Source: Desulfosporosinus sp. FKB (lineage in GTDB: Bacteria; Bacillota; Desulfitobacteriia; Desulfitobacteriales; Desulfitobacteriaceae). Taken from it: a stretch of 64,000 nt of DNA. The notes under the pieces are model-generated. The model had not been told where the DNA came from. It did no database searches and worked only from the letters and a program-made list of their open reading frames with translations. The DNA is taken from positions 124,001 through 188,000 of the forward strand of contig NZ_NADJ01000036.1 in the NCBI RefSeq assembly GCF_002196705.1, written 5' to 3'. The stretch's first letter is position 1; each line of letters starts with the position of its first letter. Made by a program: the position numbers and the translations under genes. Of the stretch, positions 1 to 64,000 are shown piece by piece.

Positions 1-615
1 TTGCTGCTGAGCTTTTTTGCCATCAAGATCCTCTTTGGCCTTTGCCGCCTGAACTTGCAGCTGAGCCGCTTGATCCCTCTTTTTTTGCAATTCTTGTGTC
101 TTTTGAGTAATTTTTTCTTTTTGATCCTTAATGTCTGTTAATAACTTGTGATCATTGGCTATCAATTTATTGAAATATTCCAGTCGCGTTATAAAGTCAC
201 CCAGATTGGCGGACTGAAAGAGCAGTTCAAAATAGCTAATTTGCCCATTCTCATAAATCCCTCTTGCTCGTTTCCCGAGGGCGACTCTGCGATCGTCTAA
301 CTCTTGTTGTTTCTGTTCCAATTCTTGCTGTGCAGCCTGAACTTGCGTTTGGGCCTGGGTAAAAGCAAGCTGCTTTTGTGCCAGCAGCGACTGAGCATCA
401 GAAATTTGGGTATCCAACTGAGCAAGCTGAGCTTTCAATTTATCTGCAGAATAGGTCAATTGGTGTAATTGGTTCTGCGCTTGATTCTTTTGACTGGAGA
501 TTGATTGCTGCTGTTCTACTGCGTCGTTAAGCTCACTGGCCTGAGAGGACACCCTTGAGGTCATAAGCAGCACAAGACATAGTGTCACGATTAGGCTCAC
601 TTTTTTCTTGAACAT
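1..615 (-). CDS. Murein hydrolase activator, EnvC/PcsB-like, N-terminal part (cut by window edge)
   Basis: The first 205 codons of a secreted coiled-coil protein are visible; the C-terminus lies outside the window. Residues 1-26 form a signal peptide (MFKKK, then a hydrophobic stretch). The rest is a long Gln/Ala/Lys-rich coiled coil with heptad-like leucines, as in the N-terminal half of EnvC, PcsB and CwlO-type proteins. The ATG at 615 follows a GGGGGAGTGT ribosome site. It lies directly downstream of ftsE-ftsX, and FtsEX is known to drive such coiled-coil partners to switch on septal peptidoglycan hydrolysis. Whether the missing end carries an M23 or NlpC/P60 domain cannot be seen, so activator versus hydrolase is unresolved. 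Confidence 0.85.
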   Translation of the reverse strand, partial: MFKKKVSLIVTLCLVLLMTSRVSSQASELNDAVEQQQSISSQKNQAQNQLHQLTYSADKLKAQLAQLDTQISDAQSLLAQKQLAFTQAQTQVQAAQQELEQKQQELDDRRVALGKRARGIYENGQISYFELLFQSANLGDFITRLEYFNKLIANDHKLLTDIKDQKEKITQKTQELQKKRDQAAQLQVQAAKAKEDLDGKKAQQQ

Positions 616-642
616 ACACTCCCCCCTGAGACTCACAGATTC

Positions 643-686
643 AAAAACGTGCCAAGGAATGCGTTATTACGCATCATCCTTAGCAC
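643..686 (-). terminator. Hairpin terminator between ftsX and the EnvC-like gene
   Basis: The stem pairs GTGC, AAGGA and ATGCG on the left (649-663) with CGCAT, TCCTT and GCAC on the right (670-686), with small interruptions. On the minus strand it is followed by GTTTTTG. It would reduce or stop read-through from ftsEX into the downstream gene. Confidence 0.6.
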
Positions 687-701
687 ACAACTCATTTTCG
701 G

Positions 702-1592
702 TCAGGAATGCAGGAATTTCTGCAAAGAAACCCCGCTGCCAACAGCACCCATAGCCATACCGGCAAGTAAAAGCCCTCCCAATACTTGACGAAAGAGGAC
801 AATATTGCGCACAACCGGCAAAAAGGTAAGGGTTGACTGAACATACATCGTTATCCAATTGTAGCCCATTCCGACAGTCAGCGCTGCCAGCCCGCCTCCC
901 AGAAGGCCTAAGGTCAGTCCTTCAATAAGAAACGGCCAGCGTATAAATCCATTGCTCGCCCCCACTAATTTCATGATCTGAATCTCCCGGCGTTTGGAAA
1001 AAACATTCATTTTAACATTAATAGAAATAAGCACCACCGACGCAACAGTAAAGGCACCAACAACACCAAAGCCGATCCACCTCAGCCATTTGGTAAATTG
1101 CAAAAGCTTATCCACATATCCTTGTCCATAACGAACAATATCAATTTCCGGTAAGGCCTGGATGGCAGAGGCAAGGTTTTCAACATCTTGAGGATTGGTT
1201 GCTTTAATCGTTAACTTATCCGGGAAAGGATTGGTCCCTCCCAGATCTGTCACAAGATTACTTTGCGAACCTCCCATAGTTTTCCCGAAATTAGCCAGGG
1301 CTTGTTCCTTGGTTACAATAGTCACAGAAGAAACTCCCGTCATTCCTTGAATTCGACTCTGAAGAGTCTGAACTTGGTCCGCGGTTGCATCGTCTTTGAC
1401 AAAGGCAGCAATTTCAAGCTGAGATTCAAAAGATTGGGCCACATTGGTAGCGTTGGCTAAAAAGAAGATGGAAAAACCTAAGATAATGAGGGACACCATA
1501 ACCGTCAGAACGGAGGCAATACTTAGCCAAGGATTTCGTTTCATGGAATGGCCGGTTTCACGCAGAATATAGCGAGGAAAATTAAACGTCAT
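702..1592 (-). CDS. ftsX: Cell division ABC transporter-like permease FtsX
   Basis: Membrane half of the FtsEX complex, 296 residues, which transmits FtsE ATP hydrolysis to periplasmic or extracellular murein hydrolase regulators. An N-terminal cytoplasmic segment (MTFNFPRYILRE) precedes a first membrane helix at about residues 22-43. A large outer domain follows, then three more helices with the typical KRREIQIMKLVGA segment before the C-terminus. I start it at the ATG at 1592 because GGAGG lies just upstream and family proteins begin near here; an in-frame extension to 1784 would run deep into ftsE. It overlaps the ftsE stop by 11 bp, so the two are translationally coupled. Confidence 0.95.
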   Translation of the reverse strand: MTFNFPRYILRETGHSMKRNPWLSIASVLTVMVSLIILGFSIFFLANATNVAQSFESQLEIAAFVKDDATADQVQTLQSRIQGMTGVSSVTIVTKEQALANFGKTMGGSQSNLVTDLGGTNPFPDKLTIKATNPQDVENLASAIQALPEIDIVRYGQGYVDKLLQFTKWLRWIGFGVVGAFTVASVVLISINVKMNVFSKRREIQIMKLVGASNGFIRWPFLIEGLTLGLLGGGLAALTVGMGYNWITMYVQSTLTFLPVVRNIVLFRQVLGGLLLAGMAMGAVGSGVSLQKFLHS

Positions 1593-2268
1593 AACCGTAT
1601 CCTCCCATTTCCTCATCTCGTGCAACTCGACCATTTTCAATAGCAATGACTCGTTTTTGCATTTTATTAACGATAGCCCGAGCATGAGTAGCCATAACGA
1701 CCGTTGTTCCACGTTTGTTAATGTTAAAAAGCAAGTCCATAATCCCCCATGCAGTCTCAGGATCAAGATTCCCTGTCGGCTCATCCGCCACTAATAAAGC
1801 AGGGTTGTTAATTATAGCCCGTGCCACACAAACACGCTGCTGTTCCCCGCCTGACAACTCAGTGGGAAAGGCATTTTCCTTACCCGCCAGTCCAACAAGT
1901 TCCAACATATTGCTGGTACGGGTTCGAACCTCTTTCCTAGAGACACCAATTACCTCAAGGGCAAAGGCCACATTTTCCTGAACAGTTTTATTGGGCAATA
2001 ATTTAAAATCCTGGAAGATTACCCCAATGCTGCGCCGCAGATAGGGAACTTCCCTTTCTTTCATCCGAACTAAATTTTTTCCGTTGATTTGAACCTGTCC
2101 CCGAGTCGGAGTTTCATCACGGTAGAACAATTTTATCAGAGTCGATTTGCCGGCTCCGCTTGGACCTACCAAAAATACAAACTCCCCTTTGTCAATTTTT
2201 AGATTGACATCTACGAGGGCTCTGGCACCATTCGGATAAATCTTGGATACATTTCTTAACTGAATCAT
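1582..2268 (-). CDS. ftsE: Cell division ATP-binding protein FtsE
   Basis: ATPase of the FtsEX complex, 228 residues, the usual length. Visible motifs are Walker A GPSGAGKST at about residues 35-43, the Q-loop in VIFQDFKLLP, the signature LSGGEQQR, Walker B LLVADEPTGNLD and the switch His in MATHA. The start is supported by CAAGGAGGACTGT immediately upstream of the ATG. It is the first gene of the ftsE-ftsX-envC cluster and is transcribed from a candidate promoter at 2353-2381. FtsE sits on the inner membrane face at the septum and couples ATP hydrolysis to peptidoglycan cleavage. Confidence 0.97.
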   Translation of the reverse strand: MIQLRNVSKIYPNGARALVDVNLKIDKGEFVFLVGPSGAGKSTLIKLFYRDETPTRGQVQINGKNLVRMKEREVPYLRRSIGVIFQDFKLLPNKTVQENVAFALEVIGVSRKEVRTRTSNMLELVGLAGKENAFPTELSGGEQQRVCVARAIINNPALLVADEPTGNLDPETAWGIMDLLFNINKRGTTVVMATHARAIVNKMQKRVIAIENGRVARDEEMGGYGYDV

Positions 2269-2352
2269 ACAGTCCTCCTTGATTTTCGTGAGCCGCGCCC
2301 TTTTACCATAACTATTATTTATTCGACACCCCTCGCGATTTTCCTGTTCGTA

Positions 2353-2381
2353 AATTTAGCCAATTTCTTTTTAGATCTCAA
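2353..2381 (-). promoter_or_regulatory. Candidate sigma-A promoter of ftsE
   Basis: On the minus strand TTGAGA (2381-2376) is separated by exactly 17 bp from TAAATT (2358-2353). It points into ftsE, about 85 bp from its start. The consensus match is only moderate. Confidence 0.4.
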
Positions 2382-2410
2382 GATTTTGTTAAACCTTTCT
2401 TACGACACCC

Positions 2411-2460
2411 TTGACAATTCTGCACATACTGTATATATTGTCTATATACAGCATGTGCAG
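2411..2460 (+). promoter_or_regulatory. Sigma-A promoter overlapped by a palindromic operator
   Basis: TTGACA (2411-2416), a 17-bp spacer and TATATT (2434-2439) make a near-consensus promoter. It is overlaid by an 18-bp inverted repeat, left arm 2420-2437 (CTGCACATACTGTATATA) and right arm 2443-2460, with one mismatch and a 5-bp centre TTGTC. A protein bound to it would cover the spacer, the -10 and the start point. The downstream GntR regulator is the obvious ligand, giving autorepression. The promoter and repeat are seen directly; the binding partner is inferred. Confidence 0.8.
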
Positions 2461-2499
2461 TCTGAACACTTTATCTTGGAAGGAAGTGAATGCCTGGCT

Positions 2500-2874
2500 A
2501 TGAACATCATTATTTCTAATTCTTCTCCAGAGCCTATCTACCAACAAATCGTTAACCAATTAAAACGTCTTATTCTCAACGGAGAACTCTCCGAAGCCGA
2601 AGCGCTCCCTTCCATTCGCTCTCTGGCGAAGGAATTGCAAATTAGTGTCATTACTTCTAAGAGGGCCTATGAAGACTTGGAAAGAGATGGGTATATAGAA
2701 ACTGTCCCTGGAAAAGGTTCTTTTGTAGCAGCTCAGAACAAAGAACTCTTACGGGAAAAACGCTTACGTGTTGTGGAGGAAAAGGTTTCCGAAGCTATTG
2801 CAGTGGCCAAAATCGCCGGCTTAAGCCAACAAGAACTTCTGGAAATGTTTACGTTGCTTTATGAAGACAACTAA
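2500..2874 (+). CDS. GntR-family transcriptional regulator, YtrA-like
   Basis: A 124-residue regulator with an N-terminal winged helix typical of GntR proteins (PIYQQIVNQLKRLILNGEL, then LPSIRSLAKELQIS, then a beta-hairpin with PGKGSFV). Only a short helical C-terminal tail follows instead of an effector domain, which is the YtrA subfamily layout. The ATG at 2500 is preferred because an upstream in-frame ATG at 2386 lies before the promoter at 2411-2439. It is followed 49 bp later by an ABC ATPase gene. YtrA-type regulators commonly repress their own ABC operon, and the palindrome at 2420-2460 fits that. The inducer is unknown. Confidence 0.92.
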   Translation: MNIIISNSSPEPIYQQIVNQLKRLILNGELSEAEALPSIRSLAKELQISVITSKRAYEDLERDGYIETVPGKGSFVAAQNKELLREKRLRVVEEKVSEAIAVAKIAGLSQQELLEMFTLLYEDN

Positions 2875-2923
2875 ACCTTGCCCACAAGGATCCGCAAATT
2901 GTATTTTCTAAGGAGGAAACGGT

Positions 2924-3670
2924 ATGACTTCAACAGATACTATCCTTTCGGTGCGGAATTTGACAAAACGTTTTCAAGATTTTACCTTACAATCGGTCAG
3001 TTTTAATTTGCCCCGCGGCTATGTCATGGGATTCATCGGTCCTAATGGCTCCGGTAAAACTACGACTCTTAAGCTGATTATGAATTTGATGCGTAAAGAC
3101 AGCGGAGAGATTAATGTTTTCGGTCTGGAGCATCAAACCCAAGCCCGAGAGATTAGAGAGCGAATTGGCTTTGTCTTCGATGAAAACCACTACTATGATG
3201 AACTAACCCTGCGGGACATGAGTAGAATTGTTGCTCCTTTTTATAAGTACTGGGATCCTAAGGTATTTGCCCACTATTTAAAGGACTTCGACCTCAATCC
3301 TAAACAGAAGATCAAGCAGCTGTCCAAAGGAATGAAAATGAAGTTCTCCCTTGCTGTTGCTCTCTCCCATCAAGCAGATCTCTTAATTATGGATGAACCA
3401 ACGGCAGGCCTGGATCCGCTGATTCGCTCTGAACTGTTGGAAATCCTGACCGCTCTGCTCCAAGACGAGCGAAAATCGGTCTTCTTCTCAACCCACATCA
3501 CCTCTGACCTTGATAAGATTGCCGATTTTGTGACCTTTCTAAACAATGGGCAAATTGTTTTAAGTTCGCCTAAGGATGACATTTTAGATAATTACGGAAT
3601 TGTTAAAGGAGCACAAGAACTGCTAACCCCTGAAACAAAACGTCTATTTGTTGGTCTAAAAACAATGTGA
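2924..3670 (+). CDS. ABC transporter ATP-binding protein, YtrB-like, without adjacent permease
   Basis: A 248-residue ATPase with Walker A GPNGSGKTT, the signature replaced by LSKGMKMKF, Walker B LLIMDEPTAGLDP and the H-loop STHITSD. The LSKGM form is common in ABC-2 type exporters of the antibiotic and bacitracin-resistance kind. It starts with a strong TAAGGAGGAAACGGT ribosome site and is co-transcribed with the GntR gene. What is odd is that no membrane subunit follows: the next gene converges from the other strand. The partner permease must be encoded elsewhere, or the ATPase acts without one. The substrate cannot be told. Confidence 0.93.
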   Translation: MTSTDTILSVRNLTKRFQDFTLQSVSFNLPRGYVMGFIGPNGSGKTTTLKLIMNLMRKDSGEINVFGLEHQTQAREIRERIGFVFDENHYYDELTLRDMSRIVAPFYKYWDPKVFAHYLKDFDLNPKQKIKQLSKGMKMKFSLAVALSHQADLLIMDEPTAGLDPLIRSELLEILTALLQDERKSVFFSTHITSDLDKIADFVTFLNNGQIVLSSPKDDILDNYGIVKGAQELLTPETKRLFVGLKTM

Positions 3671-3731
3671 ACCATGGCTCCGCTCTCCTACGCAATCTTC
3701 GTGGGCTTTACCGCCTCTCCATACAATGAAT

Positions 3732-3783
3732 ACAAAAAATATCCCGTGGGGAACAAAACTTAGAGTTTTGTTCCCCACGGGAT
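3732..3783 (-). terminator. Perfect 20-bp hairpin terminator between convergent genes
   Basis: Arms at 3741-3760 and 3764-3783 are perfect inverse complements (GTGGGGAACAAAACT core) around a 3-base TAG loop. On the minus strand ATTTTTTG follows, so it should terminate the transketolase operon. On the plus strand only a weak TTATTTAT follows, but it may also stop the ABC operon. Confidence 0.85.
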
Positions 3784-3808
3784 TATTTATAGTCCGATAG
3801 ATTTAAGT

Positions 3809-4747
3809 TTATTTTTTCGCCAGAGCTTCGCGAACGGCTTTCACGAGACCTTCTTTTCCCAATCCATATTTCTCAAGAAGTTCGTAAGGGCGTCCGGACT
3901 CTCCAAAGGAATCCTTGAGGCCGACCCGTACCATGGGTGTCGGCAGCTTTTCTCCCAAAATCTCGGCAATGGCACTGCCCAAACCGCCGATAATGTTGTG
4001 CTCTTCTGCAGTTACAACGGCTCTTGTCTCTTTAGCCACACGCAGGATTGTCTCTTCGTCAAGAGGTTTTACTGAAGAAACATTAACAACACTGACGCTG
4101 ATCCCTTCACCGGCTAATAGTTCAGCAGCTTCCAGCGCGGCAGCTACCATCAGGCCGTTGGCCATAATAGCAACATCGGTTCCTTCTTTGAGAACCTTTG
4201 CCTTCCCGATTTCAAAGTGATAGTCCTCACCAAAGAGCACAGGCACTTCTAAGCGTCCCATGCGAATGTAAACAGGACCTTCGTACTCTGCAGCCGCCAA
4301 AACCATCTGGCGAGTTTCTTCCCCGTCTGCAGGTACCAGAACCACCATATTCGGGAGCGCACGCATAATGGCCACATCTTCTATAGCTTGATGTGAGCCG
4401 CCGTCTTCACCGACAGAGATCCCTGCATGAGTTGCAGCAATCTTAACATTCAGTTTCGGATAGGCAATAGAATTGCGAATCTGCTCAAATGCCCTGCCGG
4501 TAGCAAAAATAGCGAAACTACTAGCAAAAGGGACTTTTCCGGCGGCAGCTAAACCTGCTGCCGTTCCCAACAAATTCCCTTCAGCGATGCCCATATTAAA
4601 GAAACGTTCAGGATAGTTCTTGCCAAATTCCGCAGTCTTCGTCGACTTCGACAAATCCGCATCTAAAACAACGACATTAGGATTTTCTTTCCCCAGGATA
4701 AGAAGAGCTTTGCCGTATGCGTCTCGTGTTGCAACTTTATTCGCCAA
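3809..4747 (-). CDS. Transketolase, C-terminal subunit
   Basis: Second half of a split transketolase, 312 residues: the pyrimidine-binding domain (NMGIAEGNLLGTAAGLA, with the Glu that activates thiamine diphosphate) and the C-terminal domain (EEHNIIGGLG). With the upstream subunit it transfers two-carbon ketol units in the non-oxidative pentose phosphate pathway. The start is a TTG at 4747 with GAGGAGGGAC nine bases upstream, and it overlaps the stop of the first subunit by 11 bp. A longer reading to 4810 lacks a ribosome site and would sit inside the neighbour. A deoxyxylulose phosphate synthase is excluded by the split layout. Confidence 0.93.
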   Translation of the reverse strand: MANKVATRDAYGKALLILGKENPNVVVLDADLSKSTKTAEFGKNYPERFFNMGIAEGNLLGTAAGLAAAGKVPFASSFAIFATGRAFEQIRNSIAYPKLNVKIAATHAGISVGEDGGSHQAIEDVAIMRALPNMVVLVPADGEETRQMVLAAAEYEGPVYIRMGRLEVPVLFGEDYHFEIGKAKVLKEGTDVAIMANGLMVAAALEAAELLAGEGISVSVVNVSSVKPLDEETILRVAKETRAVVTAEEHNIIGGLGSAIAEILGEKLPTPMVRVGLKDSFGESGRPYELLEKYGLGKEGLVKAVREALAKK

Positions 4748-5570
4748 GGGATAGTCCCTCCTCTCGTAATTCCTTGAGGGCCTGTTCAGCCTGTTCGGCA
4801 TTCGGTGCACTGCCGTGCCAACCTACTTGGTTTTCCATAAAGGAAACCCCCTTGCCCTTTACTGTTTTAGCGATGAGAATTGTTGGTTTTCCTTTAACCT
4901 GTTTCGCTTCAGCAAAGGCCTTTTCTAAAGCCTCAATATCGTGCCCATCAACTTCAATCACATGCCAGCAAAATGCGCGCCATTTGTCTGCCAAAGGTGC
5001 TGATGACATGACACTATCTGTTGGTCCGTCAATTTGCAAGCCGTTATAATCTAAGATAGCTGTAAGATTATCCAGTTTATAATGTGCCGCAGCCATCGCC
5101 GCTTCCCAAACCTGTCCTTCAGCCACTTCTCCGTCACCGAGCAATACGTAAACTTGATAGTCTTTCTTATCAAGCTTCCCGGCCAAAGCCATGCCATTGG
5201 CTACGGAAAGGCCTTGTCCCAGAGAGCCTGAAGACATATCGACACCAGGTGTCCTTTTCATATCGGGATGTCCTTGGAGCATTCGACCCGTTTGTCGCAG
5301 GCCCAGAAGTTCATCCTTGGGAAAATAGCCTTTTTCAGCAAGAGCAGCATAGAGAACTGGGGCGGCATGTCCTTTGGAAAGAACAAAACGATCTCGATCA
5401 GCCCAATTCGGGTTTTGTGGATTTATTCTCATTTCTTTAAAGTAAAGAGTTGTCACAATATCGGCAGCCGATAGACTTCCCCCGGGATGTCCCGCCTTTG
5501 CGGGCACCAGCATGGAAATAATATCTTGCCGAATGAGATTCGCTTTGCGTTTTAAATCAACAGTGCTCAA
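4737..5570 (-). CDS. Transketolase, N-terminal subunit
   Basis: First half of the split transketolase, 277 residues, binding the diphosphate end of thiamine diphosphate. GHPGGSLSAADI, LSKGHAAPVLY, the GDGE...N metal and cofactor motif (GDGEVAEGQVWEAA, then ILDYNGLQIDG) and KGKGVSFMEN are all present. The TTG at 5570 is chosen because AAAGGAGGG lies 7 bases upstream; the longer in-frame ATG at 5618 would place this ribosome site inside the coding region. It precedes the C-terminal subunit with overlapping ends, so the two should be made in equal amounts. Two-gene transketolases are common in clostridia and archaea. Confidence 0.93.
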   Translation of the reverse strand: MSTVDLKRKANLIRQDIISMLVPAKAGHPGGSLSAADIVTTLYFKEMRINPQNPNWADRDRFVLSKGHAAPVLYAALAEKGYFPKDELLGLRQTGRMLQGHPDMKRTPGVDMSSGSLGQGLSVANGMALAGKLDKKDYQVYVLLGDGEVAEGQVWEAAMAAAHYKLDNLTAILDYNGLQIDGPTDSVMSSAPLADKWRAFCWHVIEVDGHDIEALEKAFAEAKQVKGKPTILIAKTVKGKGVSFMENQVGWHGSAPNAEQAEQALKELREEGLSLGE

Positions 5571-5649
5571 GAGATTCCCTCCTTTAGATCCTTTTTCCGA
5601 GTGAGGTTTTCCTTTCAATACTCATACCAAGATGATTTTACCGCTAAAA

Positions 5650-6754
5650 TTAACGGACTGTTTTCGTTTTTTGCAAGTACGCTGCAATAAAAGAGTCAAG
5701 TTCACCGTCCATCACGGCAGACACGTTTCCGGTTTCAACATTCGTGCGATGGTCTTTCACCATACTGTAGGGATGAAAGACATAGGAGCGAATTTGACTT
5801 CCCCAAGCAATCTCTTGTTGTTCACCCCGAAGTTCTGAGATCTCATTTTCTTGTTCTTTGCGTTTTAGCTCCAGCAACTTAGCCTGCAAAACCCTCATAG
5901 CGGCGGCTCGATTTTGAATCTGGGAACGTTCACTTTGGCATTGAACAACAACTCCAGTTGGCAAGTGAGTAATCCGAATAGCCGAATCAGTCTTGTTCAC
6001 GTGCTGACCTCCCGCTCCTCCCGAGCGGTAAGTGTCCACCCTCAAATCTTCTGGATCAATTGTAATTTCGCTGTCATCAGCAACTTCCGGAATAACATCA
6101 ACGGACGCAAAGGAAGTATGACGACGACCCGATGCATCAAAGGGGGAAATCCGTACCAGTCGATGGACTCCCTTTTCCGACTTAGCGTATCCATAAGCAT
6201 TTTCACCGCTAAAAGACAGCGTGGCACTTTTTATACCCGCTTCCTCACCGGGTAAGAAATCCAAAGTTTCCACTTTAAATCCGTGTTGTTCTCCCCATCT
6301 GGTATACATTCGACAGAGCATTTGTACCCAGTCCTGAGCCTCAGTGCCCCCCGCGCCGGCATGAAGCGTGACAATGGCATTATTCCTGTCATAGGGCCCA
6401 GACAAAAGAAGTTCCAGTTCCAAGGCTTCAAATTTAGTTAACAGTGCTTTAACTCCCTGCTCGACGTCCGGCTCAAGAGTTACATCATCTTCTTCTATCG
6501 CTAACTGCCAAAGAGTTTCCGTTTCTTCCAGATCCTTTTTTAACTCCTCATAGAGTTTAACCTTTCCCTGGTGAAACGCTAAGTCTTGCATAATCCTTTG
6601 AGCGAGAACAGGATCATCCCATAAATCCGGGCGATGAAATTCAGTCTCCAGAGCACTTATCTTTTCTATTCTTTGGGGGACGTCAAAGGGAAACCCTCAA
6701 ATCTGCCAAGCGTGCATTTAAAGTTTCCAGATCCTTTTTCCAATCAGAAAGCAC
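5650..6754 (-). CDS. prfB: Peptide chain release factor 2, expressed by programmed +1 frameshift
   Basis: RF2 releases peptides at UGA and UAA. Reading starts at the GTG at 6754 (or TTG at 6760, both behind GGAAGGGTGAA), runs 23 codons to CTT, meets an in-frame TGA at 6685-6683 and continues in the +1 frame from GAC to the stop at 5650. The product is about 367 residues, the normal length. The SPF anticodon-like motif is at about residues 203-205 and the catalytic GGQ at about 248-250. The interruption is the conserved autoregulatory frameshift, not a mutation. The gene lies between secA and the transketolase pair, as secA-prfB in many Firmicutes. Confidence 0.95.
6682..6700 (-). other. prfB programmed +1 frameshift site
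   Basis: On the minus strand the sequence TTGAGGGTTTCCCTTTGAC contains the CTTTGAC slip (6688-6682), with the TGA stop in frame zero. A Shine-Dalgarno-like GAGGG lies a few bases upstream, as at classical RF2 sites. Low RF2 slows termination at TGA and promotes the shift, so RF2 level regulates itself. Confidence 0.93.
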
Positions 6755-6803
6755 TGTCAATTCACCCTTCCAAACCTATTTTTAAAAGCATAACCTTTTG
6801 GTT

Positions 6804-9317
6804 CTATTTTGATTTCACGTTGTCTTCTGCTCCACAGCACTTCTTATACTTTTTCCCGCTTCCACAAGGACAGAGATCATTCCGACCAATCTGATCCCCT
6901 GTATGCACCGGGGCGCTCGGTTCTCCTTCATAGCGGTTCTCGGTGATGTTTCGAGGCTGCTCTGAAGTTTCTTCCCGAACTTGAGGAGTCACTCGGAGAA
7001 CATAACGAATAATATCATCTTGAATAGAATCGATCATAGCCTGGAACATTTCAAATCCTTCACGCCGATATTCAACTAAAGGATCTTTTTGTCCGTAGGC
7101 TCGCAGCCCAATTCCTTCACGCAGCATGTCCATAGCGTCAAGATGATCCATCCATTTGCTGTCTACCACTTGCAGCATAACTGCACGTTCAATTTCCCGC
7201 ATTAGTTCTGAACCAAACTCGTCTTCCCGTTTTTGATACAGTTCTTTCGCTTTTTCCAATAAGAATTCTTCAACTTCTTCATTGGAAAGGTCTCCTAACT
7301 TTTCAGGGTCCACATGGGTCCCCGGCAAATAGAAGTTTTCTACATAACCAACTAAACCTTCCAAATCCCATTCTTCCGGGAAAGGACTTTCCCCACTAAA
7401 CATAGCAATGCTGTCTTTAACGGTTTTTTCAAGCATCTCGAGAATATTATCTTTGAGATTTTCGCCCATTAATACAGCACGACGCTGAGCATAAATAACC
7501 TCACGTTGTTGATTCATGACATCATCATAATCAAGGACGTGTTTCCGAATATCAAAGTTGCGATTCTCGACGCGGCGCTGAGCAGACTCTATGGAGCGGG
7601 AAATCATACGGGAAGCAATCGGCACAGAATCGTCCATTCCCAATTTATCCATAATCCCCATAATATTTTCCGCGCCAAACATCCGCATTAAATCGTCTTC
7701 CAGAGAAATAAAGAACTGTGTTGAACCCGGGTCTCCCTGACGTCCTGCCCGGCCTCGCAATTGATTATCAATCCGACGGGATTCATGTCGTTCTGTACCA
7801 ATAATGTGCAGTCCCCCGAGTTCGTCGACACCCTCGCCGAGGATAATATCGGTTCCACGGCCAGCCATATTCGTCGCGATTGTAACCATGCCGAGCTGCC
7901 CTGCCTGGGCGACAATCTCAGCCTCTTTTTCGTGATATTTGGCGTTGAGGACTTGATGGGGAATTCCTCGCCGCTCTAACATAGCACTAAGATGTTCAGA
8001 TTTTTCCACAGAAACTGTTCCGACAAGAACAGGCTGGCCCTTAGAATGACGTTCAATAATGCTTTCCACAACCGCTAAGAATTTACCTTTTTCCGTCCGA
8101 TAGATGACATCTGACTCATCTTTCCTGATCGCAGGCTTATTGGTGGGGATTTCTACAACATCAAGTTTATAGATTTTTCGGAACTCCGGTTCCTCGGTCA
8201 TAGCTGTTCCCGTCATACCGGAAAGTTTTTTAAACATCCTAAAGTAATTTTGAAAGGTAATTGTCGCTAAGGTTTGTGACTCTTTTTCGACTTTTACGCC
8301 TTCTTTGGCCTCGATAGCTTGGTGCAGCCCTTCACTGTAACGACGGCCAAACATTAACCGTCCGGTAAATTCGTCGACAATGATAACTTCACCATCTTTT
8401 ACTACATAGTCGCGATCACGTTTAAAAAGAGTATGGGCTTTTAAGGCCTGATTAACGTGATGGGCTAACTCTGTATGGATATCTTCATAGAGATTTTCCA
8501 CGCCCAACATACTCTCGACGCGGCTTACCCCTTGTTCTGTCAGAGTGACAACACGCTCTTTTTCCACGACCTTGTAATCTTCTTCCGTCTTTAAACGGGG
8601 AATAATCATAGCAACCCTAAAATATAATTCCGTTGGCTTGTCCGCTTCACCGGAAATAATTAAAGGAGTCCTGGCTTCGTCAATGAGAATTGAGTCCACT
8701 TCGTCAACGATGGCATAATTGAGTTCCCGTTGAACAAGGCTATCCGGACGTGTAACCATATTGTCCCGCAAATAGTCAAAGCCGAATTCATTGTTAGTTC
8801 CATAGGTAATATCCGCAGCATAACTGGTGCGACGCTCCTCATAGCTTAGGCCATGAACGATAAGACCTACATTTAGACCCAGAAAACGGTGAATTTGTCC
8901 CATCCATTCACTATCGCGGCGGGCCAAATAATCATTAACGGTTACGACATGGACACCTTGTCCAGTCAGTGCATTCAAATAGGAGGGCAATGTCGCTACA
9001 AGAGTTTTTCCTTCCCCAGTACGCATCTCGGCAATCCGGCCATCATGTAAAACCATACCTCCGATAAGCTGCACGTCATAGTGACGTTGTCCAATAACCC
9101 GGCGACTGGCTTCACGAACAACGGCAAAGGCTTCCGGCAATAAGCTATCCAAACTTTCCCCTTGATCTAAGCGTTCTTTGAATTCAATAGTCTTCCCTTT
9201 CAGTTCATCATCACTCAAGGCTTGGATCTTCGGTTCAAGGCTGTTAATCACATCAACACGTTTTTGGTACTTCCTGATTTCCCGGGCATTATCATCAAAT
9301 AAATTTAAAAGCCCCAT
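6804..9317 (-). CDS. secA: Preprotein translocase ATPase SecA
   Basis: Motor of the SecYEG export channel, 837 residues. It shows [14 protein letters not shown] (Walker A), the [15 protein letters not shown] helicase box, [11 protein letters not shown] and [13 protein letters not shown] in the second motor domain, the central preprotein crosslinking region and a C-terminal SEC-C zinc motif [13 protein letters not shown]. The ATG at 9317 (MGLLNLF) is preferred over an upstream GTG because GAAGGGTGG lies at normal spacing. prfB follows after about 50 bp. Its length and tail are those of the housekeeping SecA rather than the accessory SecA2. Confidence 0.97.
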
Positions 9318-9423
9318 TATATCCACCCTTCTTCAATCTTGTGTCTTCATAATTTTAACATTCCAGACAGCCCTCTGCAACTGAAGCAGGGGATTTGTCA
9401 ATGGGATAATTTTCCTTCACATT

Positions 9424-9445
9424 AAAAGGCCCGCAAAAGCGGGCC
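9424..9445 (-). terminator. Terminator of hpf
   Basis: GGCCCGC-TTTT-GCGGGCC followed by TTTTAAT on the minus strand, between hpf and secA. It is a compact, near-ideal intrinsic terminator. Confidence 0.85.
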
Positions 9446-9474
9446 TGCGCTTGAAGCATAATTATTTTGACACC

Positions 9475-10002
9475 TTAAAATTGGGGCTGAAGCAAACCAT
9501 AATCCCCATTATTACGCAGATATACTACATTCATTTCTTGCGTTTCGGAATTCGTAAATACAAAGAAGGTGTGTCCAATGAGGTTCATTTGCATAATAGC
9601 CTCCTCGACGGACATGGGTTTCACAGGGAATTTCTTATGCCGCACAACTTCCTCACGCAGTTCCTCGACGGTTGAAGCCGGCTGCACATCATGATCTTTC
9701 ATAACTTTTGAGCGCATGCGCTTATTAATTCTTGTCCGGTATTTATCAATTTGGCGTTCCAGCTTTTCTACAACCATATCAATTGAAGAATACATATCTT
9801 CAGTTTCTTCTTCACCGCGAAGAATCATTCCATGAATCGGTGCAGTTACCTCAACACGATGGCGGTCTCTCTCAACAAGTAATGTTACTTGTACATCCAT
9901 AAACTCATCCGAAAATTTTTCAAGTTTTCCTACCCGTTTTGTAACATATTCTTTCAATGCGTCTGTTAGTTCAATATGTTTACCACGAATAATGATATTC
10001 AT
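9475..10002 (-). CDS. hpf: Long-form ribosome hibernation promoting factor
   Basis: A 175-residue protein that dimerises 70S ribosomes into inactive 100S particles in slow growth. The N-terminal S30AE domain (MNIIIRGKHIELTDALKEYV to about residue 100) binds at the decoding site. A short linker leads to the C-terminal dimerisation domain (VVRHKKFPVKPMSVEEAIMQM, then HTFFVFTNSETQEMNVVYLR). The length is that of the long HPF of Firmicutes, not the short gamma-proteobacterial form. The ATG follows a GGGGTTG site. It is flanked by hairpins on both sides, so it is probably transcribed alone and lies upstream of secA, as in B. subtilis. Confidence 0.95.
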   Translation of the reverse strand: MNIIIRGKHIELTDALKEYVTKRVGKLEKFSDEFMDVQVTLLVERDRHRVEVTAPIHGMILRGEEETEDMYSSIDMVVEKLERQIDKYRTRINKRMRSKVMKDHDVQPASTVEELREEVVRHKKFPVKPMSVEEAIMQMNLIGHTFFVFTNSETQEMNVVYLRNNGDYGLLQPQF

Positions 10003-10105
10003 ATTTCAACCCCCTTTATAGCTGGTATATGTAACATTCCCGATTTCTTGAAAAAATCCTGCTGATTTTTAACTTTCCCCAAGATATTTTTGTTTAAACC
10101 TAAAG

Positions 10106-10133
10106 AGAGAATCGTTTCAAAAAACGATTCTTT
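10106..10133 (-). terminator. Hairpin downstream of the cold-shock gene
   Basis: AGAGAATCGTTT and AAACGATTCTTT pair around a 4-base loop, with a weak pyrimidine tail (CTCTCTTTA). The spacing fits a terminator for the cold-shock gene. Confidence 0.5.
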
Positions 10134-10155
10134 CTTCAGGCAGTCTAAACCCTTC

Positions 10156-10353
10156 TCAGCGAACCATTACATTAGAAGCCTGTTCCCCTCGCGGGCCTTG
10201 AACAATATCAAACTCTACATTTTGGCCTTCCTCGAGGGTACGAAAGCCTTCTCCGACAACCGATTGAAAATGGACAAAGACATCCTGTCCATTTTCCTGC
10301 TCGATGAAGCCATAGCCCTTCTGTTTGTTAAACCATTTGACTTTACCTACCAC
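10156..10353 (-). CDS. Cold-shock protein, Csp family
   Basis: A single 65-residue cold-shock domain that binds single-stranded RNA or DNA and melts mRNA structure. RNP1 is KGYGFI and RNP2 is DVFVHF, both intact, with the aromatic patch W8, F9, Y15, F17, F27 and F29. The start is a GTG preceded by AAGGAAGGTG. Transcription is probably monocistronic: a hairpin follows it and a long non-coding stretch precedes it. Family members B, C and D of Bacillus cannot be told apart by sequence at this level, so no symbol is given. Confidence 0.95.
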
Positions 10354-10490
10354 AAAAAATACACCTTCCTTGATTATTATAGCTCAAAGGATAATTCCTT
10401 GAACCAATACTTACCTTTAGGAGGATAACCAAGTTTGGGGAAGTCTAAACGTTAGCGGGACTTGTATGACACATCGTTCCGTGTCAGGGG

Positions 10491-10557
10491 CGTGTCAGGG
10501 GGACGGTCCTTGTGACACGCGGAGGTTGCGTGTCGCCAGGACCGTCCCCCTGACACG
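10491..10557. repeat. REP-like nested palindrome (GGGGACGGTCC type)
   Basis: Outer arms 10491-10510 (CGTGTCAGGGGGACGGTCCT) and 10538-10557 are perfect 20-bp complements. Inside them is a second stem, GACACGC (10514-10520) with GCGTGTC (10528-10534). The core GGGACNGTCC recurs at 49.7-50.1 kb and 55.1 kb. Such dispersed palindromes resemble REP elements mobilised by Y1 transposases. The surrounding 10354-10627 stretch has no gene; it also contains GACACATCG...GTGTC fragments of the same kind. Confidence 0.75.
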
Positions 10558-10580
10558 CGCGGAGTTATCATCAGACACAG

Positions 10581-10616
10581 AAAAGCGCGCCTTTAGCTTA
10601 TAGCCTCGGCGCGCTT
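10581..10616 (-). terminator. Terminator of the amino-acid ABC operon
   Basis: AAGCGCGCC (10583-10591) pairs with GGCGCGCTT (10608-10616), and on the minus strand TTTTC follows. It ends the SBP-permease-ATPase operon 12 bp after the ATPase stop. Confidence 0.8.
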
Positions 10617-10627
10617 AAAAAGGTCCT

Positions 10628-11347
10628 TTATAATATCTTGCTCAAAAATGCCTGTGTTCTAGCATTCTTAGGATTTGAGAACACCTCATTGGGTTCTCCT
10701 TCTTCCATGATAATTCCCTCATCCATAAAAATCACTCGATCCCCGACCTCACGAGCAAAGCCCATCTCATGGGTTACCGCCACCATAGTCATACCTTCCC
10801 GAGCCAGGTCTTTCATAACTGCGAGAACTTCACCAACCATCTCTGGATCTAAGGCCGATGTTGTCTCGTCAAAGAGCATGACTTTCGGTTTCATGGCCAA
10901 TGCCCGGGCGATGGCTACCCGTTGCTGTTGTCCGCCTGAGAGGTGATCCGGATATTCGTGGGCTTTGTCGGAAAGCCCAACTTTGGCAAGAAGCTCCATG
11001 GCAACTTTTTCAGCTTCCGCTTTATTCATATTTCTTACGATTACCGGAGCCAAGGTTATATTCTGAATAGCTGTCATATGCGGAAACAAATTGAAGCGTT
11101 GGAAAACCATTCCGACTTCGCGGCGAATGGCATTAACATTTACCTCAGAATTAAGAGGGATGCCGTCAATAATTATTTCTCCTTTAGTTGGCTCTTCCAA
11201 CTTATTGAGGCAGCGCAAAAAGGTGCTTTTTCCGGAGCCGCTGGGTCCGATCACCACGACAACCTCTTTTTCACGAATATGGCAGTCAATCCCTTTAAGC
11301 ACTTCCAGCTTTCCATAGGATTTATGCAAATTCTTAACGTATATCAT
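10628..11347 (-). CDS. Polar amino-acid ABC transporter, ATP-binding protein
   Basis: GlnQ/HisP-like importer ATPase, 239 residues: GPSGSGKST (Walker A), FQRFNLFPH (Q-loop), [16 protein letters not shown] and the switch His in VTHEMGF. Walker B with its D-loop reads [12 protein letters not shown], with Thr where the family nearly always has Pro (DEPTSALDPE). The catalytic Glu is kept, so activity is likely. The ATG at 11347 is used, with GGAGG ten bases upstream; an in-frame start at 11377 would extend into the permease gene. It already overlaps the permease stop by 14 bp. It is the last gene of the operon, energising uptake of an amino acid that cannot be specified. Confidence 0.95.
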
Positions 11348-12011
11348 TTTTGCCCAGCCTCCTCTCCATATACGCAACCCACCGGGAAATTAATTGAGTC
11401 ATTACTAAATAGTACAATGCAGCTGCAATATACATGGGTATCGGTTGGAAGGTTCGCCCTGCAATAATTTTGGAACTGTAAAAAAGCTCTTCAATAGCAA
11501 TAATCGACAATAAGGATGAATCTTTCAGTAAGGCAATGAACTCATTTCCTAATGGCGGGATGACACGCTTGAAGGCTTGCGGAAGAATAACATGGCGCAT
11601 GGCCTGAGAATGTGTCATACCTAAGGAACGAGCAGCCTCGGTTTGTCCCCGGTCAATTGATTGAATCCCTGCCCTGAAAATCTCCGCAATATATGCTCCT
11701 GAATTAAGCCCCATGGCAACAATACCTGCAATATATTGATAGTTGTCAGGAAGCTCCTGCCAATGGAGAAGTTTAGGTATTAAAAAATAAACTAAAAAGA
11801 TTTGAACCAATAAAGGAGTGCCTCGAAAAAAATCTATATACGTAATAGCAGCTCCGCGCAAAATTGTTATTTTCGACAGCCGTCCTAAGGCCATAATAAG
11901 TCCAATCACAACCCCAATGGCCACTGCACCGGCTGTTAACTCCAGTGTAAGTAGAGCCGCACGATTTAAGACAGGGATGCTTTCAATGGCTGCATTCCAG
12001 TTCAATCCCAC
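11334..12011 (-). CDS. Polar amino-acid ABC transporter permease
   Basis: A 225-residue HisM/GlnP-type permease with about five membrane helices and the EAA loop ([20 protein letters not shown]) that docks on the ATPase. The segment [15 protein letters not shown] is typical of the His/Glu/Gln/Arg/opine permease family. It begins with a GTG behind GAGGA. It lies between the binding-protein gene and the ATPase gene, and overlaps the ATPase. Only one permease gene is present, so it should work as a homodimer. Substrate choice among glutamine, arginine or cystine-like amino acids cannot be read from it. Confidence 0.95.
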
Positions 12012-12199
12012 GAAAAATCCTCCTCATTTTCATTTTGTTTAAACAAACCAATAACGGGTAACAGAAATTTATAATTTCCGTGATCGCTGTCTAAAATTAT
12101 ACCTATTAGCTTAAATTTATACAAGCTTAAATACCCACATAAACCATGAATACAATTTTACACCACAAAAAATTAATTTTGGATGGATCATTTAGATGC

Positions 12200-12231
12200 A
12201 AAAGAGAAGGCATTAAGTTACCTTCTCTTTT
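12200..12231 (-). terminator. Hairpin between binding-protein and permease genes
   Basis: AAAAGAGAAGG pairs with CCTTCTCTTTT around a 10-base loop, followed on the minus strand by a short TTTTGC tail. It sits in the 317-bp gap 12012-12328, which is otherwise AT-rich with no gene. It probably lets only part of the transcripts continue, giving an excess of binding protein over membrane parts. Confidence 0.6.
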
Positions 12232-12328
12232 ACTAATTTATTTATTTTTCAAAGATGTTTTTCCTGGCATAACTTTCATTCTGGAATTTTAAAGAACGAA
12301 ATCATTCGCCTTATTTAAATTCTTAGCT

Positions 12329-13126
12329 CTATAATTTGGGAGCATCTTTCTTAAACCATTTTTTGTAAAGATCGCCGTATGTTCCATTATCTATCAGCTT
12401 TTTCAAGGAAGCATTGACCTTAGTGGACAATTCTGTATCTCCTTGCTTCATAGCAATTCCATAATACTCGGGATCAACGTTTGCCGGAACCGATACAATT
12501 TGAGCCGTCGGATTTTGAGCTTGGAACCACAGAACAACCGGTGAATCTGCAACAACAGCATCTACCCCGCCATTGAGCAAGTCGTTAAGAGCGTCGGGAG
12601 TAGTATCATATTTTTTAGGGGTAATTCCTTTAGCTTCACAATCAAATTGGCCGGTAGTATTAAGTTGAACCCCGACTTTTTTCCCTTTTAAATCTTCAAG
12701 AGTTTTAAAGTTTGAACCTTTTTTCATAGCGATATACTGCATAGATTTAAAGTACTTGTCACTAAAGGTTACGCTCTTCTCACGATCAGGGGTAATTGTC
12801 ATGGCAGAAATGACGGCATTGTACTTACCAGCTTGCAAAGCAGTGATCAAACCATCAAAGGAACATGTTTCAATACTGACTTTGTATCCAATATCTTTTC
12901 CGATAGCTTGAATAAGTTCCATATCAAATCCAGTTGGTTGTTGTTTGTCATCCATAAATTCGAAGGGCGCATAGGTGATATCAGAACCGACTTTCAGAAC
13001 CTTCTCGCTGGACGACGATGCTGGAGTTGAAGTTGATGAGGTACTTGTGCTTCCGCATCCTGCGAGAGCAAATAAACTGAGACTAAGCAATCCCGCCAAA
13101 ATCACACGAAACTTTGGTTTGAACAT
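12329..13126 (-). CDS. Polar amino-acid ABC transporter, substrate-binding lipoprotein
   Basis: A 265-residue extracellular solute-binding protein of family 3. A lipobox LAGC at residues 21-24 follows a hydrophobic signal, then a Ser/Thr-rich linker. The mature domain opens with the family-typical SDITYAPFEFMDD and has FDMELIQAIGKDIG and ITPDREKSVTFSDKYF. An Arg/Asp pair for the alpha-carboxyl and amino groups of amino acids is expected around R114 and D195. It is first in the operon and is anchored outside the membrane by lipid. It is separated from the permease by a partial terminator. Close relatives bind cystine, glutamine or arginine. Confidence 0.95.
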   Translation of the reverse strand: MFKPKFRVILAGLLSLSLFALAGCGSTSTSSTSTPASSSSEKVLKVGSDITYAPFEFMDDKQQPTGFDMELIQAIGKDIGYKVSIETCSFDGLITALQAGKYNAVISAMTITPDREKSVTFSDKYFKSMQYIAMKKGSNFKTLEDLKGKKVGVQLNTTGQFDCEAKGITPKKYDTTPDALNDLLNGGVDAVVADSPVVLWFQAQNPTAQIVSVPANVDPEYYGIAMKQGDTELSTKVNASLKKLIDNGTYGDLYKKWFKKDAPKL

Positions 13127-13212
13127 TTTAATTTTCCTCCCTTTTAACGCACTGTCCTTGAATAGATCCTAAAATGAGGTATCCATTCAGGCAGCTTATC
13201 CTTGTGGTTACA

Positions 13213-13241
13213 ATTATACATATAGGTGCATAATCATTCAA
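13213..13241 (-). promoter_or_regulatory. Sigma-A promoter of the amino-acid ABC operon
   Basis: Minus-strand TTGAAT (13241-13236), a 17-bp spacer and a perfect TATAAT (13218-13213), about 80 bp before the binding-protein start. AGGGAGGAAAA is the ribosome site. Confidence 0.75.
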
Positions 13242-13473
13242 TACCTATTTTTTTCCTTCTTTAATTTCCTTTGTCCAAATTATTCGAAGCAAAGTCTGGA
13301 AACCGCTCCCACTTTAAATACTTGTTTTAAAGATAATACTATTCAATGCAGTTTTTAACTCTATTCTTGTGACTGAAGAAATTTTCTTGATAAAAAAATA
13401 GCTGCTTACCTTCGAATTTATGAAAAGAATGGCTCTTATAAAAGTTATCCCTTGAAAGTTACACACAACCAAT

Positions 13474-13533
13474 TGTGGATAATGTGGATAAGTGTCAAAA
13501 ATGCGCTTTTTCTCCCAGAAACGTTGTGGGTAA
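13474..13533. promoter_or_regulatory. Cluster of DnaA-box-like sites
   Basis: Two abutting perfect TGTGGATAA nonamers (the complement of TTATCCACA) occupy 13474-13482 and 13483-13491. A near match, TGTGGGTAA, is at 13525-13533. They lie in the 510-bp gene-free stretch 13127-13636. The remainder of that stretch holds the promoter at 13213-13241 and a terminator at its far end. Binding by DnaA is inferred from sequence alone. Confidence 0.5.
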
Positions 13534-13564
13534 CTTTGTCGATGAAAATATGTCCAGGCATATA

Positions 13565-13602
13565 AGAAGAAAAGCATTGGCCGACATAGTCAACCAATGC
13601 TT
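13565..13602 (-). terminator. Terminator of the comF/zinc-ribbon cluster
   Basis: AAGCATTGG (13572-13580) pairs with CCAATGCTT (13594-13602), followed on the minus strand by TTCTTCTTAT. It lies 35 bp past the stop of the zinc-ribbon gene. Confidence 0.75.
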
Positions 13603-13636
13603 GTTAAATCTCAATTAATCAATATAATGCTTTAAA

Positions 13637-13939
13637 TTAATATTGTTCACGAGCTGGACGATGGTGTTGATAGCACTCGCGGCAATATACCGGGCGATCA
13701 GATGTCGGTTGGAAAGGAACTTGTGTTTCCACTCCGCAATCCGCACAAACTACAGTAAACATTTCACGTGATCTGCCCTCTTGTGCATTACGACTGGCTT
13801 TACGTGCGTTACGGCACTCGCGGCAACGTTGTGGTTCATTTTCGAACCCTTTTTCAGCGTAGAATTCTTGTTCTCCGGCGGTGAAAATGAATGTTGCTCC
13901 GCAGTCCTTACATACTAGTTCTTTGTCTTCAAAGGCCAT
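13637..13939 (-). CDS. Small zinc-ribbon protein (probable zinc-ribbon domain family)
   Basis: A 100-residue soluble protein with two treble-clef-like halves. The first, LVCKDCG...RCRECRNAR, contains the segment FTAGEQEFYAEKGF characteristic of the Firmicute probable-zinc-ribbon family. The second is VVCADCG...VYCRECY. Eight cysteines in four CxxC pairs should hold two zinc ions. The ATG at 13939 has GGGGAATA upstream; a longer frame to 14104 would run into comFC and lacks the family start. It ends the comFA-comFC cluster. Function is unknown; nucleic-acid binding is a guess from the fold. Confidence 0.88.
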   Translation of the reverse strand: MAFEDKELVCKDCGATFIFTAGEQEFYAEKGFENEPQRCRECRNARKASRNAQEGRSREMFTVVCADCGVETQVPFQPTSDRPVYCRECYQHHRPAREQY

Positions 13940-14003
13940 GAAAGATATTCCCCTTACGTAAAAAAATGTAACAGGCTCTGCCCATCCACTTGTTATTATA
14001 ACT

Positions 14004-14744
14004 CTAATCAAACCCGGGCACAAGTACTTTTTCGAAGCCGGCAGCCAAACACAAACCATAAACCTCTTTTGCTCCGCCTTTATACAGAACTTCTGCCACA
14101 GCATCTAAGGTTGATCCTGTGGTTGTGACGTCATCGATAAGCCATACACTGCGTCCCTGAAAAAGCTCTTTGCTCTGCAAAGCAAAAGCATTTTTTAAGT
14201 TCTGCAGCCGTTCCTGGCGGGAGAGGGAAACTTGAGGCGGCGTTGCTTTAACCCGTTTAACTCCTTGAAGAATCGGCAGTCCTAGCTCCCAATGTATTAG
14301 TGATGCAATAAGCTCGGCCTGGTTAAATCCCCGCTCCGCCAAGCGTGTTGAATGCATCGGCACTGCCAAAATGCCGTCAACAGGAGGCAGCTCTCTAATG
14401 GCCCAATCCGCTAACGGCCGACTGATCTGCATCATGCGCATGGGGTTTGCCCCAAATTTGACGTTTTGGATAAATTCTTTTAAGCAGCCAGTATAATGCC
14501 CCCAGGCAATTACCTTTTTTAAATACTTGGGGCCCTTTCCCTCTGTGCAATCCTTACAAAGAGTCCTTTCTTGAACAATCAATTTCCCACATCTCAGGCA
14601 GCGGCCTAATTCGGGATGAAGGAGCTCTCTGGTACAGATGGGACAAATTGGGCTCGGATGTCCTCCGCAGAAAACACAGCCGGATCTTTCTAAATACCAT
14701 AAGGCGCGAATACGTTTAAATCCTTCCTTAATGAACTCATTCAT
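14004..14744 (-). CDS. comFC: Phosphoribosyltransferase-like competence protein ComFC
   Basis: A 246-residue protein combining an N-terminal zinc-finger region with four Cys pairs (C23/C26, C34/C37, C49/C52, C63/C66) and a C-terminal phosphoribosyltransferase fold with the PRPP motif VWLIDDVTTTGSTL and the GFNQAELIA segment. ComFC homologues are needed for DNA uptake and natural transformation and interact with ComFA. The start overlaps the comFA stop by 8 bp, so the pair is translationally coupled. Whether this strain is naturally transformable cannot be judged here: no pilus genes are in the window. Confidence 0.93.
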   Translation of the reverse strand: MNEFIKEGFKRIRALWYLERSGCVFCGGHPSPICPICTRELLHPELGRCLRCGKLIVQERTLCKDCTEGKGPKYLKKVIAWGHYTGCLKEFIQNVKFGANPMRMMQISRPLADWAIRELPPVDGILAVPMHSTRLAERGFNQAELIASLIHWELGLPILQGVKRVKATPPQVSLSRQERLQNLKNAFALQSKELFQGRSVWLIDDVTTTGSTLDAVAEVLYKGGAKEVYGLCLAAGFEKVLVPGFD

Positions 14745-16482
14745 TTGAAATCCCCTTTAAGTCTTCGCCAATAAGTCCCTTCTCAAGCGCCATTCGGTTT
14801 TGATCTTCAATCCAGTGGATTGCCTTTTTTATAGCCGTTGTCTCCAAATGGGCCATAAATAAAACGTAACCGCCAGGATCTTTCCGGGTCCTTCCAACTC
14901 TGCCTGCCATTTGGACCAGAGCTCGTTCATCAAATACCGGATGATCTGCTCCTAAAACAACAACCTGTATCCCTTCTAAGGTTATTCCCCGTTCTAAAAT
15001 TGTCGTACTTAAAAAAAGATCAAATTTGCCTTGACGTAACTTTTCAAGTTTTACTGATCGCTCACTATCTGAACTGTAGCTCCCGTCAATCTTCCACTCA
15101 GGAAAGCATTGGCGAAATCGATTAATCCACGGCTGAATCCAAGATATTTTCGGGACAAAAACTAAAATTCGTCCTTTATGCCGTAATGATTCAAAACGGT
15201 CTCTTCTAAGAGACGGCGGATTCCGTTCAGGATCAAACCTCTGAGAAAATCTCTCGATAATCGGAACCGGCAAAGGAAAGCGGTGATGCCGTGCCGGAAG
15301 ACGAATTAGGCGCATCTTTCCGCGGTGAACTTCTTTTAAACCTTCAGGTGAAGGTGTGGCTGTTAGATAAAGCAACTTGCCATTCGAGCGTAAGGCATGT
15401 TTCAGGCCCCACTCCAAAGCCCCGTTTCCCTGATACGGAAAAGCATCCATCTCGTCGAGAACTATTAAGTCAAAAGCCTGCCAAAATCTCAGGACTTGGT
15501 GGGTTGTTGCCAAAACCACCCTTCCCCTTTGAAATTTAACAGGCGCGTTACCTGTCAGAACTTGGATAGCAACTCCAGGAAAGTCTCGTTTCAGTCTTGG
15601 GGCTACGTCATTAATAACATCTTGACGGGGGGCTGCGAATAAAACTGACTTTCCTTGTTCGAGAGCCCAAGCTGCAGAAGGAAAACAAACTTCTGTTTTC
15701 CCGCTGCCACATGCCGCCCATAAAAGAGCTTTTGTCTCGGAAGAATCCTTTAAGAAATCCAGGATTTCCTCGGCAGCGACACCCTGAGCCTCTGTTAATT
15801 TCCAATGCGGGCGAAAATCAACCTTTTCCGTGTCCTCAGGCAAGGGACGATAGTCGCGGTAAAACGCTTTCAGTGAAGTGCTTGATCCCAAGGACATGCA
15901 GCTGAGACAAGTTCCCGCCCTACCGTAAAAACTGGGCCACTCTTTGATATCTTTCGCACCGCATCGCTGACATTGCCAACCCTCCCCTTGGCGTAACACA
16001 GCAGGGATCCACTCTGCCTTCTTTGCTGCAACATTTATCTGGGCAAACTGTAAAATGGTCTCCTCATAGCACTTTAACTCGTGAGCCAAATTTCTTAAGT
16101 CTTCCCATGAAAGTTGTCTTCCCCGAACAAGCCAATCAAAGGATTGAAACAGAAGCTCCTTGTCATCTCCTTTGCCGGCTGTTGAGGCGGGCGTTTCACT
16201 CCTTAAACTTACAAAATCCTTTTCCCAAGTAAGTTTTGGGACATCCCAGTCACGGTTATTTAATACCTTGAATAGTTCAGATCTTATCCTTTCATGATAA
16301 TTTCCCTTTAATCGAAAATGCCTTTGCTTTTTGAATTTTGTCATTTGAGTTTGAACAGACTGAATAACCCCCAAGGGCAAAGGGATCTTAAGACAGCTGA
16401 CCTTGGAGGGTAACCTGTCCATCCCTTGATTAAAAGTATAACCGACGTCACCGTCTTCATTTAACGTCAGATAAAAGTCCAT
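14737..16482 (-). CDS. comFA: DNA uptake helicase ComFA
   Basis: A 581-residue DEAD-like ATPase thought to pull single-stranded DNA into the cytoplasm during transformation. A four-cysteine zinc site (CQRCG...CLSC) lies upstream of the motor. Walker A is AACGSGKTEV, motif II DEMDAF, motif III TATPS, and motif VI VQMAGRVGRTRKDPGG. About 190 N-terminal residues before the zinc site show no recognisable domain. It is the first gene of comFA-comFC with no comFB between them. Start at the ATG at 16482, with the segment MDFYLTLNEDGD. Restart helicase PriA is the nearest alternative, but the operon partner rules for ComFA. Confidence 0.92.
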   Translation of the reverse strand: MDFYLTLNEDGDVGYTFNQGMDRLPSKVSCLKIPLPLGVIQSVQTQMTKFKKQRHFRLKGNYHERIRSELFKVLNNRDWDVPKLTWEKDFVSLRSETPASTAGKGDDKELLFQSFDWLVRGRQLSWEDLRNLAHELKCYEETILQFAQINVAAKKAEWIPAVLRQGEGWQCQRCGAKDIKEWPSFYGRAGTCLSCMSLGSSTSLKAFYRDYRPLPEDTEKVDFRPHWKLTEAQGVAAEEILDFLKDSSETKALLWAACGSGKTEVCFPSAAWALEQGKSVLFAAPRQDVINDVAPRLKRDFPGVAIQVLTGNAPVKFQRGRVVLATTHQVLRFWQAFDLIVLDEMDAFPYQGNGALEWGLKHALRSNGKLLYLTATPSPEGLKEVHRGKMRLIRLPARHHRFPLPVPIIERFSQRFDPERNPPSLRRDRFESLRHKGRILVFVPKISWIQPWINRFRQCFPEWKIDGSYSSDSERSVKLEKLRQGKFDLFLSTTILERGITLEGIQVVVLGADHPVFDERALVQMAGRVGRTRKDPGGYVLFMAHLETTAIKKAIHWIEDQNRMALEKGLIGEDLKGISNE

Positions 16483-16515
16483 AATGAACCTCTTATTCTA
16501 TCTATGTTCGAGTCA

Positions 16516-16887
16516 TTAACCTAACTCCCCATACTTTTGTTGACCCGCTGAAATTTCTATATCCGGAAACCTTCGCTGAAGACATACTAAGTACTTTTTT
16601 CTTGGTTCTAAGGACATTGTTTGATCCACAAGAACTTCAATCCAAACAGGGCAATGATCGATATTATACAAACGAGGAAATTCTTTATGGAGATCTCTTA
16701 TTCCTTTCTCCAGTTCATCTTCCCTTAATTGCTTTCGATCATAGACTATTCGTTTTGTCTTACGTTGCAACGTTTCTTTTTTCGCCTGAATAAACGTCTG
16801 TAATTTCAGGGAAACTCTCCATTCCCAATGGGAATTCGTATTCCACAGTAAAATGATCAGCGTTATAATAAAAGACCACAATAACAT
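16516..16887 (-). CDS. Uncharacterised membrane-anchored protein
   Basis: A 123-residue protein I do not recognise. One N-terminal hydrophobic helix (LLWSFIITLIILLW) is followed by a highly charged segment rich in Lys, Arg and Glu (about residues 30-75), then a compact C-terminal part with DHCPVWIEVLVDQTM. It probably sits in the cytoplasmic membrane with most of it on one side. The ribosome site GGAGGTGAGAGA before the ATG is excellent, so it is a real gene. It lies upstream of comFA with a 33-bp gap and may share its transcript. No function can be proposed. Confidence 0.72.
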   Translation of the reverse strand: MLLWSFIITLIILLWNTNSHWEWRVSLKLQTFIQAKKETLQRKTKRIVYDRKQLREDELEKGIRDLHKEFPRLYNIDHCPVWIEVLVDQTMSLEPRKKYLVCLQRRFPDIEISAGQQKYGELG

Positions 16888-16984
16888 TCTCTCACCTCCT
16901 GCTTACAACTTATGTTTTAACCAGGAGTTGAGTGAATCTCTTGCAGCTTCTGGCAAATGCGGCAGGTTAGCTGCACTGATCGTA

Positions 16985-17023
16985 CAAAAAAGCCAGGAGA
17001 CGTACAGAGCTGCTCCTGGCTTT
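16985..17023 (-). terminator. Terminator of fabZ
   Basis: AAAGCCAGGAG (16989-16999) pairs with CTCCTGGCTTT (17013-17023). On the minus strand a run of six to seven T follows. It lies about 100 bp past the fabZ stop, with a hairpin repeat between. Confidence 0.8.
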
Positions 17024-17043
17024 GCTGACTTATTGTCTTGTTA

Positions 17044-17118
17044 CTGCAGTGAACTCGTTCAGCTAAAGCTGAACATCGGGCTGGCTTCCACTTGTAGAAG
17101 TGAGAGTCTTACGCTTGG
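17044..17118. repeat. Dispersed 3'-end hairpin repeat, copy A
   Basis: A 75-bp element beginning CTGCAGTGAACTC, with a perfect hairpin GTTCAGCT-AA-AGCTGAAC (17057-17074) and a second, imperfect stem around CTTGTAGAAG. It ends in GTCTTACGCTTGG. It is nearly identical to the element at 55157-55230 on the opposite strand. Shorter relatives lie at 60190-60227 and 62118-62156. It starts 10 bp after the fabZ stop. Confidence 0.8.
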
Positions 17119-17128
17119 GTCAAGTGTC

Positions 17129-17557
17129 TTAGCGCCTCTCTAAAAAGAATTTGAGAACGCCTTCAACAGCAAGTTCATTTCCCACATAGGCCTTGCCTTT
17201 GGCAACTCCGAAAGTCTTTCGAAGTTTTAACACCTCAACTTCTAAACGCAATTGGTCTCCAGGGGTAACTTGCCTTCTAATTTTCACTTCATCCAAGCCG
17301 GCAAACAGCCCTATGGATCCGGCATATTCGGGCATTTTCAAAATGACTACCGCCCCAACTTGAGCTAAAGCCTCAAGAATTAAAACCCCCGGCATAATGG
17401 GATGGCCCGGAAAATGCCCTTGAAAAAAAGGTTCATTTATCGATACATTTTTAATTCCTACACCCCGTTTTCCTTCCTCTAACTCAATAATACGGTCCAC
17501 CAATAAAAAAGGATATCGGTGAGGAATAATCTCCTGTATCTCTTGACTAGTTAGCAC
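17129..17557 (-). CDS. fabZ: 3-hydroxyacyl-ACP dehydratase FabZ
   Basis: A 142-residue hot-dog-fold enzyme that removes water from 3-hydroxyacyl-ACP in type II fatty-acid synthesis. The catalytic His is in [16 protein letters not shown] and the acidic partner in [23 protein letters not shown] near the N-terminus is the family hallmark. It begins with a GTG at 17557, with AAGGAGGAG nine bases upstream. It stands alone, divergent from the glycosyltransferase gene, and is followed by repeat copy A and a terminator. The GHFPGHP form separates it from FabA. Confidence 0.96.
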
Positions 17558-17641
17558 GAAAACTCCTCCTTGAATCTTGCCAAATACTTGCAGACATGTC
17601 CACCTTTATCTTATGATGAGAATCAGATACTCTTCATAACG

Positions 17642-17670
17642 TTGACATCCATATCTTAATTCATGATAAT
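17642..17670 (+). promoter_or_regulatory. Sigma-A promoter of the glycosyltransferase gene
   Basis: TTGACA (17642-17647), a 17-bp spacer and GATAAT (17665-17670). Transcription should begin near 17677, which rules out an in-frame ATG at 17663 as the translation start. Confidence 0.75.
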
Positions 17671-17710
17671 TCTTATACCTAGTATACCTAAGTTTCAAGT
17701 TGAAGGGAAG

Positions 17711-18826
17711 ATGACAAGCCTTATGAAAGCCTTCAAAATTTTACATATCATAGGGGGAGGAGAAATTGGAGGAGCCGAACAGCATGTTCTTACCCTTCTT
17801 CAAAATCTAGACCGATCACATTTCCTCCCCTCATTAGTCTGTTTGACCCAGGGGCCTTTTGCAGCGCTGGCAGAACAGATCGTTCCTACTCAGACCTTCT
17901 CTATGCGCCACCCTCTGGATCTCTCCCTCCTTCCCAGCCTTATGAGCTGGATTCGCCAACAAAACATTGATCTTGTCCATACCCATGGTTCGCGCGCCAA
18001 TCTACTTGGCAGAATTGGCGCAGCTCTGCTTAAACTCCCCAATGTAACAACTGTCCACAGTTCACTTGCTCATGATTATTTGTCTCCTTGGTCAGCACGC
18101 CTGGCAATTGGCCTCGATCGGCTCACCCTCCCGTTGACCTCATCTATAATTACTGTCTCCCGCTATCTTGCTAACGAAGTATCTTCCCGAGGAGGTAAGC
18201 ACCTCACAACAATCTATAACGGGCAGGCTCCTGTTCCACTTGTCGATGCATCAATGCTGAGGGATCAATTTCGAAAGCAATGGGGAATTCCAAATGATGC
18301 TCTTGTTCTAGGAACGATCGGCCGTTTGCATCCTACCAAAGGTCATGTTTATTTATGCCGTGCTGCCAGTGAACTAAATCGCCAATTCCCAAAGCTTCAT
18401 CTTTTGATCATTGGTGATGGGCCTCTGCATCCAATTTTAGAATCAGAGCTGCAAAAAACTTCGTTGTCCTATACTTTAGCCGGATATCTTCCGCAAGCAT
18501 ATAGGGCTCTCCCAGCCATGGATATTTTTGTGCTGCCTTCCGTAAGTGAAGGCATGGGCTTAGTTCTTCTCGAAGCCATGCAAATTGGAATTCCCATTGT
18601 AGCCAGTGACGTTGGTGGAATTCCCGAGATTGTTCGCCCTGGGAAAGAGGCTTTATTAATACCTCCCGAAAATGTCCCTGAACTTATTAAAGCCTGTACT
18701 CTGCTTCTTGACAATCCTGAGCTGGCCCATTCCCTAGTTTCTTCGGGGCATAGACGCTGGCCTTTATTTTCCATCGAAGAGATGGTTCGAGCAACCGAGG
18801 GCCTATATAGAACGCTGCTTGCTTAG
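17711..18826 (+). CDS. Family 4 glycosyltransferase
   Basis: A 371-residue GT-B enzyme. The N-terminal domain has the donor-side glycine loop GGGEIGGAEQHVLTLLQNL and VHTHGSRANLLGR. The C-terminal Rossmann domain has IGRLHPTKGH and the nucleotide-sugar motif SVSEGMGLVLLEAM, with the EX7E pair, then ASDVGGIPEIV. Likely a cytoplasmic enzyme adding a hexose to a lipid-linked or extracellular polymer. The ATG at 17711, right after GAAGGGAAG, is the first one downstream of the promoter; an ATG at 17723 is possible. Its 3' end overlaps tagA on the other strand by 24 bp. The sugar and acceptor are unknown. Confidence 0.9.
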   Translation: MTSLMKAFKILHIIGGGEIGGAEQHVLTLLQNLDRSHFLPSLVCLTQGPFAALAEQIVPTQTFSMRHPLDLSLLPSLMSWIRQQNIDLVHTHGSRANLLGRIGAALLKLPNVTTVHSSLAHDYLSPWSARLAIGLDRLTLPLTSSIITVSRYLANEVSSRGGKHLTTIYNGQAPVPLVDASMLRDQFRKQWGIPNDALVLGTIGRLHPTKGHVYLCRAASELNRQFPKLHLLIIGDGPLHPILESELQKTSLSYTLAGYLPQAYRALPAMDIFVLPSVSEGMGLVLLEAMQIGIPIVASDVGGIPEIVRPGKEALLIPPENVPELIKACTLLLDNPELAHSLVSSGHRRWPLFSIEEMVRATEGLYRTLLA

Positions 18827-19525
18827 CCACAACACCTTGAAAAGAAATCGGGGCAAAACGGTTTGACGCTTCCACCGCCAAGGTTCTTTCAGCAAGCGGT
18901 AAAGCCACTCAACATGAAGATCCTGAATCTTCTTAGGTGCACGTTGGACAGTCCCGGCAAGCGCGTCAAAACTACCTCCTACACCAATACCCGCATATGC
19001 TAAACCCGGATGCTCCTTTAGCCAAAATTCCTGACGCGGAGCCCCTAAACCGACCAGCAGAACATCCGGTTGGAAATCAGTAATTTTTTTTAAGATGTCT
19101 GCCTCCTCCTCTGAGCTAAAATAGCCATGGCTAAAACTGAACGTTATTGCGGGATAGTCAGAAGAAACTTTTTTCACCGCCTGCTCTGCAACTCCCGGTC
19201 TTCCACCTAAAAAATAAATACGCCATTTCTCAGTATTAGCAATCGGGAAAAGTGATTGCACTAAGTCAATCCCTGTCACTCGCTCCTTAATTTGAGCTCC
19301 TAACTGACGTACTGCCCAGACGACTCCAATTCCATCTGCGGTAATTATGTCGGCCGAATTTAATACGTCCTTTAGATCAGGATTATACTGAGAAGCATAT
19401 ATCATTTCAGGGTTTGCCGTTACAATTCGAATCGCTGTCCGACCCCGAACCGCTAGTTTAATTTTCTCCACGGTTTCAGCCATGGAATATGTATCTACAG
19501 TAACCCCCAAGACGGTTACTCGCAT
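18803..19525 (-). CDS. tagA: WecG/TagA/CpsF family N-acetylmannosamine transferase
   Basis: A 240-residue family 26 glycosyltransferase. It shows VTANPEMIYASQ, DIITADGIGVVWA (with the catalytic-type Asp), GGRPGVAEQA, LLVGLGAPRQEFW and GVGGSFDALAG. TagA adds ManNAc from UDP-ManNAc to undecaprenyl-PP-GlcNAc, forming the wall teichoic-acid linkage disaccharide. WecB, which would supply UDP-ManNAc, is encoded at 32774. The C-terminal basic and aromatic tail probably anchors it to the membrane. Convergent with the glycosyltransferase gene. The final polymer may not be a classical teichoic acid, because no tagB or tagF is in the window. Confidence 0.9.
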   Translation of the reverse strand: MRVTVLGVTVDTYSMAETVEKIKLAVRGRTAIRIVTANPEMIYASQYNPDLKDVLNSADIITADGIGVVWAVRQLGAQIKERVTGIDLVQSLFPIANTEKWRIYFLGGRPGVAEQAVKKVSSDYPAITFSFSHGYFSSEEEADILKKITDFQPDVLLVGLGAPRQEFWLKEHPGLAYAGIGVGGSFDALAGTVQRAPKKIQDLHVEWLYRLLKEPWRWKRQTVLPRFLFKVLWLSKQRSI

Positions 19526-19699
19526 AAGAATCTTTCCTTTCGCTCAGGGAATCACGTCCAGGTTAACAAAGTTTCTTTAAAGGTGAATCCTGATAATGAA
19601 AAAATCCAAGGAAGGCCTAAAATCGAGCGGAAGGCTCCATCCGTTAGGGCACTCACCTTGGACAATATCGTGGGGTATAAAGAGTTATGATCTGAAGTC

Positions 19700-20680
19700 C
19701 TAAAATCCATTGAGTACTTTGCCCGTGCCTAAGGCTACACAGGAAATAGGATCTTCTGCCAAACTAACCGGCAATCCTGTTTCGCGGGAAATACGCGTAT
19801 CAAAACCATAGATTAAAGAACCTCCGCCAGTCATAATTATTCCTTTATCCAGAATATCCGAAGAAAGTTCTGGCGGAGTTCTCTCTAAAACTTCCTTGAC
19901 ACCTGCGACAATGGCTTCAATAGATTCTTCCAAGGCCACGTAACACTCTTGTGAATTGACCTTTACTGTCTTAGGCAGCCCTGTGATAAGATCCCGTCCG
20001 CGTACTTCAATATCTGCAGATGGTCTGCCCTCAGGTATTGCAGCTCCGACGGCAATTTTTATTTCCTCAGCCGTTCTCTCACCAATCATTAAATTATGTT
20101 CTCTGCGAATATATCGGCTGATGGCCTCATCAAATTTATCGCCGCCAACTCGAAGACTGCGTTTCGCTACAATACCGTTGAGAGAAAGAACGGCTATATC
20201 TGTTGTCCCTCCGCCAATATCAACAACCATGCTGCCTGTTGGTCCGGAAATGTCCAGGCCTGCACCTAAGGCTGCTGCGTAGGGTTCTTCAACGACTTTG
20301 ACGTCTTTAGCGCCAGCCTGATAGGCTGCTTGTTTCACCGCCCTCTGCTCTACTTCAGTTACCCCAGAGGGAATGCAGACAACCACACGAGTCCTAAAAA
20401 AGGGCAAGCGTTTTGCTCCCGCCTTTTCCAAAAAATATTTCAACATTAATTCAGTTGTCTGATAATCTGCAATTACGCCATCACGCATAGGCCGCACGGC
20501 AACAATATTTCCCGGCGTCCGTCCTATCATTAAGCGCGCTTCTTCTCCTACTGCTATACGTTTGCTGGAATTACGGTCAATAGCAATTACTGAAGGCTCG
20601 TGTAATACGATCCCTTTCCCTTTGGCATAAACTAAAACGCTTGCCGTACCTAAATCTATCCCTAAGTCTATTCCAAACAT
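19700..20680 (-). CDS. mbl: Rod-shape determining protein Mbl (MreB family)
   Basis: Bacterial actin, 326 residues, forming membrane-associated filaments that guide lateral wall synthesis. Phosphate 1 is GIDLGTASVLVYAKGKGI, phosphate 2 DIGGGTTDIAVLSL, and the adenosine motif GIIMTGGGSLIYGF. I begin at the ATG at 20680 (MFGIDLGIDLG), the family start; an upstream in-frame ATG adds 21 unrelated residues. Assignment to Mbl rather than MreB rests on its place next to spoIIID, as in B. subtilis, and on the absence of mreC/mreD neighbours. The sequence alone does not separate the paralogues. Confidence 0.9.
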   Translation of the reverse strand: MFGIDLGIDLGTASVLVYAKGKGIVLHEPSVIAIDRNSSKRIAVGEEARLMIGRTPGNIVAVRPMRDGVIADYQTTELMLKYFLEKAGAKRLPFFRTRVVVCIPSGVTEVEQRAVKQAAYQAGAKDVKVVEEPYAAALGAGLDISGPTGSMVVDIGGGTTDIAVLSLNGIVAKRSLRVGGDKFDEAISRYIRREHNLMIGERTAEEIKIAVGAAIPEGRPSADIEVRGRDLITGLPKTVKVNSQECYVALEESIEAIVAGVKEVLERTPPELSSDILDKGIIMTGGGSLIYGFDTRISRETGLPVSLAEDPISCVALGTGKVLNGF

Positions 20681-20750
20681 TCCCGGAAATACCCCTTTCG
20701 TTATCAATAGCTTGTCCAAATTCAATTCCAAATATAGCATCAAATAGCAT

Positions 20751-20770
20751 AATCTCCCTTACGGGAGATT
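20751..20770 (-). terminator. Hairpin between spoIIID and mbl
   Basis: AATCTCCC and GGGAGATT pair around a 4-base loop. The T-tail on the minus strand is poor (ATGCTATTTG), so termination may be partial. It lies 100 bp past the spoIIID stop. Confidence 0.4.
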
Positions 20771-20870
20771 TGCTTTCTTCTAAGGTATCAATTCGTGATA
20801 TAATTTCTAAATCCTTTATGATTCTTAACTTTTTTACACATTCTCTTTAATTTCTGGTCCATAATTTTGG

Positions 20871-21119
20871 CTAATTTTCTTGATATTTTTTTCTTGTAGC
20901 CTCTCCTCCCCGAATATGACGCTCTGCCTTATTCGTTTCTAGGATGTGCTTGACTTCCATAGATAGTTTTTCATTAACCAAAGGCAGTCTTTCTGTCACA
21001 TCTTTATGTACAGTACTCTTTGATACACCAAAAACATCTGCTGTTTGCCTAACTGTTGCACTCGATTCCAAAATATACGTCCCTATATCGAGTACCCTTT
21101 TACGAATATACTCTTGCAC
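20871..21119 (-). CDS. spoIIID: Sporulation transcriptional regulator SpoIIID
   Basis: An 82-residue DNA-binding regulator of the mother cell during sporulation, acting on sigma-E genes and on sigK. The helix-turn-helix TVRQTADVFGVSKSTVHKDVTERLP is followed by a basic C-terminal region (KAERHIRGGEATRKKY) needed for binding. The start is the GTG at 21119 with AAAGGAGGACTCTGC upstream; the 28 extra in-frame residues further up lack a ribosome site. It lies between spoIIQ and mbl exactly as in B. subtilis. The length is that of clostridial homologues. Confidence 0.95.
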   Translation of the reverse strand: MQEYIRKRVLDIGTYILESSATVRQTADVFGVSKSTVHKDVTERLPLVNEKLSMEVKHILETNKAERHIRGGEATRKKYQEN

Positions 21120-21172
21120 GCAGAGTCCTCCTTTCGTCCACATGTGTAGTACATTTATATGCATTCTCATTG

Positions 21173-21198
21173 AAAAAAGACATCCATAAATGGATGTC
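21173..21198 (-). terminator. Terminator of spoIIQ
   Basis: GACATCCAT-AA-ATGGATGTC is a perfect 9-bp stem, followed on the minus strand by TTTTTT. It separates spoIIQ from spoIIID. Confidence 0.85.
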
Positions 21199-21253
21199 CT
21201 CACATGGTAAATACTGTGTTCTCATTAAACATATTCCTTTAAATCTTTAAACG

Positions 21254-21916
21254 TTATATTTTTGAGCCACCTGTATCAATGTTTTGGATGGTATTACCAT
21301 GCCAAACCTCATAATGCAGCTGGGGCTGACCATTAATTCCTTCCGCACCTGGTTTGAAACCAACTTGACCCAGCAGCCCTTGTTTCTCCACATTCTGTCC
21401 GGTCTTAACCCAAAGATTTTCCAAGCAGCCATAGGTTACTATCCATCCTTGACCGCAATCTAAAACTACTTTCTCTCCCAGAAGCGGATCATGACCTGCA
21501 AAAATGACTTTTCCCTGATGAGTTGCACGAATAACTGTCCCTTCAGGTTCCGAAAAATCTTCGCCCGGATGAAACATGTAACTTTCTACGGCCTCAATGT
21601 AACAGTTTCCAGTCCCTCGGAGAATGTTTCCTTGAACCGGACTTGGAAAATCCTTGGATGTTAAGGTTGCCCTACTTGGTACTTTTTCTGTCTGAGCTTG
21701 GGGCTCTAAGGCTGGATCTGTTTTCGAACTATGCTGTGTTGATAATAGCTCTTGTTTGGCTGTTGCTTGTGTCGCGTGTTCTATTTGTAACGACTCCCGT
21801 TGCTGGAAGTGTTTTATCGAATTATTAAAATAGCCAAAACATAGAATAGCAACCCCTACTAAGAGTGAACAACTCCATACTAAAATCCAACTCAAGGATA
21901 CTCTCCAGTGGATCAT
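21254..21916 (-). CDS. spoIIQ: SpoIIQ-like forespore membrane protein with degenerate LytM domain
   Basis: A 220-residue membrane protein. One helix at about residues 8-28 is followed by a linker and an M23/LytM domain. The position between spoIID and spoIIID matches spoIIQ, whose product docks with SpoIIIAH across the two membranes around the forespore. The metal ligands H116 and D120 (FHPGEDF) and H201 are kept. The two histidines that normally complete the active site are not: YGHL reads YGCL (C164), and the first His of HxH is Gln (Q199 in PQLHYE). A structural rather than hydrolytic role is likely. The ATG at 21916 follows GAGGTGAG. Confidence 0.88.
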   Translation of the reverse strand: MIHWRVSLSWILVWSCSLLVGVAILCFGYFNNSIKHFQQRESLQIEHATQATAKQELLSTQHSSKTDPALEPQAQTEKVPSRATLTSKDFPSPVQGNILRGTGNCYIEAVESYMFHPGEDFSEPEGTVIRATHQGKVIFAGHDPLLGEKVVLDCGQGWIVTYGCLENLWVKTGQNVEKQGLLGQVGFKPGAEGINGQPQLHYEVWHGNTIQNIDTGGSKI

Positions 21917-22022
21917 CGCACTCACCTCAAGTAGTATCGTTGCCGATTCTTCTTTCTTTTAGTCCTCCATCAGACATCAGGTTTTAAGAGTCCTGGGGAA
22001 GGATCTTATCTACGGGCTCTCC

Positions 22023-22952
22023 CTAGTTAACTGATATCTGCATAATTTTAGCACCCGGATAAAAATGAGTTAATATTTCCTGCGCTTTTATATTGCGGAG
22101 AGCCATATCATTTGCTCCCCACTGGGACATACCAACTGCATGTCCTTTGCCATAGGCCGTAATTACTAACTGGTCTCCCTGAACAACCCCTTCTATGTCC
22201 GTAGAAGGCAATCCAAGCAATACTCTAAGCTGAGTGGTTTCAAAGACTTTACCCAGTACCTTTACCGTCTTCGCCCTTCCTGCAGTGGTCTTACTTAAGA
22301 TTTGAAAATTTAATTGCTGGGACAAGTAGGAAATCCCCAGTTTCTTGGTTAAATCCTCTCGACTGAAGCTTATCCTCTGAACATACCGTTCAGGATTTGT
22401 CTCTTCAGAACTTACATTTTTTAAATATGAACGAGAAGAAGCCCATACATCCTCAGATCGTTCTGTTGGCTTTCTTCCGCTGCTGCTATGGTAAAATGCA
22501 TCAATATAATCACCATTGGCAACCAGTACCATCCCTCGTGTCTCTTTTACAGCCTTTTCTAATTTTCCCCGATATCGCCAATAATTTACTAGGCCCCATT
22601 TATTCCTGATTTGAGCATTTGACAGCCATGCCTGTGTCTTAACTGTTGTGTCGACATCATAGCCTTTATCAGTTAATTTTTTTGTACTGTACTGTTTAAC
22701 AGCATAGGTTCTGGCAGCTATTGTTTGGGCCTTTAACGCTTCGAGTTGAAATTCTGCTGGCATTTCCGCCGCCACAACTCCTATAAGATAGTCCTCAAGA
22801 GGCATTGAAGACACTTTCCCATTGGTCATAAGTACCCTAATTACTATGTCTTTAGTATCAACGTTCTGCCTTTGCCAGCGCAGCACACTCCAGGGAATTA
22901 ATAATCCTATACATATCGAAATGACAATAAGCCACATCCACTCTTTCTTCAT
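22023..22952 (-). CDS. spoIID: Stage II sporulation protein D, peptidoglycan lytic transglycosylase
   Basis: A 309-residue mother-cell membrane enzyme that opens septal peptidoglycan during engulfment. One N-terminal membrane helix (WMWLIVISICIGLLIPW) precedes the SpoIID domain. The catalytic Glu is in GVVAAEMPAEF, followed by ALKAQTIAARTYAV; HSSSGRKPTERSEDVW and the C-terminal GKGHAVGMSQWGA are family hallmarks. The start is the ATG at 22952 behind GGGGGGATACA. A sigma-E-type promoter lies just upstream, matching mother-cell expression. It forms part of the murA-spoIID-spoIIQ-spoIIID-mbl block. Confidence 0.95.
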   Translation of the reverse strand: MKKEWMWLIVISICIGLLIPWSVLRWQRQNVDTKDIVIRVLMTNGKVSSMPLEDYLIGVVAAEMPAEFQLEALKAQTIAARTYAVKQYSTKKLTDKGYDVDTTVKTQAWLSNAQIRNKWGLVNYWRYRGKLEKAVKETRGMVLVANGDYIDAFYHSSSGRKPTERSEDVWASSRSYLKNVSSEETNPERYVQRISFSREDLTKKLGISYLSQQLNFQILSKTTAGRAKTVKVLGKVFETTQLRVLLGLPSTDIEGVVQGDQLVITAYGKGHAVGMSQWGANDMALRNIKAQEILTHFYPGAKIMQISVN

Positions 22953-22984
22953 TGTATCCCCCCCAAAGTCCAAGCCTTCTCTTC

Positions 22985-23012
22985 AATCTATGCAGACTGG
23001 CTTTCGAATATG
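22985..23012 (-). promoter_or_regulatory. Sigma-E promoter of spoIID
   Basis: On the minus strand CATATT (23012-23007), a 14-bp spacer and CATAGATT (22992-22985) match the sigma-E pattern of a CATATT-like -35 and a CATAnAnT -10 at 13-15 bp spacing. It lies about 33 bp before the spoIID start. Confidence 0.65.
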
Positions 23013-23035
23013 GCAAGAGATATAAAAAGAACCCT

Positions 23036-23087
23036 AAAACAAAGATGGGGTGATAACAATCAGCAAGTTTGTTATCACCCCATCTTT
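23036..23087 (-). terminator. Terminator of murA
   Basis: AAAGATGGGGTGATAAC (23041-23057) and GTTATCACCCCATCTTT (23071-23087) are perfect 17-bp complements. On the minus strand GTTTTAG follows. It separates constitutive murA from sporulation-controlled spoIID. Confidence 0.85.
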
Positions 23088-23109
23088 GAATTTAAAACCA
23101 AGCGATGAA

Positions 23110-24360
23110 TTACTCTGAACGGATAATATTGCCTCCAATACGAGAAAGTTTTTCTTCGACTTTCTCATACCCTCGATCTATATGCTGAATTCCCCGTATT
23201 TCAGACGTTCCTTCAGCCGTTAAAGCAGCTAATATTAGGGCAGCACCGGCTCTTAAATCAGTCGCCGTCACAGGTGCTCCATTGAGACGCTGAATCCCCT
23301 GAACAACGGCACTTCGCCCTTCGATCTTAATTTCTGCTCTCATGCGTTTAAGTTCATCGACATGCATAAAACGATTTTCAAAGACAGTTTCTGTTATTAA
23401 CCCCGTACCTTTTGCTCTGGTCAGGAAAGCCATAAAAGGTGCCTGTAAATCCGTCGGAAACCCGGGGTGCACTTGAGTTTTAATATCAACGGAAGTATAG
23501 TTCCCGTCGCCAACGACCCGGATTCCATCACCTTCTTCGCTGATACCAATTCCTGACTCTTCCATTTTTGCAATTAAGGGTTTAAGATGATCCGCGATGA
23601 CATTCTGTACTAAAACATTTCCGCCTGTCGCGGCAGCCATCAGCATATAACTTCCTGCTTCTATGCGGTCAGGTATCACCGTATGCGTAGTACCATGTAG
23701 TTCCCGAACCCCTTCAATATGAATTATACTCGTTCCGGCACCACGAACTTTTCCGCCCATTTCATTGATAAATGTAGCTAAATCAACAATTTCCGGTTCT
23801 TGAGCTGCATTCTCAATCAGCGTTGTTCCCTGAGCCAACACCGCCGCCATCATAATATTTTCTGTTGCGCCTACACTGGGATAATCCAAATAAATCCTAG
23901 CGCCTCTGAGCTCGTTCGCAGTAACATCGAGAAACCCGTGATCCATCTTAACCTCTGCGCCTAAGGCTTCCAAACCTTTCAGATGCCAGTTTATGGGACG
24001 GGAACCTATGGCGCACCCCCCAGGATGGGATATTCGCACACGGCCTTGACGAGCTAAAACCGGGCCCATGGTAACAATCGACGCTCTCATCTGAGAAACG
24101 AGTTCATATGGGGCCTCAATGCAATCTATCGAACTTGCCTGTATTTCCAGTGTTGAACCCTTCCGGACAACCTTTGCGCCCAAAGCGGAAATCACCTGAT
24201 TCATGATATTTACATCGAGTAAATCCGGAGCATCCTCGAGTCGTATAGGTTCAGCACAAAGCAAACTTGCAGCTATGATAGGCAGTACAGCATTTTTGGC
24301 TCCGCTTACAGTAATTGTCCCTTCAAGCTGTTTACCGCCGGTAATAATAAGCTTACTCAA
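23110..24360 (-). CDS. murA: UDP-N-acetylglucosamine 1-carboxyvinyltransferase MurA
   Basis: A 416-residue enzyme that adds phosphoenolpyruvate to UDP-GlcNAc, the first committed step of peptidoglycan synthesis and the fosfomycin target. K22-N23 in SGAKNAVLP and the catalytic Cys in RISHPGGCAIGSRP (C116) are intact. An Asp at this position would have meant intrinsic fosfomycin resistance; here it is Cys. The start is a TTG at 24360 with GGGGG eleven bases upstream; no ATG fits. It is the murAA counterpart of B. subtilis, lying next to ywmB and spoIID. Confidence 0.96.
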   Translation of the reverse strand: MSKLIITGGKQLEGTITVSGAKNAVLPIIAASLLCAEPIRLEDAPDLLDVNIMNQVISALGAKVVRKGSTLEIQASSIDCIEAPYELVSQMRASIVTMGPVLARQGRVRISHPGGCAIGSRPINWHLKGLEALGAEVKMDHGFLDVTANELRGARIYLDYPSVGATENIMMAAVLAQGTTLIENAAQEPEIVDLATFINEMGGKVRGAGTSIIHIEGVRELHGTTHTVIPDRIEAGSYMLMAAATGGNVLVQNVIADHLKPLIAKMEESGIGISEEGDGIRVVGDGNYTSVDIKTQVHPGFPTDLQAPFMAFLTRAKGTGLITETVFENRFMHVDELKRMRAEIKIEGRSAVVQGIQRLNGAPVTATDLRAGAALILAALTAEGTSEIRGIQHIDRGYEKVEEKLSRIGGNIIRSE

Positions 24361-24470
24361 ATTATGAAGACACCCCCTATTCTAGGTTAATGATTAGCAC
24401 AGCTAACTAATATTCTCTCTACCTAGTATTTTCTCCTGCTTGATTTCGACGAATTTCCTCTCTAATTGAT

Positions 24471-25127
24471 CTAAAATTCCTCTAATAACACAGGAATAGC
24501 TAAAACTGTTTCACCTTTTCCTGCTGTTCCCCGACTAAGCACTTGTAGATTTAGGGAATCTTTGCCAACCTTCACGCTCGGGTTAAGGTGCTGTTCATAG
24601 GCTGCAATGGATATTAAATTATTCGATAGGGTCCACTGAACCGGCTGAGCTTGTATGTAGTTTAAATAGGCAGATATATCAAGACCTTCCGGAATACGCT
24701 CATCGAAGTATATCCTTCCGCCTTCTTTAGCAATTTTCGGCACCATTATAGTATACCACGTATACACTTGAAGTTCTTGTATTTTATTTACGATTCCTTC
24801 CCCTGAAATTGTCAACGCTTGATTACCATTTCCTGCTTGAGAGTATTTCGAAGACCAGATCCAATTCTCCAAAGGAGGCTTAGCTAGGTGATCAATTGAA
24901 AGCTTAGGATTATCAAACCAAATGATCACTTTAACCGTCGCGAGGTTACTTGCTGCAAATTTTGAATTCAATAGTAACGGTATTGTCTCATTAGGTCTGC
25001 ATTCCGTAGTTCTTTGACTATTTGCCATTAAAGTGTTCGCTTTCATACTTATAAGCAAAAGACAAATAATTATTATGCCGATGAACCGGCTATGATTTTC
25101 AAATTGTTTTAGAACTCTGTCTTTCAA
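24471..25127 (-). CDS. YwmB-family protein (DUF1779)
   Basis: A 218-residue protein with an N-terminal membrane or signal helix (FIGIIIICLLLISM) and an extracytoplasmic domain. The sequence is divergent and I call it mainly from position: atpC-ywmB-murA-spoIID is the B. subtilis order. Its size and single anchor also fit the YwmB family, known structurally as a TATA-box-binding-protein-like fold without established function. It starts with TTG at 25127 behind AGAGAGG. No catalytic motif is visible. Expression with the cell-wall or sporulation genes is possible. Confidence 0.75.
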   Translation of the reverse strand: MKDRVLKQFENHSRFIGIIIICLLLISMKANTLMANSQRTTECRPNETIPLLLNSKFAASNLATVKVIIWFDNPKLSIDHLAKPPLENWIWSSKYSQAGNGNQALTISGEGIVNKIQELQVYTWYTIMVPKIAKEGGRIYFDERIPEGLDISAYLNYIQAQPVQWTLSNNLISIAAYEQHLNPSVKVGKDSLNLQVLSRGTAGKGETVLAIPVLLEEF

Positions 25128-25384
25128 AATTCAAACCTCTCTAACCTTTAACTTACATTTAGTTTTGCCAAATCAAACAAAAGCTAACGATATTATTGGC
25201 ACTCTTCCAAATAATTTTTTCTGCTTTTTATATAAGCTGGTCTCAAAGGTAACTCGTTCAAATCTTTTACAATCATCAGTCTTTTTCCCGTTTCTAATTC
25301 TGTTCCCAAAGGTTATGCCCTGATGATAACGTTAAATATCTTGCAGAAACTATTCGTGACTGGTTTGGATATTCCGGCCAAAAG

Positions 25385-25405
25385 AAAAAGGACCCCAAAG
25401 GGTCC
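25385..25405 (-). terminator. Terminator of the ATP synthase operon
   Basis: GGACCC and GGGTCC pair around a 4-base loop, with T5 and more T/C after it on the minus strand. It sits in the 346-bp gap 25128-25473, in which I see no gene or other structure. Confidence 0.7.
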
Positions 25406-25473
25406 CTTTAAATTTAAAACCATATATTCTTCCAGAGGGATCGTGAAATCCGTTAAGAAATCATATCCTGATT

Positions 25474-25881
25474 TTACTTTTTGTTTTCAGATGCGTTAAT
25501 ACGAGCTAAAGCTTTACGCAGAGCAAACTCTGCCCGTTTCACATCAATTTCACTGGTTTGTGATGACAAACGCTTGGTAGCACGTTCCTTCGCAGCAATA
25601 GCACGCTGAAGATCTATAGCTTCACTTAGCTCTGCCGTATCTGCCAAAATAGTCGCAGAATTGTCAACAACTTCAACAAAACCTCCTGCTACTGCTACAC
25701 GTTTAACTGTGCCATTGCTTGTAATACGAGCGACACCGACATCAAGTCCTGCAATCAGCGGCGCATGGTTAGGCAAAATACCGAGTTCACCGGCTCCGCC
25801 GGGCAGAACAATGAACTCAACGTCTTCCTTCAGAACATTCCCTTCAGGAGAGACAATGTTTAGAGTGAATGTACTTGCCAT
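25474..25881 (-). CDS. atpC: F1 ATP synthase epsilon subunit
   Basis: A 135-residue stalk subunit. The N-terminal beta-sandwich (FTLNIVSPEGNVLKEDVEFIVLPG, then GELGILPNHAPLIAGL) binds the rotor. The C-terminal two-helix part (RAIAAKERATKRL to the end) can extend and inhibit ATP hydrolysis. The ATG at 25881 begins 3 bp after the atpD stop with GGAGG inside the end of atpD. It is the last gene of the operon, with a terminator about 70 bp beyond. Standard length for bacterial epsilon. Confidence 0.97.
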   Translation of the reverse strand: MASTFTLNIVSPEGNVLKEDVEFIVLPGGAGELGILPNHAPLIAGLDVGVARITSNGTVKRVAVAGGFVEVVDNSATILADTAELSEAIDLQRAIAAKERATKRLSSQTSEIDVKRAEFALRKALARINASENKK

Positions 25882-25884
25882 GGC

Positions 25885-27297
<1,413 letters not shown>

Positions 27298-27318
27298 TTA
27301 TTAGGTATTTCCGGCAGC

Positions 27319-28161
27319 TTATTCTAATGCTGCTGCTCCACCGACAATTTCAGATATTTCCTTGGTAATTGCCGCCTGTCGAGCTCTATTCATCGCCAGC
27401 GACAGCCGATCAATCATATCCGTAGCATTATCTGTTGCCGAACTCATAGCCGTCATCCTGGCACCTTGCTCACTAGCTTTTCCCTCAAGGATTGAGCGGA
27501 AGATCTGTGTTTCCACATACTTCGGCAATAAGCTTGCGAGGATTTCGTCAGGAGACGGTTCAAAAATATATTGTTTTCCGTGTTTTCCTTCAGGTTTTTC
27601 GATGGGAAGTAATTTGACTTGGGAAGGTCTTTGTGTGATAGCACTCACGAACTCAGTATACAATAAATACACTTCATCCGCTTCACCTTGCTCATAGAGC
27701 CGTATTACTTCGTTAGCTATTTCTTTTGCTTGATTAAAACTTGGATCATCACCAAGCGCTACAAACTCAGCCAAAAACTCAATTTTACCGCGGCGGAAGA
27801 AATCCCGACCTTTGCGGCCTACCGTCACCAACTTAACTTCTTGCGGCGTTTCGGCAATCAAACCGGTCGTCTTCCGAATCAGGTTAGCATTATACCCTCC
27901 GCAGAGACCACGGTCCGATGTAATCAATACATAAACCACCTTTTGCACAGGCCGCTTGACTAAGAGCGGATGAATAGTATCCCCAGCCTGTGATAGGCGC
28001 TCCAAGACCCCTTGCAATTGGTTGGCATACGGGCGGGCAGCGATAAGTTTTTGTTGGGCTTTTCTGAGTTTGGCCGCGGAAACCATTTTCATCGCCTTCG
28101 TGATCTGCTGCATATTGCGTACGCTGCGGATCCGGCGACGAATATCGCGTACTCCTGCCAC
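27319..28161 (-). CDS. atpG: F1 ATP synthase gamma subunit
   Basis: Central rotor shaft, 280 residues. The N-terminal ([24 protein letters not shown]) and C-terminal ([21 protein letters not shown]) helices form the coiled coil inside the alpha3beta3 head. The globular part has [11 protein letters not shown] use the GTG at 28161 because it gives the family-typical start; a GTG three codons upstream at 28170 is also possible and lies nearer AAGGAG. Located between atpA and atpD. Confidence 0.96.
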
Positions 28162-28185
28162 CTCATTCACCTACTCCTTTTTAAT

Positions 28186-30261
<2,076 letters not shown>

Positions 30262-30265
<4 letters not shown>

Positions 30266-30759
30266 TGCATTTCCCCTACTTCTTGAATGAATTGTTCAAT
30301 GAGATCCCCTTGACCTTTCAGATCAAGCTTTTGACGAATAATCTTTTCAGCCACTAGAACTGACAGATCCGCAACTTGTGCCTTAACTTCAGAAATTGCG
30401 CGGTCCCGTTCTCTTTCAATATCTACAAGGGCAGATTTCTTGATTTTTTCAGCTTCCTCGTGGGATTCAGCCAAGATTTCAGCGGCACGTTGTTCACTCA
30501 CCTTTGTGGCCTTGGCAATCACCTCTTGAGCTTCCTGACGAGCTTTACGCATTTCTTCTTGGTATTCACGTTTTATTTGTTCAGCCTGTAATCGTTCATT
30601 TTCCGCCTGGGACAGCATGGATTCAATATGAGTCCGCCGTTCTTCCATTACTTTCATTAACGGGCCCCATGCTTTCGCCTTCAGCAGCCAAACGAGCAGC
30701 AGGAATGATATAATTGTAGCTACTAATGTCCAGTCGAATTGAATAGGATTCCCACCCAA
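30262..30759 (-). CDS. atpF: Fo ATP synthase subunit b
   Basis: A 165-residue stator subunit with one N-terminal membrane helix (TLVATIISFLLLVWLL) and a long charged coiled coil (about residues 35-150) with AENERLQAEQIKREYQEEM. It dimerises and holds the F1 head against rotation. The start is a TTG at 30759 after GGGGGGTAG. A stable hairpin lies between atpE and this gene. Only one b gene is present, so a homodimer is expected. Confidence 0.96.
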
Positions 30760-30806
30760 TGGTCTACCCCCCTCTCGAGTCTGATTGTCGTCGGGATGAT
30801 TTTTTT

Positions 30807-30832
30807 CAAGGGGGAACTTACGTCCCCCCTTG
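30807..30832 (-). other. Hairpin between atpE and atpF
   Basis: CAAGGGGG (30807-30814) pairs with CCCCCTTG (30825-30832). No T-run follows on the minus strand, so it is not a terminator. It may protect the 3' end of an atpE-containing mRNA or slow read-through. Confidence 0.5.
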
Positions 30833-30871
30833 ATTAAGATAGGCGCAATCCGTTTAGCCCATCATTCGAAC

Positions 30872-31135
<264 letters not shown>

Positions 31136-31213
31136 TTATTAAAAATTATTCCCTCAGTGAACTTCAAAACTTCACTGAAAACTAACCCAAGAATGGTGAC
31201 AAAAACGGTTAAA

Positions 31214-31972
31214 TTAGTGCTCAGAGGGCGTAACCGCCTGAGATATATACGCGGTAGTCAGTACCGTGAATACATATGCCTGGATGGCACCGATAAAGAT
31301 ACTAAAGGCCAGCCAAACAACCTGCGGCAATACTCCTGGAAGAACACTAATTCCTGGAAGCATCCAAATAACCTTGACAAGAATCTCACCAGCGAAGATA
31401 TTTCCAAATAGACGAAAGGCGAGCGTCAATGGCTTAGCCAATAAGTCAATAAGGTGAATAATCGCAAATACCGGATTGGGTTCTACAAAATGATGGAAAT
31501 AGTGCGCCCCTTTAGTCTTAATGCCCAGGCTTACTACTAAGATAATTGTTAATAATGCTAAAGCCATGGTAACATTAATATCTGAAGTGGGTGCCGCTGA
31601 AAAATACTCTTGACGTGCAAAAATCTCATTTAAATGGGCAAAGTCTATGTGAAAATTCTCGAAAAGGCCAAATGTTAGGTTTGGGATCACACTGACCATA
31701 TTAGAAAAGAAAACAAACATAATCAACGTCAATAAATAACCTAAGAGCGGGCGTCCTTGTTCGTAGTTCATATTATCGGATACCAGGGTCTTAACAAAGT
31801 CGACAATCCATTCCATAACGTTTTGCATTTTACCTGGCTTGCCGCTTGTTAAATTACGAACCCCTATTAAGCAAAAAATTAAAATAGCAGCCATTACCAG
31901 CCAAGTGTTAATTAATGTCCTTGCGTGAAAGGTCATGTTTCCCAAGTGCCATAATACGGTTTCGTCAGCCAT
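31214..31972 (-). CDS. atpB: Fo ATP synthase subunit a
   Basis: A 252-residue membrane subunit forming the two proton half-channels. The essential Arg is in LTLAFRLFGNIFAGE, and the last helix has AIQAYVFTVLTTAYIS. About five to six membrane helices are visible. The ATG at 31972 overlaps the atpI stop by 8 bp. Length and motifs are normal for bacterial F-type ATPases. Confidence 0.97.
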   Translation of the reverse strand: MADETVLWHLGNMTFHARTLINTWLVMAAILIFCLIGVRNLTSGKPGKMQNVMEWIVDFVKTLVSDNMNYEQGRPLLGYLLTLIMFVFFSNMVSVIPNLTFGLFENFHIDFAHLNEIFARQEYFSAAPTSDINVTMALALLTIILVVSLGIKTKGAHYFHHFVEPNPVFAIIHLIDLLAKPLTLAFRLFGNIFAGEILVKVIWMLPGISVLPGVLPQVVWLAFSIFIGAIQAYVFTVLTTAYISQAVTPSEH

Positions 31973-32333
31973 TCTTTTCCTCCCCCCTTTCTAAACGATT
32001 TCTTTGTATTGCAACGGTGATAAAAGAAATTATCAACCCCACAGCAATCCCCAATGCTAAACCCGGAAGCCAGCCTCTTTGGAAACGTCCCACAGCGGCG
32101 ACAATTAAGGTAACTACTCCTAACCGGGAAAAAAAATTTCGGCGCACGTGTTTTATTGCGTTATGTATATCCAGCTCTGAACTGATTAGCGTATCACGGT
32201 GGACCCAAATAGTATAACCAAAACCGGTCCAATACCCTACTAAACTTCCCAAAAAACCTTGATAACCTGTAACTGCAAATCCCAGCAATAAACATGCTGT
32301 TACGCCCCAGAAGGCAACGCGGCTACTTCTCAT
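31965..32333 (-). CDS. atpI: ATP synthase protein I (assembly factor)
   Basis: A 122-residue membrane protein with four predicted helices: two N-terminal, a charged middle (VHRDTLISSELDIHNAIKHVRRNF) and two C-terminal (LPGLALGIAVGLIISFITV). AtpI-type proteins help assemble the c-ring and are weakly conserved. I rely on position ahead of atpB, the overlapping ends with both neighbours and the helix pattern. It overlaps the gene upstream by 11 bp. Confidence 0.85.
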   Translation of the reverse strand: MRSSRVAFWGVTACLLLGFAVTGYQGFLGSLVGYWTGFGYTIWVHRDTLISSELDIHNAIKHVRRNFFSRLGVVTLIVAAVGRFQRGWLPGLALGIAVGLIISFITVAIQRNRLERGEEKNG

Positions 32334-32547
32334 CGGCCATCCACTCTTTTAATGTAATTACAAGATAGCTCGCTCCAAATGCCAGCCCAACCAACATCAG
32401 GCCAATGGTGAATAAAGGCTGCGTTCCCCAACGAGCATCCAGATATCGCCCCAAGAAAAATCCCCCACCGACGAGTCCCGCCAATATGGACGCAATACTT
32501 GAACCTATTGCTAGTGCCTTTTGCCATCCTATAAGACTACTCGCCAT
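32323..32547 (-). CDS. AtpZ/AtpI-type small membrane protein of the ATP synthase operon
   Basis: A 74-residue protein with two membrane helices. GGFFLGRYLDARWGTQPLF joins them and is typical of the AtpZ family, proposed to take part in magnesium transport or Fo assembly with AtpI. First gene of the atp operon, overlapping atpI. The 226-bp region upstream (32548-32773) is AT-rich and must contain the operon promoter, but I could not single out a convincing pair of hexamers. Confidence 0.82.
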   Translation of the reverse strand: MASSLIGWQKALAIGSSIASILAGLVGGGFFLGRYLDARWGTQPLFTIGLMLVGLAFGASYLVITLKEWMADEK

Positions 32548-32773
32548 ATTCCCTCGTCCTTTGCTATGTGCTAGTAAATACTTTCGCGTAACGAATGTAA
32601 AAATCCTTCCTTTTTATCCTCGATAGAAAGAGTATTCAAAAGATTATTTTTAATAATATCTTCTGCATTTTTATTCTGCGTTTTCCCTTTGTCCGTTATT
32701 TCTAAATCCTATTGTAACATACTATACCATAACTTTGTGCTTTTTTATACATAGTATATTTCTATTGCCGAAT

Positions 32774-33895
32774 TCAATTTTTAATGATAATTTGCGCTAT
32801 TCGTTCGGCGGCATGGCCATCTCCATACGGATTACTTGCCATTGCCATCTTTTGGTAAGCTTCGTCATCATAAAGCAAGCGTCTAAGCTCTGCTAACACG
32901 CAGTCATACCCCGTCCCAACAAGGGAAACTGTTCCAGCCTCCACTGCCTCAGGCCTTTCTGTCGTATCTCTGACGACTAACACCGGCTTACCGAGGGAAG
33001 GGGCTTCCTCTTGAATCCCTCCTGAATCTGTCAATATTAAATACGCCCGTGCCATCAGATTTACAAATGGTTCATAATCCATCGGTTCAATTAGAAAGAC
33101 ACGAGGGTGTTTTCCTAAGACTTCTTCGACAACATTGCGAACCTTTGGATTCTTATGAACCGGGAATACCACATAAGTATCCGGGAATAGTTCCAACATC
33201 TTGCTTAGGGCCTGGTATATTTGCCGCATCGGTTCACCAAGATTTTCCCGGCGATGAGTGGTAACCAAAATCATACGAGATGCATTACCTTGTTTAAGGA
33301 TAGCTTGGATTTCGGGTTCCAGAAAAGAATAATCAGCTTTTACCGTCGCCAGCAAGGCATCAATCACAGTATTGCCAGTAACAAATACGTTTTCCGGCGC
33401 AACCCCTTCGCGCAGAAGATTTTCTCTTGCTCTTTCCGTGGGGGCAAAATGCAGATCTGTTAGGACTCCAGCCAGTCTGCGATTCATTTCTTCCGGATAG
33501 GGAGAATATTTATTCCCCGTACGCAATCCCGCTTCAACGTGCCCGATAGGTATTTGGGCATAGAAGGCAGCCAGGGCAGCTACAAAGGTGGTCGTTGTAT
33601 CTCCGTGAACCAGTACAAGATCAGGTGATTCCTGCTGGAATACTTCCCGAAGTCCATTAAGAGCGCGTGTTGTTATATCTGTCAGAGTTTGACCTTGTTT
33701 CATAAGATTAAGATCAAAATCAGGAGTTAACTTAAACAATTCCAGAACCTGATCTAACATCTCGCGATGCTGGGCCGTCACGGTGATCTGACAGTGAATT
33801 GATTCTTGCTGCCTAAGGGCTTGGATGACAGGGGCCATCTTAATTGCCTCTGGGCGAGTGCCGAACACCACCATCACTTTTTTTCGTCTGATCAC
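32774..33895 (-). CDS. wecB: UDP-N-acetylglucosamine 2-epimerase
   Basis: A 373-residue non-hydrolysing epimerase that interconverts UDP-GlcNAc and UDP-ManNAc (also called MnaA). Motifs include VVFGTRPEAIKMAPV, VHGDTTTTF, GHVEAGLRTGNKYSPYPEE, VTTHRRENLGEP and DSGGIQEEAPSLGKPVLVVRDTTERPE in pieces. The GTG at 33895 has GAAGGGAG seven bases upstream; a longer frame to 33979 would overlap comEB. It would supply ManNAc for TagA encoded at 18803. It follows comEB-upp-glyA on the same strand. Confidence 0.95.
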   Translation of the reverse strand: MIRRKKVMVVFGTRPEAIKMAPVIQALRQQESIHCQITVTAQHREMLDQVLELFKLTPDFDLNLMKQGQTLTDITTRALNGLREVFQQESPDLVLVHGDTTTTFVAALAAFYAQIPIGHVEAGLRTGNKYSPYPEEMNRRLAGVLTDLHFAPTERARENLLREGVAPENVFVTGNTVIDALLATVKADYSFLEPEIQAILKQGNASRMILVTTHRRENLGEPMRQIYQALSKMLELFPDTYVVFPVHKNPKVRNVVEEVLGKHPRVFLIEPMDYEPFVNLMARAYLILTDSGGIQEEAPSLGKPVLVVRDTTERPEAVEAGTVSLVGTGYDCVLAELRRLLYDDEAYQKMAMASNPYGDGHAAERIAQIIIKN

Positions 33896-33953
33896 AGGCT
33901 TACTCCCTTCGATTGAGTCACCTCTCAATTGAGATGGAGAGGTGACCAAACTA

Positions 33954-34427
33954 TCACAATTTTGGGATGTCTTCCTCAACGTGAATCAACTGAAGTCCTG
34001 CTTCTTTAGCCATGTCCAAGGACAGTTGATCCGGATAGGGATTATGATAGAAAACACGTATAATCCCGACATTAATAAGCAATTTCATGCAGAGCACACA
34101 GGGCTGATGGGTCACATAAAGATCCGCCCCTGATATTGCCACTCCATGCTTGGCTGCCTGTACTAAAGCATTTTGTTCCGCATGCACAGCACGGCAGATC
34201 TCTTGGCGCTCCCCTGAAGGAACGCCTAAGCTCTGCCGCAGACACCCAATTTGTTCACAATGTTGGAGTCCCGAAGGACTCCCATTATAGCCTGTCGTTA
34301 AGATTTGTTTATCCTTAACAATTACAGCTCCAACTTGACGCCGCAGACAGGTAGAACGACCTGCTACAACATGTGCCAACTGCATGAAATAACTATCCCA
34401 ACTTGGGCGTCTTTCCCGCTTCATCAT
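33954..34427 (-). CDS. comEB: Deoxycytidylate deaminase, ComEB-like
   Basis: A 157-residue zinc deaminase converting dCMP to dUMP, the precursor for thymidylate. The zinc site is formed by [10 protein letters not shown] (His and catalytic Glu) and PCVLCMKLL (two Cys). [24 protein letters not shown] is the family N-terminal motif. Its start overlaps the upp stop by 4 bp. Despite the comE name, no role in competence is implied. Confidence 0.94.
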
Positions 34428-35053
34428 TTTGTCCCAAACAAGCGGTCCCCGGCATCACCGAGCCCCGGGATTATATAGCCATGATCGTTTAGACGTTCAT
34501 CAACAGCAGCAACAAAAATATCAACATCAGCATGTGCGCTTTGTACAGCTTTTATACCTTCCGGTGCTGCAATGAGACACATCAATTTTATATTTTTAGC
34601 CCCACGATCTTTTAAAAATGTAATGGCAGCAGAGGCTGAGCCTCCTGTTGCCAGCATGGGATCGATAACAATCAGATCCCGCTCGGCAATATCGCTGGGC
34701 AGTTTGCAATAGTACTCTACCGGAGAGAGAGTCTCCGGGTCCCGATACAAGCCTACATGTCCAACCTTTGCCGCAGGAATCAGCCGCAGCATGCCGTCAA
34801 CCATACCTAACCCCGCTCGAAGAATAGGAACTAACCCAACTTTTCGACCAGCAATTACTTTGGTTCTAGCCAAACCTACCGGGGTTTGAACTTCGACTTC
34901 TTGAAGGGGAAAATCCCGGGTTACCTCATAAGCCATCAACATTGCGACTTCCTCTACGAGCTCCCGAAATTCTTTGGAACCTGTTTTTTCATCGCGAATC
35001 AAGGATAACTTATGTTGAATGAGAGGGTGGTCAAGAACTTGAAGTTTTGCCAT
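34424..35053 (-). CDS. upp: Uracil phosphoribosyltransferase
   Basis: A 209-residue salvage enzyme making UMP from uracil and PRPP. The PRPP loop reads [16 protein letters not shown], and the uracil-binding C-terminal region is [17 protein letters not shown]. The protein has standard length and an ATG start at 35053, 16 bp after the glyA stop. It lies in a glyA-upp-comEB row, as glyA-upp in B. subtilis. Its GTP-activated tetramer form is known for the family. Confidence 0.97.
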
Positions 35054-35069
35054 ATTATGGTCTCAACTC

Positions 35070-36326
35070 CTAATTTAAATTAGCGTATAGGGGATATTCA
35101 GCACATAGGGCGCTGACAATTCCCCGCGCCTTCGCTAGTTTATCAGGTTCATGGTGAGAGGTCAAGGCAAGGTCAATGGCTTCGGCAATTTGCACCATAG
35201 CCTGAGGATTCATCCCCCGAGTAGTAACGGCAGGCGTGCCAATACGAATGCCGCTGGTAACAAAAGGACTTTCCGTTTCAAAAGGAATAGTGTTTTTATT
35301 GACAGTAATCCCGACTTCGTGGAGAATATGTTCGGCTTCTTTTCCTGTCAGCCCTTTCGTCTTTACATCCACAAGCATAAGATGATTGTCCGTTCCTCCG
35401 GAAACGAGCCGGAACCCTTTTTCTACAAGGCTCTGGGCCAGTGCTTGAGCGTTTTCCACAATTCGTTTTTGATACTCTTTAAATTCCGGCTGCAGAGCTT
35501 CGCCAAAGGCAACCGCTTTGGCAGCGATGACATGCATCAGAGGTCCTCCCTGAATCCCTGGGAAGATGGCTTTGTCAATAGCCTGGGCATATTCTTGCTT
35601 ACAGAGTATTAATCCTCCCCGCGGTCCCCTTAAAGTCTTATGTGTAGTTGACGTCACAAAGTGAGCATAGGGTACTGGAGATGGATGAAGACCTGCCGCC
35701 ACCAAACCGGCGAAATGTGCCATATCAACCATAAATAAAGAATTTGCTTCATCGGCTATTTCCCGCATTTTAGCAAAATCAATAATCCGTGGATAGGCAC
35801 TGGCTCCGGCAACAATTAATTTTGGCTTATGCTCAAGTGCCAATTTGCGTACCATTTCATAATCAATGCGTTCTGTTTCCTTATCGACTCCATAAGAGAC
35901 AAAGTTAAAATAAGTTCCGGAGATATTCACTTGACTGCCGTGGGTTAAATGCCCTCCATGAGATAAATTCATTCCTAATACAGTATCCCCGGGTTTTAAC
36001 ATCGCGAAATATACTGCCATATTGGCTTGAGATCCTGAATGTGGCTGAACATTGGCATGTTCGGCTCCAAAGATTTTTTTAATCCGTTCCCGGGCCAAAT
36101 TTTCTGCCACATCAACGTATTCGCATCCCCCATAGTAGCGTTTACCCGGATAACCTTCGGCATATTTGTTGGTTAAAACTGAACCTTGAGCCGCTAAGAC
36201 AGCTCTGCTTACAAAGTTCTCAGAAGCAATAAGTTCAATGGTCTGCCTCTGTCGATTTTCCTCTTGTTCCATCGCTTCAGCGACTTCCGGATCCTGTGGT
36301 TTAACCCATTGATTAATATAATCCAT
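35070..36326 (-). CDS. glyA: Serine hydroxymethyltransferase
   Basis: A 418-residue PLP enzyme that interconverts serine and glycine and feeds one-carbon units to tetrahydrofolate. The PLP lysine is in [42 protein letters not shown] and [13 protein letters not shown] are the family hallmarks. The ATG at 36326 starts MDYINQWV. It lies between ywlG and upp, as in Bacillus. Nothing unusual. Confidence 0.98.
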
Positions 36327-36391
36327 GTTATTCGCTCCTATTCTGTAGTTTGGGTCTGAATTTCTTTGCTTTTTCTCAACTCACTCTAAGA

Positions 36392-36952
36392 TTAATCGTA
36401 TCTGGCCCTTGGCCCTCCGATAAGGCGCGGGCGAGTGCGGGCCAGGGTAAGATGAGCTTCACCTAATTCTTTAACGTGAATGCGGACAGGAATGACGACC
36501 GGGCGCAGGTGCATGCCGATGAAAGTATCTCCAACATCTATGCCGGCATGGCCTTGAATGGTTTCAACCATGACCGGTGACATGAAGGAATCCCAGGCTT
36601 TAACAGTCATAGCTCCTCCGGCATGGAGCGCAGGAAGTACTGTAACGATCTCTAAGCCATAATGTTCTGCGCAATCCTCTTCGACAACTAAAGCACGATT
36701 AATGTGTTCACATCCCTGAACAGCCAAATAAATCCCTTTCTGTCGAACTCGCTTCAACAAGGGCGGCAATAATATCTCAGCAACATCTAAACTGCTTCCT
36801 TGCCCTATTCGATGTCCAACGACCTCACTGGTGCTGCATCCCAGGACAAGAATCTGCTGAGAACGCAGCGTCACCTGCTGGAAGAAGCCGTCAAGAATTC
36901 CTTCCCACTCTTGCTTTAATTCTTGAAGTTTTTGCGAAGCATCGTTTTCCAC
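36392..36952 (-). CDS. UPF0340 family protein YwlG
   Basis: A 186-residue member of the YwlG/TIGR01440 family, of unknown biochemical role. Hallmarks are LVLGCSTSEVVGHRIG, VQGCEHINRALVVEE, GGAMTVKAWD and HAGIDVGDTFIGMHLRPV. The start used is the GTG at 36952, with AAGGAGG ten bases upstream. A longer frame to 36973 would include this ribosome site in the coding region. Between rpiB and glyA, as in B. subtilis. Confidence 0.9.
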   Translation of the reverse strand: MENDASQKLQELKQEWEGILDGFFQQVTLRSQQILVLGCSTSEVVGHRIGQGSSLDVAEILLPPLLKRVRQKGIYLAVQGCEHINRALVVEEDCAEHYGLEIVTVLPALHAGGAMTVKAWDSFMSPVMVETIQGHAGIDVGDTFIGMHLRPVVIPVRIHVKELGEAHLTLARTRPRLIGGPRARYD

Positions 36953-36982
36953 GTACAAGGCCCCTCCTTCCACGGTCTAATA

Positions 36983-37432
36983 TCAGACGTTCTTACCAAG
37001 TTCAAAGTCAGTAATCAAATTTATCCGCCGTTCATGTCTCCCCCCTGAAAACTCCGTTTTCAGAAAGATATCGACGATGTCAAGGGCCAGTCCTACACCC
37101 ACAACTCTGCCGCCTAAAGCTAAAACATTGGCGTTATTATGTTCTCGAGCCATCCTTGCCGAAAAGGTTTCCGTACATACGACAGAGCGAATTCCCGGAA
37201 GTTTATTAGCGGCTATCGATATTCCCTGTCCCGTGCCGCACACCGCAATCCCCAAATCGGCTTCACCCTTTAGGATGGCATTACCTACTGCAAAACCATA
37301 CATAGGATAATCTACTGAATCTGTCGAATGAGTTCCTACATCGAGAACCTTATATCCTTGTGACTCTAAATGCCCGCGAATGGCCTCCTTGAGTTCGTAT
37401 CCGCCGTGGTCTGCTCCAAGAACAACTCTCAC
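36983..37432 (-). CDS. rpiB: Ribose 5-phosphate isomerase B
   Basis: A 149-residue RpiB/LacA family enzyme interconverting ribose 5-phosphate and ribulose 5-phosphate. LGADHGGYELKE, the catalytic Cys C65 in AVCGTGQGISIAANK and REHNNANVLALGGR are clear. It begins with a GTG behind GGAGGAATTAAA. With the split transketolase and the transaldolase elsewhere in the window it completes most of the non-oxidative pentose phosphate pathway. A terminator separates it from ywlE upstream. Confidence 0.96.
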   Translation of the reverse strand: MRVVLGADHGGYELKEAIRGHLESQGYKVLDVGTHSTDSVDYPMYGFAVGNAILKGEADLGIAVCGTGQGISIAANKLPGIRSVVCTETFSARMAREHNNANVLALGGRVVGVGLALDIVDIFLKTEFSGGRHERRINLITDFELGKNV

Positions 37433-37515
37433 TTTAATTCCTCCATTTCTATGTAATCATTCAGTTCTACAAATACTTACAAAATCCCTGCAAACTATGA
37501 AAACTTGGCAATCCC

Positions 37516-37540
37516 AAAAAAAATAGCGACAACGTCGCTA
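37516..37540 (-). terminator. Terminator downstream of ywlE
   Basis: TAGCGAC-GTT-GTCGCTA followed by eight T on the minus strand. It is an excellent intrinsic terminator, dividing the prfA-prmC-ywlC-mntP-ywlE group from rpiB onward. Confidence 0.93.
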
Positions 37541-37576
37541 GTGTAATCATCTTCATTTCATCTTATGCCTTATCTG

Positions 37577-38029
37577 TCATTTCTCAATATCCTCAGCAAG
37601 ATGTTCTTTGAGAAAATGCAATAACTCCTCAATTTCTGAAGCAGCCTGCCGATACTCGTCAACTGAACCCATCCAAGGATCGCGAATATCTCGTCCCCGC
37701 TCTCCCCATCCGCCTAAACAGCGAATTTTAGAGGCGAATTCAGGAAAACGATATTTGAGGCGTTCTTCCTGAGCTTGTGTCATTGGAATAATCCAATCCG
37801 CCTGGCTCATTAGTTCTGAGCTGATTCTCCTTGCCCGGTGATCGGAAAGATCCAAATTCTTTTCTTTAAGAACTTCCAAGGCCTGAAGGCTTGCCTTCTC
37901 ACCTTCCCAAGCTTCTATTCCGGCCGAAGTGACTTGAACCTCTTTGCCAAAAAGCTGCCGGGCCAGCCTTTCTGCCATCGGACTTCGGCAGGTATTACCC
38001 GTGCATATAAACAGCAGTTTTAACGCCAT
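37577..38029 (-). CDS. ywlE: Low-molecular-weight phosphatase, probable protein-arginine phosphatase YwlE
   Basis: A 150-residue LMW-PTP fold enzyme. The P-loop is C9-TGNTCRS, and the general acid Asp is in RDPWMGSVDEY. Thr at position 5 of the loop (T13) is the residue known to steer B. subtilis YwlE towards phosphoarginine instead of phosphotyrosine. In Bacillus YwlE reverses McsB arginine phosphorylation of proteins. McsB is not in this window. Its neighbours mntP (ywlD) and ywlC match the Bacillus order. The arginine specificity is an inference. Confidence 0.88.
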   Translation of the reverse strand: MALKLLFICTGNTCRSPMAERLARQLFGKEVQVTSAGIEAWEGEKASLQALEVLKEKNLDLSDHRARRISSELMSQADWIIPMTQAQEERLKYRFPEFASKIRCLGGWGERGRDIRDPWMGSVDEYRQAASEIEELLHFLKEHLAEDIEK

Positions 38030-38041
38030 AACTACACCCCA

Positions 38042-38626
38042 TCAGAATAGTAATTTCAGGCCAATTAAAAACAAAGCGACGCCACCCAATAATTCTGCCT
38101 TATCGCCCAAACGTGTACCGATTACGCGTCCTAAGAGCAAACCCATTCCTGTCATCAATCCTGCAATAAACCCCATTGCTATAACGCTGATCAAGATATT
38201 GAAGCCAAAAGTCCCCAGAGAAAAGCCTACGCTCAAAGCATCCAGGCTGACACTAGCCGCCAAGACATAGAGGCCCCATCCCTTATAGGAAATGTCCATA
38301 AACAGCTTTTTCTGCAGCAAGGCTGTCTTAGCCTCCGCAAAGGAAAATCGTTCTGTCGTAGGATGGTATACTTTATAAAATATATGCCCCCCCAAACCTA
38401 TCAATATCAAAGCCCCAATCCAACTTGCCAATTGTCCTAAAATAGCTCCTAAAGCCTGACCTAAGACCATTCCGCCTAAAGGCATCAGCACATGGAAAGC
38501 TGCTACGACTAAGATAAATTTCAACATTAAGCCTTTCCTAATTCCGGACAAGCCAATCGCCAATGATAAGGAGAATGCATCTGTGCCTAAAGCAATTGCT
38601 ACGGCAACAATCCACGCTAAATTCAA
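38042..38626 (-). CDS. mntP: Manganese efflux pump MntP
   Basis: A 194-residue membrane protein with six helices that exports Mn2+. The two DAFSLSLAIGLS and SLDALSVGFSLG segments are the inverted-repeat metal-binding motifs of the MntP/YwlD family. It starts with TTG at 38626 with AGGGAAGGGTA immediately before. This ribosome site lies inside a 10-bp hairpin at 38628-38670, which may control translation. No yybP-ykoY manganese riboswitch is visible in the short 66-bp gap upstream. Confidence 0.93.
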   Translation of the reverse strand: MNLAWIVAVAIALGTDAFSLSLAIGLSGIRKGLMLKFILVVAAFHVLMPLGGMVLGQALGAILGQLASWIGALILIGLGGHIFYKVYHPTTERFSFAEAKTALLQKKLFMDISYKGWGLYVLAASVSLDALSVGFSLGTFGFNILISVIAMGFIAGLMTGMGLLLGRVIGTRLGDKAELLGGVALFLIGLKLLF

Positions 38627-38627
38627 T

Positions 38628-38670
38628 ACCCTTCCCTCCGTTCTCCCTATGTATATGCGCAGGGAAGGGT
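38628..38670 (-). promoter_or_regulatory. Hairpin covering the mntP ribosome binding site
   Basis: On the minus strand ACCCTTCCCT (38670-38661) can pair perfectly with AGGGAAGGGT (38637-38628), which holds the mntP Shine-Dalgarno sequence one base before the TTG start. The loop is 23 bases. A role as translational switch is inferred. Confidence 0.5.
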
Positions 38671-38692
38671 CTCTTAGACGCGAGGTTAAATC

Positions 38693-39739
38693 CTATATAA
38701 ATTCTACTCTTTGCCCGGCCGCTTTCTGCAAGCGGTTCATAATTGCACTTCCTAAACCAGCCTCTTCGATTCCTTCTGCTAAAATTAAATCCATGCCTCT
38801 TTCATCACAAACCCGGAGTCCTTCAAACAAGCTCGCAGCAATTTCTTCAGGCCGATTTTGGGAGCCCAATACAAAAAGAAGATCCGGAAGAAGATGGTGT
38901 AAAAACGGAGCGCTTTCCAGAGTGCAAAGGATCCCGACCTTTTTTAAGCGCGCATGGCCACGCTGGATTTCCAATCCCATGCGCTGTACAACGCGTTGTG
39001 AAGAGCCCACCAATAAAATCATTTCACCCTGAGGAGCATAGTGACGATACTTCATTCCCGGCGCTTTAGGAGCTTGGTTCTCATGGGGAACATCGATCTG
39101 AACCTCTCCCAGAACTTCTTCTAATTTTTCCTTAGTGATTCCGCCTGGGCGCAAAATCGTAGGCACCTTCCCGCTTAAATCAAGTACTGTCGATTCCAGC
39201 CCCACCGGACATGCCCCGGCATCAAGAATCAAGGGAATTTTCCCCTTCATATCACGCCATACATGGCTGCCGTTAGTGGGACTAGGCTTTCCCGATAGAT
39301 TGGCGCTTGGTGCCGCGATAGGAAGACCTGATTCTTCGATTAAACGCAAGGCAACAGGATGGCTCGGCATCCTGAGAGCTATGTTAGGCAATCCAGCCGT
39401 GACGTTATCCGGTATCAGCGGCTTCTTTTTAAGTACCAACGTTAATGGTCCAGGCCAAAAATGATGAGCACATAGTTCCGCTTCGGCTGACCACCCGTCC
39501 ACATACCGGTCGGCCATGGCCCGATTACAAACATGGACGATCAGAGGGTTGTCCTGGGGTCTGCCTTTGGCTGCAAAAATTTTAGCACATGCAGAAGAAC
39601 TAAGGGCATTAGCCCCCAAGCCATAAACCGTTTCTGTCGGAAATGCCACAAGTTCTCCTGCCCGAAGCCAATTCGCCCCTTCAGAAATTAATTCAGGTTC
39701 TGGAGATACTCCATCAATATATACTCGTTTTGTCTGCAC
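38693..39739 (-). CDS. ywlC: Threonylcarbamoyl-AMP synthase, Sua5/YwlC type
   Basis: A 348-residue protein that makes threonylcarbamoyl-AMP for t6A37 of ANN-decoding tRNAs. The YrdC domain (residues 20-205) has FPTETVYGLGANA, KGRPQDNPLIVHV, GPLTLVLKK and PSANLSGKPSPT. It is followed by the Sua5 C-terminal domain starting near KAPGMKYRHYAPQG. So this is the long Sua5 form, not the short TsaC. The GTG at 39739 has GAGGTGAGCATCG upstream. It is 6 bp from prmC. Confidence 0.95.
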   Translation of the reverse strand: MQTKRVYIDGVSPEPELISEGANWLRAGELVAFPTETVYGLGANALSSSACAKIFAAKGRPQDNPLIVHVCNRAMADRYVDGWSAEAELCAHHFWPGPLTLVLKKKPLIPDNVTAGLPNIALRMPSHPVALRLIEESGLPIAAPSANLSGKPSPTNGSHVWRDMKGKIPLILDAGACPVGLESTVLDLSGKVPTILRPGGITKEKLEEVLGEVQIDVPHENQAPKAPGMKYRHYAPQGEMILLVGSSQRVVQRMGLEIQRGHARLKKVGILCTLESAPFLHHLLPDLLFVLGSQNRPEEIAASLFEGLRVCDERGMDLILAEGIEEAGLGSAIMNRLQKAAGQRVEFI

Positions 39740-39745
39740 CGATGC

Positions 39746-40594
39746 TCACCTCGCTAAGATCACCCGGTCTCGGCCTGCCAAATCCGGGAACACTTGAGTC
39801 ATAAAACCCTTCTTTTGAAAAATGCCGCAAACGGCTTCTCCCTGATCCCAACCAATTTCCAATAAAATTTTCCCTTCCGGCTTTAAGAGCGTTCTCGCCT
39901 CTTCCGCCAGTCGGCGATAAAAATCCAAACCATCTTGTCCGCCTAAAAAAGCCATGAAAGGCTCACGAAATATCTCAGGAGCACACTGAACGTAGTCAGC
40001 CATAGCCACATAGGGAGGATTAGAGATAATCCAATCCCACCATTCCCCCCTAATGGGAGCTGCGAAATCGCCTTCCCGCCAGTTCACCGGAACTCCTAAA
40101 TTGCCAGCATTCACGCGAGCCACCTCGAGAGCGTCTGAGGAAAGATCAGAGCCCACAACTTCAGCCTTTGGATAATAATAGGCCAGGGAAATGGCAAGAA
40201 CTCCACTTCCCGTACAAAGATCGGCCACCTTTATCCTTTCTCGCCCTTGCTTTTCTTCCTGTCGAACTAATTCCAGCCAGGTCTCAACTAATGTCTCACT
40301 ATCTGAACGGGGTATAAGCACCCGCTCATCGACATAAAAAGGAAGCCCCATAAACTCCTGGGATTTTAGAATATACTGAAGCGGTTCATGCCCTGAACGC
40401 CGGACAACCCATTGTTTAAAAGCATTTTCTTCGTCACTGCTTAATTCCCGATCCCGCTCAAAATAAAGTTTGTCTCTTGAAACTTTGAGAACTTCAGCAA
40501 GCAGCATATCTGCATCAAAGCGGGCGTTATCAATCTTCTTATCCAGAAGCTGCGCCTCACCCCAGCGCATCCCTTCCAGTACGTTCAAAGCCAA
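39746..40594 (-). CDS. prmC: Release factor glutamine methyltransferase PrmC
   Basis: A 282-residue SAM-dependent enzyme that methylates the Gln of the GGQ motif in RF1 and RF2, both encoded in this window. The SAM motif VADLCTGSGVLAISLA and the catalytic NPPY in WIISNPPYVAM are present. Its N-terminal substrate-binding helix bundle is complete. I choose the TTG at 40594, five bases after AGGAGG; a TTG at 40612 would put that site inside the gene. It follows prfA by 24 bp. Confidence 0.95.
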   Translation of the reverse strand: MALNVLEGMRWGEAQLLDKKIDNARFDADMLLAEVLKVSRDKLYFERDRELSSDEENAFKQWVVRRSGHEPLQYILKSQEFMGLPFYVDERVLIPRSDSETLVETWLELVRQEEKQGRERIKVADLCTGSGVLAISLAYYYPKAEVVGSDLSSDALEVARVNAGNLGVPVNWREGDFAAPIRGEWWDWIISNPPYVAMADYVQCAPEIFREPFMAFLGGQDGLDFYRRLAEEARTLLKPEGKILLEIGWDQGEAVCGIFQKKGFMTQVFPDLAGRDRVILAR

Positions 40595-40618
40595 ATTAAC
40601 CTCCTGAATCAATGTCTC

Positions 40619-41689
40619 CTAAGCTATCTCGTTCTTCAATCGCTCGGCTTGATCCGACGTGATTAAGGCTTGGATGATTTCTTCCATGTCTCCCGCCAGA
40701 ATGGTCTCGAGACGATGAAGTGTTAGTCCTATACGATGGTCAGTTACCCTTCCCTGAGGAAAATTATAGGTCCGTATACGCTCACTCCGGTCCCCCGTGC
40801 CAACTTGGCTTCGGCGTTCGGAAGCTTGTTCGCCTATAGCCTCTTCTTGAGCTTTTTCTAAAATACGTGCACGCAAAACACGCAAAGCCTTCTCTTTGTT
40901 TTTCAGTTGAGATTTCTCATCCTGACACGTTGCAATTATTCCTGTCGGCAAATGCGTAATTCTTACAGCTGATTGGGTAGTATTTACACATTGGCCTCCC
41001 GGCCCGCTCGAACAGAAAATATCTATTCTCAAATCATTGGGATTGATGGAAACTTCCACTTCCTCCGCTTCAGGCAGGACTGCAACAGTAGCCGTTGAGG
41101 TATGAATTCTTCCCCCTGATTCTGTAGTTGGAATCCGTTGAACCCGATGGACACCACTTTCAAACTTCAGCTTACTGTAAGCCCCATAACCTTCAACAAT
41201 AAAAATTATTTCTTTATATCCGCCAATATCAGTGTAACTGGCACTCAGGACTTCTGTCCTCCAGCTCTGTTCCTCAGCATAACGAGTATACATCTTATAG
41301 AGATCCCCCGCAAACAGAGCTGCCTCTTCGCCGCCGGCTCCTGCCCGAATTTCCATGATGACATTTTTTTCATCATTAGGATCTTTGGGTAAAAGTAAGA
41401 TTTTCATAGACTCTTCAATATTCCGAGACCGGCTTGCCAAGTCGTCCCGCTCTTGTTCGGCCATCTCCAGCATTTCCGGATCAAGCTTTTCTTGCAGAAG
41501 CTTCTCTGTTTCTTCCAGTTGGTGTTTCACCTCTTGGTATTCGCGAAAAGCTGTAACAAGATTTGTCATGCCTGCTTGAGTTTTAGCATATTTTTGCCAT
41601 TCTGTCTGATTAGAAATAATCTCAGGATCGCTTAGAAGCTCTGTAAGCTCATCATATTTACGTTCTATTTCATAAAGTTTCTCTAGCAT
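40619..41689 (-). CDS. prfA: Peptide chain release factor 1
   Basis: A 356-residue RF1 that terminates at UAA and UAG. The catalytic GGQ is in [18 protein letters not shown]. The stop-codon reading P-x-T tripeptide lies in [10 protein letters not shown], reading PTT. The C-terminal [16 protein letters not shown] is conserved. No frameshift is present, as expected for RF1. It is the target of PrmC encoded next door, and both follow the DUF1385 gene on the minus strand. Confidence 0.97.
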
Positions 41690-41707
41690 TATTCACACCC
41701 CAAAAAA

Positions 41708-42595
41708 TTAGGTTAGTTCTTGACCCGAATCCAAAACACCCTTCAAGGCAGCTAAAGCAACTTCAAGCTGCGAATCATCCGGTTCACGTGTTGTTAATTT
41801 CTGCAGCAACAAGCCTGGAACAATAAGCCAGCGAAACCATGGTGATTCCAAATGCCGTGCGGAGAATTTCAGGATCTCATAAGCAAGGCCGGCTACTAAC
41901 GGCATCAGTAATACACGAGATACAATACGCCACCATAAAGGATGTAAACCGACAAAGGCGAAAACGAAGATGCTCACCACAACTACAATTAACAAAAAAC
42001 TTGTTCCGCAGCGTGGGTGGAGTCTGGAAAAGGAACGTGCATTTTCTACAGTTAAGTCTTTTCCAGCTTCATAAGTGAAAATTGCCTTATGCTCAGCGCC
42101 ATGGTACTGGAATACCCTCTGAACATCCTTTAGCCGTGAAATAATCACAATGTAGATAAAAAATACCGTTAAACGTATCGCTCCCTCTAAAAGATTTTGC
42201 CAGAGAGTCCCTGTCACGCTTTTTTGAAACAAATGCGCCACCCCGGTGGGCAAACCAACAAAAAACAATAAACCTAAACCAAAGGCCAAGCCAATGGTTA
42301 AAGCCAATTCCCAGAAACCAAGTTCTTCGCTCTCTTCACCGTCTTCTTCTCCGAGCGAACGATTAGCCGAAAATGTTAAGGCCCGTGTCCCAACGATTAA
42401 AGAATCTATCAGTGCCACAAACCCACGAATCAATGGCAATTTCAAAATTGGTTTTTTGGCCCAAGGATGGATTTCGATACAGGTTACCTCGATTTCACCG
42501 TTAGGAAGCCTGACCGCAATAGCACTTTCCCGCGGACCGCGCATCATAACCCCTTCTATGACGGCCTGACCGCCATATTGGACTGGTCTATCCAT
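41708..42595 (-). CDS. DUF1385 family membrane protein (YqhQ-like)
   Basis: A 295-residue integral membrane protein with about five to six helices. The N-terminal MDRPVQYGGQAVIEGVMMRGP and the central YHGAEHKAIFTYEAG and LHPRCGTSFLLIVV segments are the family's hallmarks. The conserved His and Cys residues suggest metal or redox chemistry, but no activity has been established. It is commonly found next to prfA/rpmE in clostridia. Cytoplasmic acidic insert EEDGEESEE between helices. Confidence 0.9.
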   Translation of the reverse strand: MDRPVQYGGQAVIEGVMMRGPRESAIAVRLPNGEIEVTCIEIHPWAKKPILKLPLIRGFVALIDSLIVGTRALTFSANRSLGEEDGEESEELGFWELALTIGLAFGLGLLFFVGLPTGVAHLFQKSVTGTLWQNLLEGAIRLTVFFIYIVIISRLKDVQRVFQYHGAEHKAIFTYEAGKDLTVENARSFSRLHPRCGTSFLLIVVVVSIFVFAFVGLHPLWWRIVSRVLLMPLVAGLAYEILKFSARHLESPWFRWLIVPGLLLQKLTTREPDDSQLEVALAALKGVLDSGQELT

Positions 42596-42695
42596 CCACC
42601 GCTCTCCTTACGTTTATTTTTCTTAAGGGCATAATAAATTATGCTTCTCAAAAGCAACACGTGCCACCCTCATGATGCCGAAGCTATAAAGAAAA

Positions 42696-42775
42696 CTCGG
42701 CTTTGTGCCGAGCATATGCCGCGAAGAGCAGAGCTTGCGCTCTGCTCTTCCTTCAGCAACGACCGCAGGCCGTTG
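42696..42775. repeat. Run of three hairpins between rpmE and the DUF1385 gene
   Basis: CTCGGC/GCCGAG (42696-42712), the perfect 12-bp stem GAAGAGCAGAGC/GCTCTGCTCTTC with loop TTGC (42723-42750), and CAACGaCC/GGcCGTTG (42757-42775) follow one another. The last ends just before the rpmE stop codon. No T-run follows, so they are not ordinary terminators. GCATATG between the first two stems also occurs in the hairpin run at 50.3 kb. Confidence 0.75.
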
Positions 42776-42776
42776 T

Positions 42777-42974
42777 TTACATCCCATATTTCTTCTTAAA
42801 GCGATCAACCCGTCCGCCAGCATCGACAAAACGCTGTACCCCGGTGTAAAAGGGATGGCATTTCGAACAAATTTCCACTTTGATATCCTTTTTAGTACTC
42901 GCTGTATGAATAACCTCGCCGCAAGCACATGTCACCGTGGTCTGTTCGTATTTCGGGTGAATTTTTTCTTTCAT
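42777..42974 (-). CDS. rpmE: 50S ribosomal protein L31, zinc-binding type
   Basis: A 65-residue ribosomal protein at the 50S/30S bridge. It is the zinc form, with [12 protein letters not shown] and [11 protein letters not shown] supplying the cysteines. Cells with a zinc-free paralogue swap the two under zinc shortage; the paralogue is not here. The ATG at 42974 follows AAGGTGAAGAT. A candidate promoter lies at 43055-43084. Downstream comes a run of hairpins, not a classical terminator. Confidence 0.97.
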
Positions 42975-43054
42975 ATCTTCACCTTCTTTCCCATTTGGAT
43001 CGAGGCGCTTTTTTGTCGCACCCGTTGATGACACGATTCCAGTCAACTCTTACT

Positions 43055-43084
43055 ATTTTAGCACAAAAACTATTCTATGGTCAA
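43055..43084 (-). promoter_or_regulatory. Promoter of rpmE
   Basis: On the minus strand TTGACC (43084-43079), an 18-bp spacer and TAAAAT (43060-43055) with an extended TG one base before. It lies about 80 bp before the rpmE start. Confidence 0.6.
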
Positions 43085-43148
43085 GATCTTAGTTATCCAG
43101 TCTTTTATTACAACGTAAATGTTGTAAACCTCAAGAGACTTAATCAGG

Positions 43149-43829
43149 TCAAGGCAAAAAGTTTTTGGGATTAACAGCTTTGCCATCCATCCGAATCTCA
43201 AAATGCAGATGAGGCCCTGTTGAGTTTCCGGTGTTCCCGGAAAGAGATATAGTCTCCCCTTTCTGAACATTATCTCCAGTTTTAACTAAGATTTTACTGT
43301 TATGTCCATAAAGTGTCTCAACACCGTCTTCATGCTTCACAACCACTGCCAAACCGTAAACTCCGTACCAACCTGTCTTTATCACTTCACCCGAACCAGC
43401 CGCTTTAATAGGAGTGCCGATGGAGGCAGCAATATCCAGACCATGATGAAAATCTCCATCATCGCGAGGACCATATCCCGAGGTTACCAGTCCATTTGTC
43501 GGCCATATATAGGATATGTCCTTTCCCCTTGAAAGTTTTTTGGCACTCTTAAAATTATCATTCAAAGTTATACTCAAGCAGTTTCCTGATAATTCAGCAG
43601 GATTCTGTTTCGTTAGTGCCGAAACTGTCGTCTGATACCTTTCGGCAAGATCCTTCATCTCCGCCTTGGATTCCAGACTGAAAACCGAATAGCAAACGAT
43701 ATGGTCTGAGGCTGCCTGAGCATTGACAGGCGAAGCCTCCAGGAAAAGACCACTGAGACCCATGAAGAAAGCGACGCTTCCTGTAACTATTGCAATGCGC
43801 CGCTTTCCTTCATCTTGAAAACAATCCAT
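43149..43829 (-). CDS. Secreted M23 family peptidase
   Basis: A 226-residue exported endopeptidase. The signal peptide ends near VNAQAA (about residue 40). A short LysM-like segment follows (DLAERYQTTVSALTKQN). The C-terminal LytM domain has all metal and catalytic residues: H128 and D132 in FHHGLD, H176 in LYGHNSK, and H207/H209 in PHLHFE. So it should cleave peptidoglycan cross-bridges, unlike the SpoIIQ-like protein at 21.3 kb. It occupies the place where rho lies in B. subtilis. Substrate specificity is unknown. Confidence 0.93.
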   Translation of the reverse strand: MDCFQDEGKRRIAIVTGSVAFFMGLSGLFLEASPVNAQAASDHIVCYSVFSLESKAEMKDLAERYQTTVSALTKQNPAELSGNCLSITLNDNFKSAKKLSRGKDISYIWPTNGLVTSGYGPRDDGDFHHGLDIAASIGTPIKAAGSGEVIKTGWYGVYGLAVVVKHEDGVETLYGHNSKILVKTGDNVQKGETISLSGNTGNSTGPHLHFEIRMDGKAVNPKNFLP

Positions 43830-43901
43830 GGAAACGGAACCACCTCGAAGCGCAATTATTTACCAGACACACCGAGGTATCTTACCCATGATTGAGATTA
43901 A

Positions 43902-44888
43902 TTATACTGGAGCATCAAGACAACCTTTCATAGCATATTGCGGCTTCTTATCAAAACGATGCCGGGCTTCAATAAAGCGAACAGTTCCTGACTTTCCTCG
44001 AATTACAACAGTATGGGTTAAGGCTCCTTTTGAGGTAAAGGTTACCCCCCGCAAAAGAGCACCTTCTGTAATTCCCGTTGCTGCAAAAAAGACATCGTCA
44101 CTGCTTACTAAATCATCCATGGTCAATAACTTATTGACATCTTTAATTCCTAAAGCCTGGGCCCGAGCAACATCCACTTCATTTTCCGGCCACAAGCGTC
44201 CTTGCATCTCTCCCCCCATACAACGAAGAGCAGCTGCAGCAAGAACCCCTTCCGGTGCTCCGCCAACTCCCATCATCATATCTACTCCTGTATCTTCAAA
44301 GGCGCAGGCTACAGCAGGAGAAACATCTCCGTCTGTAATAAGACGAACTCTTGCACCGCAATTACGTACTTCCTGAATCAATTTATGATGGCGGGGACGA
44401 TCCAAAATCACAACGGTCATATCACAGATACTTTTTCCCAATGCCTTAGCAACATTAGACACATTCTCCGCTACAGGTGCATCTAAATTAATTTTTCCTG
44501 CCGCTGCAGGACCGACTGCGATTTTGTCCATGTACATATCCGGTGCATGCAATAAACAACCTTTTTTGGCAATAGCCACAACAGCAATGGCTCCTGCTAT
44601 CCCTTTGGCAACAATATTTGTGCCCTCCAAAGGGTCTACGGCAACATCTAATTCAGGGCTTTCGCCATTACCCACTCGCTCTCCAATATAGAGCATAGGG
44701 GCTTCATCCATTTCCCCTTCGCCGATAACCACCGTTCCATCCATATGAATCGTATCAAATACTGCACGCATCGCTTCAACAGCTGCGTTGTCAGCAGCCT
44801 CTTTATCTCCTAATCCTACCCACCGCGCCGATGCCAGAGCCGCGGCTTCAGTTACCCGAGCAAATTCCATGGTAAGTTCACGTTCCAA
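43902..44888 (-). CDS. glpX: Fructose-1,6-bisphosphatase, class II
   Basis: A 328-residue GlpX-type phosphatase of gluconeogenesis. Motifs are VIGEGEMDEAPMLYIGE, the metal-binding DPLEGTNIVAKG, MMMGVGGAPEGVL and the C-terminal HTVVIRGKSGTVRFIEA. It starts with TTG at 44888, GGGGG ten bases upstream; an ATG six codons later lacks a site. It lies between the transaldolase and M23 genes, as glpX follows fsa and murAB in B. subtilis. Confidence 0.95.
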   Translation of the reverse strand: MERELTMEFARVTEAAALASARWVGLGDKEAADNAAVEAMRAVFDTIHMDGTVVIGEGEMDEAPMLYIGERVGNGESPELDVAVDPLEGTNIVAKGIAGAIAVVAIAKKGCLLHAPDMYMDKIAVGPAAAGKINLDAPVAENVSNVAKALGKSICDMTVVILDRPRHHKLIQEVRNCGARVRLITDGDVSPAVACAFEDTGVDMMMGVGGAPEGVLAAAALRCMGGEMQGRLWPENEVDVARAQALGIKDVNKLLTMDDLVSSDDVFFAATGITEGALLRGVTFTSKGALTHTVVIRGKSGTVRFIEARHRFDKKPQYAMKGCLDAPV

Positions 44889-45066
44889 TTTAGAACAACC
44901 CCCTTCTATTTATCCTCATTATCTGTTTAGTTATTCACATTCGAGGATTGATACACGTTCAAAAACTCCCAAATATGTATCACATTTCTTCTCTTCCGTT
45001 TTATTGTGACATACTTTTAGGGGCTTTTCAACCACTACATACTAGAAGATTAAGCCTATTTTTTAC

Positions 45067-45112
45067 AAAAATGTTGGCATCAGCCAATCCTTTCTCAGAT
45101 TAGCTGATGCCA
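45067..45112 (-). terminator. Terminator of the transaldolase gene
   Basis: TGGCATCAGC (45075-45084) pairs with GCTGATGCCA (45103-45112), extended by a short inner stem, and on the minus strand AACATTTTTG follows. The rest of the 44889-45161 gap holds nothing recognisable. Confidence 0.75.
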
Positions 45113-45161
45113 GTTAACCATTCGTAGTTGAAAAAATATCAAATAAATCCCAATCATTGGG

Positions 45162-45806
45162 TTATGATTTTAACGTTTTCCAATCTGCCAGGAACTTGTC
45201 AATCCCTGCATCCGTCAAGGGATGCCGGAATAGTTGCCGCAAAACGGAAAAAGGCACGGTTGCATAATCAGCACCTAACTTTGCCGCTTCAGTAACATGA
45301 ACAGGATTACGAATACTGGCGGCAATAACCTTGGCAGCAATATTATGAACTTGAAATATTTCACACAGATCAGCAACCAAGTTAAGCCCGTTTTCACCGA
45401 TATCATCGAGACGCCCAAGAAAAGGACTTACATAAGCAGCTCCGGCTCTCGCTGCTAATAAAGCCTGGTTTGCAGAAAAAATAAGTGTAACGTTCGTTTT
45501 AATGTTCTCAGAGCTCAGAGTTTTAACAGTTTTAAGGCCTTCCTCGGTCATAGGTATTTTCACGACAATATTAGGATGGATTCCTGCGAGATCGCGAGCT
45601 TCCCGAAGCATACCCTCGTAATCAAGGGCGATAACCTCAGCGCTAATGGGGCCATCGATAATTCCCGTAACCGTCTTAAGCAGTTCATGAAAATCTTTTC
45701 CTTCTTTGGCCACTAAACTCGGGTTAGTAGTGAGTCCGGCAATCACACCCATATCCCAAGCCTTCTTTATCTCTTCAAGATTCGCTGAATCTAAGAAAAA
45801 TTGCAT
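45162..45806 (-). CDS. Transaldolase, TalC/fructose-6-phosphate aldolase type
   Basis: A 214-residue short transaldolase. [29 protein letters not shown], the Schiff-base Lys K83 in VVKIPMT and [28 protein letters not shown] are clear. The size is that of the TalC/FSA subgroup, in which transaldolase and fructose-6-phosphate aldolase activities are hard to separate by sequence. Given transketolase and RpiB in the window, a pentose phosphate transaldolase is the likelier role. Position next to glpX and spo0F equals B. subtilis. Confidence 0.93.
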
Positions 45807-45887
45807 ATCATCGCCTACTTTCCATGTTAAACTTTCCCTTTGCCGTTAACGACTTTTAGGCGCCTTATCTCATAACTGCCCAAGGAA

Positions 45888-46574
45888 CTAGCGCCATTTT
45901 TCTTCCTCCTTATCTGTTTTCGAGAGGGGCTGACCACGTAAAGGACTATTAATTCTCCAAGTTTTATTTTCTTCTAAATACATCGAGTTTATCCCTTCAA
46001 CTTGACGAACATTATCCGTGCTGTCTGCATAAATAACTCCCACAGCTTCACAGCAATCGCAATATAATTCGATTCGATCCGGCAATAACTCAAAGGATAA
46101 TTGATGATTGCCGCAAGCGCAGCCCAAATCTCCTTGCTTGGCCAGAGCATGAAGATGATCCAAAATCCGAAGCATTACTTCCGGGTTTTCAAACTCCTCT
46201 TGATAGCCCAGCTCCACAGCCAATTCCCCAATGGATTTTTCGCGTTCATGACATGCCTGGGTAACTTTCTGCTTGGGACCAATATATCCTACGGAAGATT
46301 CTACGGCAGGACAGGTAAGAGGCAGGGCCTCTTTGCCCCAAATGGCACGCCGATTTAACCTTAAATAATGGGTCTGCCCACAGTAAGCACAAGCATAACT
46401 GATATTGAACTGCTGACGGTTCCGGCTGGCAACGGATACTAATTGTAAGCCACAACCACAATGCAGATTCTTACGTCCTTGTTGAGAAAATGCAAAGAGA
46501 GAGAGGGCATGAAATTCTAGCTCCCCGCATTGGGGACATTGAATTGCTATAGTCGTGTTTGTCGTTAGAATCAT
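45888..46574 (-). CDS. Uncharacterised multi-zinc-ribbon protein
   Basis: A 228-residue soluble protein I do not recognise. It carries several cysteine pairs: QCPQCGE, HCGCG, YACAYCGQTH, LTCPA, GCACGNH and LYCDCCEAV. At least three zinc ribbons or knuckles are expected. A helical middle (EKSIGELAVELGYQEEFENP) separates the two Cys-rich ends. The ATG at 46574 follows GAGGTGGG. It lies between spo0F and the transaldolase gene, where B. subtilis has fbaA. A nucleic-acid or protein adaptor role is only a guess. Confidence 0.82.
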   Translation of the reverse strand: MILTTNTTIAIQCPQCGELEFHALSLFAFSQQGRKNLHCGCGLQLVSVASRNRQQFNISYACAYCGQTHYLRLNRRAIWGKEALPLTCPAVESSVGYIGPKQKVTQACHEREKSIGELAVELGYQEEFENPEVMLRILDHLHALAKQGDLGCACGNHQLSFELLPDRIELYCDCCEAVGVIYADSTDNVRQVEGINSMYLEENKTWRINSPLRGQPLSKTDKEEEKWR

Positions 46575-46640
46575 ATTTCCCACCTCTTCCTACAGCTTAT
46601 ACTTCGTCATATAAAAAGATTTTCCTGCCATAGCCTCAAT

Positions 46641-46678
46641 AAAAAGTATTAGGCGAGAGTACTCATACTCCCGCCTAA
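46641..46678 (-). terminator. Terminator downstream of spo0F
   Basis: TTAGGCG (46649-46655) pairs with CGCCTAA (46672-46678), continued by GAGT/ACTC after one mismatch. TACTTTTTATTG follows on the minus strand. It lies 126 bp past the spo0F stop. Confidence 0.65.
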
Positions 46679-46804
46679 AATGCAATAAATAGTGTTAAAA
46701 ATAAAAATTATTATAAATAAAGACCCAAACTAGTGAATAAAAAAATAAACTTTTCCCTTCTGAAAAAACAATTTAACCCTATTTCGCTTTACTCATACCA
46801 TGAA

Positions 46805-47167
46805 TTATATAGCCTTCAAGATTGCTCGAACACGCTCTCTCAATTCAAATAAATCGAAGGGCTTTCCCATATAGCAAAGAATCCCCAAGTCCTTTGCTTG
46901 TTCCATATTTTGGATATCACCATAGGCTGTCATCATAATAACTCCTACCTGGCGATTTAAGGCACGTATCTGTTCCAATGTTTCTAAACCGTTCATCCCG
47001 GGCATTTTCATATCCATTAAGATAAGATCAGGTCCAAAGGATTCAAACAAACGAAGGGCTTCTACTCCATTTGCAGCCATTTCAACCTCATGTTGATCCT
47101 CCCGAAAGGTCTCGAACAGCAGTCGCCTGACCCCGAGCTGATCATCGACAATAAGAATTTTAGCCAC
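46805..47167 (-). CDS. spo0F: Sporulation phosphorelay response regulator Spo0F-like
   Basis: A 120-residue stand-alone receiver domain. D8, D9, the phosphorylated D52 (LILMDMKMPG), T80 and K102 are all present, and there is no output domain. ILIVDDQLGVRRLL is close to Spo0F. In Bacillus Spo0F passes phosphate from sensor kinases to Spo0B and on to Spo0A. Many clostridia lack Spo0B and phosphorylate Spo0A directly, so its role here could differ. It lies 19 bp after alr and near the transaldolase gene, as in B. subtilis spo0F-fbaA-fsa. Confidence 0.8.
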   Translation of the reverse strand: MAKILIVDDQLGVRRLLFETFREDQHEVEMAANGVEALRLFESFGPDLILMDMKMPGMNGLETLEQIRALNRQVGVIMMTAYGDIQNMEQAKDLGILCYMGKPFDLFELRERVRAILKAI

Positions 47168-47186
47168 ATGCTACATCCCTTTCCCG

Positions 47187-48398
47187 TCAAGTTTCTGTCA
47201 TGGAGGAATATTCTGTATATAGCGGTAAAACTCCTTCTTTTATAACGCGTTTTGACAATATTTGTTCGCCTTGTCGATATATTCGCAGGGTTCGAGGGTT
47301 TGCCAAGGTACGTCGCAAGGGAAATTCCACCTCATCACCTAAAGCACATTTCAGGTTTCCAATGTCCAATACCGTCAACTGCATGCCGATTTTCCCGGCA
47401 ATACGCACAGACTGACCTTTCAGCACCACCCGTTCCTGACCGAGAGTTATGCCAAATAAAGCTGCTAAATTCTTAATAATAATCTTAAAAAAGTCAATGA
47501 TTCCTTGGGGCACAAAGTGAGGGGCCACTCCAAAGCCATCTGCGTACCCCACAGGAATGACGGCTAACTGCGTCTCTGCTTTTGTTCGATAAATGCTTTG
47601 ATATCCCACGTATGTCCCTTTAGGAACTCTGCGCAATTGAACAATTTGACTTTTCGCCGTCCAAGGATCTTGCAGTTTAATGCTCCCGGCAAAACCTGCC
47701 CCAGGATAATGCCCAACCAACAAAGTCCCAATGCGCACGAAATTATGATGCCACTCAGGGTAATCTAAAAACGCCGCACTGTTACATACATGCTGCCAAA
47801 GCGGGTCAATTCCTAAGCCCTTCAGACGAGCCAAAGAATCCTGAAAGCGATTATACTGTTCTAAAGTATAGCGCTTGTCCCTTTGCGCGGCCCGGGCAAA
47901 ATGAGTATAGGCGCCCGCAACCTGGATATGAGAAGCTGCAAGCAAAGCCCTTGCCAACGGTTCCAGTTCCGAAGGCCAAAATCCCGTTCGCCCCATACCT
48001 GTCTCTAACTTGAGATGAACCTTAACCTGCGGAAAGCCCTCCGTTTCCAGCTGCCTGCTCACTTCGTTCAAGTCATTAATCCAAGAAATTTCCGAAAGGG
48101 TCAAATGCAAATCCGCTTTAACAGCCTGATACCATTCTTCTTTAGTCGTCGGCCCTAATATTAAAATAATTCCCTTAATCCCTTGCTCCCGCAGAATCAA
48201 TCCTTCTTCAACTTTCGTAACAGCAAAGGCTTCACATCCAGCCTGCTCTAAGGCTTGGGCCACTTCCGCCGCACCCAGGCCATAAGCATCTGCCTTAACA
48301 ACAGCCATACATTTTGCCCCCGGTTGAAGCTGTTTGGTAATTTCGCGATAATTTGCCACGACAGCATCAAGATTGACCTCGATCCAAGTTCCCGTCAT
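47187..48398 (-). CDS. alr: Alanine racemase
   Basis: A 403-residue PLP enzyme making D-alanine for peptidoglycan. The PLP lysine is K35 in MAVVKADAYGLGA. The second catalytic residue, a Tyr, lies in YVGYQSIYRT. EVNLDAVVANYRE at the N-terminus and LETGMGRTGFWP are standard. The ATG at 48398 begins 4 bp after the femX stop with AGGGG upstream. It is slightly longer than the usual 370-390 residues because of a short insert before the C-terminal barrel (FFKIIIKNLAALFG). Confidence 0.95.
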   Translation of the reverse strand: MTGTWIEVNLDAVVANYREITKQLQPGAKCMAVVKADAYGLGAAEVAQALEQAGCEAFAVTKVEEGLILREQGIKGIILILGPTTKEEWYQAVKADLHLTLSEISWINDLNEVSRQLETEGFPQVKVHLKLETGMGRTGFWPSELEPLARALLAASHIQVAGAYTHFARAAQRDKRYTLEQYNRFQDSLARLKGLGIDPLWQHVCNSAAFLDYPEWHHNFVRIGTLLVGHYPGAGFAGSIKLQDPWTAKSQIVQLRRVPKGTYVGYQSIYRTKAETQLAVIPVGYADGFGVAPHFVPQGIIDFFKIIIKNLAALFGITLGQERVVLKGQSVRIAGKIGMQLTVLDIGNLKCALGDEVEFPLRRTLANPRTLRIYRQGEQILSKRVIKEGVLPLYTEYSSMTET

Positions 48399-48402
48399 GT
48401 CA

Positions 48403-49485
48403 TCATCCCCTCCGCGCTCGCCGCAGCTTGCTGATAATCCCTTTAACCACGTCAGAATAAATAGGCTCTAAATGATTCCACAAGAAATAGACAAAGGGAC
48501 GATAAACCAAGTCCCATTCCCCAATAAATTCAGTATACTCACCATTAAAACCCTTTTTGAAACGATAAAGCCCATAGAGCGGATTATCTTCCGTCAAGTG
48601 TCCCGGAACCCCTCGAAAATCATAGAGCGTACATCCCAAAGATTTTACCCAGCGAATCATTTCCCATTGAATTAAGTAATTAGGCATAACATTGCGGTAG
48701 GAGTTAGACGATGCCCCATAAATATACCAAGCCTTATCCCCAATGACAAAAGCCAATGTTCCGGCAATAACCTTCCCTTCAAATTCTCCGACAAATAATT
48801 CTCCCAATCCCGCCGGAACTAAAGAATCATAAAGATCTTCAAAATAAGAATAAGCACGTACCAAAAATTGGTCGCGCTCGGTTGTCTCTTTTAAAACACG
48901 ATAAAACTCCGGCAAATCCTCTCGTGTTCCCCGCCGAATCTGAACTCCCTTTTTCTGAGCCAGGCGAATATTGTAGCGCGTTTTTTGCTGCATATTAGCT
49001 AATAACGCCTCCTCATCAGGAGAAATATCTAAGCGAAAAACATATTTCGGCTGAACTCCTTCAAACCCCTTCCCAGTCTCAGCAGACCTGAACCCGCGAG
49101 CCACTAAAAATTGCTCCAATTCCTTTTCTGAAGAAGGAACATCCGGATCAACTTTCAGAAAAACAGCCCCTCTTTTCTTGGCCAACTTACGAATCTCCGC
49201 CAATACAACGTCAAAAAGTGCGGTATTCTTCCAGTCTAATACCGGACCACGCGAAGCATAAAAAATAGGAATCCCCAGAACGGGAATCTTACGTTCCAAA
49301 ATAGAAACTGCCGCAACAATTTCTCCCTCTTCCTCAACAACCAACCTCCATGGCGACCAGCCAGTATGGCTCTTAATCTCTCCCCATTCCCAGGACTGAA
49401 GCACATGTCCTTTTTGATGCTTGGCCAGAAACATATTAAAACGGGATTTTTCACCTTGATCAATCCAGCGTGCCGTATAAGCCAT
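48403..49485 (-). CDS. FemX/FemAB-family peptidoglycan aminoacyltransferase
   Basis: A 360-residue member of the FemABX family, which adds amino acids from aminoacyl-tRNA to the lipid II stem peptide. Two GNAT-like halves are visible: the first ends near PDVPSSEKELEQFLVARGF, and MQQKTRYNIRLAQKKGV marks the second. YIYGASSNSYRNVMPNYLIQ and LYGLYRFKKGFNGE are family hallmarks. Placement before alr supports a wall-precursor role. The amino acid added is unknown. Start at the ATG at 49485 behind AAAGGGGGG. Confidence 0.92.
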   Translation of the reverse strand: MAYTARWIDQGEKSRFNMFLAKHQKGHVLQSWEWGEIKSHTGWSPWRLVVEEEGEIVAAVSILERKIPVLGIPIFYASRGPVLDWKNTALFDVVLAEIRKLAKKRGAVFLKVDPDVPSSEKELEQFLVARGFRSAETGKGFEGVQPKYVFRLDISPDEEALLANMQQKTRYNIRLAQKKGVQIRRGTREDLPEFYRVLKETTERDQFLVRAYSYFEDLYDSLVPAGLGELFVGEFEGKVIAGTLAFVIGDKAWYIYGASSNSYRNVMPNYLIQWEMIRWVKSLGCTLYDFRGVPGHLTEDNPLYGLYRFKKGFNGEYTEFIGEWDLVYRPFVYFLWNHLEPIYSDVVKGIISKLRRARRG

Positions 49486-49747
49486 CCGTCAATCCCCCCT
49501 TTAATCATTCTTGCCAGGGTTACCTATAGCTAACCAAAGAAGCCTCTATTACACAGGAAGAGTCCATGCAATCCCCCTTAAGGCCTAGCAGAACTCTCCC
49601 AAGTTAAATCATAGTTTTCCTTCCAAAGAACAACCCAATCCGTCCCAAGACCAGGACGCAGTGTCACACGAGCGCGAAGTCTTTACGTAAGCAGAAAAGC
49701 AAACTCCGTGAAAGCGACCCCAGATACGGGGCAGCGCACAAGGATTT

Positions 49748-49799
49748 GTGTCAAGGGGACCGTCCCTCTAATGTGTCAAGGGGACCGTCCCTCTAACAC
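49748..49799. repeat. Two tandem REP palindromes in repeat unit 1
   Basis: GTGTCAAGGGGACCGTCCCT occurs twice, at 49748-49767 and 49774-49793, followed by CTCTAACACG fragments. The core is the same GGGGACCGTCC palindrome as at 10.5 kb and 55.1 kb. Confidence 0.8.
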
Positions 49800-50057
49800 G
49801 CCTCTAACACGTAAACGCCCCCTGTTTCAACTACCCTCATCCATTTCCCAAAACTGACGGCGCACATGAAATGTGCCGTCTCCCGAGCCTCCGGTCGGGC
49901 CTTAACGTCATCTGAGGAAATACTTAAAGTTCTCCAAAGAACAGCCCAATCGGCCCGAGACCAGGACGCAGTGTCACGCAAGCGCGAAGTCTTTACGTAA
50001 GCAGAAAAGCAAACTCCGTGAAAGCGACCCCAGATACGGGGCAGCGCACAAGGATTT

Positions 50058-50085
50058 GTGTCAAGGGGACCGTCCCCTTAACACG
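50058..50085. repeat. Single REP palindrome in repeat unit 2
   Basis: GTGTCAAGGGGAC pairs with GTCCCCTTAACAC with one mismatch around a central C. It sits at the same site of the unit as the double copy in unit 1. Unit 3 lacks it. Confidence 0.8.
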
Positions 50086-50241
50086 CACCCTTAACACGCA
50101 AGTACCCTCATCCATTTCCCAAAATTGACGGCGCACATGAAATGTGCCGTCTCCCGAGCCTCCGGTCGGGCCTTAACGTCATCTGAGGAAATACTTAAAG
50201 TTCTCCAAAGAACAGCCCAATCGGCCCGAGACCAGGACGCA

Positions 50242-50504
50242 GTGTCACGCAAGCGCGAAGTCTTTACGTAAGCAGAAAAGCAAACTCCGTGAAAGCGACC
50301 CCAGATACGGGGCAGCGCACAAGGATGTGCGCTGCCGCCATTGCGCCAAGGATGGCGCATATGGTGCGATAATCTCCGGTGGAGATTATCGCCGTAGGCG
50401 GGTTCTCCAAAAAATGCTATCGCCGGAGGATGTACCCCGCTCCCCAGAGAAAAAGCTTGAACGGTAGTTTGCTCTGCGTCGTATGACTGAGCGCTGTGTG
50501 ACAC
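50242..50504. mobile_element. MITE-like element with imperfect inverted ends and internal hairpin run
   Basis: The left end (50242-50302, GTGTCACGCAAGCGCGAAGT onward) matches the reverse complement of the right end (50442-50504, starting GTGTCACACAGCGC) over about 55-60 bp: GTGTCAC, GCGC, AGTC, ACG, GCAGA, AGCAAACT, CCGT and AGC align in order. Between them lie hairpins GGCAGCGCAC/GTGCGCTGCC (50311-50336, loop AAGGAT), TGCGCC/GGCGCA (50342-50359, loop AAGGAT) and GCGATAATCTCC/GGAGATTATCGC (50366-50392). It has no transposase gene. Its right end is 6 bp from the pyrG stop. Confidence 0.65.
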
Positions 50505-50510
50505 AAGTCC

Positions 50511-52121
<1,611 letters not shown>

Positions 52122-52159
52122 TCAGACCTTAAATAATTGACCGACTCAAACACATAAAT

Positions 52160-52187
52160 AAAGCTAGTCTGCAAATGTACTAGCTTT
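52160..52187 (-). promoter_or_regulatory. Hairpin in the pyrG leader
   Basis: AAAGCTAGT (52160-52168) and ACTAGCTTT (52179-52187) form a 9-bp stem, followed on the minus strand by ATTTATGTG about 60 bp before pyrG. B. subtilis pyrG is controlled by CTP-sensing attenuation at its leader; the GGGC start motif of that system was not found here, so attenuation is uncertain. Confidence 0.3.
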
Positions 52188-52282
52188 ACTTTATCCCTCA
52201 GAAAGACCTTATTGACATGAATACACCGAAGCCATGTCACATTTTTCTTTCTCGTATCCTATTCATCTATTTTAGCTAGCAA

Positions 52283-52314
52283 GCCCAAGGATGTCAAGCC
52301 GGACATCCTTGGGC
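52283..52314 (-). terminator. Terminator of rpoE
   Basis: GCCCAAGGATGTC and GACATCCTTGGGC are perfect 13-bp arms around a 6-base loop, 27 bp past the rpoE stop. The T-tail is weak (TTGCTAGC). Confidence 0.65.
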
Positions 52315-52340
52315 AAATGCCATTCTTACTCCCATGAAGC

Positions 52341-52757
52341 TTACCATTTTTCTTCAGACTGTGCCTCAGTTGTTTCTTCAAAACTTTCATCCATCTCAAG
52401 GGAATCTTCATCTAACACATCATATTCCAAATCCTCAGCATCAACTTCCAGCTTATTGTCATCATCATCCTCTGAGGGCTTATTCATTAACGTGACAGCA
52501 GAAGATCGCCGAGAGACTTTTGCCGGCTCCCAAACCTTTAGCCCCCATTCTCCCCGCCCGAGAAATGCAAAACGAGTATCAAGGTTAATCTTGGTCAGCG
52601 CCTCGGCAATCCTCACAGCCTCCTTGGATATCCCTAAATGTTGGAGGACTTGATCAATTAAATTTTGATAATGCATAGGGTTACCATGGGCTTTTAGAAC
52701 CTCATAAGCAATATCTGCCTCTGTCGGTTTATCCTTTTTACTTAAAGAGTGGCTCAA
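52341..52757 (-). CDS. rpoE: DNA-directed RNA polymerase delta subunit
   Basis: A 138-residue RNA polymerase accessory subunit. An N-terminal HARE-HTH domain (PTEADIAYEVLKAHGNPM, then LDTRFAFLGRGEWGLKVW) is followed by a very acidic unstructured tail (EDDDDNKLEVDAEDLEYD). Delta displaces RNA and promotes recycling. The start is a TTG at 52757 behind GGTGGAG; eleven extra in-frame residues upstream are rejected. Next to pyrG as in B. subtilis. Confidence 0.92.
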   Translation of the reverse strand: MSHSLSKKDKPTEADIAYEVLKAHGNPMHYQNLIDQVLQHLGISKEAVRIAEALTKINLDTRFAFLGRGEWGLKVWEPAKVSRRSSAVTLMNKPSEDDDDNKLEVDAEDLEYDVLDEDSLEMDESFEETTEAQSEEKW

Positions 52758-52860
52758 AGCTCCACCGCCCTTCGTCGTTTTGAATATCACTATATTCGGT
52801 CCGCCCCTAAATATTTCCTGCTAATCGCTCCTTCAAACCATAAAAATAATCTCAGGAAAC

Positions 52861-54540
52861 TCACATTTTTTCCGGGGCAGAAACACCTAGAATACCTAAC
52901 ACATTAGCAATAATTTGTTTCGCAGCGCGAACCAAGCTAAGACGGGCTCTGCGCAAGGCCTCATCCTCAACCAACACTCTTTGGCTGTTATAGAATGTAT
53001 GAAACAAGGCCGCTAAATCAAGCACATAACGGGCCAAACGATGGGGTTCCAATAATCGAGCTGCCGCCGCAATCTCCGTTGGCAAATCCGCCATTTTTTT
53101 GAGAAGGTCTCGCTCCTCTGAAGTCGTTAATAATTTAAGGTCTTCTTCAGATGGATTGCCGACATTGCCGAGCTCTTGGGCCTGCCTTAAAATACTGGAC
53201 AAACGTGCATGAGCGTATTGAACATAATACACAGGATTATCTGAAGATTGAGCCTTTGCCAAATCCATATCGAAATCCACAGTGGAATCCGGATCCCGAA
53301 GATTAAAGAAGAAGCGTGCGGCATCTTTTCCAACCTCATCCATGAGCTCCCGCAGAGTAATATATTGTCCGGAACGTTTAGACATTTTAACGACTTCGCC
53401 GCCCTGAATCAAGCGGACAAGCTGCATTAAGATAATGGTTAAATTGTCCGCGTCATACCCTAAGGCAGACATCGCCCCCTTCATCCGTGCGACGTGTCCA
53501 TGATGATCAGCACCCCAAACATTGATAACTTGATCAAAACCACGATCAAATTTATTACGGTGATAAGCAATGTCCGCCGCGAAATAGGTCGGAGTTCCAT
53601 TACTCCTAACGACTACTTCGTCTTTCTCATCCCCGAACAATGTTGACTTCAGCCAAAGTGCCCCTTCTTTTTCATAAATATAGTCTTTCTTTTGAAGGTC
53701 TTCCAAGGCTGAACGCACGGCCCCGGAATCATGAAGAGATTGTTCACTAAACCAGACATCATAGTTGACGCCAAAATCTTCTAAGGTCTCCCGGATATTC
53801 CGCATTTTTTCATCAAGAGCATACCTCACCAGAAATTCCCGCCTTAAGTTGGGTTCCACGGAGAGATATTTATCTCCGACTTTAGAAATTAAGCCTTTCA
53901 CTGTCGTAATCAAATCTTCTCCATGATAGCCGCCTTCCGGAAAAGGAGCATCTTGGCCTAATTGTTGCAAATATCGAGCTTCTAACGATAAGGCAAAGTT
54001 TTGAATTTGGTTTCCGGCATCGTTAATATAAAACTCACGGGAAACTTCATATCCAGCCATAGCGAGTAAGGAAGCGAGGCTGTCGCCGAGAGCCGCCCCG
54101 CGAGCGTTACCCATGTGTAATAATCCTGTCGGGTTAGCACTTACAAACTCGACCTGAACTTTCTGGCCCTTACCCATATTAACCTGCCCGTAGCGTTCCC
54201 CCGCTTGAAGTATTTCATTTATAACACCCGTAAGCCATAATGGATTTAAACGTAAGTTAATAAAACCAGCCCCGGCAATTTCAGAGGCTTCAATCCAAGT
54301 GCCTGTTTTATCCAGATGTTGAATGAGCGTTGCGGCGATGTCCCGTGGAGAACGTTTCGCTTGCTTAGCCATGACTAAAGCTAAATTCGTGGCAAGATCT
54401 CCGTGCTGCCGTTCCCTTGGCTCTTCTAAAACGAAGTTAGGGAGTTCCTCGAAGTTTAGTTCCCCTTTTTCTTTGGCACTGTTTGCAGCCTGTTCCAAAT
54501 GACTAATTATTTTTGTTTTAATATCCTCATAGAGACTCAT
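52861..54540 (-). CDS. argS: Arginyl-tRNA synthetase
   Basis: A 559-residue class I synthetase. The N-terminal Add1 domain is followed by the HIGH-like VSANPTGLLHMGNARG, the catalytic Rossmann fold, and KMSKRSGQYIT, a KMSKS-type loop. The C-terminal DALR anticodon domain has VYYVQYAHARLSSI. Its start overlaps ywiB's stop by 4 bp. argS-ywiB is the Bacillus order. No T-box leader is seen upstream. Confidence 0.97.
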   Translation of the reverse strand: MSLYEDIKTKIISHLEQAANSAKEKGELNFEELPNFVLEEPRERQHGDLATNLALVMAKQAKRSPRDIAATLIQHLDKTGTWIEASEIAGAGFINLRLNPLWLTGVINEILQAGERYGQVNMGKGQKVQVEFVSANPTGLLHMGNARGAALGDSLASLLAMAGYEVSREFYINDAGNQIQNFALSLEARYLQQLGQDAPFPEGGYHGEDLITTVKGLISKVGDKYLSVEPNLRREFLVRYALDEKMRNIRETLEDFGVNYDVWFSEQSLHDSGAVRSALEDLQKKDYIYEKEGALWLKSTLFGDEKDEVVVRSNGTPTYFAADIAYHRNKFDRGFDQVINVWGADHHGHVARMKGAMSALGYDADNLTIILMQLVRLIQGGEVVKMSKRSGQYITLRELMDEVGKDAARFFFNLRDPDSTVDFDMDLAKAQSSDNPVYYVQYAHARLSSILRQAQELGNVGNPSEEDLKLLTTSEERDLLKKMADLPTEIAAAARLLEPHRLARYVLDLAALFHTFYNSQRVLVEDEALRRARLSLVRAAKQIIANVLGILGVSAPEKM

Positions 54541-54971
54541 TGAGGGTTATCCTCCTTTATGGTTACCCACAGCAAATTATGACTTACAAAATTATCATCG
54601 ACAAAAAGGTCATATTCTAGACTAATACGTCCCCTCTGCGCTGTCAAGTCACTCTCAACACGTTGTGGCAAAACCCTCAGCCACAGTTTCCCGTATGGTG
54701 TAGAATATTTGCTGATGCTTCGAACACCAACTTGAAATTCTTGCAGTAAATCGACAGAACCTTTACGATTCAACGTTACACAACCCTTTTTACAGGTCAA
54801 AAATGTCGTTACTTCTTCAAATCCACTGACACTTTTCGGTTCTTTATAGACAACAGTGAAGGCGTTGTTCCTTTCATAAAAAGTTCCCGGCACAGACAAT
54901 TCCTGCTGATCTTCGTGGCCTTCAGAGTACTTTTGGCTGCCCAAGATTTGTACAGTCACTTTCTTTTGCAA
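54537..54971 (-). CDS. DUF1934 family beta-barrel protein YwiB
   Basis: A 144-residue protein of the YwiB/DUF1934 family, predicted as a calycin-like beta-barrel of unknown ligand. Family features are VTVQILGSQKY, SVSGFEEVTTFL and GRISLEYDLFVDD. It starts with TTG at 54971 with AGGGG upstream. It is coupled to argS by a 4-bp overlap. No catalytic residues are evident. Confidence 0.9.
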   Translation of the reverse strand: MQKKVTVQILGSQKYSEGHEDQQELSVPGTFYERNNAFTVVYKEPKSVSGFEEVTTFLTCKKGCVTLNRKGSVDLLQEFQVGVRSISKYSTPYGKLWLRVLPQRVESDLTAQRGRISLEYDLFVDDNFVSHNLLWVTIKEDNPQ

Positions 54972-55107
54972 ATGAGTTAACCCCTATCTATTAAAAATTA
55001 TAATGCCTATTCTCGCTTACAATGAAAAACTCCTTCATAAACGTTTAAATTCCCTTTTAAATTACAAAATCCTAAATAACCTGTTCTTTTATCCTTAATA
55101 TTGAAGA

Positions 55108-55131
55108 GCGAGAGGGGACCGTCCCTCTCGC
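55108..55131. repeat. REP palindrome upstream of ywiB
   Basis: GCGAGAGGGGAC pairs with GTCCCTCTCGC around the centre, sharing the GGGGACCGTCC core with the elements at 10.5 kb and 49.7-50.1 kb. It lies in the 251-bp gap 54972-55222, alongside repeat copy C. Confidence 0.8.
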
Positions 55132-55156
55132 CAATTGACACTTGATCTTAAATTTT

Positions 55157-55230
55157 AGCCAATCGTAAGACTTCCGCTTCTACAAGTGGGAGTGGTTGAT
55201 GTTCAGCTTTAGCTGAACGAGTTCACTGCA
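55157..55230. repeat. Dispersed 3'-end hairpin repeat, copy C
   Basis: On the minus strand CTGCAGTGAACTCGTTCAGC, then AAAGCTGAACATC, a second stem ACTCCCACTTGTAGAAGCG, and CTTACGATTGG. It is close to copy A at 17044-17118. Here its first nine bases supply the last two codons and the TGA stop of ypeB. Confidence 0.85.
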
Positions 55231-56587
55231 GATACTCTCCACGCGGCGTCTTGATAATTCGCTGAATTTTTTCCTCAGTACCATTTTGGGCATTAAGATA
55301 AATGAGATAATCTTCACCCTGATATCGTCCCCGAAACTCATATGCATAAATTTCCTGATTACCGCTTTTGGCAATAACTGCCAGACGACTCTCTTGTATT
55401 TTAAAATTGGTGCGAAGTTTTTGTACGGCCTGGTTCATAGTAATCTTTGCCGGAAAGGTTCTTGTATGATGGAAGGCATAATAGGGTGCTGCATCAAGTC
55501 CAACCAGCTGTCCGTTATCTAAAGCCACCATTAATCGGACTTTATCTGGATAAAGTCTTACACCATTCTGCTCAGCGACTGCATCAAATTCTACATAGGA
55601 TCCGAAGTCCTCACTTGAAGTAATCACAAGATTCCAGCCAAGAGTTGTCAAAATCTTCTTAGCCCTCTGAGCAGCATCGTCAATACTTAGGGTACGTGGA
55701 TTAATAGAACGTTGGTCCCGATAAAGGGTTACGACACCTCCTTGACGGCTGATCTCAAGGTAGGCATCCTTGTATTTCCAGGAATATCCTTTGAAATCGC
55801 CATTGGTTTCTCCGACAAAGCCTGGAGCCGCATCGGCATAACCTACTTTGGTTAAAAAGCTCCGCGCTGCACTTTGGGCCTGTGTTTTGTTGACCTGTCC
55901 CGTCGGAAGACCCAGGGGTTTCTGGACAACCCTTGATGAATACTCACCAGTATAGGTGAAAGGAGGTAATTTTTGCAGACTTGCATCTAACTGATCTAAT
56001 CCCGATCTAACGGATTTAGACGACGCTTCCGAGCCGTCGGCTGCTGCTTCTGCGATTTGCGGCCCTCCAAACCCTAACTTTTGTCTCAGGGAGGGTCCAG
56101 GATCTGTCCAGGCTAAATTCTCTGTATCGATCCTCGACATAAGGGTTTGAACCTTTTGATTGACAGGTATCAATTGATCGTGCATCGCTTGAAGAGTTTT
56201 CGTATCATCGGCTGTAATCGTCCCTCCACCTGCCACTTTCTGGGCCAATGTCCTCGTAAAATCACCTGACTGCGTTAAAAACTGTCCAATGTAACTCAAT
56301 CCCGCTTGATCAGCAGGAAGCTGCGAATAATCTTTTAGAGCACCTTCACTTTTACTCGATACCTCACTTAAGTAATATATCTGCTGGTTGGGAGTATTGG
56401 CAACGTTGCCCTTCGCCATAACTGTCTCCATTTGATCGAGATGACTCGCAAAATCGCTGAATGCCCTGCGGCTATTATTTTCCGAAGCAAGACGATAATC
56501 CCCTGCCAGGCGATATTCATTAATCCCCCAGCCTAAGGAGATCAAAAGAGCAACAGCCAAAGTTCCTATCCATATTCTTTTATGCAT
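55223..56587 (-). CDS. ypeB: Germination protein YpeB
   Basis: A 454-residue spore protein that stabilises SleB and is needed for its localisation. One N-terminal membrane or signal helix (WIGTLAVALLISLGWGI), a helical N-terminal domain, then PepSY-type domains (AAQRAKKILTTLGWNL, then KITMNQAVQKLRTNFKIQESR). The C-terminus EYLQ and stop lie inside repeat copy C, so the end may have been altered by that insertion. Co-transcribed with sleB, 11 bp apart. Confidence 0.93.
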   Translation of the reverse strand: MHKRIWIGTLAVALLISLGWGINEYRLAGDYRLASENNSRRAFSDFASHLDQMETVMAKGNVANTPNQQIYYLSEVSSKSEGALKDYSQLPADQAGLSYIGQFLTQSGDFTRTLAQKVAGGGTITADDTKTLQAMHDQLIPVNQKVQTLMSRIDTENLAWTDPGPSLRQKLGFGGPQIAEAAADGSEASSKSVRSGLDQLDASLQKLPPFTYTGEYSSRVVQKPLGLPTGQVNKTQAQSAARSFLTKVGYADAAPGFVGETNGDFKGYSWKYKDAYLEISRQGGVVTLYRDQRSINPRTLSIDDAAQRAKKILTTLGWNLVITSSEDFGSYVEFDAVAEQNGVRLYPDKVRLMVALDNGQLVGLDAAPYYAFHHTRTFPAKITMNQAVQKLRTNFKIQESRLAVIAKSGNQEIYAYEFRGRYQGEDYLIYLNAQNGTEEKIQRIIKTPRGEYLQ

Positions 56588-56598
56588 GTCTCTTCCTC

Positions 56599-57291
56599 CT
56601 ACTTCGTAAAAATATGATTTCCTATTTTGACGAGCTCAGGCCGGGACCAAATATATTTATTGGTCGTTTTTGCGGGGTTAAAAAAGAAGAGTGCACCTTT
56701 TGAAGGGTCAACCCCGCTTGCCGCTTCTTGAGCTGCGCGAAGGGAAGAAGCTGTCGGCGACAAATTAATTTGCCCATCATTAACACTTGAAAAGGCACCC
56801 GGCTGATAAATAATGTCGGCTATTGTCTTGGGGAAAGCAGGATCTGATATTCGGTTAAGGATAACCGCAGCAACAGCAACCTGTCCTAGATAAGGTTCAC
56901 CTCTGGCCTCACCATTTACCGCATGGGCTAATAGATTAATATCAACATTCTTATAACCAATAGCCTTCCCCGAAGCGTTCGTACTTTGTCCCGTTAAACG
57001 TTTTAGTTCGCTGATAGTTTTAGTCCCTGCCAAACCATCAACCTTTATACCGTGATCTTTCTGAAAGTTACGTATTGCTGCCTCAGTTTTGGTACCGAAT
57101 TTCCCATCGATGGGACCGACACCATAACCTAACTGTGCCAGCCCCTTTTGCATTTCTTGAACATCCGGGCCGCTGCTCCCTCTGCCCAGCAAGCGATCCC
57201 CTAAAGCCCCATAAGCAATGCCTGTTAGGGTAATACTAAGAATCAATCCCACGATGAGAACAATCCACCGAGATCTAAAACGCAAGATCAT
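56599..57291 (-). CDS. sleB: Spore cortex-lytic enzyme SleB
   Basis: A 230-residue germination lytic transglycosylase acting on muramic-lactam cortex. A signal peptide (about residues 1-28) is followed by a peptidoglycan-binding domain (GSSGPDVQEMQKGLAQLG, then GKFGTKTEAAIRNFQ). The Hydrolase_2 domain has the catalytic Glu in HAVNGEARGEPYLGQVAVAA and KGALFFFNPAKT. Operon with ypeB. A sigma-G-like promoter precedes it, fitting forespore expression. Confidence 0.95.
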   Translation of the reverse strand: MILRFRSRWIVLIVGLILSITLTGIAYGALGDRLLGRGSSGPDVQEMQKGLAQLGYGVGPIDGKFGTKTEAAIRNFQKDHGIKVDGLAGTKTISELKRLTGQSTNASGKAIGYKNVDINLLAHAVNGEARGEPYLGQVAVAAVILNRISDPAFPKTIADIIYQPGAFSSVNDGQINLSPTASSLRAAQEAASGVDPSKGALFFFNPAKTTNKYIWSRPELVKIGNHIFTK

Positions 57292-57318
57292 ACCCTCACC
57301 TCACTTTTTAATAATCAT

Positions 57319-57348
57319 TAGTGTGGCAAAAGAGTAAGAAAATTATCC
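57319..57348 (-). promoter_or_regulatory. Candidate sigma-G promoter of sleB-ypeB
   Basis: On the minus strand GGATA (57348-57344), an 18-bp spacer and CACACTA (57325-57319), close to the sigma-G pattern GnATA and CATnnTA at 18 bp. Each hexamer has one deviation. It lies about 28 bp before the sleB start. Confidence 0.4.
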
Positions 57349-57465
57349 AACATATCTTCGAAATCTTCCGACCGAATAAACTGCTATTGATAAAATAATT
57401 GGCAGGTACTTTTTAAAAGCTTGTAGAAAAGATGTCAAAACAAAACAATTATTGGAGGGGATACT

Positions 57466-58341
57466 GTGAATTATGAAGGAATTCTCTATCGTCCGCCCAG
57501 TGAAGCCAGAAGCCTTATTCTCCAAATTACCGTCGGCTGTCGCCACAATGCCTGTACTTTTTGCACCATGTATAAAGACAAAACCTTTCGCATAAAATCG
57601 CGTTCAGAAATTAAGGCTATGATCACTGAAGGCTTAGTCCAGAACCCAAGAGCAGAGCGTGTTTTTTTGGCGGATGGGGATGCTCTGGCTGTTGACACCT
57701 CTCTGCTTCTGGAAATTCTCGATCAACTTTATGCAAACTTCCCTAACCTTCAACGAGTCGGCATTTACGGAGGGCCCAAGGATATTCTCGCTAAAACACC
57801 TGAAGAGTTGGCCTCCCTGAAAGCACATGGGCTAACTATCGTTTATTTAGGTGTAGAAAGCGGAAATTCTGAAGTGCTAAACTTTGTCCGTAAGGGGGTC
57901 GACCCAGAACAAATGATTAATGCCGGTCGTAAGCTCAAAGCAAGCGGCCTGATTGTCTCTTGTACTGTGATTATTGGTTTGGGCGGAAAGGCCTTAACCC
58001 AGGCTCATGCCCGCGATACTGCCCTGGTCATCAGTGAGATAGATCCTCAATATTTAGGTGCTTTGACCCTGATGGTAGAACCGGAAACCCCCTTGTACGA
58101 AGTTATTCAGCGAGGTGAATTTCAGCTTCTTGATCCCTGGGAATCTTTAACTGAACTCAGATCTATGCTGGAGAAACTTGATGTTTCCCACTGTATTTTC
58201 CGGAGCAATCATGCTTCCAATTACCTGCCTCTTCGCGCTGCGCTTCCTGAGGACCGCACCTCAATTCTAAAAACCCTTGATACAGTTTTAGAAAACTCTG
58301 CCCTTGACGAATTGCGTCCGGATTATTGGCGAGGACTCTAA
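57466..58341 (+). CDS. Radical SAM protein with Cx4CxxC cluster motif
   Basis: A 291-residue radical SAM enzyme. The iron-sulfur cysteines are C25, C30 and C33 in VGCRHNACTFCTMYK, so the spacing is Cx4CxxC instead of Cx3CxxC. The GGE-like segment is IYGGPKDIL, and later VYLGVESGNSEVL supports SAM binding. No second cluster domain is seen. The GTG start is preceded by GGAGGGG. It is isolated, divergent from sleB. The substrate is unknown; a B12-type domain is absent. Confidence 0.88.
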   Translation: MNYEGILYRPPSEARSLILQITVGCRHNACTFCTMYKDKTFRIKSRSEIKAMITEGLVQNPRAERVFLADGDALAVDTSLLLEILDQLYANFPNLQRVGIYGGPKDILAKTPEELASLKAHGLTIVYLGVESGNSEVLNFVRKGVDPEQMINAGRKLKASGLIVSCTVIIGLGGKALTQAHARDTALVISEIDPQYLGALTLMVEPETPLYEVIQRGEFQLLDPWESLTELRSMLEKLDVSHCIFRSNHASNYLPLRAALPEDRTSILKTLDTVLENSALDELRPDYWRGL

Positions 58342-58355
58342 GAGAACTTACGCTA

Positions 58356-58399
58356 AAACAGAAGGCAAAGAATCATTTTAACCGATTCTTTGCCTTCTG
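58356..58399 (-). terminator. Terminator overlapping the 3' end of the glycolipid glycosyltransferase gene
   Basis: CAGAAGGCAAAGAATC (58359-58374) and GATTCTTTGCCTTCTG (58384-58399) are perfect 16-bp arms. The right arm is inside the last codons of the minus-strand gene. TTTTAG follows on the minus strand. On the plus strand it may also stop the radical SAM transcript. Confidence 0.8.
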
Positions 58400-59529
58400 C
58401 TTGACGTTATCACCAATTGTAACATTTCTTCAACTGCTCGTTCTGCGGAATGTCCTTCAGAGACCATTGCCGCTTTAGTACGCATCCTTTCGATCTCCTC
58501 AGGATGTTCTAAAAAGTAACGCAGCCTTTGATCTAACTCTTCCTCACTTTCAGCGATGCATCCAGCCCCAACCTCTCTGATATACTGTGCGTTTTCTTCC
58601 TCTTGTCCGGGAATCGGCCTGAAAATTACCAGAGGCAAGTGTTTCGTCAAGGCTTCCGATACCGTTAATCCCCCAGCTTTCGTAATAATCAAGTCAGAAA
58701 CAGACATCAATTCTTCAACATTATGTGCAAATCTATAGCGCAGCAAGGGATTTCGGGCCTCTGCGATCACTTCGTCTAAAGAATTATAGAGTTTGTCATT
58801 ATGTCCACATACAATAAGGCATTGAACAGGTACTTGAGAATTAGCCAGCTTCTGGCAAATTCTTTTGGTGCTTTCACATACTCCATAAGAACTGCCCATG
58901 AATAAGACGGTTGGTAGACCTAGCGTTAATCCCAATGTTTTACATATAGACAAACGATCGGCATTATATTCAAATCTTGGACTAACAGGAATACCTGTTA
59001 CATGGATATTTTGAGCCTGTATCCCCCAAGACATCAACAGATCCTTAACTTTAGCACAAGCTACTATATAGCAATCAACTCCCGGGTGAACCCAATGGCT
59101 GTGGGCCGTATAATCTGTGATTACTGTAGCCACCGGAACAAGCAGAATCTGTTTAACTCTTAATTGGGCGAGAATCGAAGATACAGTCGGGTAAGTACAA
59201 ACAATTAAGTCCGGTTTAACTTGCTGAATGTAATTGAGAAAATTACTCCGCCCAATTTGATTTAACAACCGTTGACTCATCGATTGCGGCTGCTTCTTGC
59301 CCGTTTTATAATAAAAACGGCCCCAGAGTTTTGGAGCTCTTCTGAGAAGCCCGCTATAAAAATCTTTTATGATGGAGTTAACTCTTATATTTAAAAATGC
59401 ACCGAAATCCAAATGAATAATTTCAGCAGAAGGCACTTTCATCTTTATTCCTTCAATAACGGCTTCAGCCGCTCTCAAATGTCCATTGCCAAACGAGGCG
59501 GAAAATACGAGAACCCTAAGTTCTTTCAA
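58378..59529 (-). CDS. Diacylglycerol glycosyltransferase-like protein (MGDG synthase family)
   Basis: A 383-residue GT28-type enzyme. The MGDG-synthase N-terminal domain has FSASFGNGHLRAAEAVIEGI and VITDYTAHSHWVHPGVD. The C-terminal UDP-sugar domain has MGSSYGV, KAGGLTVSEAL and PIPGQEEENAQYI. UgtP-type relatives add glucose to diacylglycerol for glycolipids and lipoteichoic-acid anchors. It is monotopic, on the cytoplasmic membrane face. The ATG at 59529 begins MKELRVLVFS. Divergent from ybaK. Confidence 0.92.
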   Translation of the reverse strand: MKELRVLVFSASFGNGHLRAAEAVIEGIKMKVPSAEIIHLDFGAFLNIRVNSIIKDFYSGLLRRAPKLWGRFYYKTGKKQPQSMSQRLLNQIGRSNFLNYIQQVKPDLIVCTYPTVSSILAQLRVKQILLVPVATVITDYTAHSHWVHPGVDCYIVACAKVKDLLMSWGIQAQNIHVTGIPVSPRFEYNADRLSICKTLGLTLGLPTVLFMGSSYGVCESTKRICQKLANSQVPVQCLIVCGHNDKLYNSLDEVIAEARNPLLRYRFAHNVEELMSVSDLIITKAGGLTVSEALTKHLPLVIFRPIPGQEEENAQYIREVGAGCIAESEEELDQRLRYFLEHPEEIERMRTKAAMVSEGHSAERAVEEMLQLVITSSRRQRIG

Positions 59530-59706
59530 AGTCGGCCCTCCCTCTCATAGACTAACCTGATACGAATCTTATCTTCGTGGTACCTGTTTCTATTATAGGG
59601 ATTACCCTTCAAAAAAGAAAGGAAATTAAAAGTATCTGCTAAATTAAAACACTTTCTTAACAACCGTCAAGAAGAATCAGCAAAATAACAAAGGAGCACA
59701 AAAATC

Positions 59707-60186
59707 ATGCGTAAAACCAATGCTGCACGTATCCTCGATCAATTGAAACTATCTTATGAACTTAAAGAATACCCTGTCGATGAATCAGACTTATCGGCAA
59801 TTTCCGTTGCTCAAAAGGTAGGTCTTCCCATCGAACAAGTTTATAAAACCCTAGTCGCCCGCGGCGATAAGACCGGAGTCATTGTAGCCTGTATCCAAGG
59901 TGATCTTGAACTCCATCTGAAGGCTCTTGCCGCTCTGAGCGGAAATAAAAAAGTAGAGGTTGTCCCTCTTAAAGAAGTCCAACCTCTGACCGGATATATT
60001 CGGGGCGGTGTATCGCCGCTTGGCATGAAGAAATCCTACCCCACCTTTATTGATTCTGCAGTTACTGTCCAAGAAAAGGTTGCTGTCAGCGCCGGTCTGC
60101 GCGGACTTCAGATCTTCCTGCCTTCATCCGACTTAATTAAGGCTGCAAAAGCACAAGTCGGCAAGATCACAACCGAACCCAGCTAA
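59707..60186 (+). CDS. ybaK: Cys-tRNA(Pro) deacylase YbaK/EbsC
   Basis: A 159-residue stand-alone editing domain related to the ProRS insertion domain. It hydrolyses Cys-tRNA(Pro). The catalytic Lys is in PIEQVYKTLVARGDK, and LSGNKKVEVVP and the GYIRGGVSPLGMKK segment are conserved. The ATG follows AAAGGAGCAC. It is monocistronic and convergent with glnS, separated by hairpin repeat copy D. Confidence 0.93.
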   Translation: MRKTNAARILDQLKLSYELKEYPVDESDLSAISVAQKVGLPIEQVYKTLVARGDKTGVIVACIQGDLELHLKALAALSGNKKVEVVPLKEVQPLTGYIRGGVSPLGMKKSYPTFIDSAVTVQEKVAVSAGLRGLQIFLPSSDLIKAAKAQVGKITTEPS

Positions 60187-60189
60187 TTT

Positions 60190-60227
60190 ATCCAAGCGTA
60201 AGACTCCCGCTTCGAGAAGTGGGAGTC
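60190..60227. repeat. Dispersed 3'-end hairpin repeat, copy D
   Basis: ATCCAAGCGTAAGACTCCCGC, written here as ATCCAAGCGTAAG then GACTCCCGCTTC pairing with GAAGTGGGAGTC (60202-60227). Only the second hairpin and the CGTAAG border are present. It is located between the ybaK and glnS stops. Confidence 0.75.
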
Positions 60228-60238
60228 ATTCCCATGCC

Positions 60239-61897
60239 TTACTTCGGAAGTTCAAAGGAGCTTTTCAGAGATACAATACGATTGAACACGAGATGATCCG
60301 CTGAAGAATACAAAGGATCAACATTAAAATAACCATGCCTAAAGAATTGGAATTTGTCTTGAGATTTTGAGGTTTTCATAGTTGGTTCTACAAAACCATC
60401 AGCGATCTCCAAAGAGTGGGGATTAATATGCTCTAAAAAGGAAGTTCCATCATCGGTCTCATTTTCTAAAATCAGAGGTTCATATAAGCGAAATTCTGCC
60501 GGGACAGCATGTCGGGCATCTACCCAGTGAATCGTACCTTTAACTTTTCTTCCCGTAAAGCCTGTGCCGCTCTTAGTTTCCGGATCGTAGGTGCAATGGA
60601 GCTCTATTACTCTCCCAGATTCATCCTTAACAATCTCATTACATTTAATGAAATAGGCATTTTTCAAACGTACTTCGTTGCCAAGATAAAGCCGATGATA
60701 TTTTGGCGGCGGATTCTCTGCAAAGTCATCCTGTTCAATATAAATCTCCCGGGAAAAAGGAATCATGCGAACACCCATTTCCGGATTTTCGGGATTGTTT
60801 TCCGCTTCCAGCATCTCAGCTTGATCTTCCGGGTAATTCGTAATGACTACCTTTAACGGCTTCAGAACGGCCATAGTGCGCGGTGCTTTGAGTTTTAAAT
60901 CTTCTCGAATAAAATGTTCCAGCATTTTAGTGTCAACCACACTGTCTGCTTTCGCAACCCCTATTTCCCGGGCAAAATTGCGCATTGCCTCAGGAGTATA
61001 CCCTCTTCGTCGAAGCCCGGAAATCGTCGGCATCCGCGGATCGTTCCAGCCATCAACAATCTTTTCTTCAACAAGTTGTTTAAGCTTACGCTTACTCATA
61101 ACCGTATTTGTAAGATTCAAGCGGGCAAATTCATATTGGTGCGGCACGTTTTCCATTTCACATTCCCGCACTATCCAGTCATACAAAGGACGATGGTCTT
61201 CAAATTCCAAAGTACAGATCGAATGAGTAACACCTTCAATTGCATCTTCCAAAGGATGGGCAAAATCATACATAGGATAGATACACCATTTATCGCCGGT
61301 ATTATGGTGGGATGCGTGAGCTATCCTATAAAGGACAGGATCGCGCAAATTAATGTTCGGAGAGGCCATGTCAATTTTCGCCCGTAATACCTTTTCTCCG
61401 TCTTTAAAAGCTCCGCGCCGCATTTCCTCGAAGAGTTCCAGATTCTCTTCAACAGATCGCTCCCGCCAAGGACTTGGCTGTCCTGGTTCCGTCAGAGACC
61501 CTCTTGTTTTCCTGATTTCCTCTGCAGTCAAATCGCAGACGTAGGCTTTTCCCTTTTTAATTAGCAAAATGGCACGGTTATACATTTCCTCAAAATAGTT
61601 CGAAGCAAAAAACAATTCATCCCATTGATATCCCAGCCACTGAACATCTTCTTTAATGGACTCGACATATTCTGTATCTTCTTTTGTAGGGTTTGTATCA
61701 TCAAAACGCAGATGAGTTTTTCCTTTGAATTCATCGGCCAATTCAAAATTAAGAATAATTGATTTTGCATGCCCTATATGTAAATAGCCGTTAGGCTCCG
61801 GTGGAAAACGGGTAACAACATGGTCGGCTTTACCCGCTTTAAAATCTTCAAGAATGATGTTTCTTAGGAAATTCGATGAGGATTTATGTTCCATCAT
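60239..61897 (-). CDS. glnS: Glutaminyl-tRNA synthetase
   Basis: A 552-residue class I synthetase charging tRNA(Gln) directly. The HIGH site is [21 protein letters not shown] appears as [14 protein letters not shown], and the beta-barrel anticodon domains follow ([11 protein letters not shown]-like region). GluRS is excluded by the GlnRS-specific catalytic and C-terminal segments. Most Firmicutes make Gln-tRNA by GatCAB amidation, so a dedicated GlnRS is a noticeable trait, probably acquired in an ancestor. The ATG at 61897 has AAAGGTTGATC upstream. Confidence 0.95.
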
Positions 61898-62117
61898 GAT
61901 CAACCTTTCTAAATCGTGTGATCCTGTTTGTGCTTATTTATCCTTAATATTAAATAATACATTATACCTGAAAAGAGTTCAACTTTATGTTTTGAACTTT
62001 ATCGTTCTAAACCCACTAAAGGTTCCACTATACTCAGAAAAGCTTGCATCTTAGAAAATAATCTCTGACACAAGCAATTCTTCGCACTCTACCAATAGTA
62101 TGCAGTTCTTCAACAGT

Positions 62118-62156
62118 TTATCCAATCGTAAGACTCCGCATCTACGACTGGGAGTG
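62118..62156. repeat. Dispersed 3'-end hairpin repeat, copy E
   Basis: TTATCCAATCGTAAGACTCC, then GCATCTACGACTGGGAGTG. It is the same border and stem as copy D, but the stem has decayed. It lies 10 bp beyond the htrA stop. The rest of the 61898-62166 gap shows no gene. Confidence 0.65.
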
Positions 62157-62166
62157 ATGCCCGAGT

Positions 62167-63321
62167 TTACTGAGATTTAATCTCTGTCAATGTCACGGAC
62201 ACATCTAAACTCTTATTATTGCGGAATATTGTAACGGTTACTTTATCCCCTGCCTTATATTTGAACAATTCATGCGTCAACTCCAAAGAGCTCTTAATGT
62301 CTTTGCCATTAATTTTTGTGACAATATCGCCTGCTGCAATACCGGCTCTCTGGGCCGGTCCTCCCAAAACGACTTTGGAAACGTAGGCCCCGGCAGGCCA
62401 ACCTCTTTGACTTGCATATTCTGCTGTGTAGCGCGGGTCGATCTGCACATTTAAGCCTGCATGACTGGCATACCCTTTTGCAATTAATTGTTCAATCGTT
62501 GGCAAAGCATCCGAGATGGGGATGGCAAACCCCATTCCCTCAAAGCCCTGTTCCTGATTTTTGGCTGAATTAATGCCGATAACTTGACCTTGATAATTAA
62601 CAAGAGGACCTCCGCTGTTTCCCGGATTAATAGCGGCATCTGTCTGGATAAGATTAAAACTCGATTCACCAGGAATATCCAATATCCGATTCGTTGCTGA
62701 TACCACTCCTGTCGTAACAGAACGGGCAAATTCTTGACCTCCCGGATTACCGATAGCCACTACAGGTTCTCCAACTTGAAGTTTTGTAGAATCTCCTTCT
62801 TGGGTTGCCGTTAATTTGCTGGTATCGCTTATTTGTACCACGGCTAAATCCGTGCGGTCATCAGCGCCTACTAACTTTGCATTGAGATTACGTCCATCTG
62901 CCAGACTGACAACCAGTTTTTCCGCTCCGGTTACTACGTGATTATTAGTAACAATATAACCGTGCTGCGCATCAATAATAAAGCCTGAACCACTGCCTGC
63001 TTCTGTTAGGCCTCCACCGCCGAACAACGATCCTTGGGATTGAAAATTGGCGATTCCTACAACGGCAGGGCCGACTGCTTTGGCAATTTGTACTACTGGG
63101 AAATTAGCTGTACTCCCTGTATTAATGGACGGAGTTGTTCCCGGTCCGTTTAAAATGACTTGATTCGTTGGAGACGCCTGTTTATTTCCATATACGGAAG
63201 GAATTAAGGCAACTGCAATAATTCCGCCTATCGCAGCGCTGATTACGGCAATCACCAGGGTTGAAAGGAAACTTGGCCTTCTTTTCTTTGAGTAATCATT
63301 TTGGTCGTTATAATAACTCAT
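62167..63321 (-). CDS. htrA: HtrA-like membrane serine protease
   Basis: A 384-residue envelope quality-control protease. One membrane helix (residues 18-42) anchors it outward. The trypsin-like domain has the triad H128 (IVTNNHVV), D158 (DRTDLAVV) and S236 (NPGNSGGPLV). One PDZ domain follows (GPAQRAGIAAGDIVTKING). The ATG at 63321. It lies next to a walJ/yycJ-type gene, as htrC in the B. subtilis wal region. Confidence 0.96.
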   Translation of the reverse strand: MSYYNDQNDYSKKRRPSFLSTLVIAVISAAIGGIIAVALIPSVYGNKQASPTNQVILNGPGTTPSINTGSTANFPVVQIAKAVGPAVVGIANFQSQGSLFGGGGLTEAGSGSGFIIDAQHGYIVTNNHVVTGAEKLVVSLADGRNLNAKLVGADDRTDLAVVQISDTSKLTATQEGDSTKLQVGEPVVAIGNPGGQEFARSVTTGVVSATNRILDIPGESSFNLIQTDAAINPGNSGGPLVNYQGQVIGINSAKNQEQGFEGMGFAIPISDALPTIEQLIAKGYASHAGLNVQIDPRYTAEYASQRGWPAGAYVSKVVLGGPAQRAGIAAGDIVTKINGKDIKSSLELTHELFKYKAGDKVTVTIFRNNKSLDVSVTLTEIKSQ

Positions 63322-63341
63322 AGATACCCTCCTTACCTTAA

Positions 63342-64000
63342 TTATTCCCGCAAAATAATTAGTTCATGCGGAGTATGGCGTGGGGCTACATGTACTTTTA
63401 CCTCAGGGCACGTTTGGGAAACCTTCGATTCCTTGAGGATATTCAGTACAGTTGACAAGGCGATTTCAGGAGTGTTGTTCTCCTCACTTAGATGGGCCAG
63501 CACGACCCGTTGGGTATTCTCTTGAATCCACTCCGTTAATCCTCTTGCCAATTGAGAATTTTCCAGGTGTCCAAAATGTCCGCTGATACGTTTCTTTAAA
63601 TACGCCGGATATGGACCGTTATGCAGCTTTTCATCATCGTAATTTGCCTCGACAACAAATCCGTCACAGCCCTTTAAATATCGGTTCATCTCATCAGTTA
63701 TTCTGCCGCTGTCAGTAGCAATTCCCACCATTAAGTGGCTCTTGCCCCCTTTTCCCGGCCGCAGGATTTTTAAGCCATAACTTTCGCAGCTGTCATGAGA
63801 TGTGGGATAGAGCAACACGTCAAGACCCGCGCAGGTGAAGGACGCACTAACTTCGACACACTGATTCCCCGCAAGCTTTCCTAAGAAACGGCCCATGGCC
63901 TTCCATAGACCGGCAGTTGCATAAACAGGAATTTTCAACTTTCGAGCCAGGATACCGACTCCCCGAATATGATCAATATGTTCATGAGTTACGATAATTC
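63342..64000 (-). CDS. Metallo-beta-lactamase fold hydrolase, WalJ/YycJ-like (cut by window edge)
   Basis: The N-terminus lies beyond 64000, and 219 codons are visible. Right at the edge the metal motif VTHEHIDHIRG (HxHxDH) is seen. Later GKGGKSHLMVGIATDSGRI and FVVEANYDDEKLHNGPYP are YycJ-typical, and LAHLSEENNTPE carries the last His. YycJ/WalJ proteins are predicted exonucleases linked with the WalRK cell-wall system. walRK itself is not in the window. The stop at 63342 is 20 bp from htrA. Confidence 0.9.
   Translation of the reverse strand, partial: IIVTHEHIDHIRGVGILARKLKIPVYATAGLWKAMGRFLGKLAGNQCVEVSASFTCAGLDVLLYPTSHDSCESYGLKILRPGKGGKSHLMVGIATDSGRITDEMNRYLKGCDGFVVEANYDDEKLHNGPYPAYLKKRISGHFGHLENSQLARGLTEWIQENTQRVVLAHLSEENNTPEIALSTVLNILKESKVSQTCPEVKVHVAPRHTPHELIILRE

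Follow-up and report, generated by a model that had tools for sequence, protein, structure and literature searches.

The 64,000-nucleotide stretch of Desulfosporosinus sp. FKB analysed herein (the window) carries, in the gap between pyrG and femX, an array of ~900 bp (about 49608-50510) made up of two truncated units and one complete 276-nt element. A sequence-only reading of the window had described three direct repeats with periods of 311 and 271 bp, the last being part of an element with imperfect inverted ends and the other two resembling its left halves, and this description held. Specifically, a 131-nt direct-repeat family starts at 49641, 49951, and 50222 (spacing 310 and 271), alongside a 231-nt repeat pair (spacing 271) and a 24-nt family (spacing 311 and 271), and the fold of the last unit bears out the inverted ends, with arms slightly longer than first given. 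The truncated units match core positions 1-93 only, at 96.8% (unit 1) and 98.9% (unit 2) identity, and are thus left halves cut inside hairpin 1. Directly after them stands TGTCAAGGGGACCGTCCC, which is exact at 49749, 49774, and 50059 and is found with at most 3 mismatches at 7 sites in the 64 kb (shuffles, 0); the stretches after both units contain GGGGACCGTCC. That a complete copy directly follows the pyrG stop codon, with two truncated copies joined in tandem to the GGGGACCGTCC repeat, is well supported (Table 1). Minus-strand ORFs of 62 and 137 aa overlap the array.

Table 1. Features of the array in the pyrG-femX gap (window coordinates)
Feature	Position	Strand	Basis
Whole inserted array, pyrG stop to femX-side flank	49608..50510	+	Alignment to the near-empty site of G005; left boundary approximate
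Truncated unit 1: core left half, broken off in hairpin 1	49656..49748	+	Identity to core
Two TGTCAAGGGGACCGTCCC copies	49749..49791	+	Motif scan
Spacer hairpin GACGGCGCACATGAAATGTGCCGTC	49856..49880	.	Read in sequence; similar hairpins upstream of other copies
Truncated unit 2	49966..50058	+	Identity to core
Third TGTCAAGGGGACCGTCCC copy	50059..50076	+	Motif scan
Second spacer hairpin	50127..50151	.	Read in sequence
Complete long-form TwoAYGGAY-type element	50235..50510	+	Fold, RF01731 match, alignment, further near-complete copies
5' arm of closing helix	50235..50295	+	Consensus structure, covariation
Hairpin 1, GGA at 50323-50325; ACAAGGAUGU fits CsrA SELEX consensus	50311..50336	+	
Hairpin 2, GGA at 50350-50352	50337..50365	+	
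Hairpin 3, long forms only, with stretch to about 50434	50367..50391	+	Alignment, consensus structure
3' arm of closing helix, with highly conserved TAGTTTGCTCTGCG	50440..50510	+	Alignment
pyrG TAG stop codon, adjoins element end	50511..50513	-	

The presence of the element beside pyrG varies within the genus. Among 27 readable pyrG 3' ends, 14 have a right end near the stop codon, 5 carry remnants (judged by eye), and 8 have none. An empty site between femX and pyrG, proposed as a check on the earlier reading, was approached in the relative G005, where the TAG is followed by about 35 nt and then TTAACTT...GAGTTCTGC. Both flanks of this near-empty site align with the window, with the break directly after the TAG, which argues for gain or loss of the array as a single block; this alignment gives no sign of a target-site duplication.

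Several further features of these loci are recorded here in their own right. A conserved hairpin, AGAGTTCTGCTA...ACTCTTCCT, lies upstream of femX (~49555-49598); several genomes of the genus have it in their pyrG-femX gap, whether or not the element is there. At the pyrG loci of G016 and G020 (L117 and L118), a foreign-looking GGCCAtGGATGGCC-type hairpin follows pyrG inside or beside the element, and at L118 it sits within hairpin 1. Elsewhere, another copy of the element (L006:1000-1540) is preceded by about five tandem units of ~108 bp, each ending, by eye, in CCAGGACGC(A/T)GTATGAC; the length of the array differs between sites.

Family assignment and distribution

At gathering score, the 64-kb window had no Rfam match, and HEARO/omega RNA was rejected on that ground. 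Analogies to integron attC sites and group II introns were also set aside. At lax thresholds, the best match of the window copy was to TwoAYGGAY, RF01731 (34.2 bits, E 0.0024, 57 nt over the two central hairpins), and the three other lax matches in the array region had E values of 0.43 or worse. Because 34.2 bits lies below the RF01731 gathering cut-off of 43 bits, we base the term long variant for the window copy on homology; by score it is not a member. Copies elsewhere in the same genome come closer: a short copy (L033) spans the full 168-position model with a score of 43.2 bits, just above the cut-off, another (L031) reaches 40.0 bits, and two tandem copies with arms of another kind (L152) score 48.7 and 50.2 bits, above it. 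In relatives, short copies that also fit our genus model R1 (>100 bits; the R1 search took in 91 sources) reach 51.9 bits (L096). An alignment of 11 own-genome copies shows that the short form lacks ~65 columns present in the window copy, corresponding to hairpin 3 and its neighbourhood. The element has the two adjacent hairpins with GGAY loops and the outer helix round them that mark TwoAYGGAY, and the short copy matches the model throughout. The assignment of the window copy, by homology, as a long Desulfosporosinus variant of this family is therefore well supported, and the suggestion in the sequence-only reading that no named family has this make-up fails. Across 60 genomes (own included), RF01731 was found at E 0.001 in 35 and above the cut-off in 25, with 0 matches in 14 control genomes.

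Two observations on L152 stand apart. The tandem pair there (L152:2051-2495) is a second TwoAYGGAY subfamily of the own genome, with two copies ~284 bp apart and other arms, and the same locus (4233-4330; contig C35, - strand) holds a Guanidine-I riboswitch-like match of 52.8 bits, below its gathering score of 63.

The many genomic copies with the same two ends that the earlier reading had named as support were found in the own genome and in relatives. The array region has 30 matches in its own genome, several of them pieces of one copy, and the element was matched in 28 of 28 further same-genus genomes, weakly in 3 of 7 other genomes of the family, and in 0 of 24 at the order level. A pattern drawn from the most conserved end of the element occurs in at least 114 stretches of a public genome collection; among 80 listed, the title names Desulfosporosinus in 79 and Bacillota bacterium in one. 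Viral contigs held 0 exact instances of that pattern, and a similarity search of plasmids and phages gave no match. More broadly, with 6 candidates scored in each of 398 genomes of the phylum, TwoAYGGAY turned up in at least 50. Identity over 80 nt of the right end is 0.870 for copies at the same site, 0.862 within the same genome, and 0.857 otherwise, and these near-equal values suggest that the copies either are kept close to a single consensus or undergo homogenisation.

Stop-codon adjacency and mobility

The position of the copies relative to genes is largely uniform within the genus. Right ends were defined by profile (dropped if the profile end was <70 or the score <35) and counted as lying at a stop codon when found -14 to +60 nt from the stop of an opposite-strand ORF of at least 100 codons (60 if cut by the stretch end), ORFs for this and the orientation counts being called mechanically. 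In a first set, 71 of 75 distinct right ends lie at such a stop, and in 36 of these cases the distance is +1 or +2. A second set of 59 ends was drawn from public contigs, some of which come from genomes already represented in the first (identical ends were removed, as were 3 near a stretch end), and 52 of these lie at a stop. Together, 123 of 134 right ends are at an opposite-strand stop codon, compared with 77 of 1180 random positions, and 121 of 134 are within 18 nt of the stop. The 75 ends of the first set fall into 20 flank clusters and are therefore not independent; 17 of the clusters occur in at least two genomes. Many sites lie with housekeeping genes: Pfam searches of 14 clusters found a CTP synthase domain, an RNA methyltransferase, SMC, PhoH, HemN-type, cell-wall hydrolase, CDP-alcohol transferase, and cytidine deaminase proteins, a tRNA-ligase anticodon domain, an SRP signal-binding domain, DeoC, a GTPase, a His-biosynthesis protein, and an HD protein.

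The stop codons at the 71 first-set ends are TAG (42), TGA (22), and TAA (7), so that TAG is over-represented relative to own-genome ORFs (42/71 versus 27/109, on ends that are not independent); by majority per site, the counts are TAG 10, TGA 7, and TAA 1. In some cases the TGA that ends the gene lies within the element (at -12, 9 in one set and 9 in the other). The nearest left ORF of the 75 ends is on the - strand in 59 cases and on the + strand in 10, with none in 6. Around 30 distant loci (two incomplete), orientations are (+,-) 9, (-,-) 9, (+,+) 9, and (-,+) 1, and gaps to called ORFs outside the genus are usually longer than within it. Divergent gaps are rare (1/30), as would be seen if the repeat were removed from promoters. 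In G007 and G008 the copies seem to favour one strand, but the element follows gene orientation and genes are mostly co-oriented with replication; replication-strand bias was therefore set aside as a cause.

One explanation of this placement is that the element acts like a REP at the 3' end of the host mRNA, on the strand whose loops read UCC, where a structure after the stop codon would slow termination or block 3' exonucleases and so tune the upstream gene, the GGA loops being incidental. The right ends at opposite-strand stops in both sets and the 17 clusters held in common by at least two genomes, many with housekeeping genes, would fit such a role, and there is a precedent in REPs (PMC12306157, PMC3733652), which reportedly stall ribosomes when they lie no more than 15 nt from a stop codon (PMC12306157). 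Against it stand the even gene orientation and usually longer gaps outside the genus, GGA loops that are more constant than this role needs, and a consensus that folds better on the other strand; on balance we find this explanation somewhat unlikely.

Distant genomes such as G177 contain several palindromic copies that look alike (by eye). In G177, direct repeats of 25, 14, and 20 nt flank three of the four copies retrieved, compared with 8-13 in controls; by eye, these repeats are local terminator hairpins. At the other 17 of 20 distant copies, flanking direct repeats did not go beyond controls. Of the target-site duplications that the sequence-only reading named as support, none is visible at pyrG, and direct repeats exceeded controls at 3 of 20 distant copies only, all in G177. 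PF01797 was not found in G299, G276, or G331, each with several copies, and is therefore not the general mover.

GGGGACGGTCC, which is related to TGTCAAGGGGACCGTCCC, occurs on both sides of a Y1-transposase gene of the own genome (L233), and among eight Y1 loci, GGGGACGGT-type motifs lie on both sides at L233, on one side at L232, and on neither at the other six. Since GGGGACCGTCC-related motifs flank the Y1 gene at L233, we read the array as two interleaved repeat families. A further GGGGACGGTCC-type cluster, three matches with 3 mismatches, lies at 10477-10555 of the window. The end motif of the element itself, GTGTCACAC, was not found at any of the eight Y1 loci, and a RAYT was rejected as its mover on that ground. 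TAG is found near the element end in 66 of 134 cases (control windows, 40/402), and GTAG, considered as a target, was rejected, occurring at 26 of 134 ends only.

These results bear on whether the element is nothing but a palindromic repeat, selfish or decayed, that has no function as RNA, its hairpins acting as folded single-stranded DNA during movement and its covariation arising from templated correction and gene conversion. The alike copies in distant genomes and the direct repeats of G177 would be expected of such a repeat, as would right ends that are hardly more alike at the same gene (the outcome of homogenisation) and the excess of TAG stops, although the sites are not independent. 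The direct repeats within the range of controls at 17 of 20 distant copies, the missing PF01797 in three multi-copy genomes, the lack of viral-contig, plasmid, or phage matches, the sites common to several species, and the constancy of GGA argue the other way, and we regard a purely selfish repeat as unlikely.

Structure, GGA loops, and CsrA

The complete element is strongly predicted to fold. Positions 50225-50512 fold at -140.5 kcal/mol on the - strand (z -9.1) and -145.9 kcal/mol on the + strand (z -10.3), with 0 of 200 shuffles as stable on either strand, and the ends pair through GGAC (50235-50238) and GTCC (50507-50510). A consensus structure from 17 long copies (4 own genome, 13 relatives) has 85 pairs; the row sets here are A3, which is A2 without L045 and with minus loci re-oriented, and A4, which is 15 of the 17 A3 rows (without L051 and the 568k copy) plus 5 loci. 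The covariance check called for by the earlier reading found 20 of 85 pairs in which both partners change in one or more sequences, against 9.0 +/- 1.4 in shuffles and 1-6 in slid versions, the structure being taken from the same alignment as was tested, which biases the comparison against the slid versions. The both-side changes sit in the closing helix, hairpin 1, and hairpin 2; hairpin 3 is conserved and has none. In palindromes, compensatory changes can also come from hairpin-templated correction.

Both halves of the earlier alternative, a MITE expanded in tandem or a structured RNA, have gained support through the many same-ended copies, the near-empty site, and covariation above shuffles; the target-site duplications have not. 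Neither outcome that the earlier reading had set as its refutation, a lack of any second genomic copy or of an empty site in relatives, was observed. It is well supported that the element is a dispersed palindromic repeat of REP/MITE type in which a closing helix surrounds two GGA-loop hairpins. Hairpin 3 may be a separate repeat, since short matches to it (G008:C3:111404 and 163991; G007:C1:1185780) stand with no other element part listed beside them.

As to strand, consensus folding favours the + (GGA) strand (-118.2 versus -103.4), and a G-U test on pairs common to both strands gives weak evidence (13 versus 7 cells); the G-U versus A-C asymmetry was dropped as strand proof, its first count being biased and the 13 versus 7 cells its unbiased version.

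The GGA of both loops is nearly invariant. In the 66 best of 148 rows (65 distinct, with one place perhaps counted twice, L058/L107), the hairpin 1 loop reads G in 64/65, G in 63/65, and A in 60/60 lettered cells, and the hairpin 2 loop G in 62/62, G in 61/62, and A in 56/56, gapped cells being set aside; the bases just before and just after GGA vary among the 65 genus copies. The CsrA SELEX consensus is reported as RUACARGGAUGU, in which ACA and GGA show full conservation and the loop of a hairpin presents the GGA (PMC4347634), and the exact string ACARGGATGT is present in the window copy and in 32 of the 65 genus copies. Outside the genus, a simple rule applied to the model strand finds at least two GGA-loop hairpins in 22 of 30 distant RF01731 loci, a result that in part follows from how the model is built.

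The own genome encodes CsrA (C35:214674), as do 285 of 398 genomes of the phylum. Counted by eye, CsrA is present in 48 of 50 TwoAYGGAY genomes (the exceptions being G237 and G289) and in 237 of 348 others (Fisher p 6.8e-6, phylogeny ignored). The 6-candidate scoring misses known TwoAYGGAY positives, namely G000 (the own genome), G008, G034, G039, and G041, all with CsrA. Loops of single copies were read from 84 of 148 rows, and among five genomes with copies read and no detected CsrA, four keep GGA and one has lost it. Those that keep it, with CsrA and FliW undetected, are G024 (98% complete), G237 (94%), G005 (79%), and G012 (67%). In G023 (94% complete, CsrA and FliW undetected), the single full core found has AAA and GAA loops, with stems largely kept (by eye), and in L051 (G017, with CsrA) the hairpin 1 loop reads GTA. 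Incomplete assemblies and shared ancestry weaken each of these single-genome cases.

Interpretation and relation to known systems

Our preferred reading, to which we give a probability of about 0.45, is that the element is a TwoAYGGAY-variant repeat whose core is kept for CsrA binding as decoy sites. Specifically, a non-autonomous repeat would be moved as DNA by a separate mover and be tolerated or kept at gene 3' ends. Its two-hairpin core would be retained through the binding of CsrA to GGA-strand transcripts, one dimer taking both loops, and these transcripts would act as scattered decoy sites. We infer that the core is kept for binding, with CsrA as the best candidate partner. The chief difficulty for the CsrA reading is the strand. 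Within the genus, the abutting gene, and mostly the left ORF too, runs on the strand opposite to GGA, so that read-through gives the complement of GGA; host mRNA carries that complement, and no sigma-70-like promoter for the GGA strand was found near the array.

Alternatively, the element could be an autonomous small-RNA gene of the CsrB kind, with its own promoter and terminator. A 2014 article (PMC4333381) proposes TwoAYGGAY as a CsrA-binding sRNA of Clostridia, a class it describes as identified, as of 2014, only in Gammaproteobacteria, and tandem copies would multiply the sites. A scan of the array for sigma-70-type promoters and simple terminator patterns found no sigma-70-like promoter nearby; it gave three terminator-like sites on the other strand, a number close to the shuffle mean of 2.3. 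No terminator stands where the 3' end adjoins the stop codon of the neighbouring gene, and there are many copies per genome; we regard an autonomous gene as very unlikely.

If the CsrA reading holds, the Firmicute counterpart of CsrB would consist of many scattered copies behind housekeeping genes and not of one sRNA gene. Tentatively, and with some doubt, a dispersed, mobile-derived repeat may spread an RNA with two CsrA-binding hairpins among the genomes of Clostridia, and might thereby tie gene ends to control by CsrA. The co-occurrence of TwoAYGGAY and CsrA across genomes is further support for the 2014 proposal, and no earlier cross-genome test of it was seen in the literature searched. 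If CsrA is not the partner, what Rfam lists as an RNA family may in reality be a DNA repeat.

Among known systems, the CsrA-sequestering sRNAs of CsrB/RsmX type resemble the element in their repeated sites and in GGA-loop hairpins that fit the CsrA consensus; the element differs in its many dispersed copies, its orientation against the host gene, and the lack of a detected promoter or terminator, with CsrA binding being predicted. Like MITEs, it is short, with inverted ends, many copies, and presence/absence variation, but with no target-site duplication shown in the genus, and no parent transposon came to light. Like the REPs and BIMEs of RAYTs, it is an intergenic palindrome near stop codons. 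GTAG termini of REPs are reported to supply TAG stops to flanking ORFs (PMC3733652), and REPs are given as 20-40 nt (PMC2817692). The element, in contrast, is 276 nt long and not a GTAG-tagged palindrome of that size, nor was its end motif found at the eight Y1 loci, the own-genome Y1 gene at L233 being flanked by another motif. It is closest to TwoAYGGAY RNA, with which it has in common two adjacent NGGAY-loop hairpins in an outer helix, and from which the window form differs by an extra hairpin module (about 50367-50434), arms found in this genus, truncated tandem units, and stop-codon adjacency. As far as the literature searched shows, the long form, the stop-codon adjacency of TwoAYGGAY, its nature as a dispersed repeat, and its association with CsrA are new.
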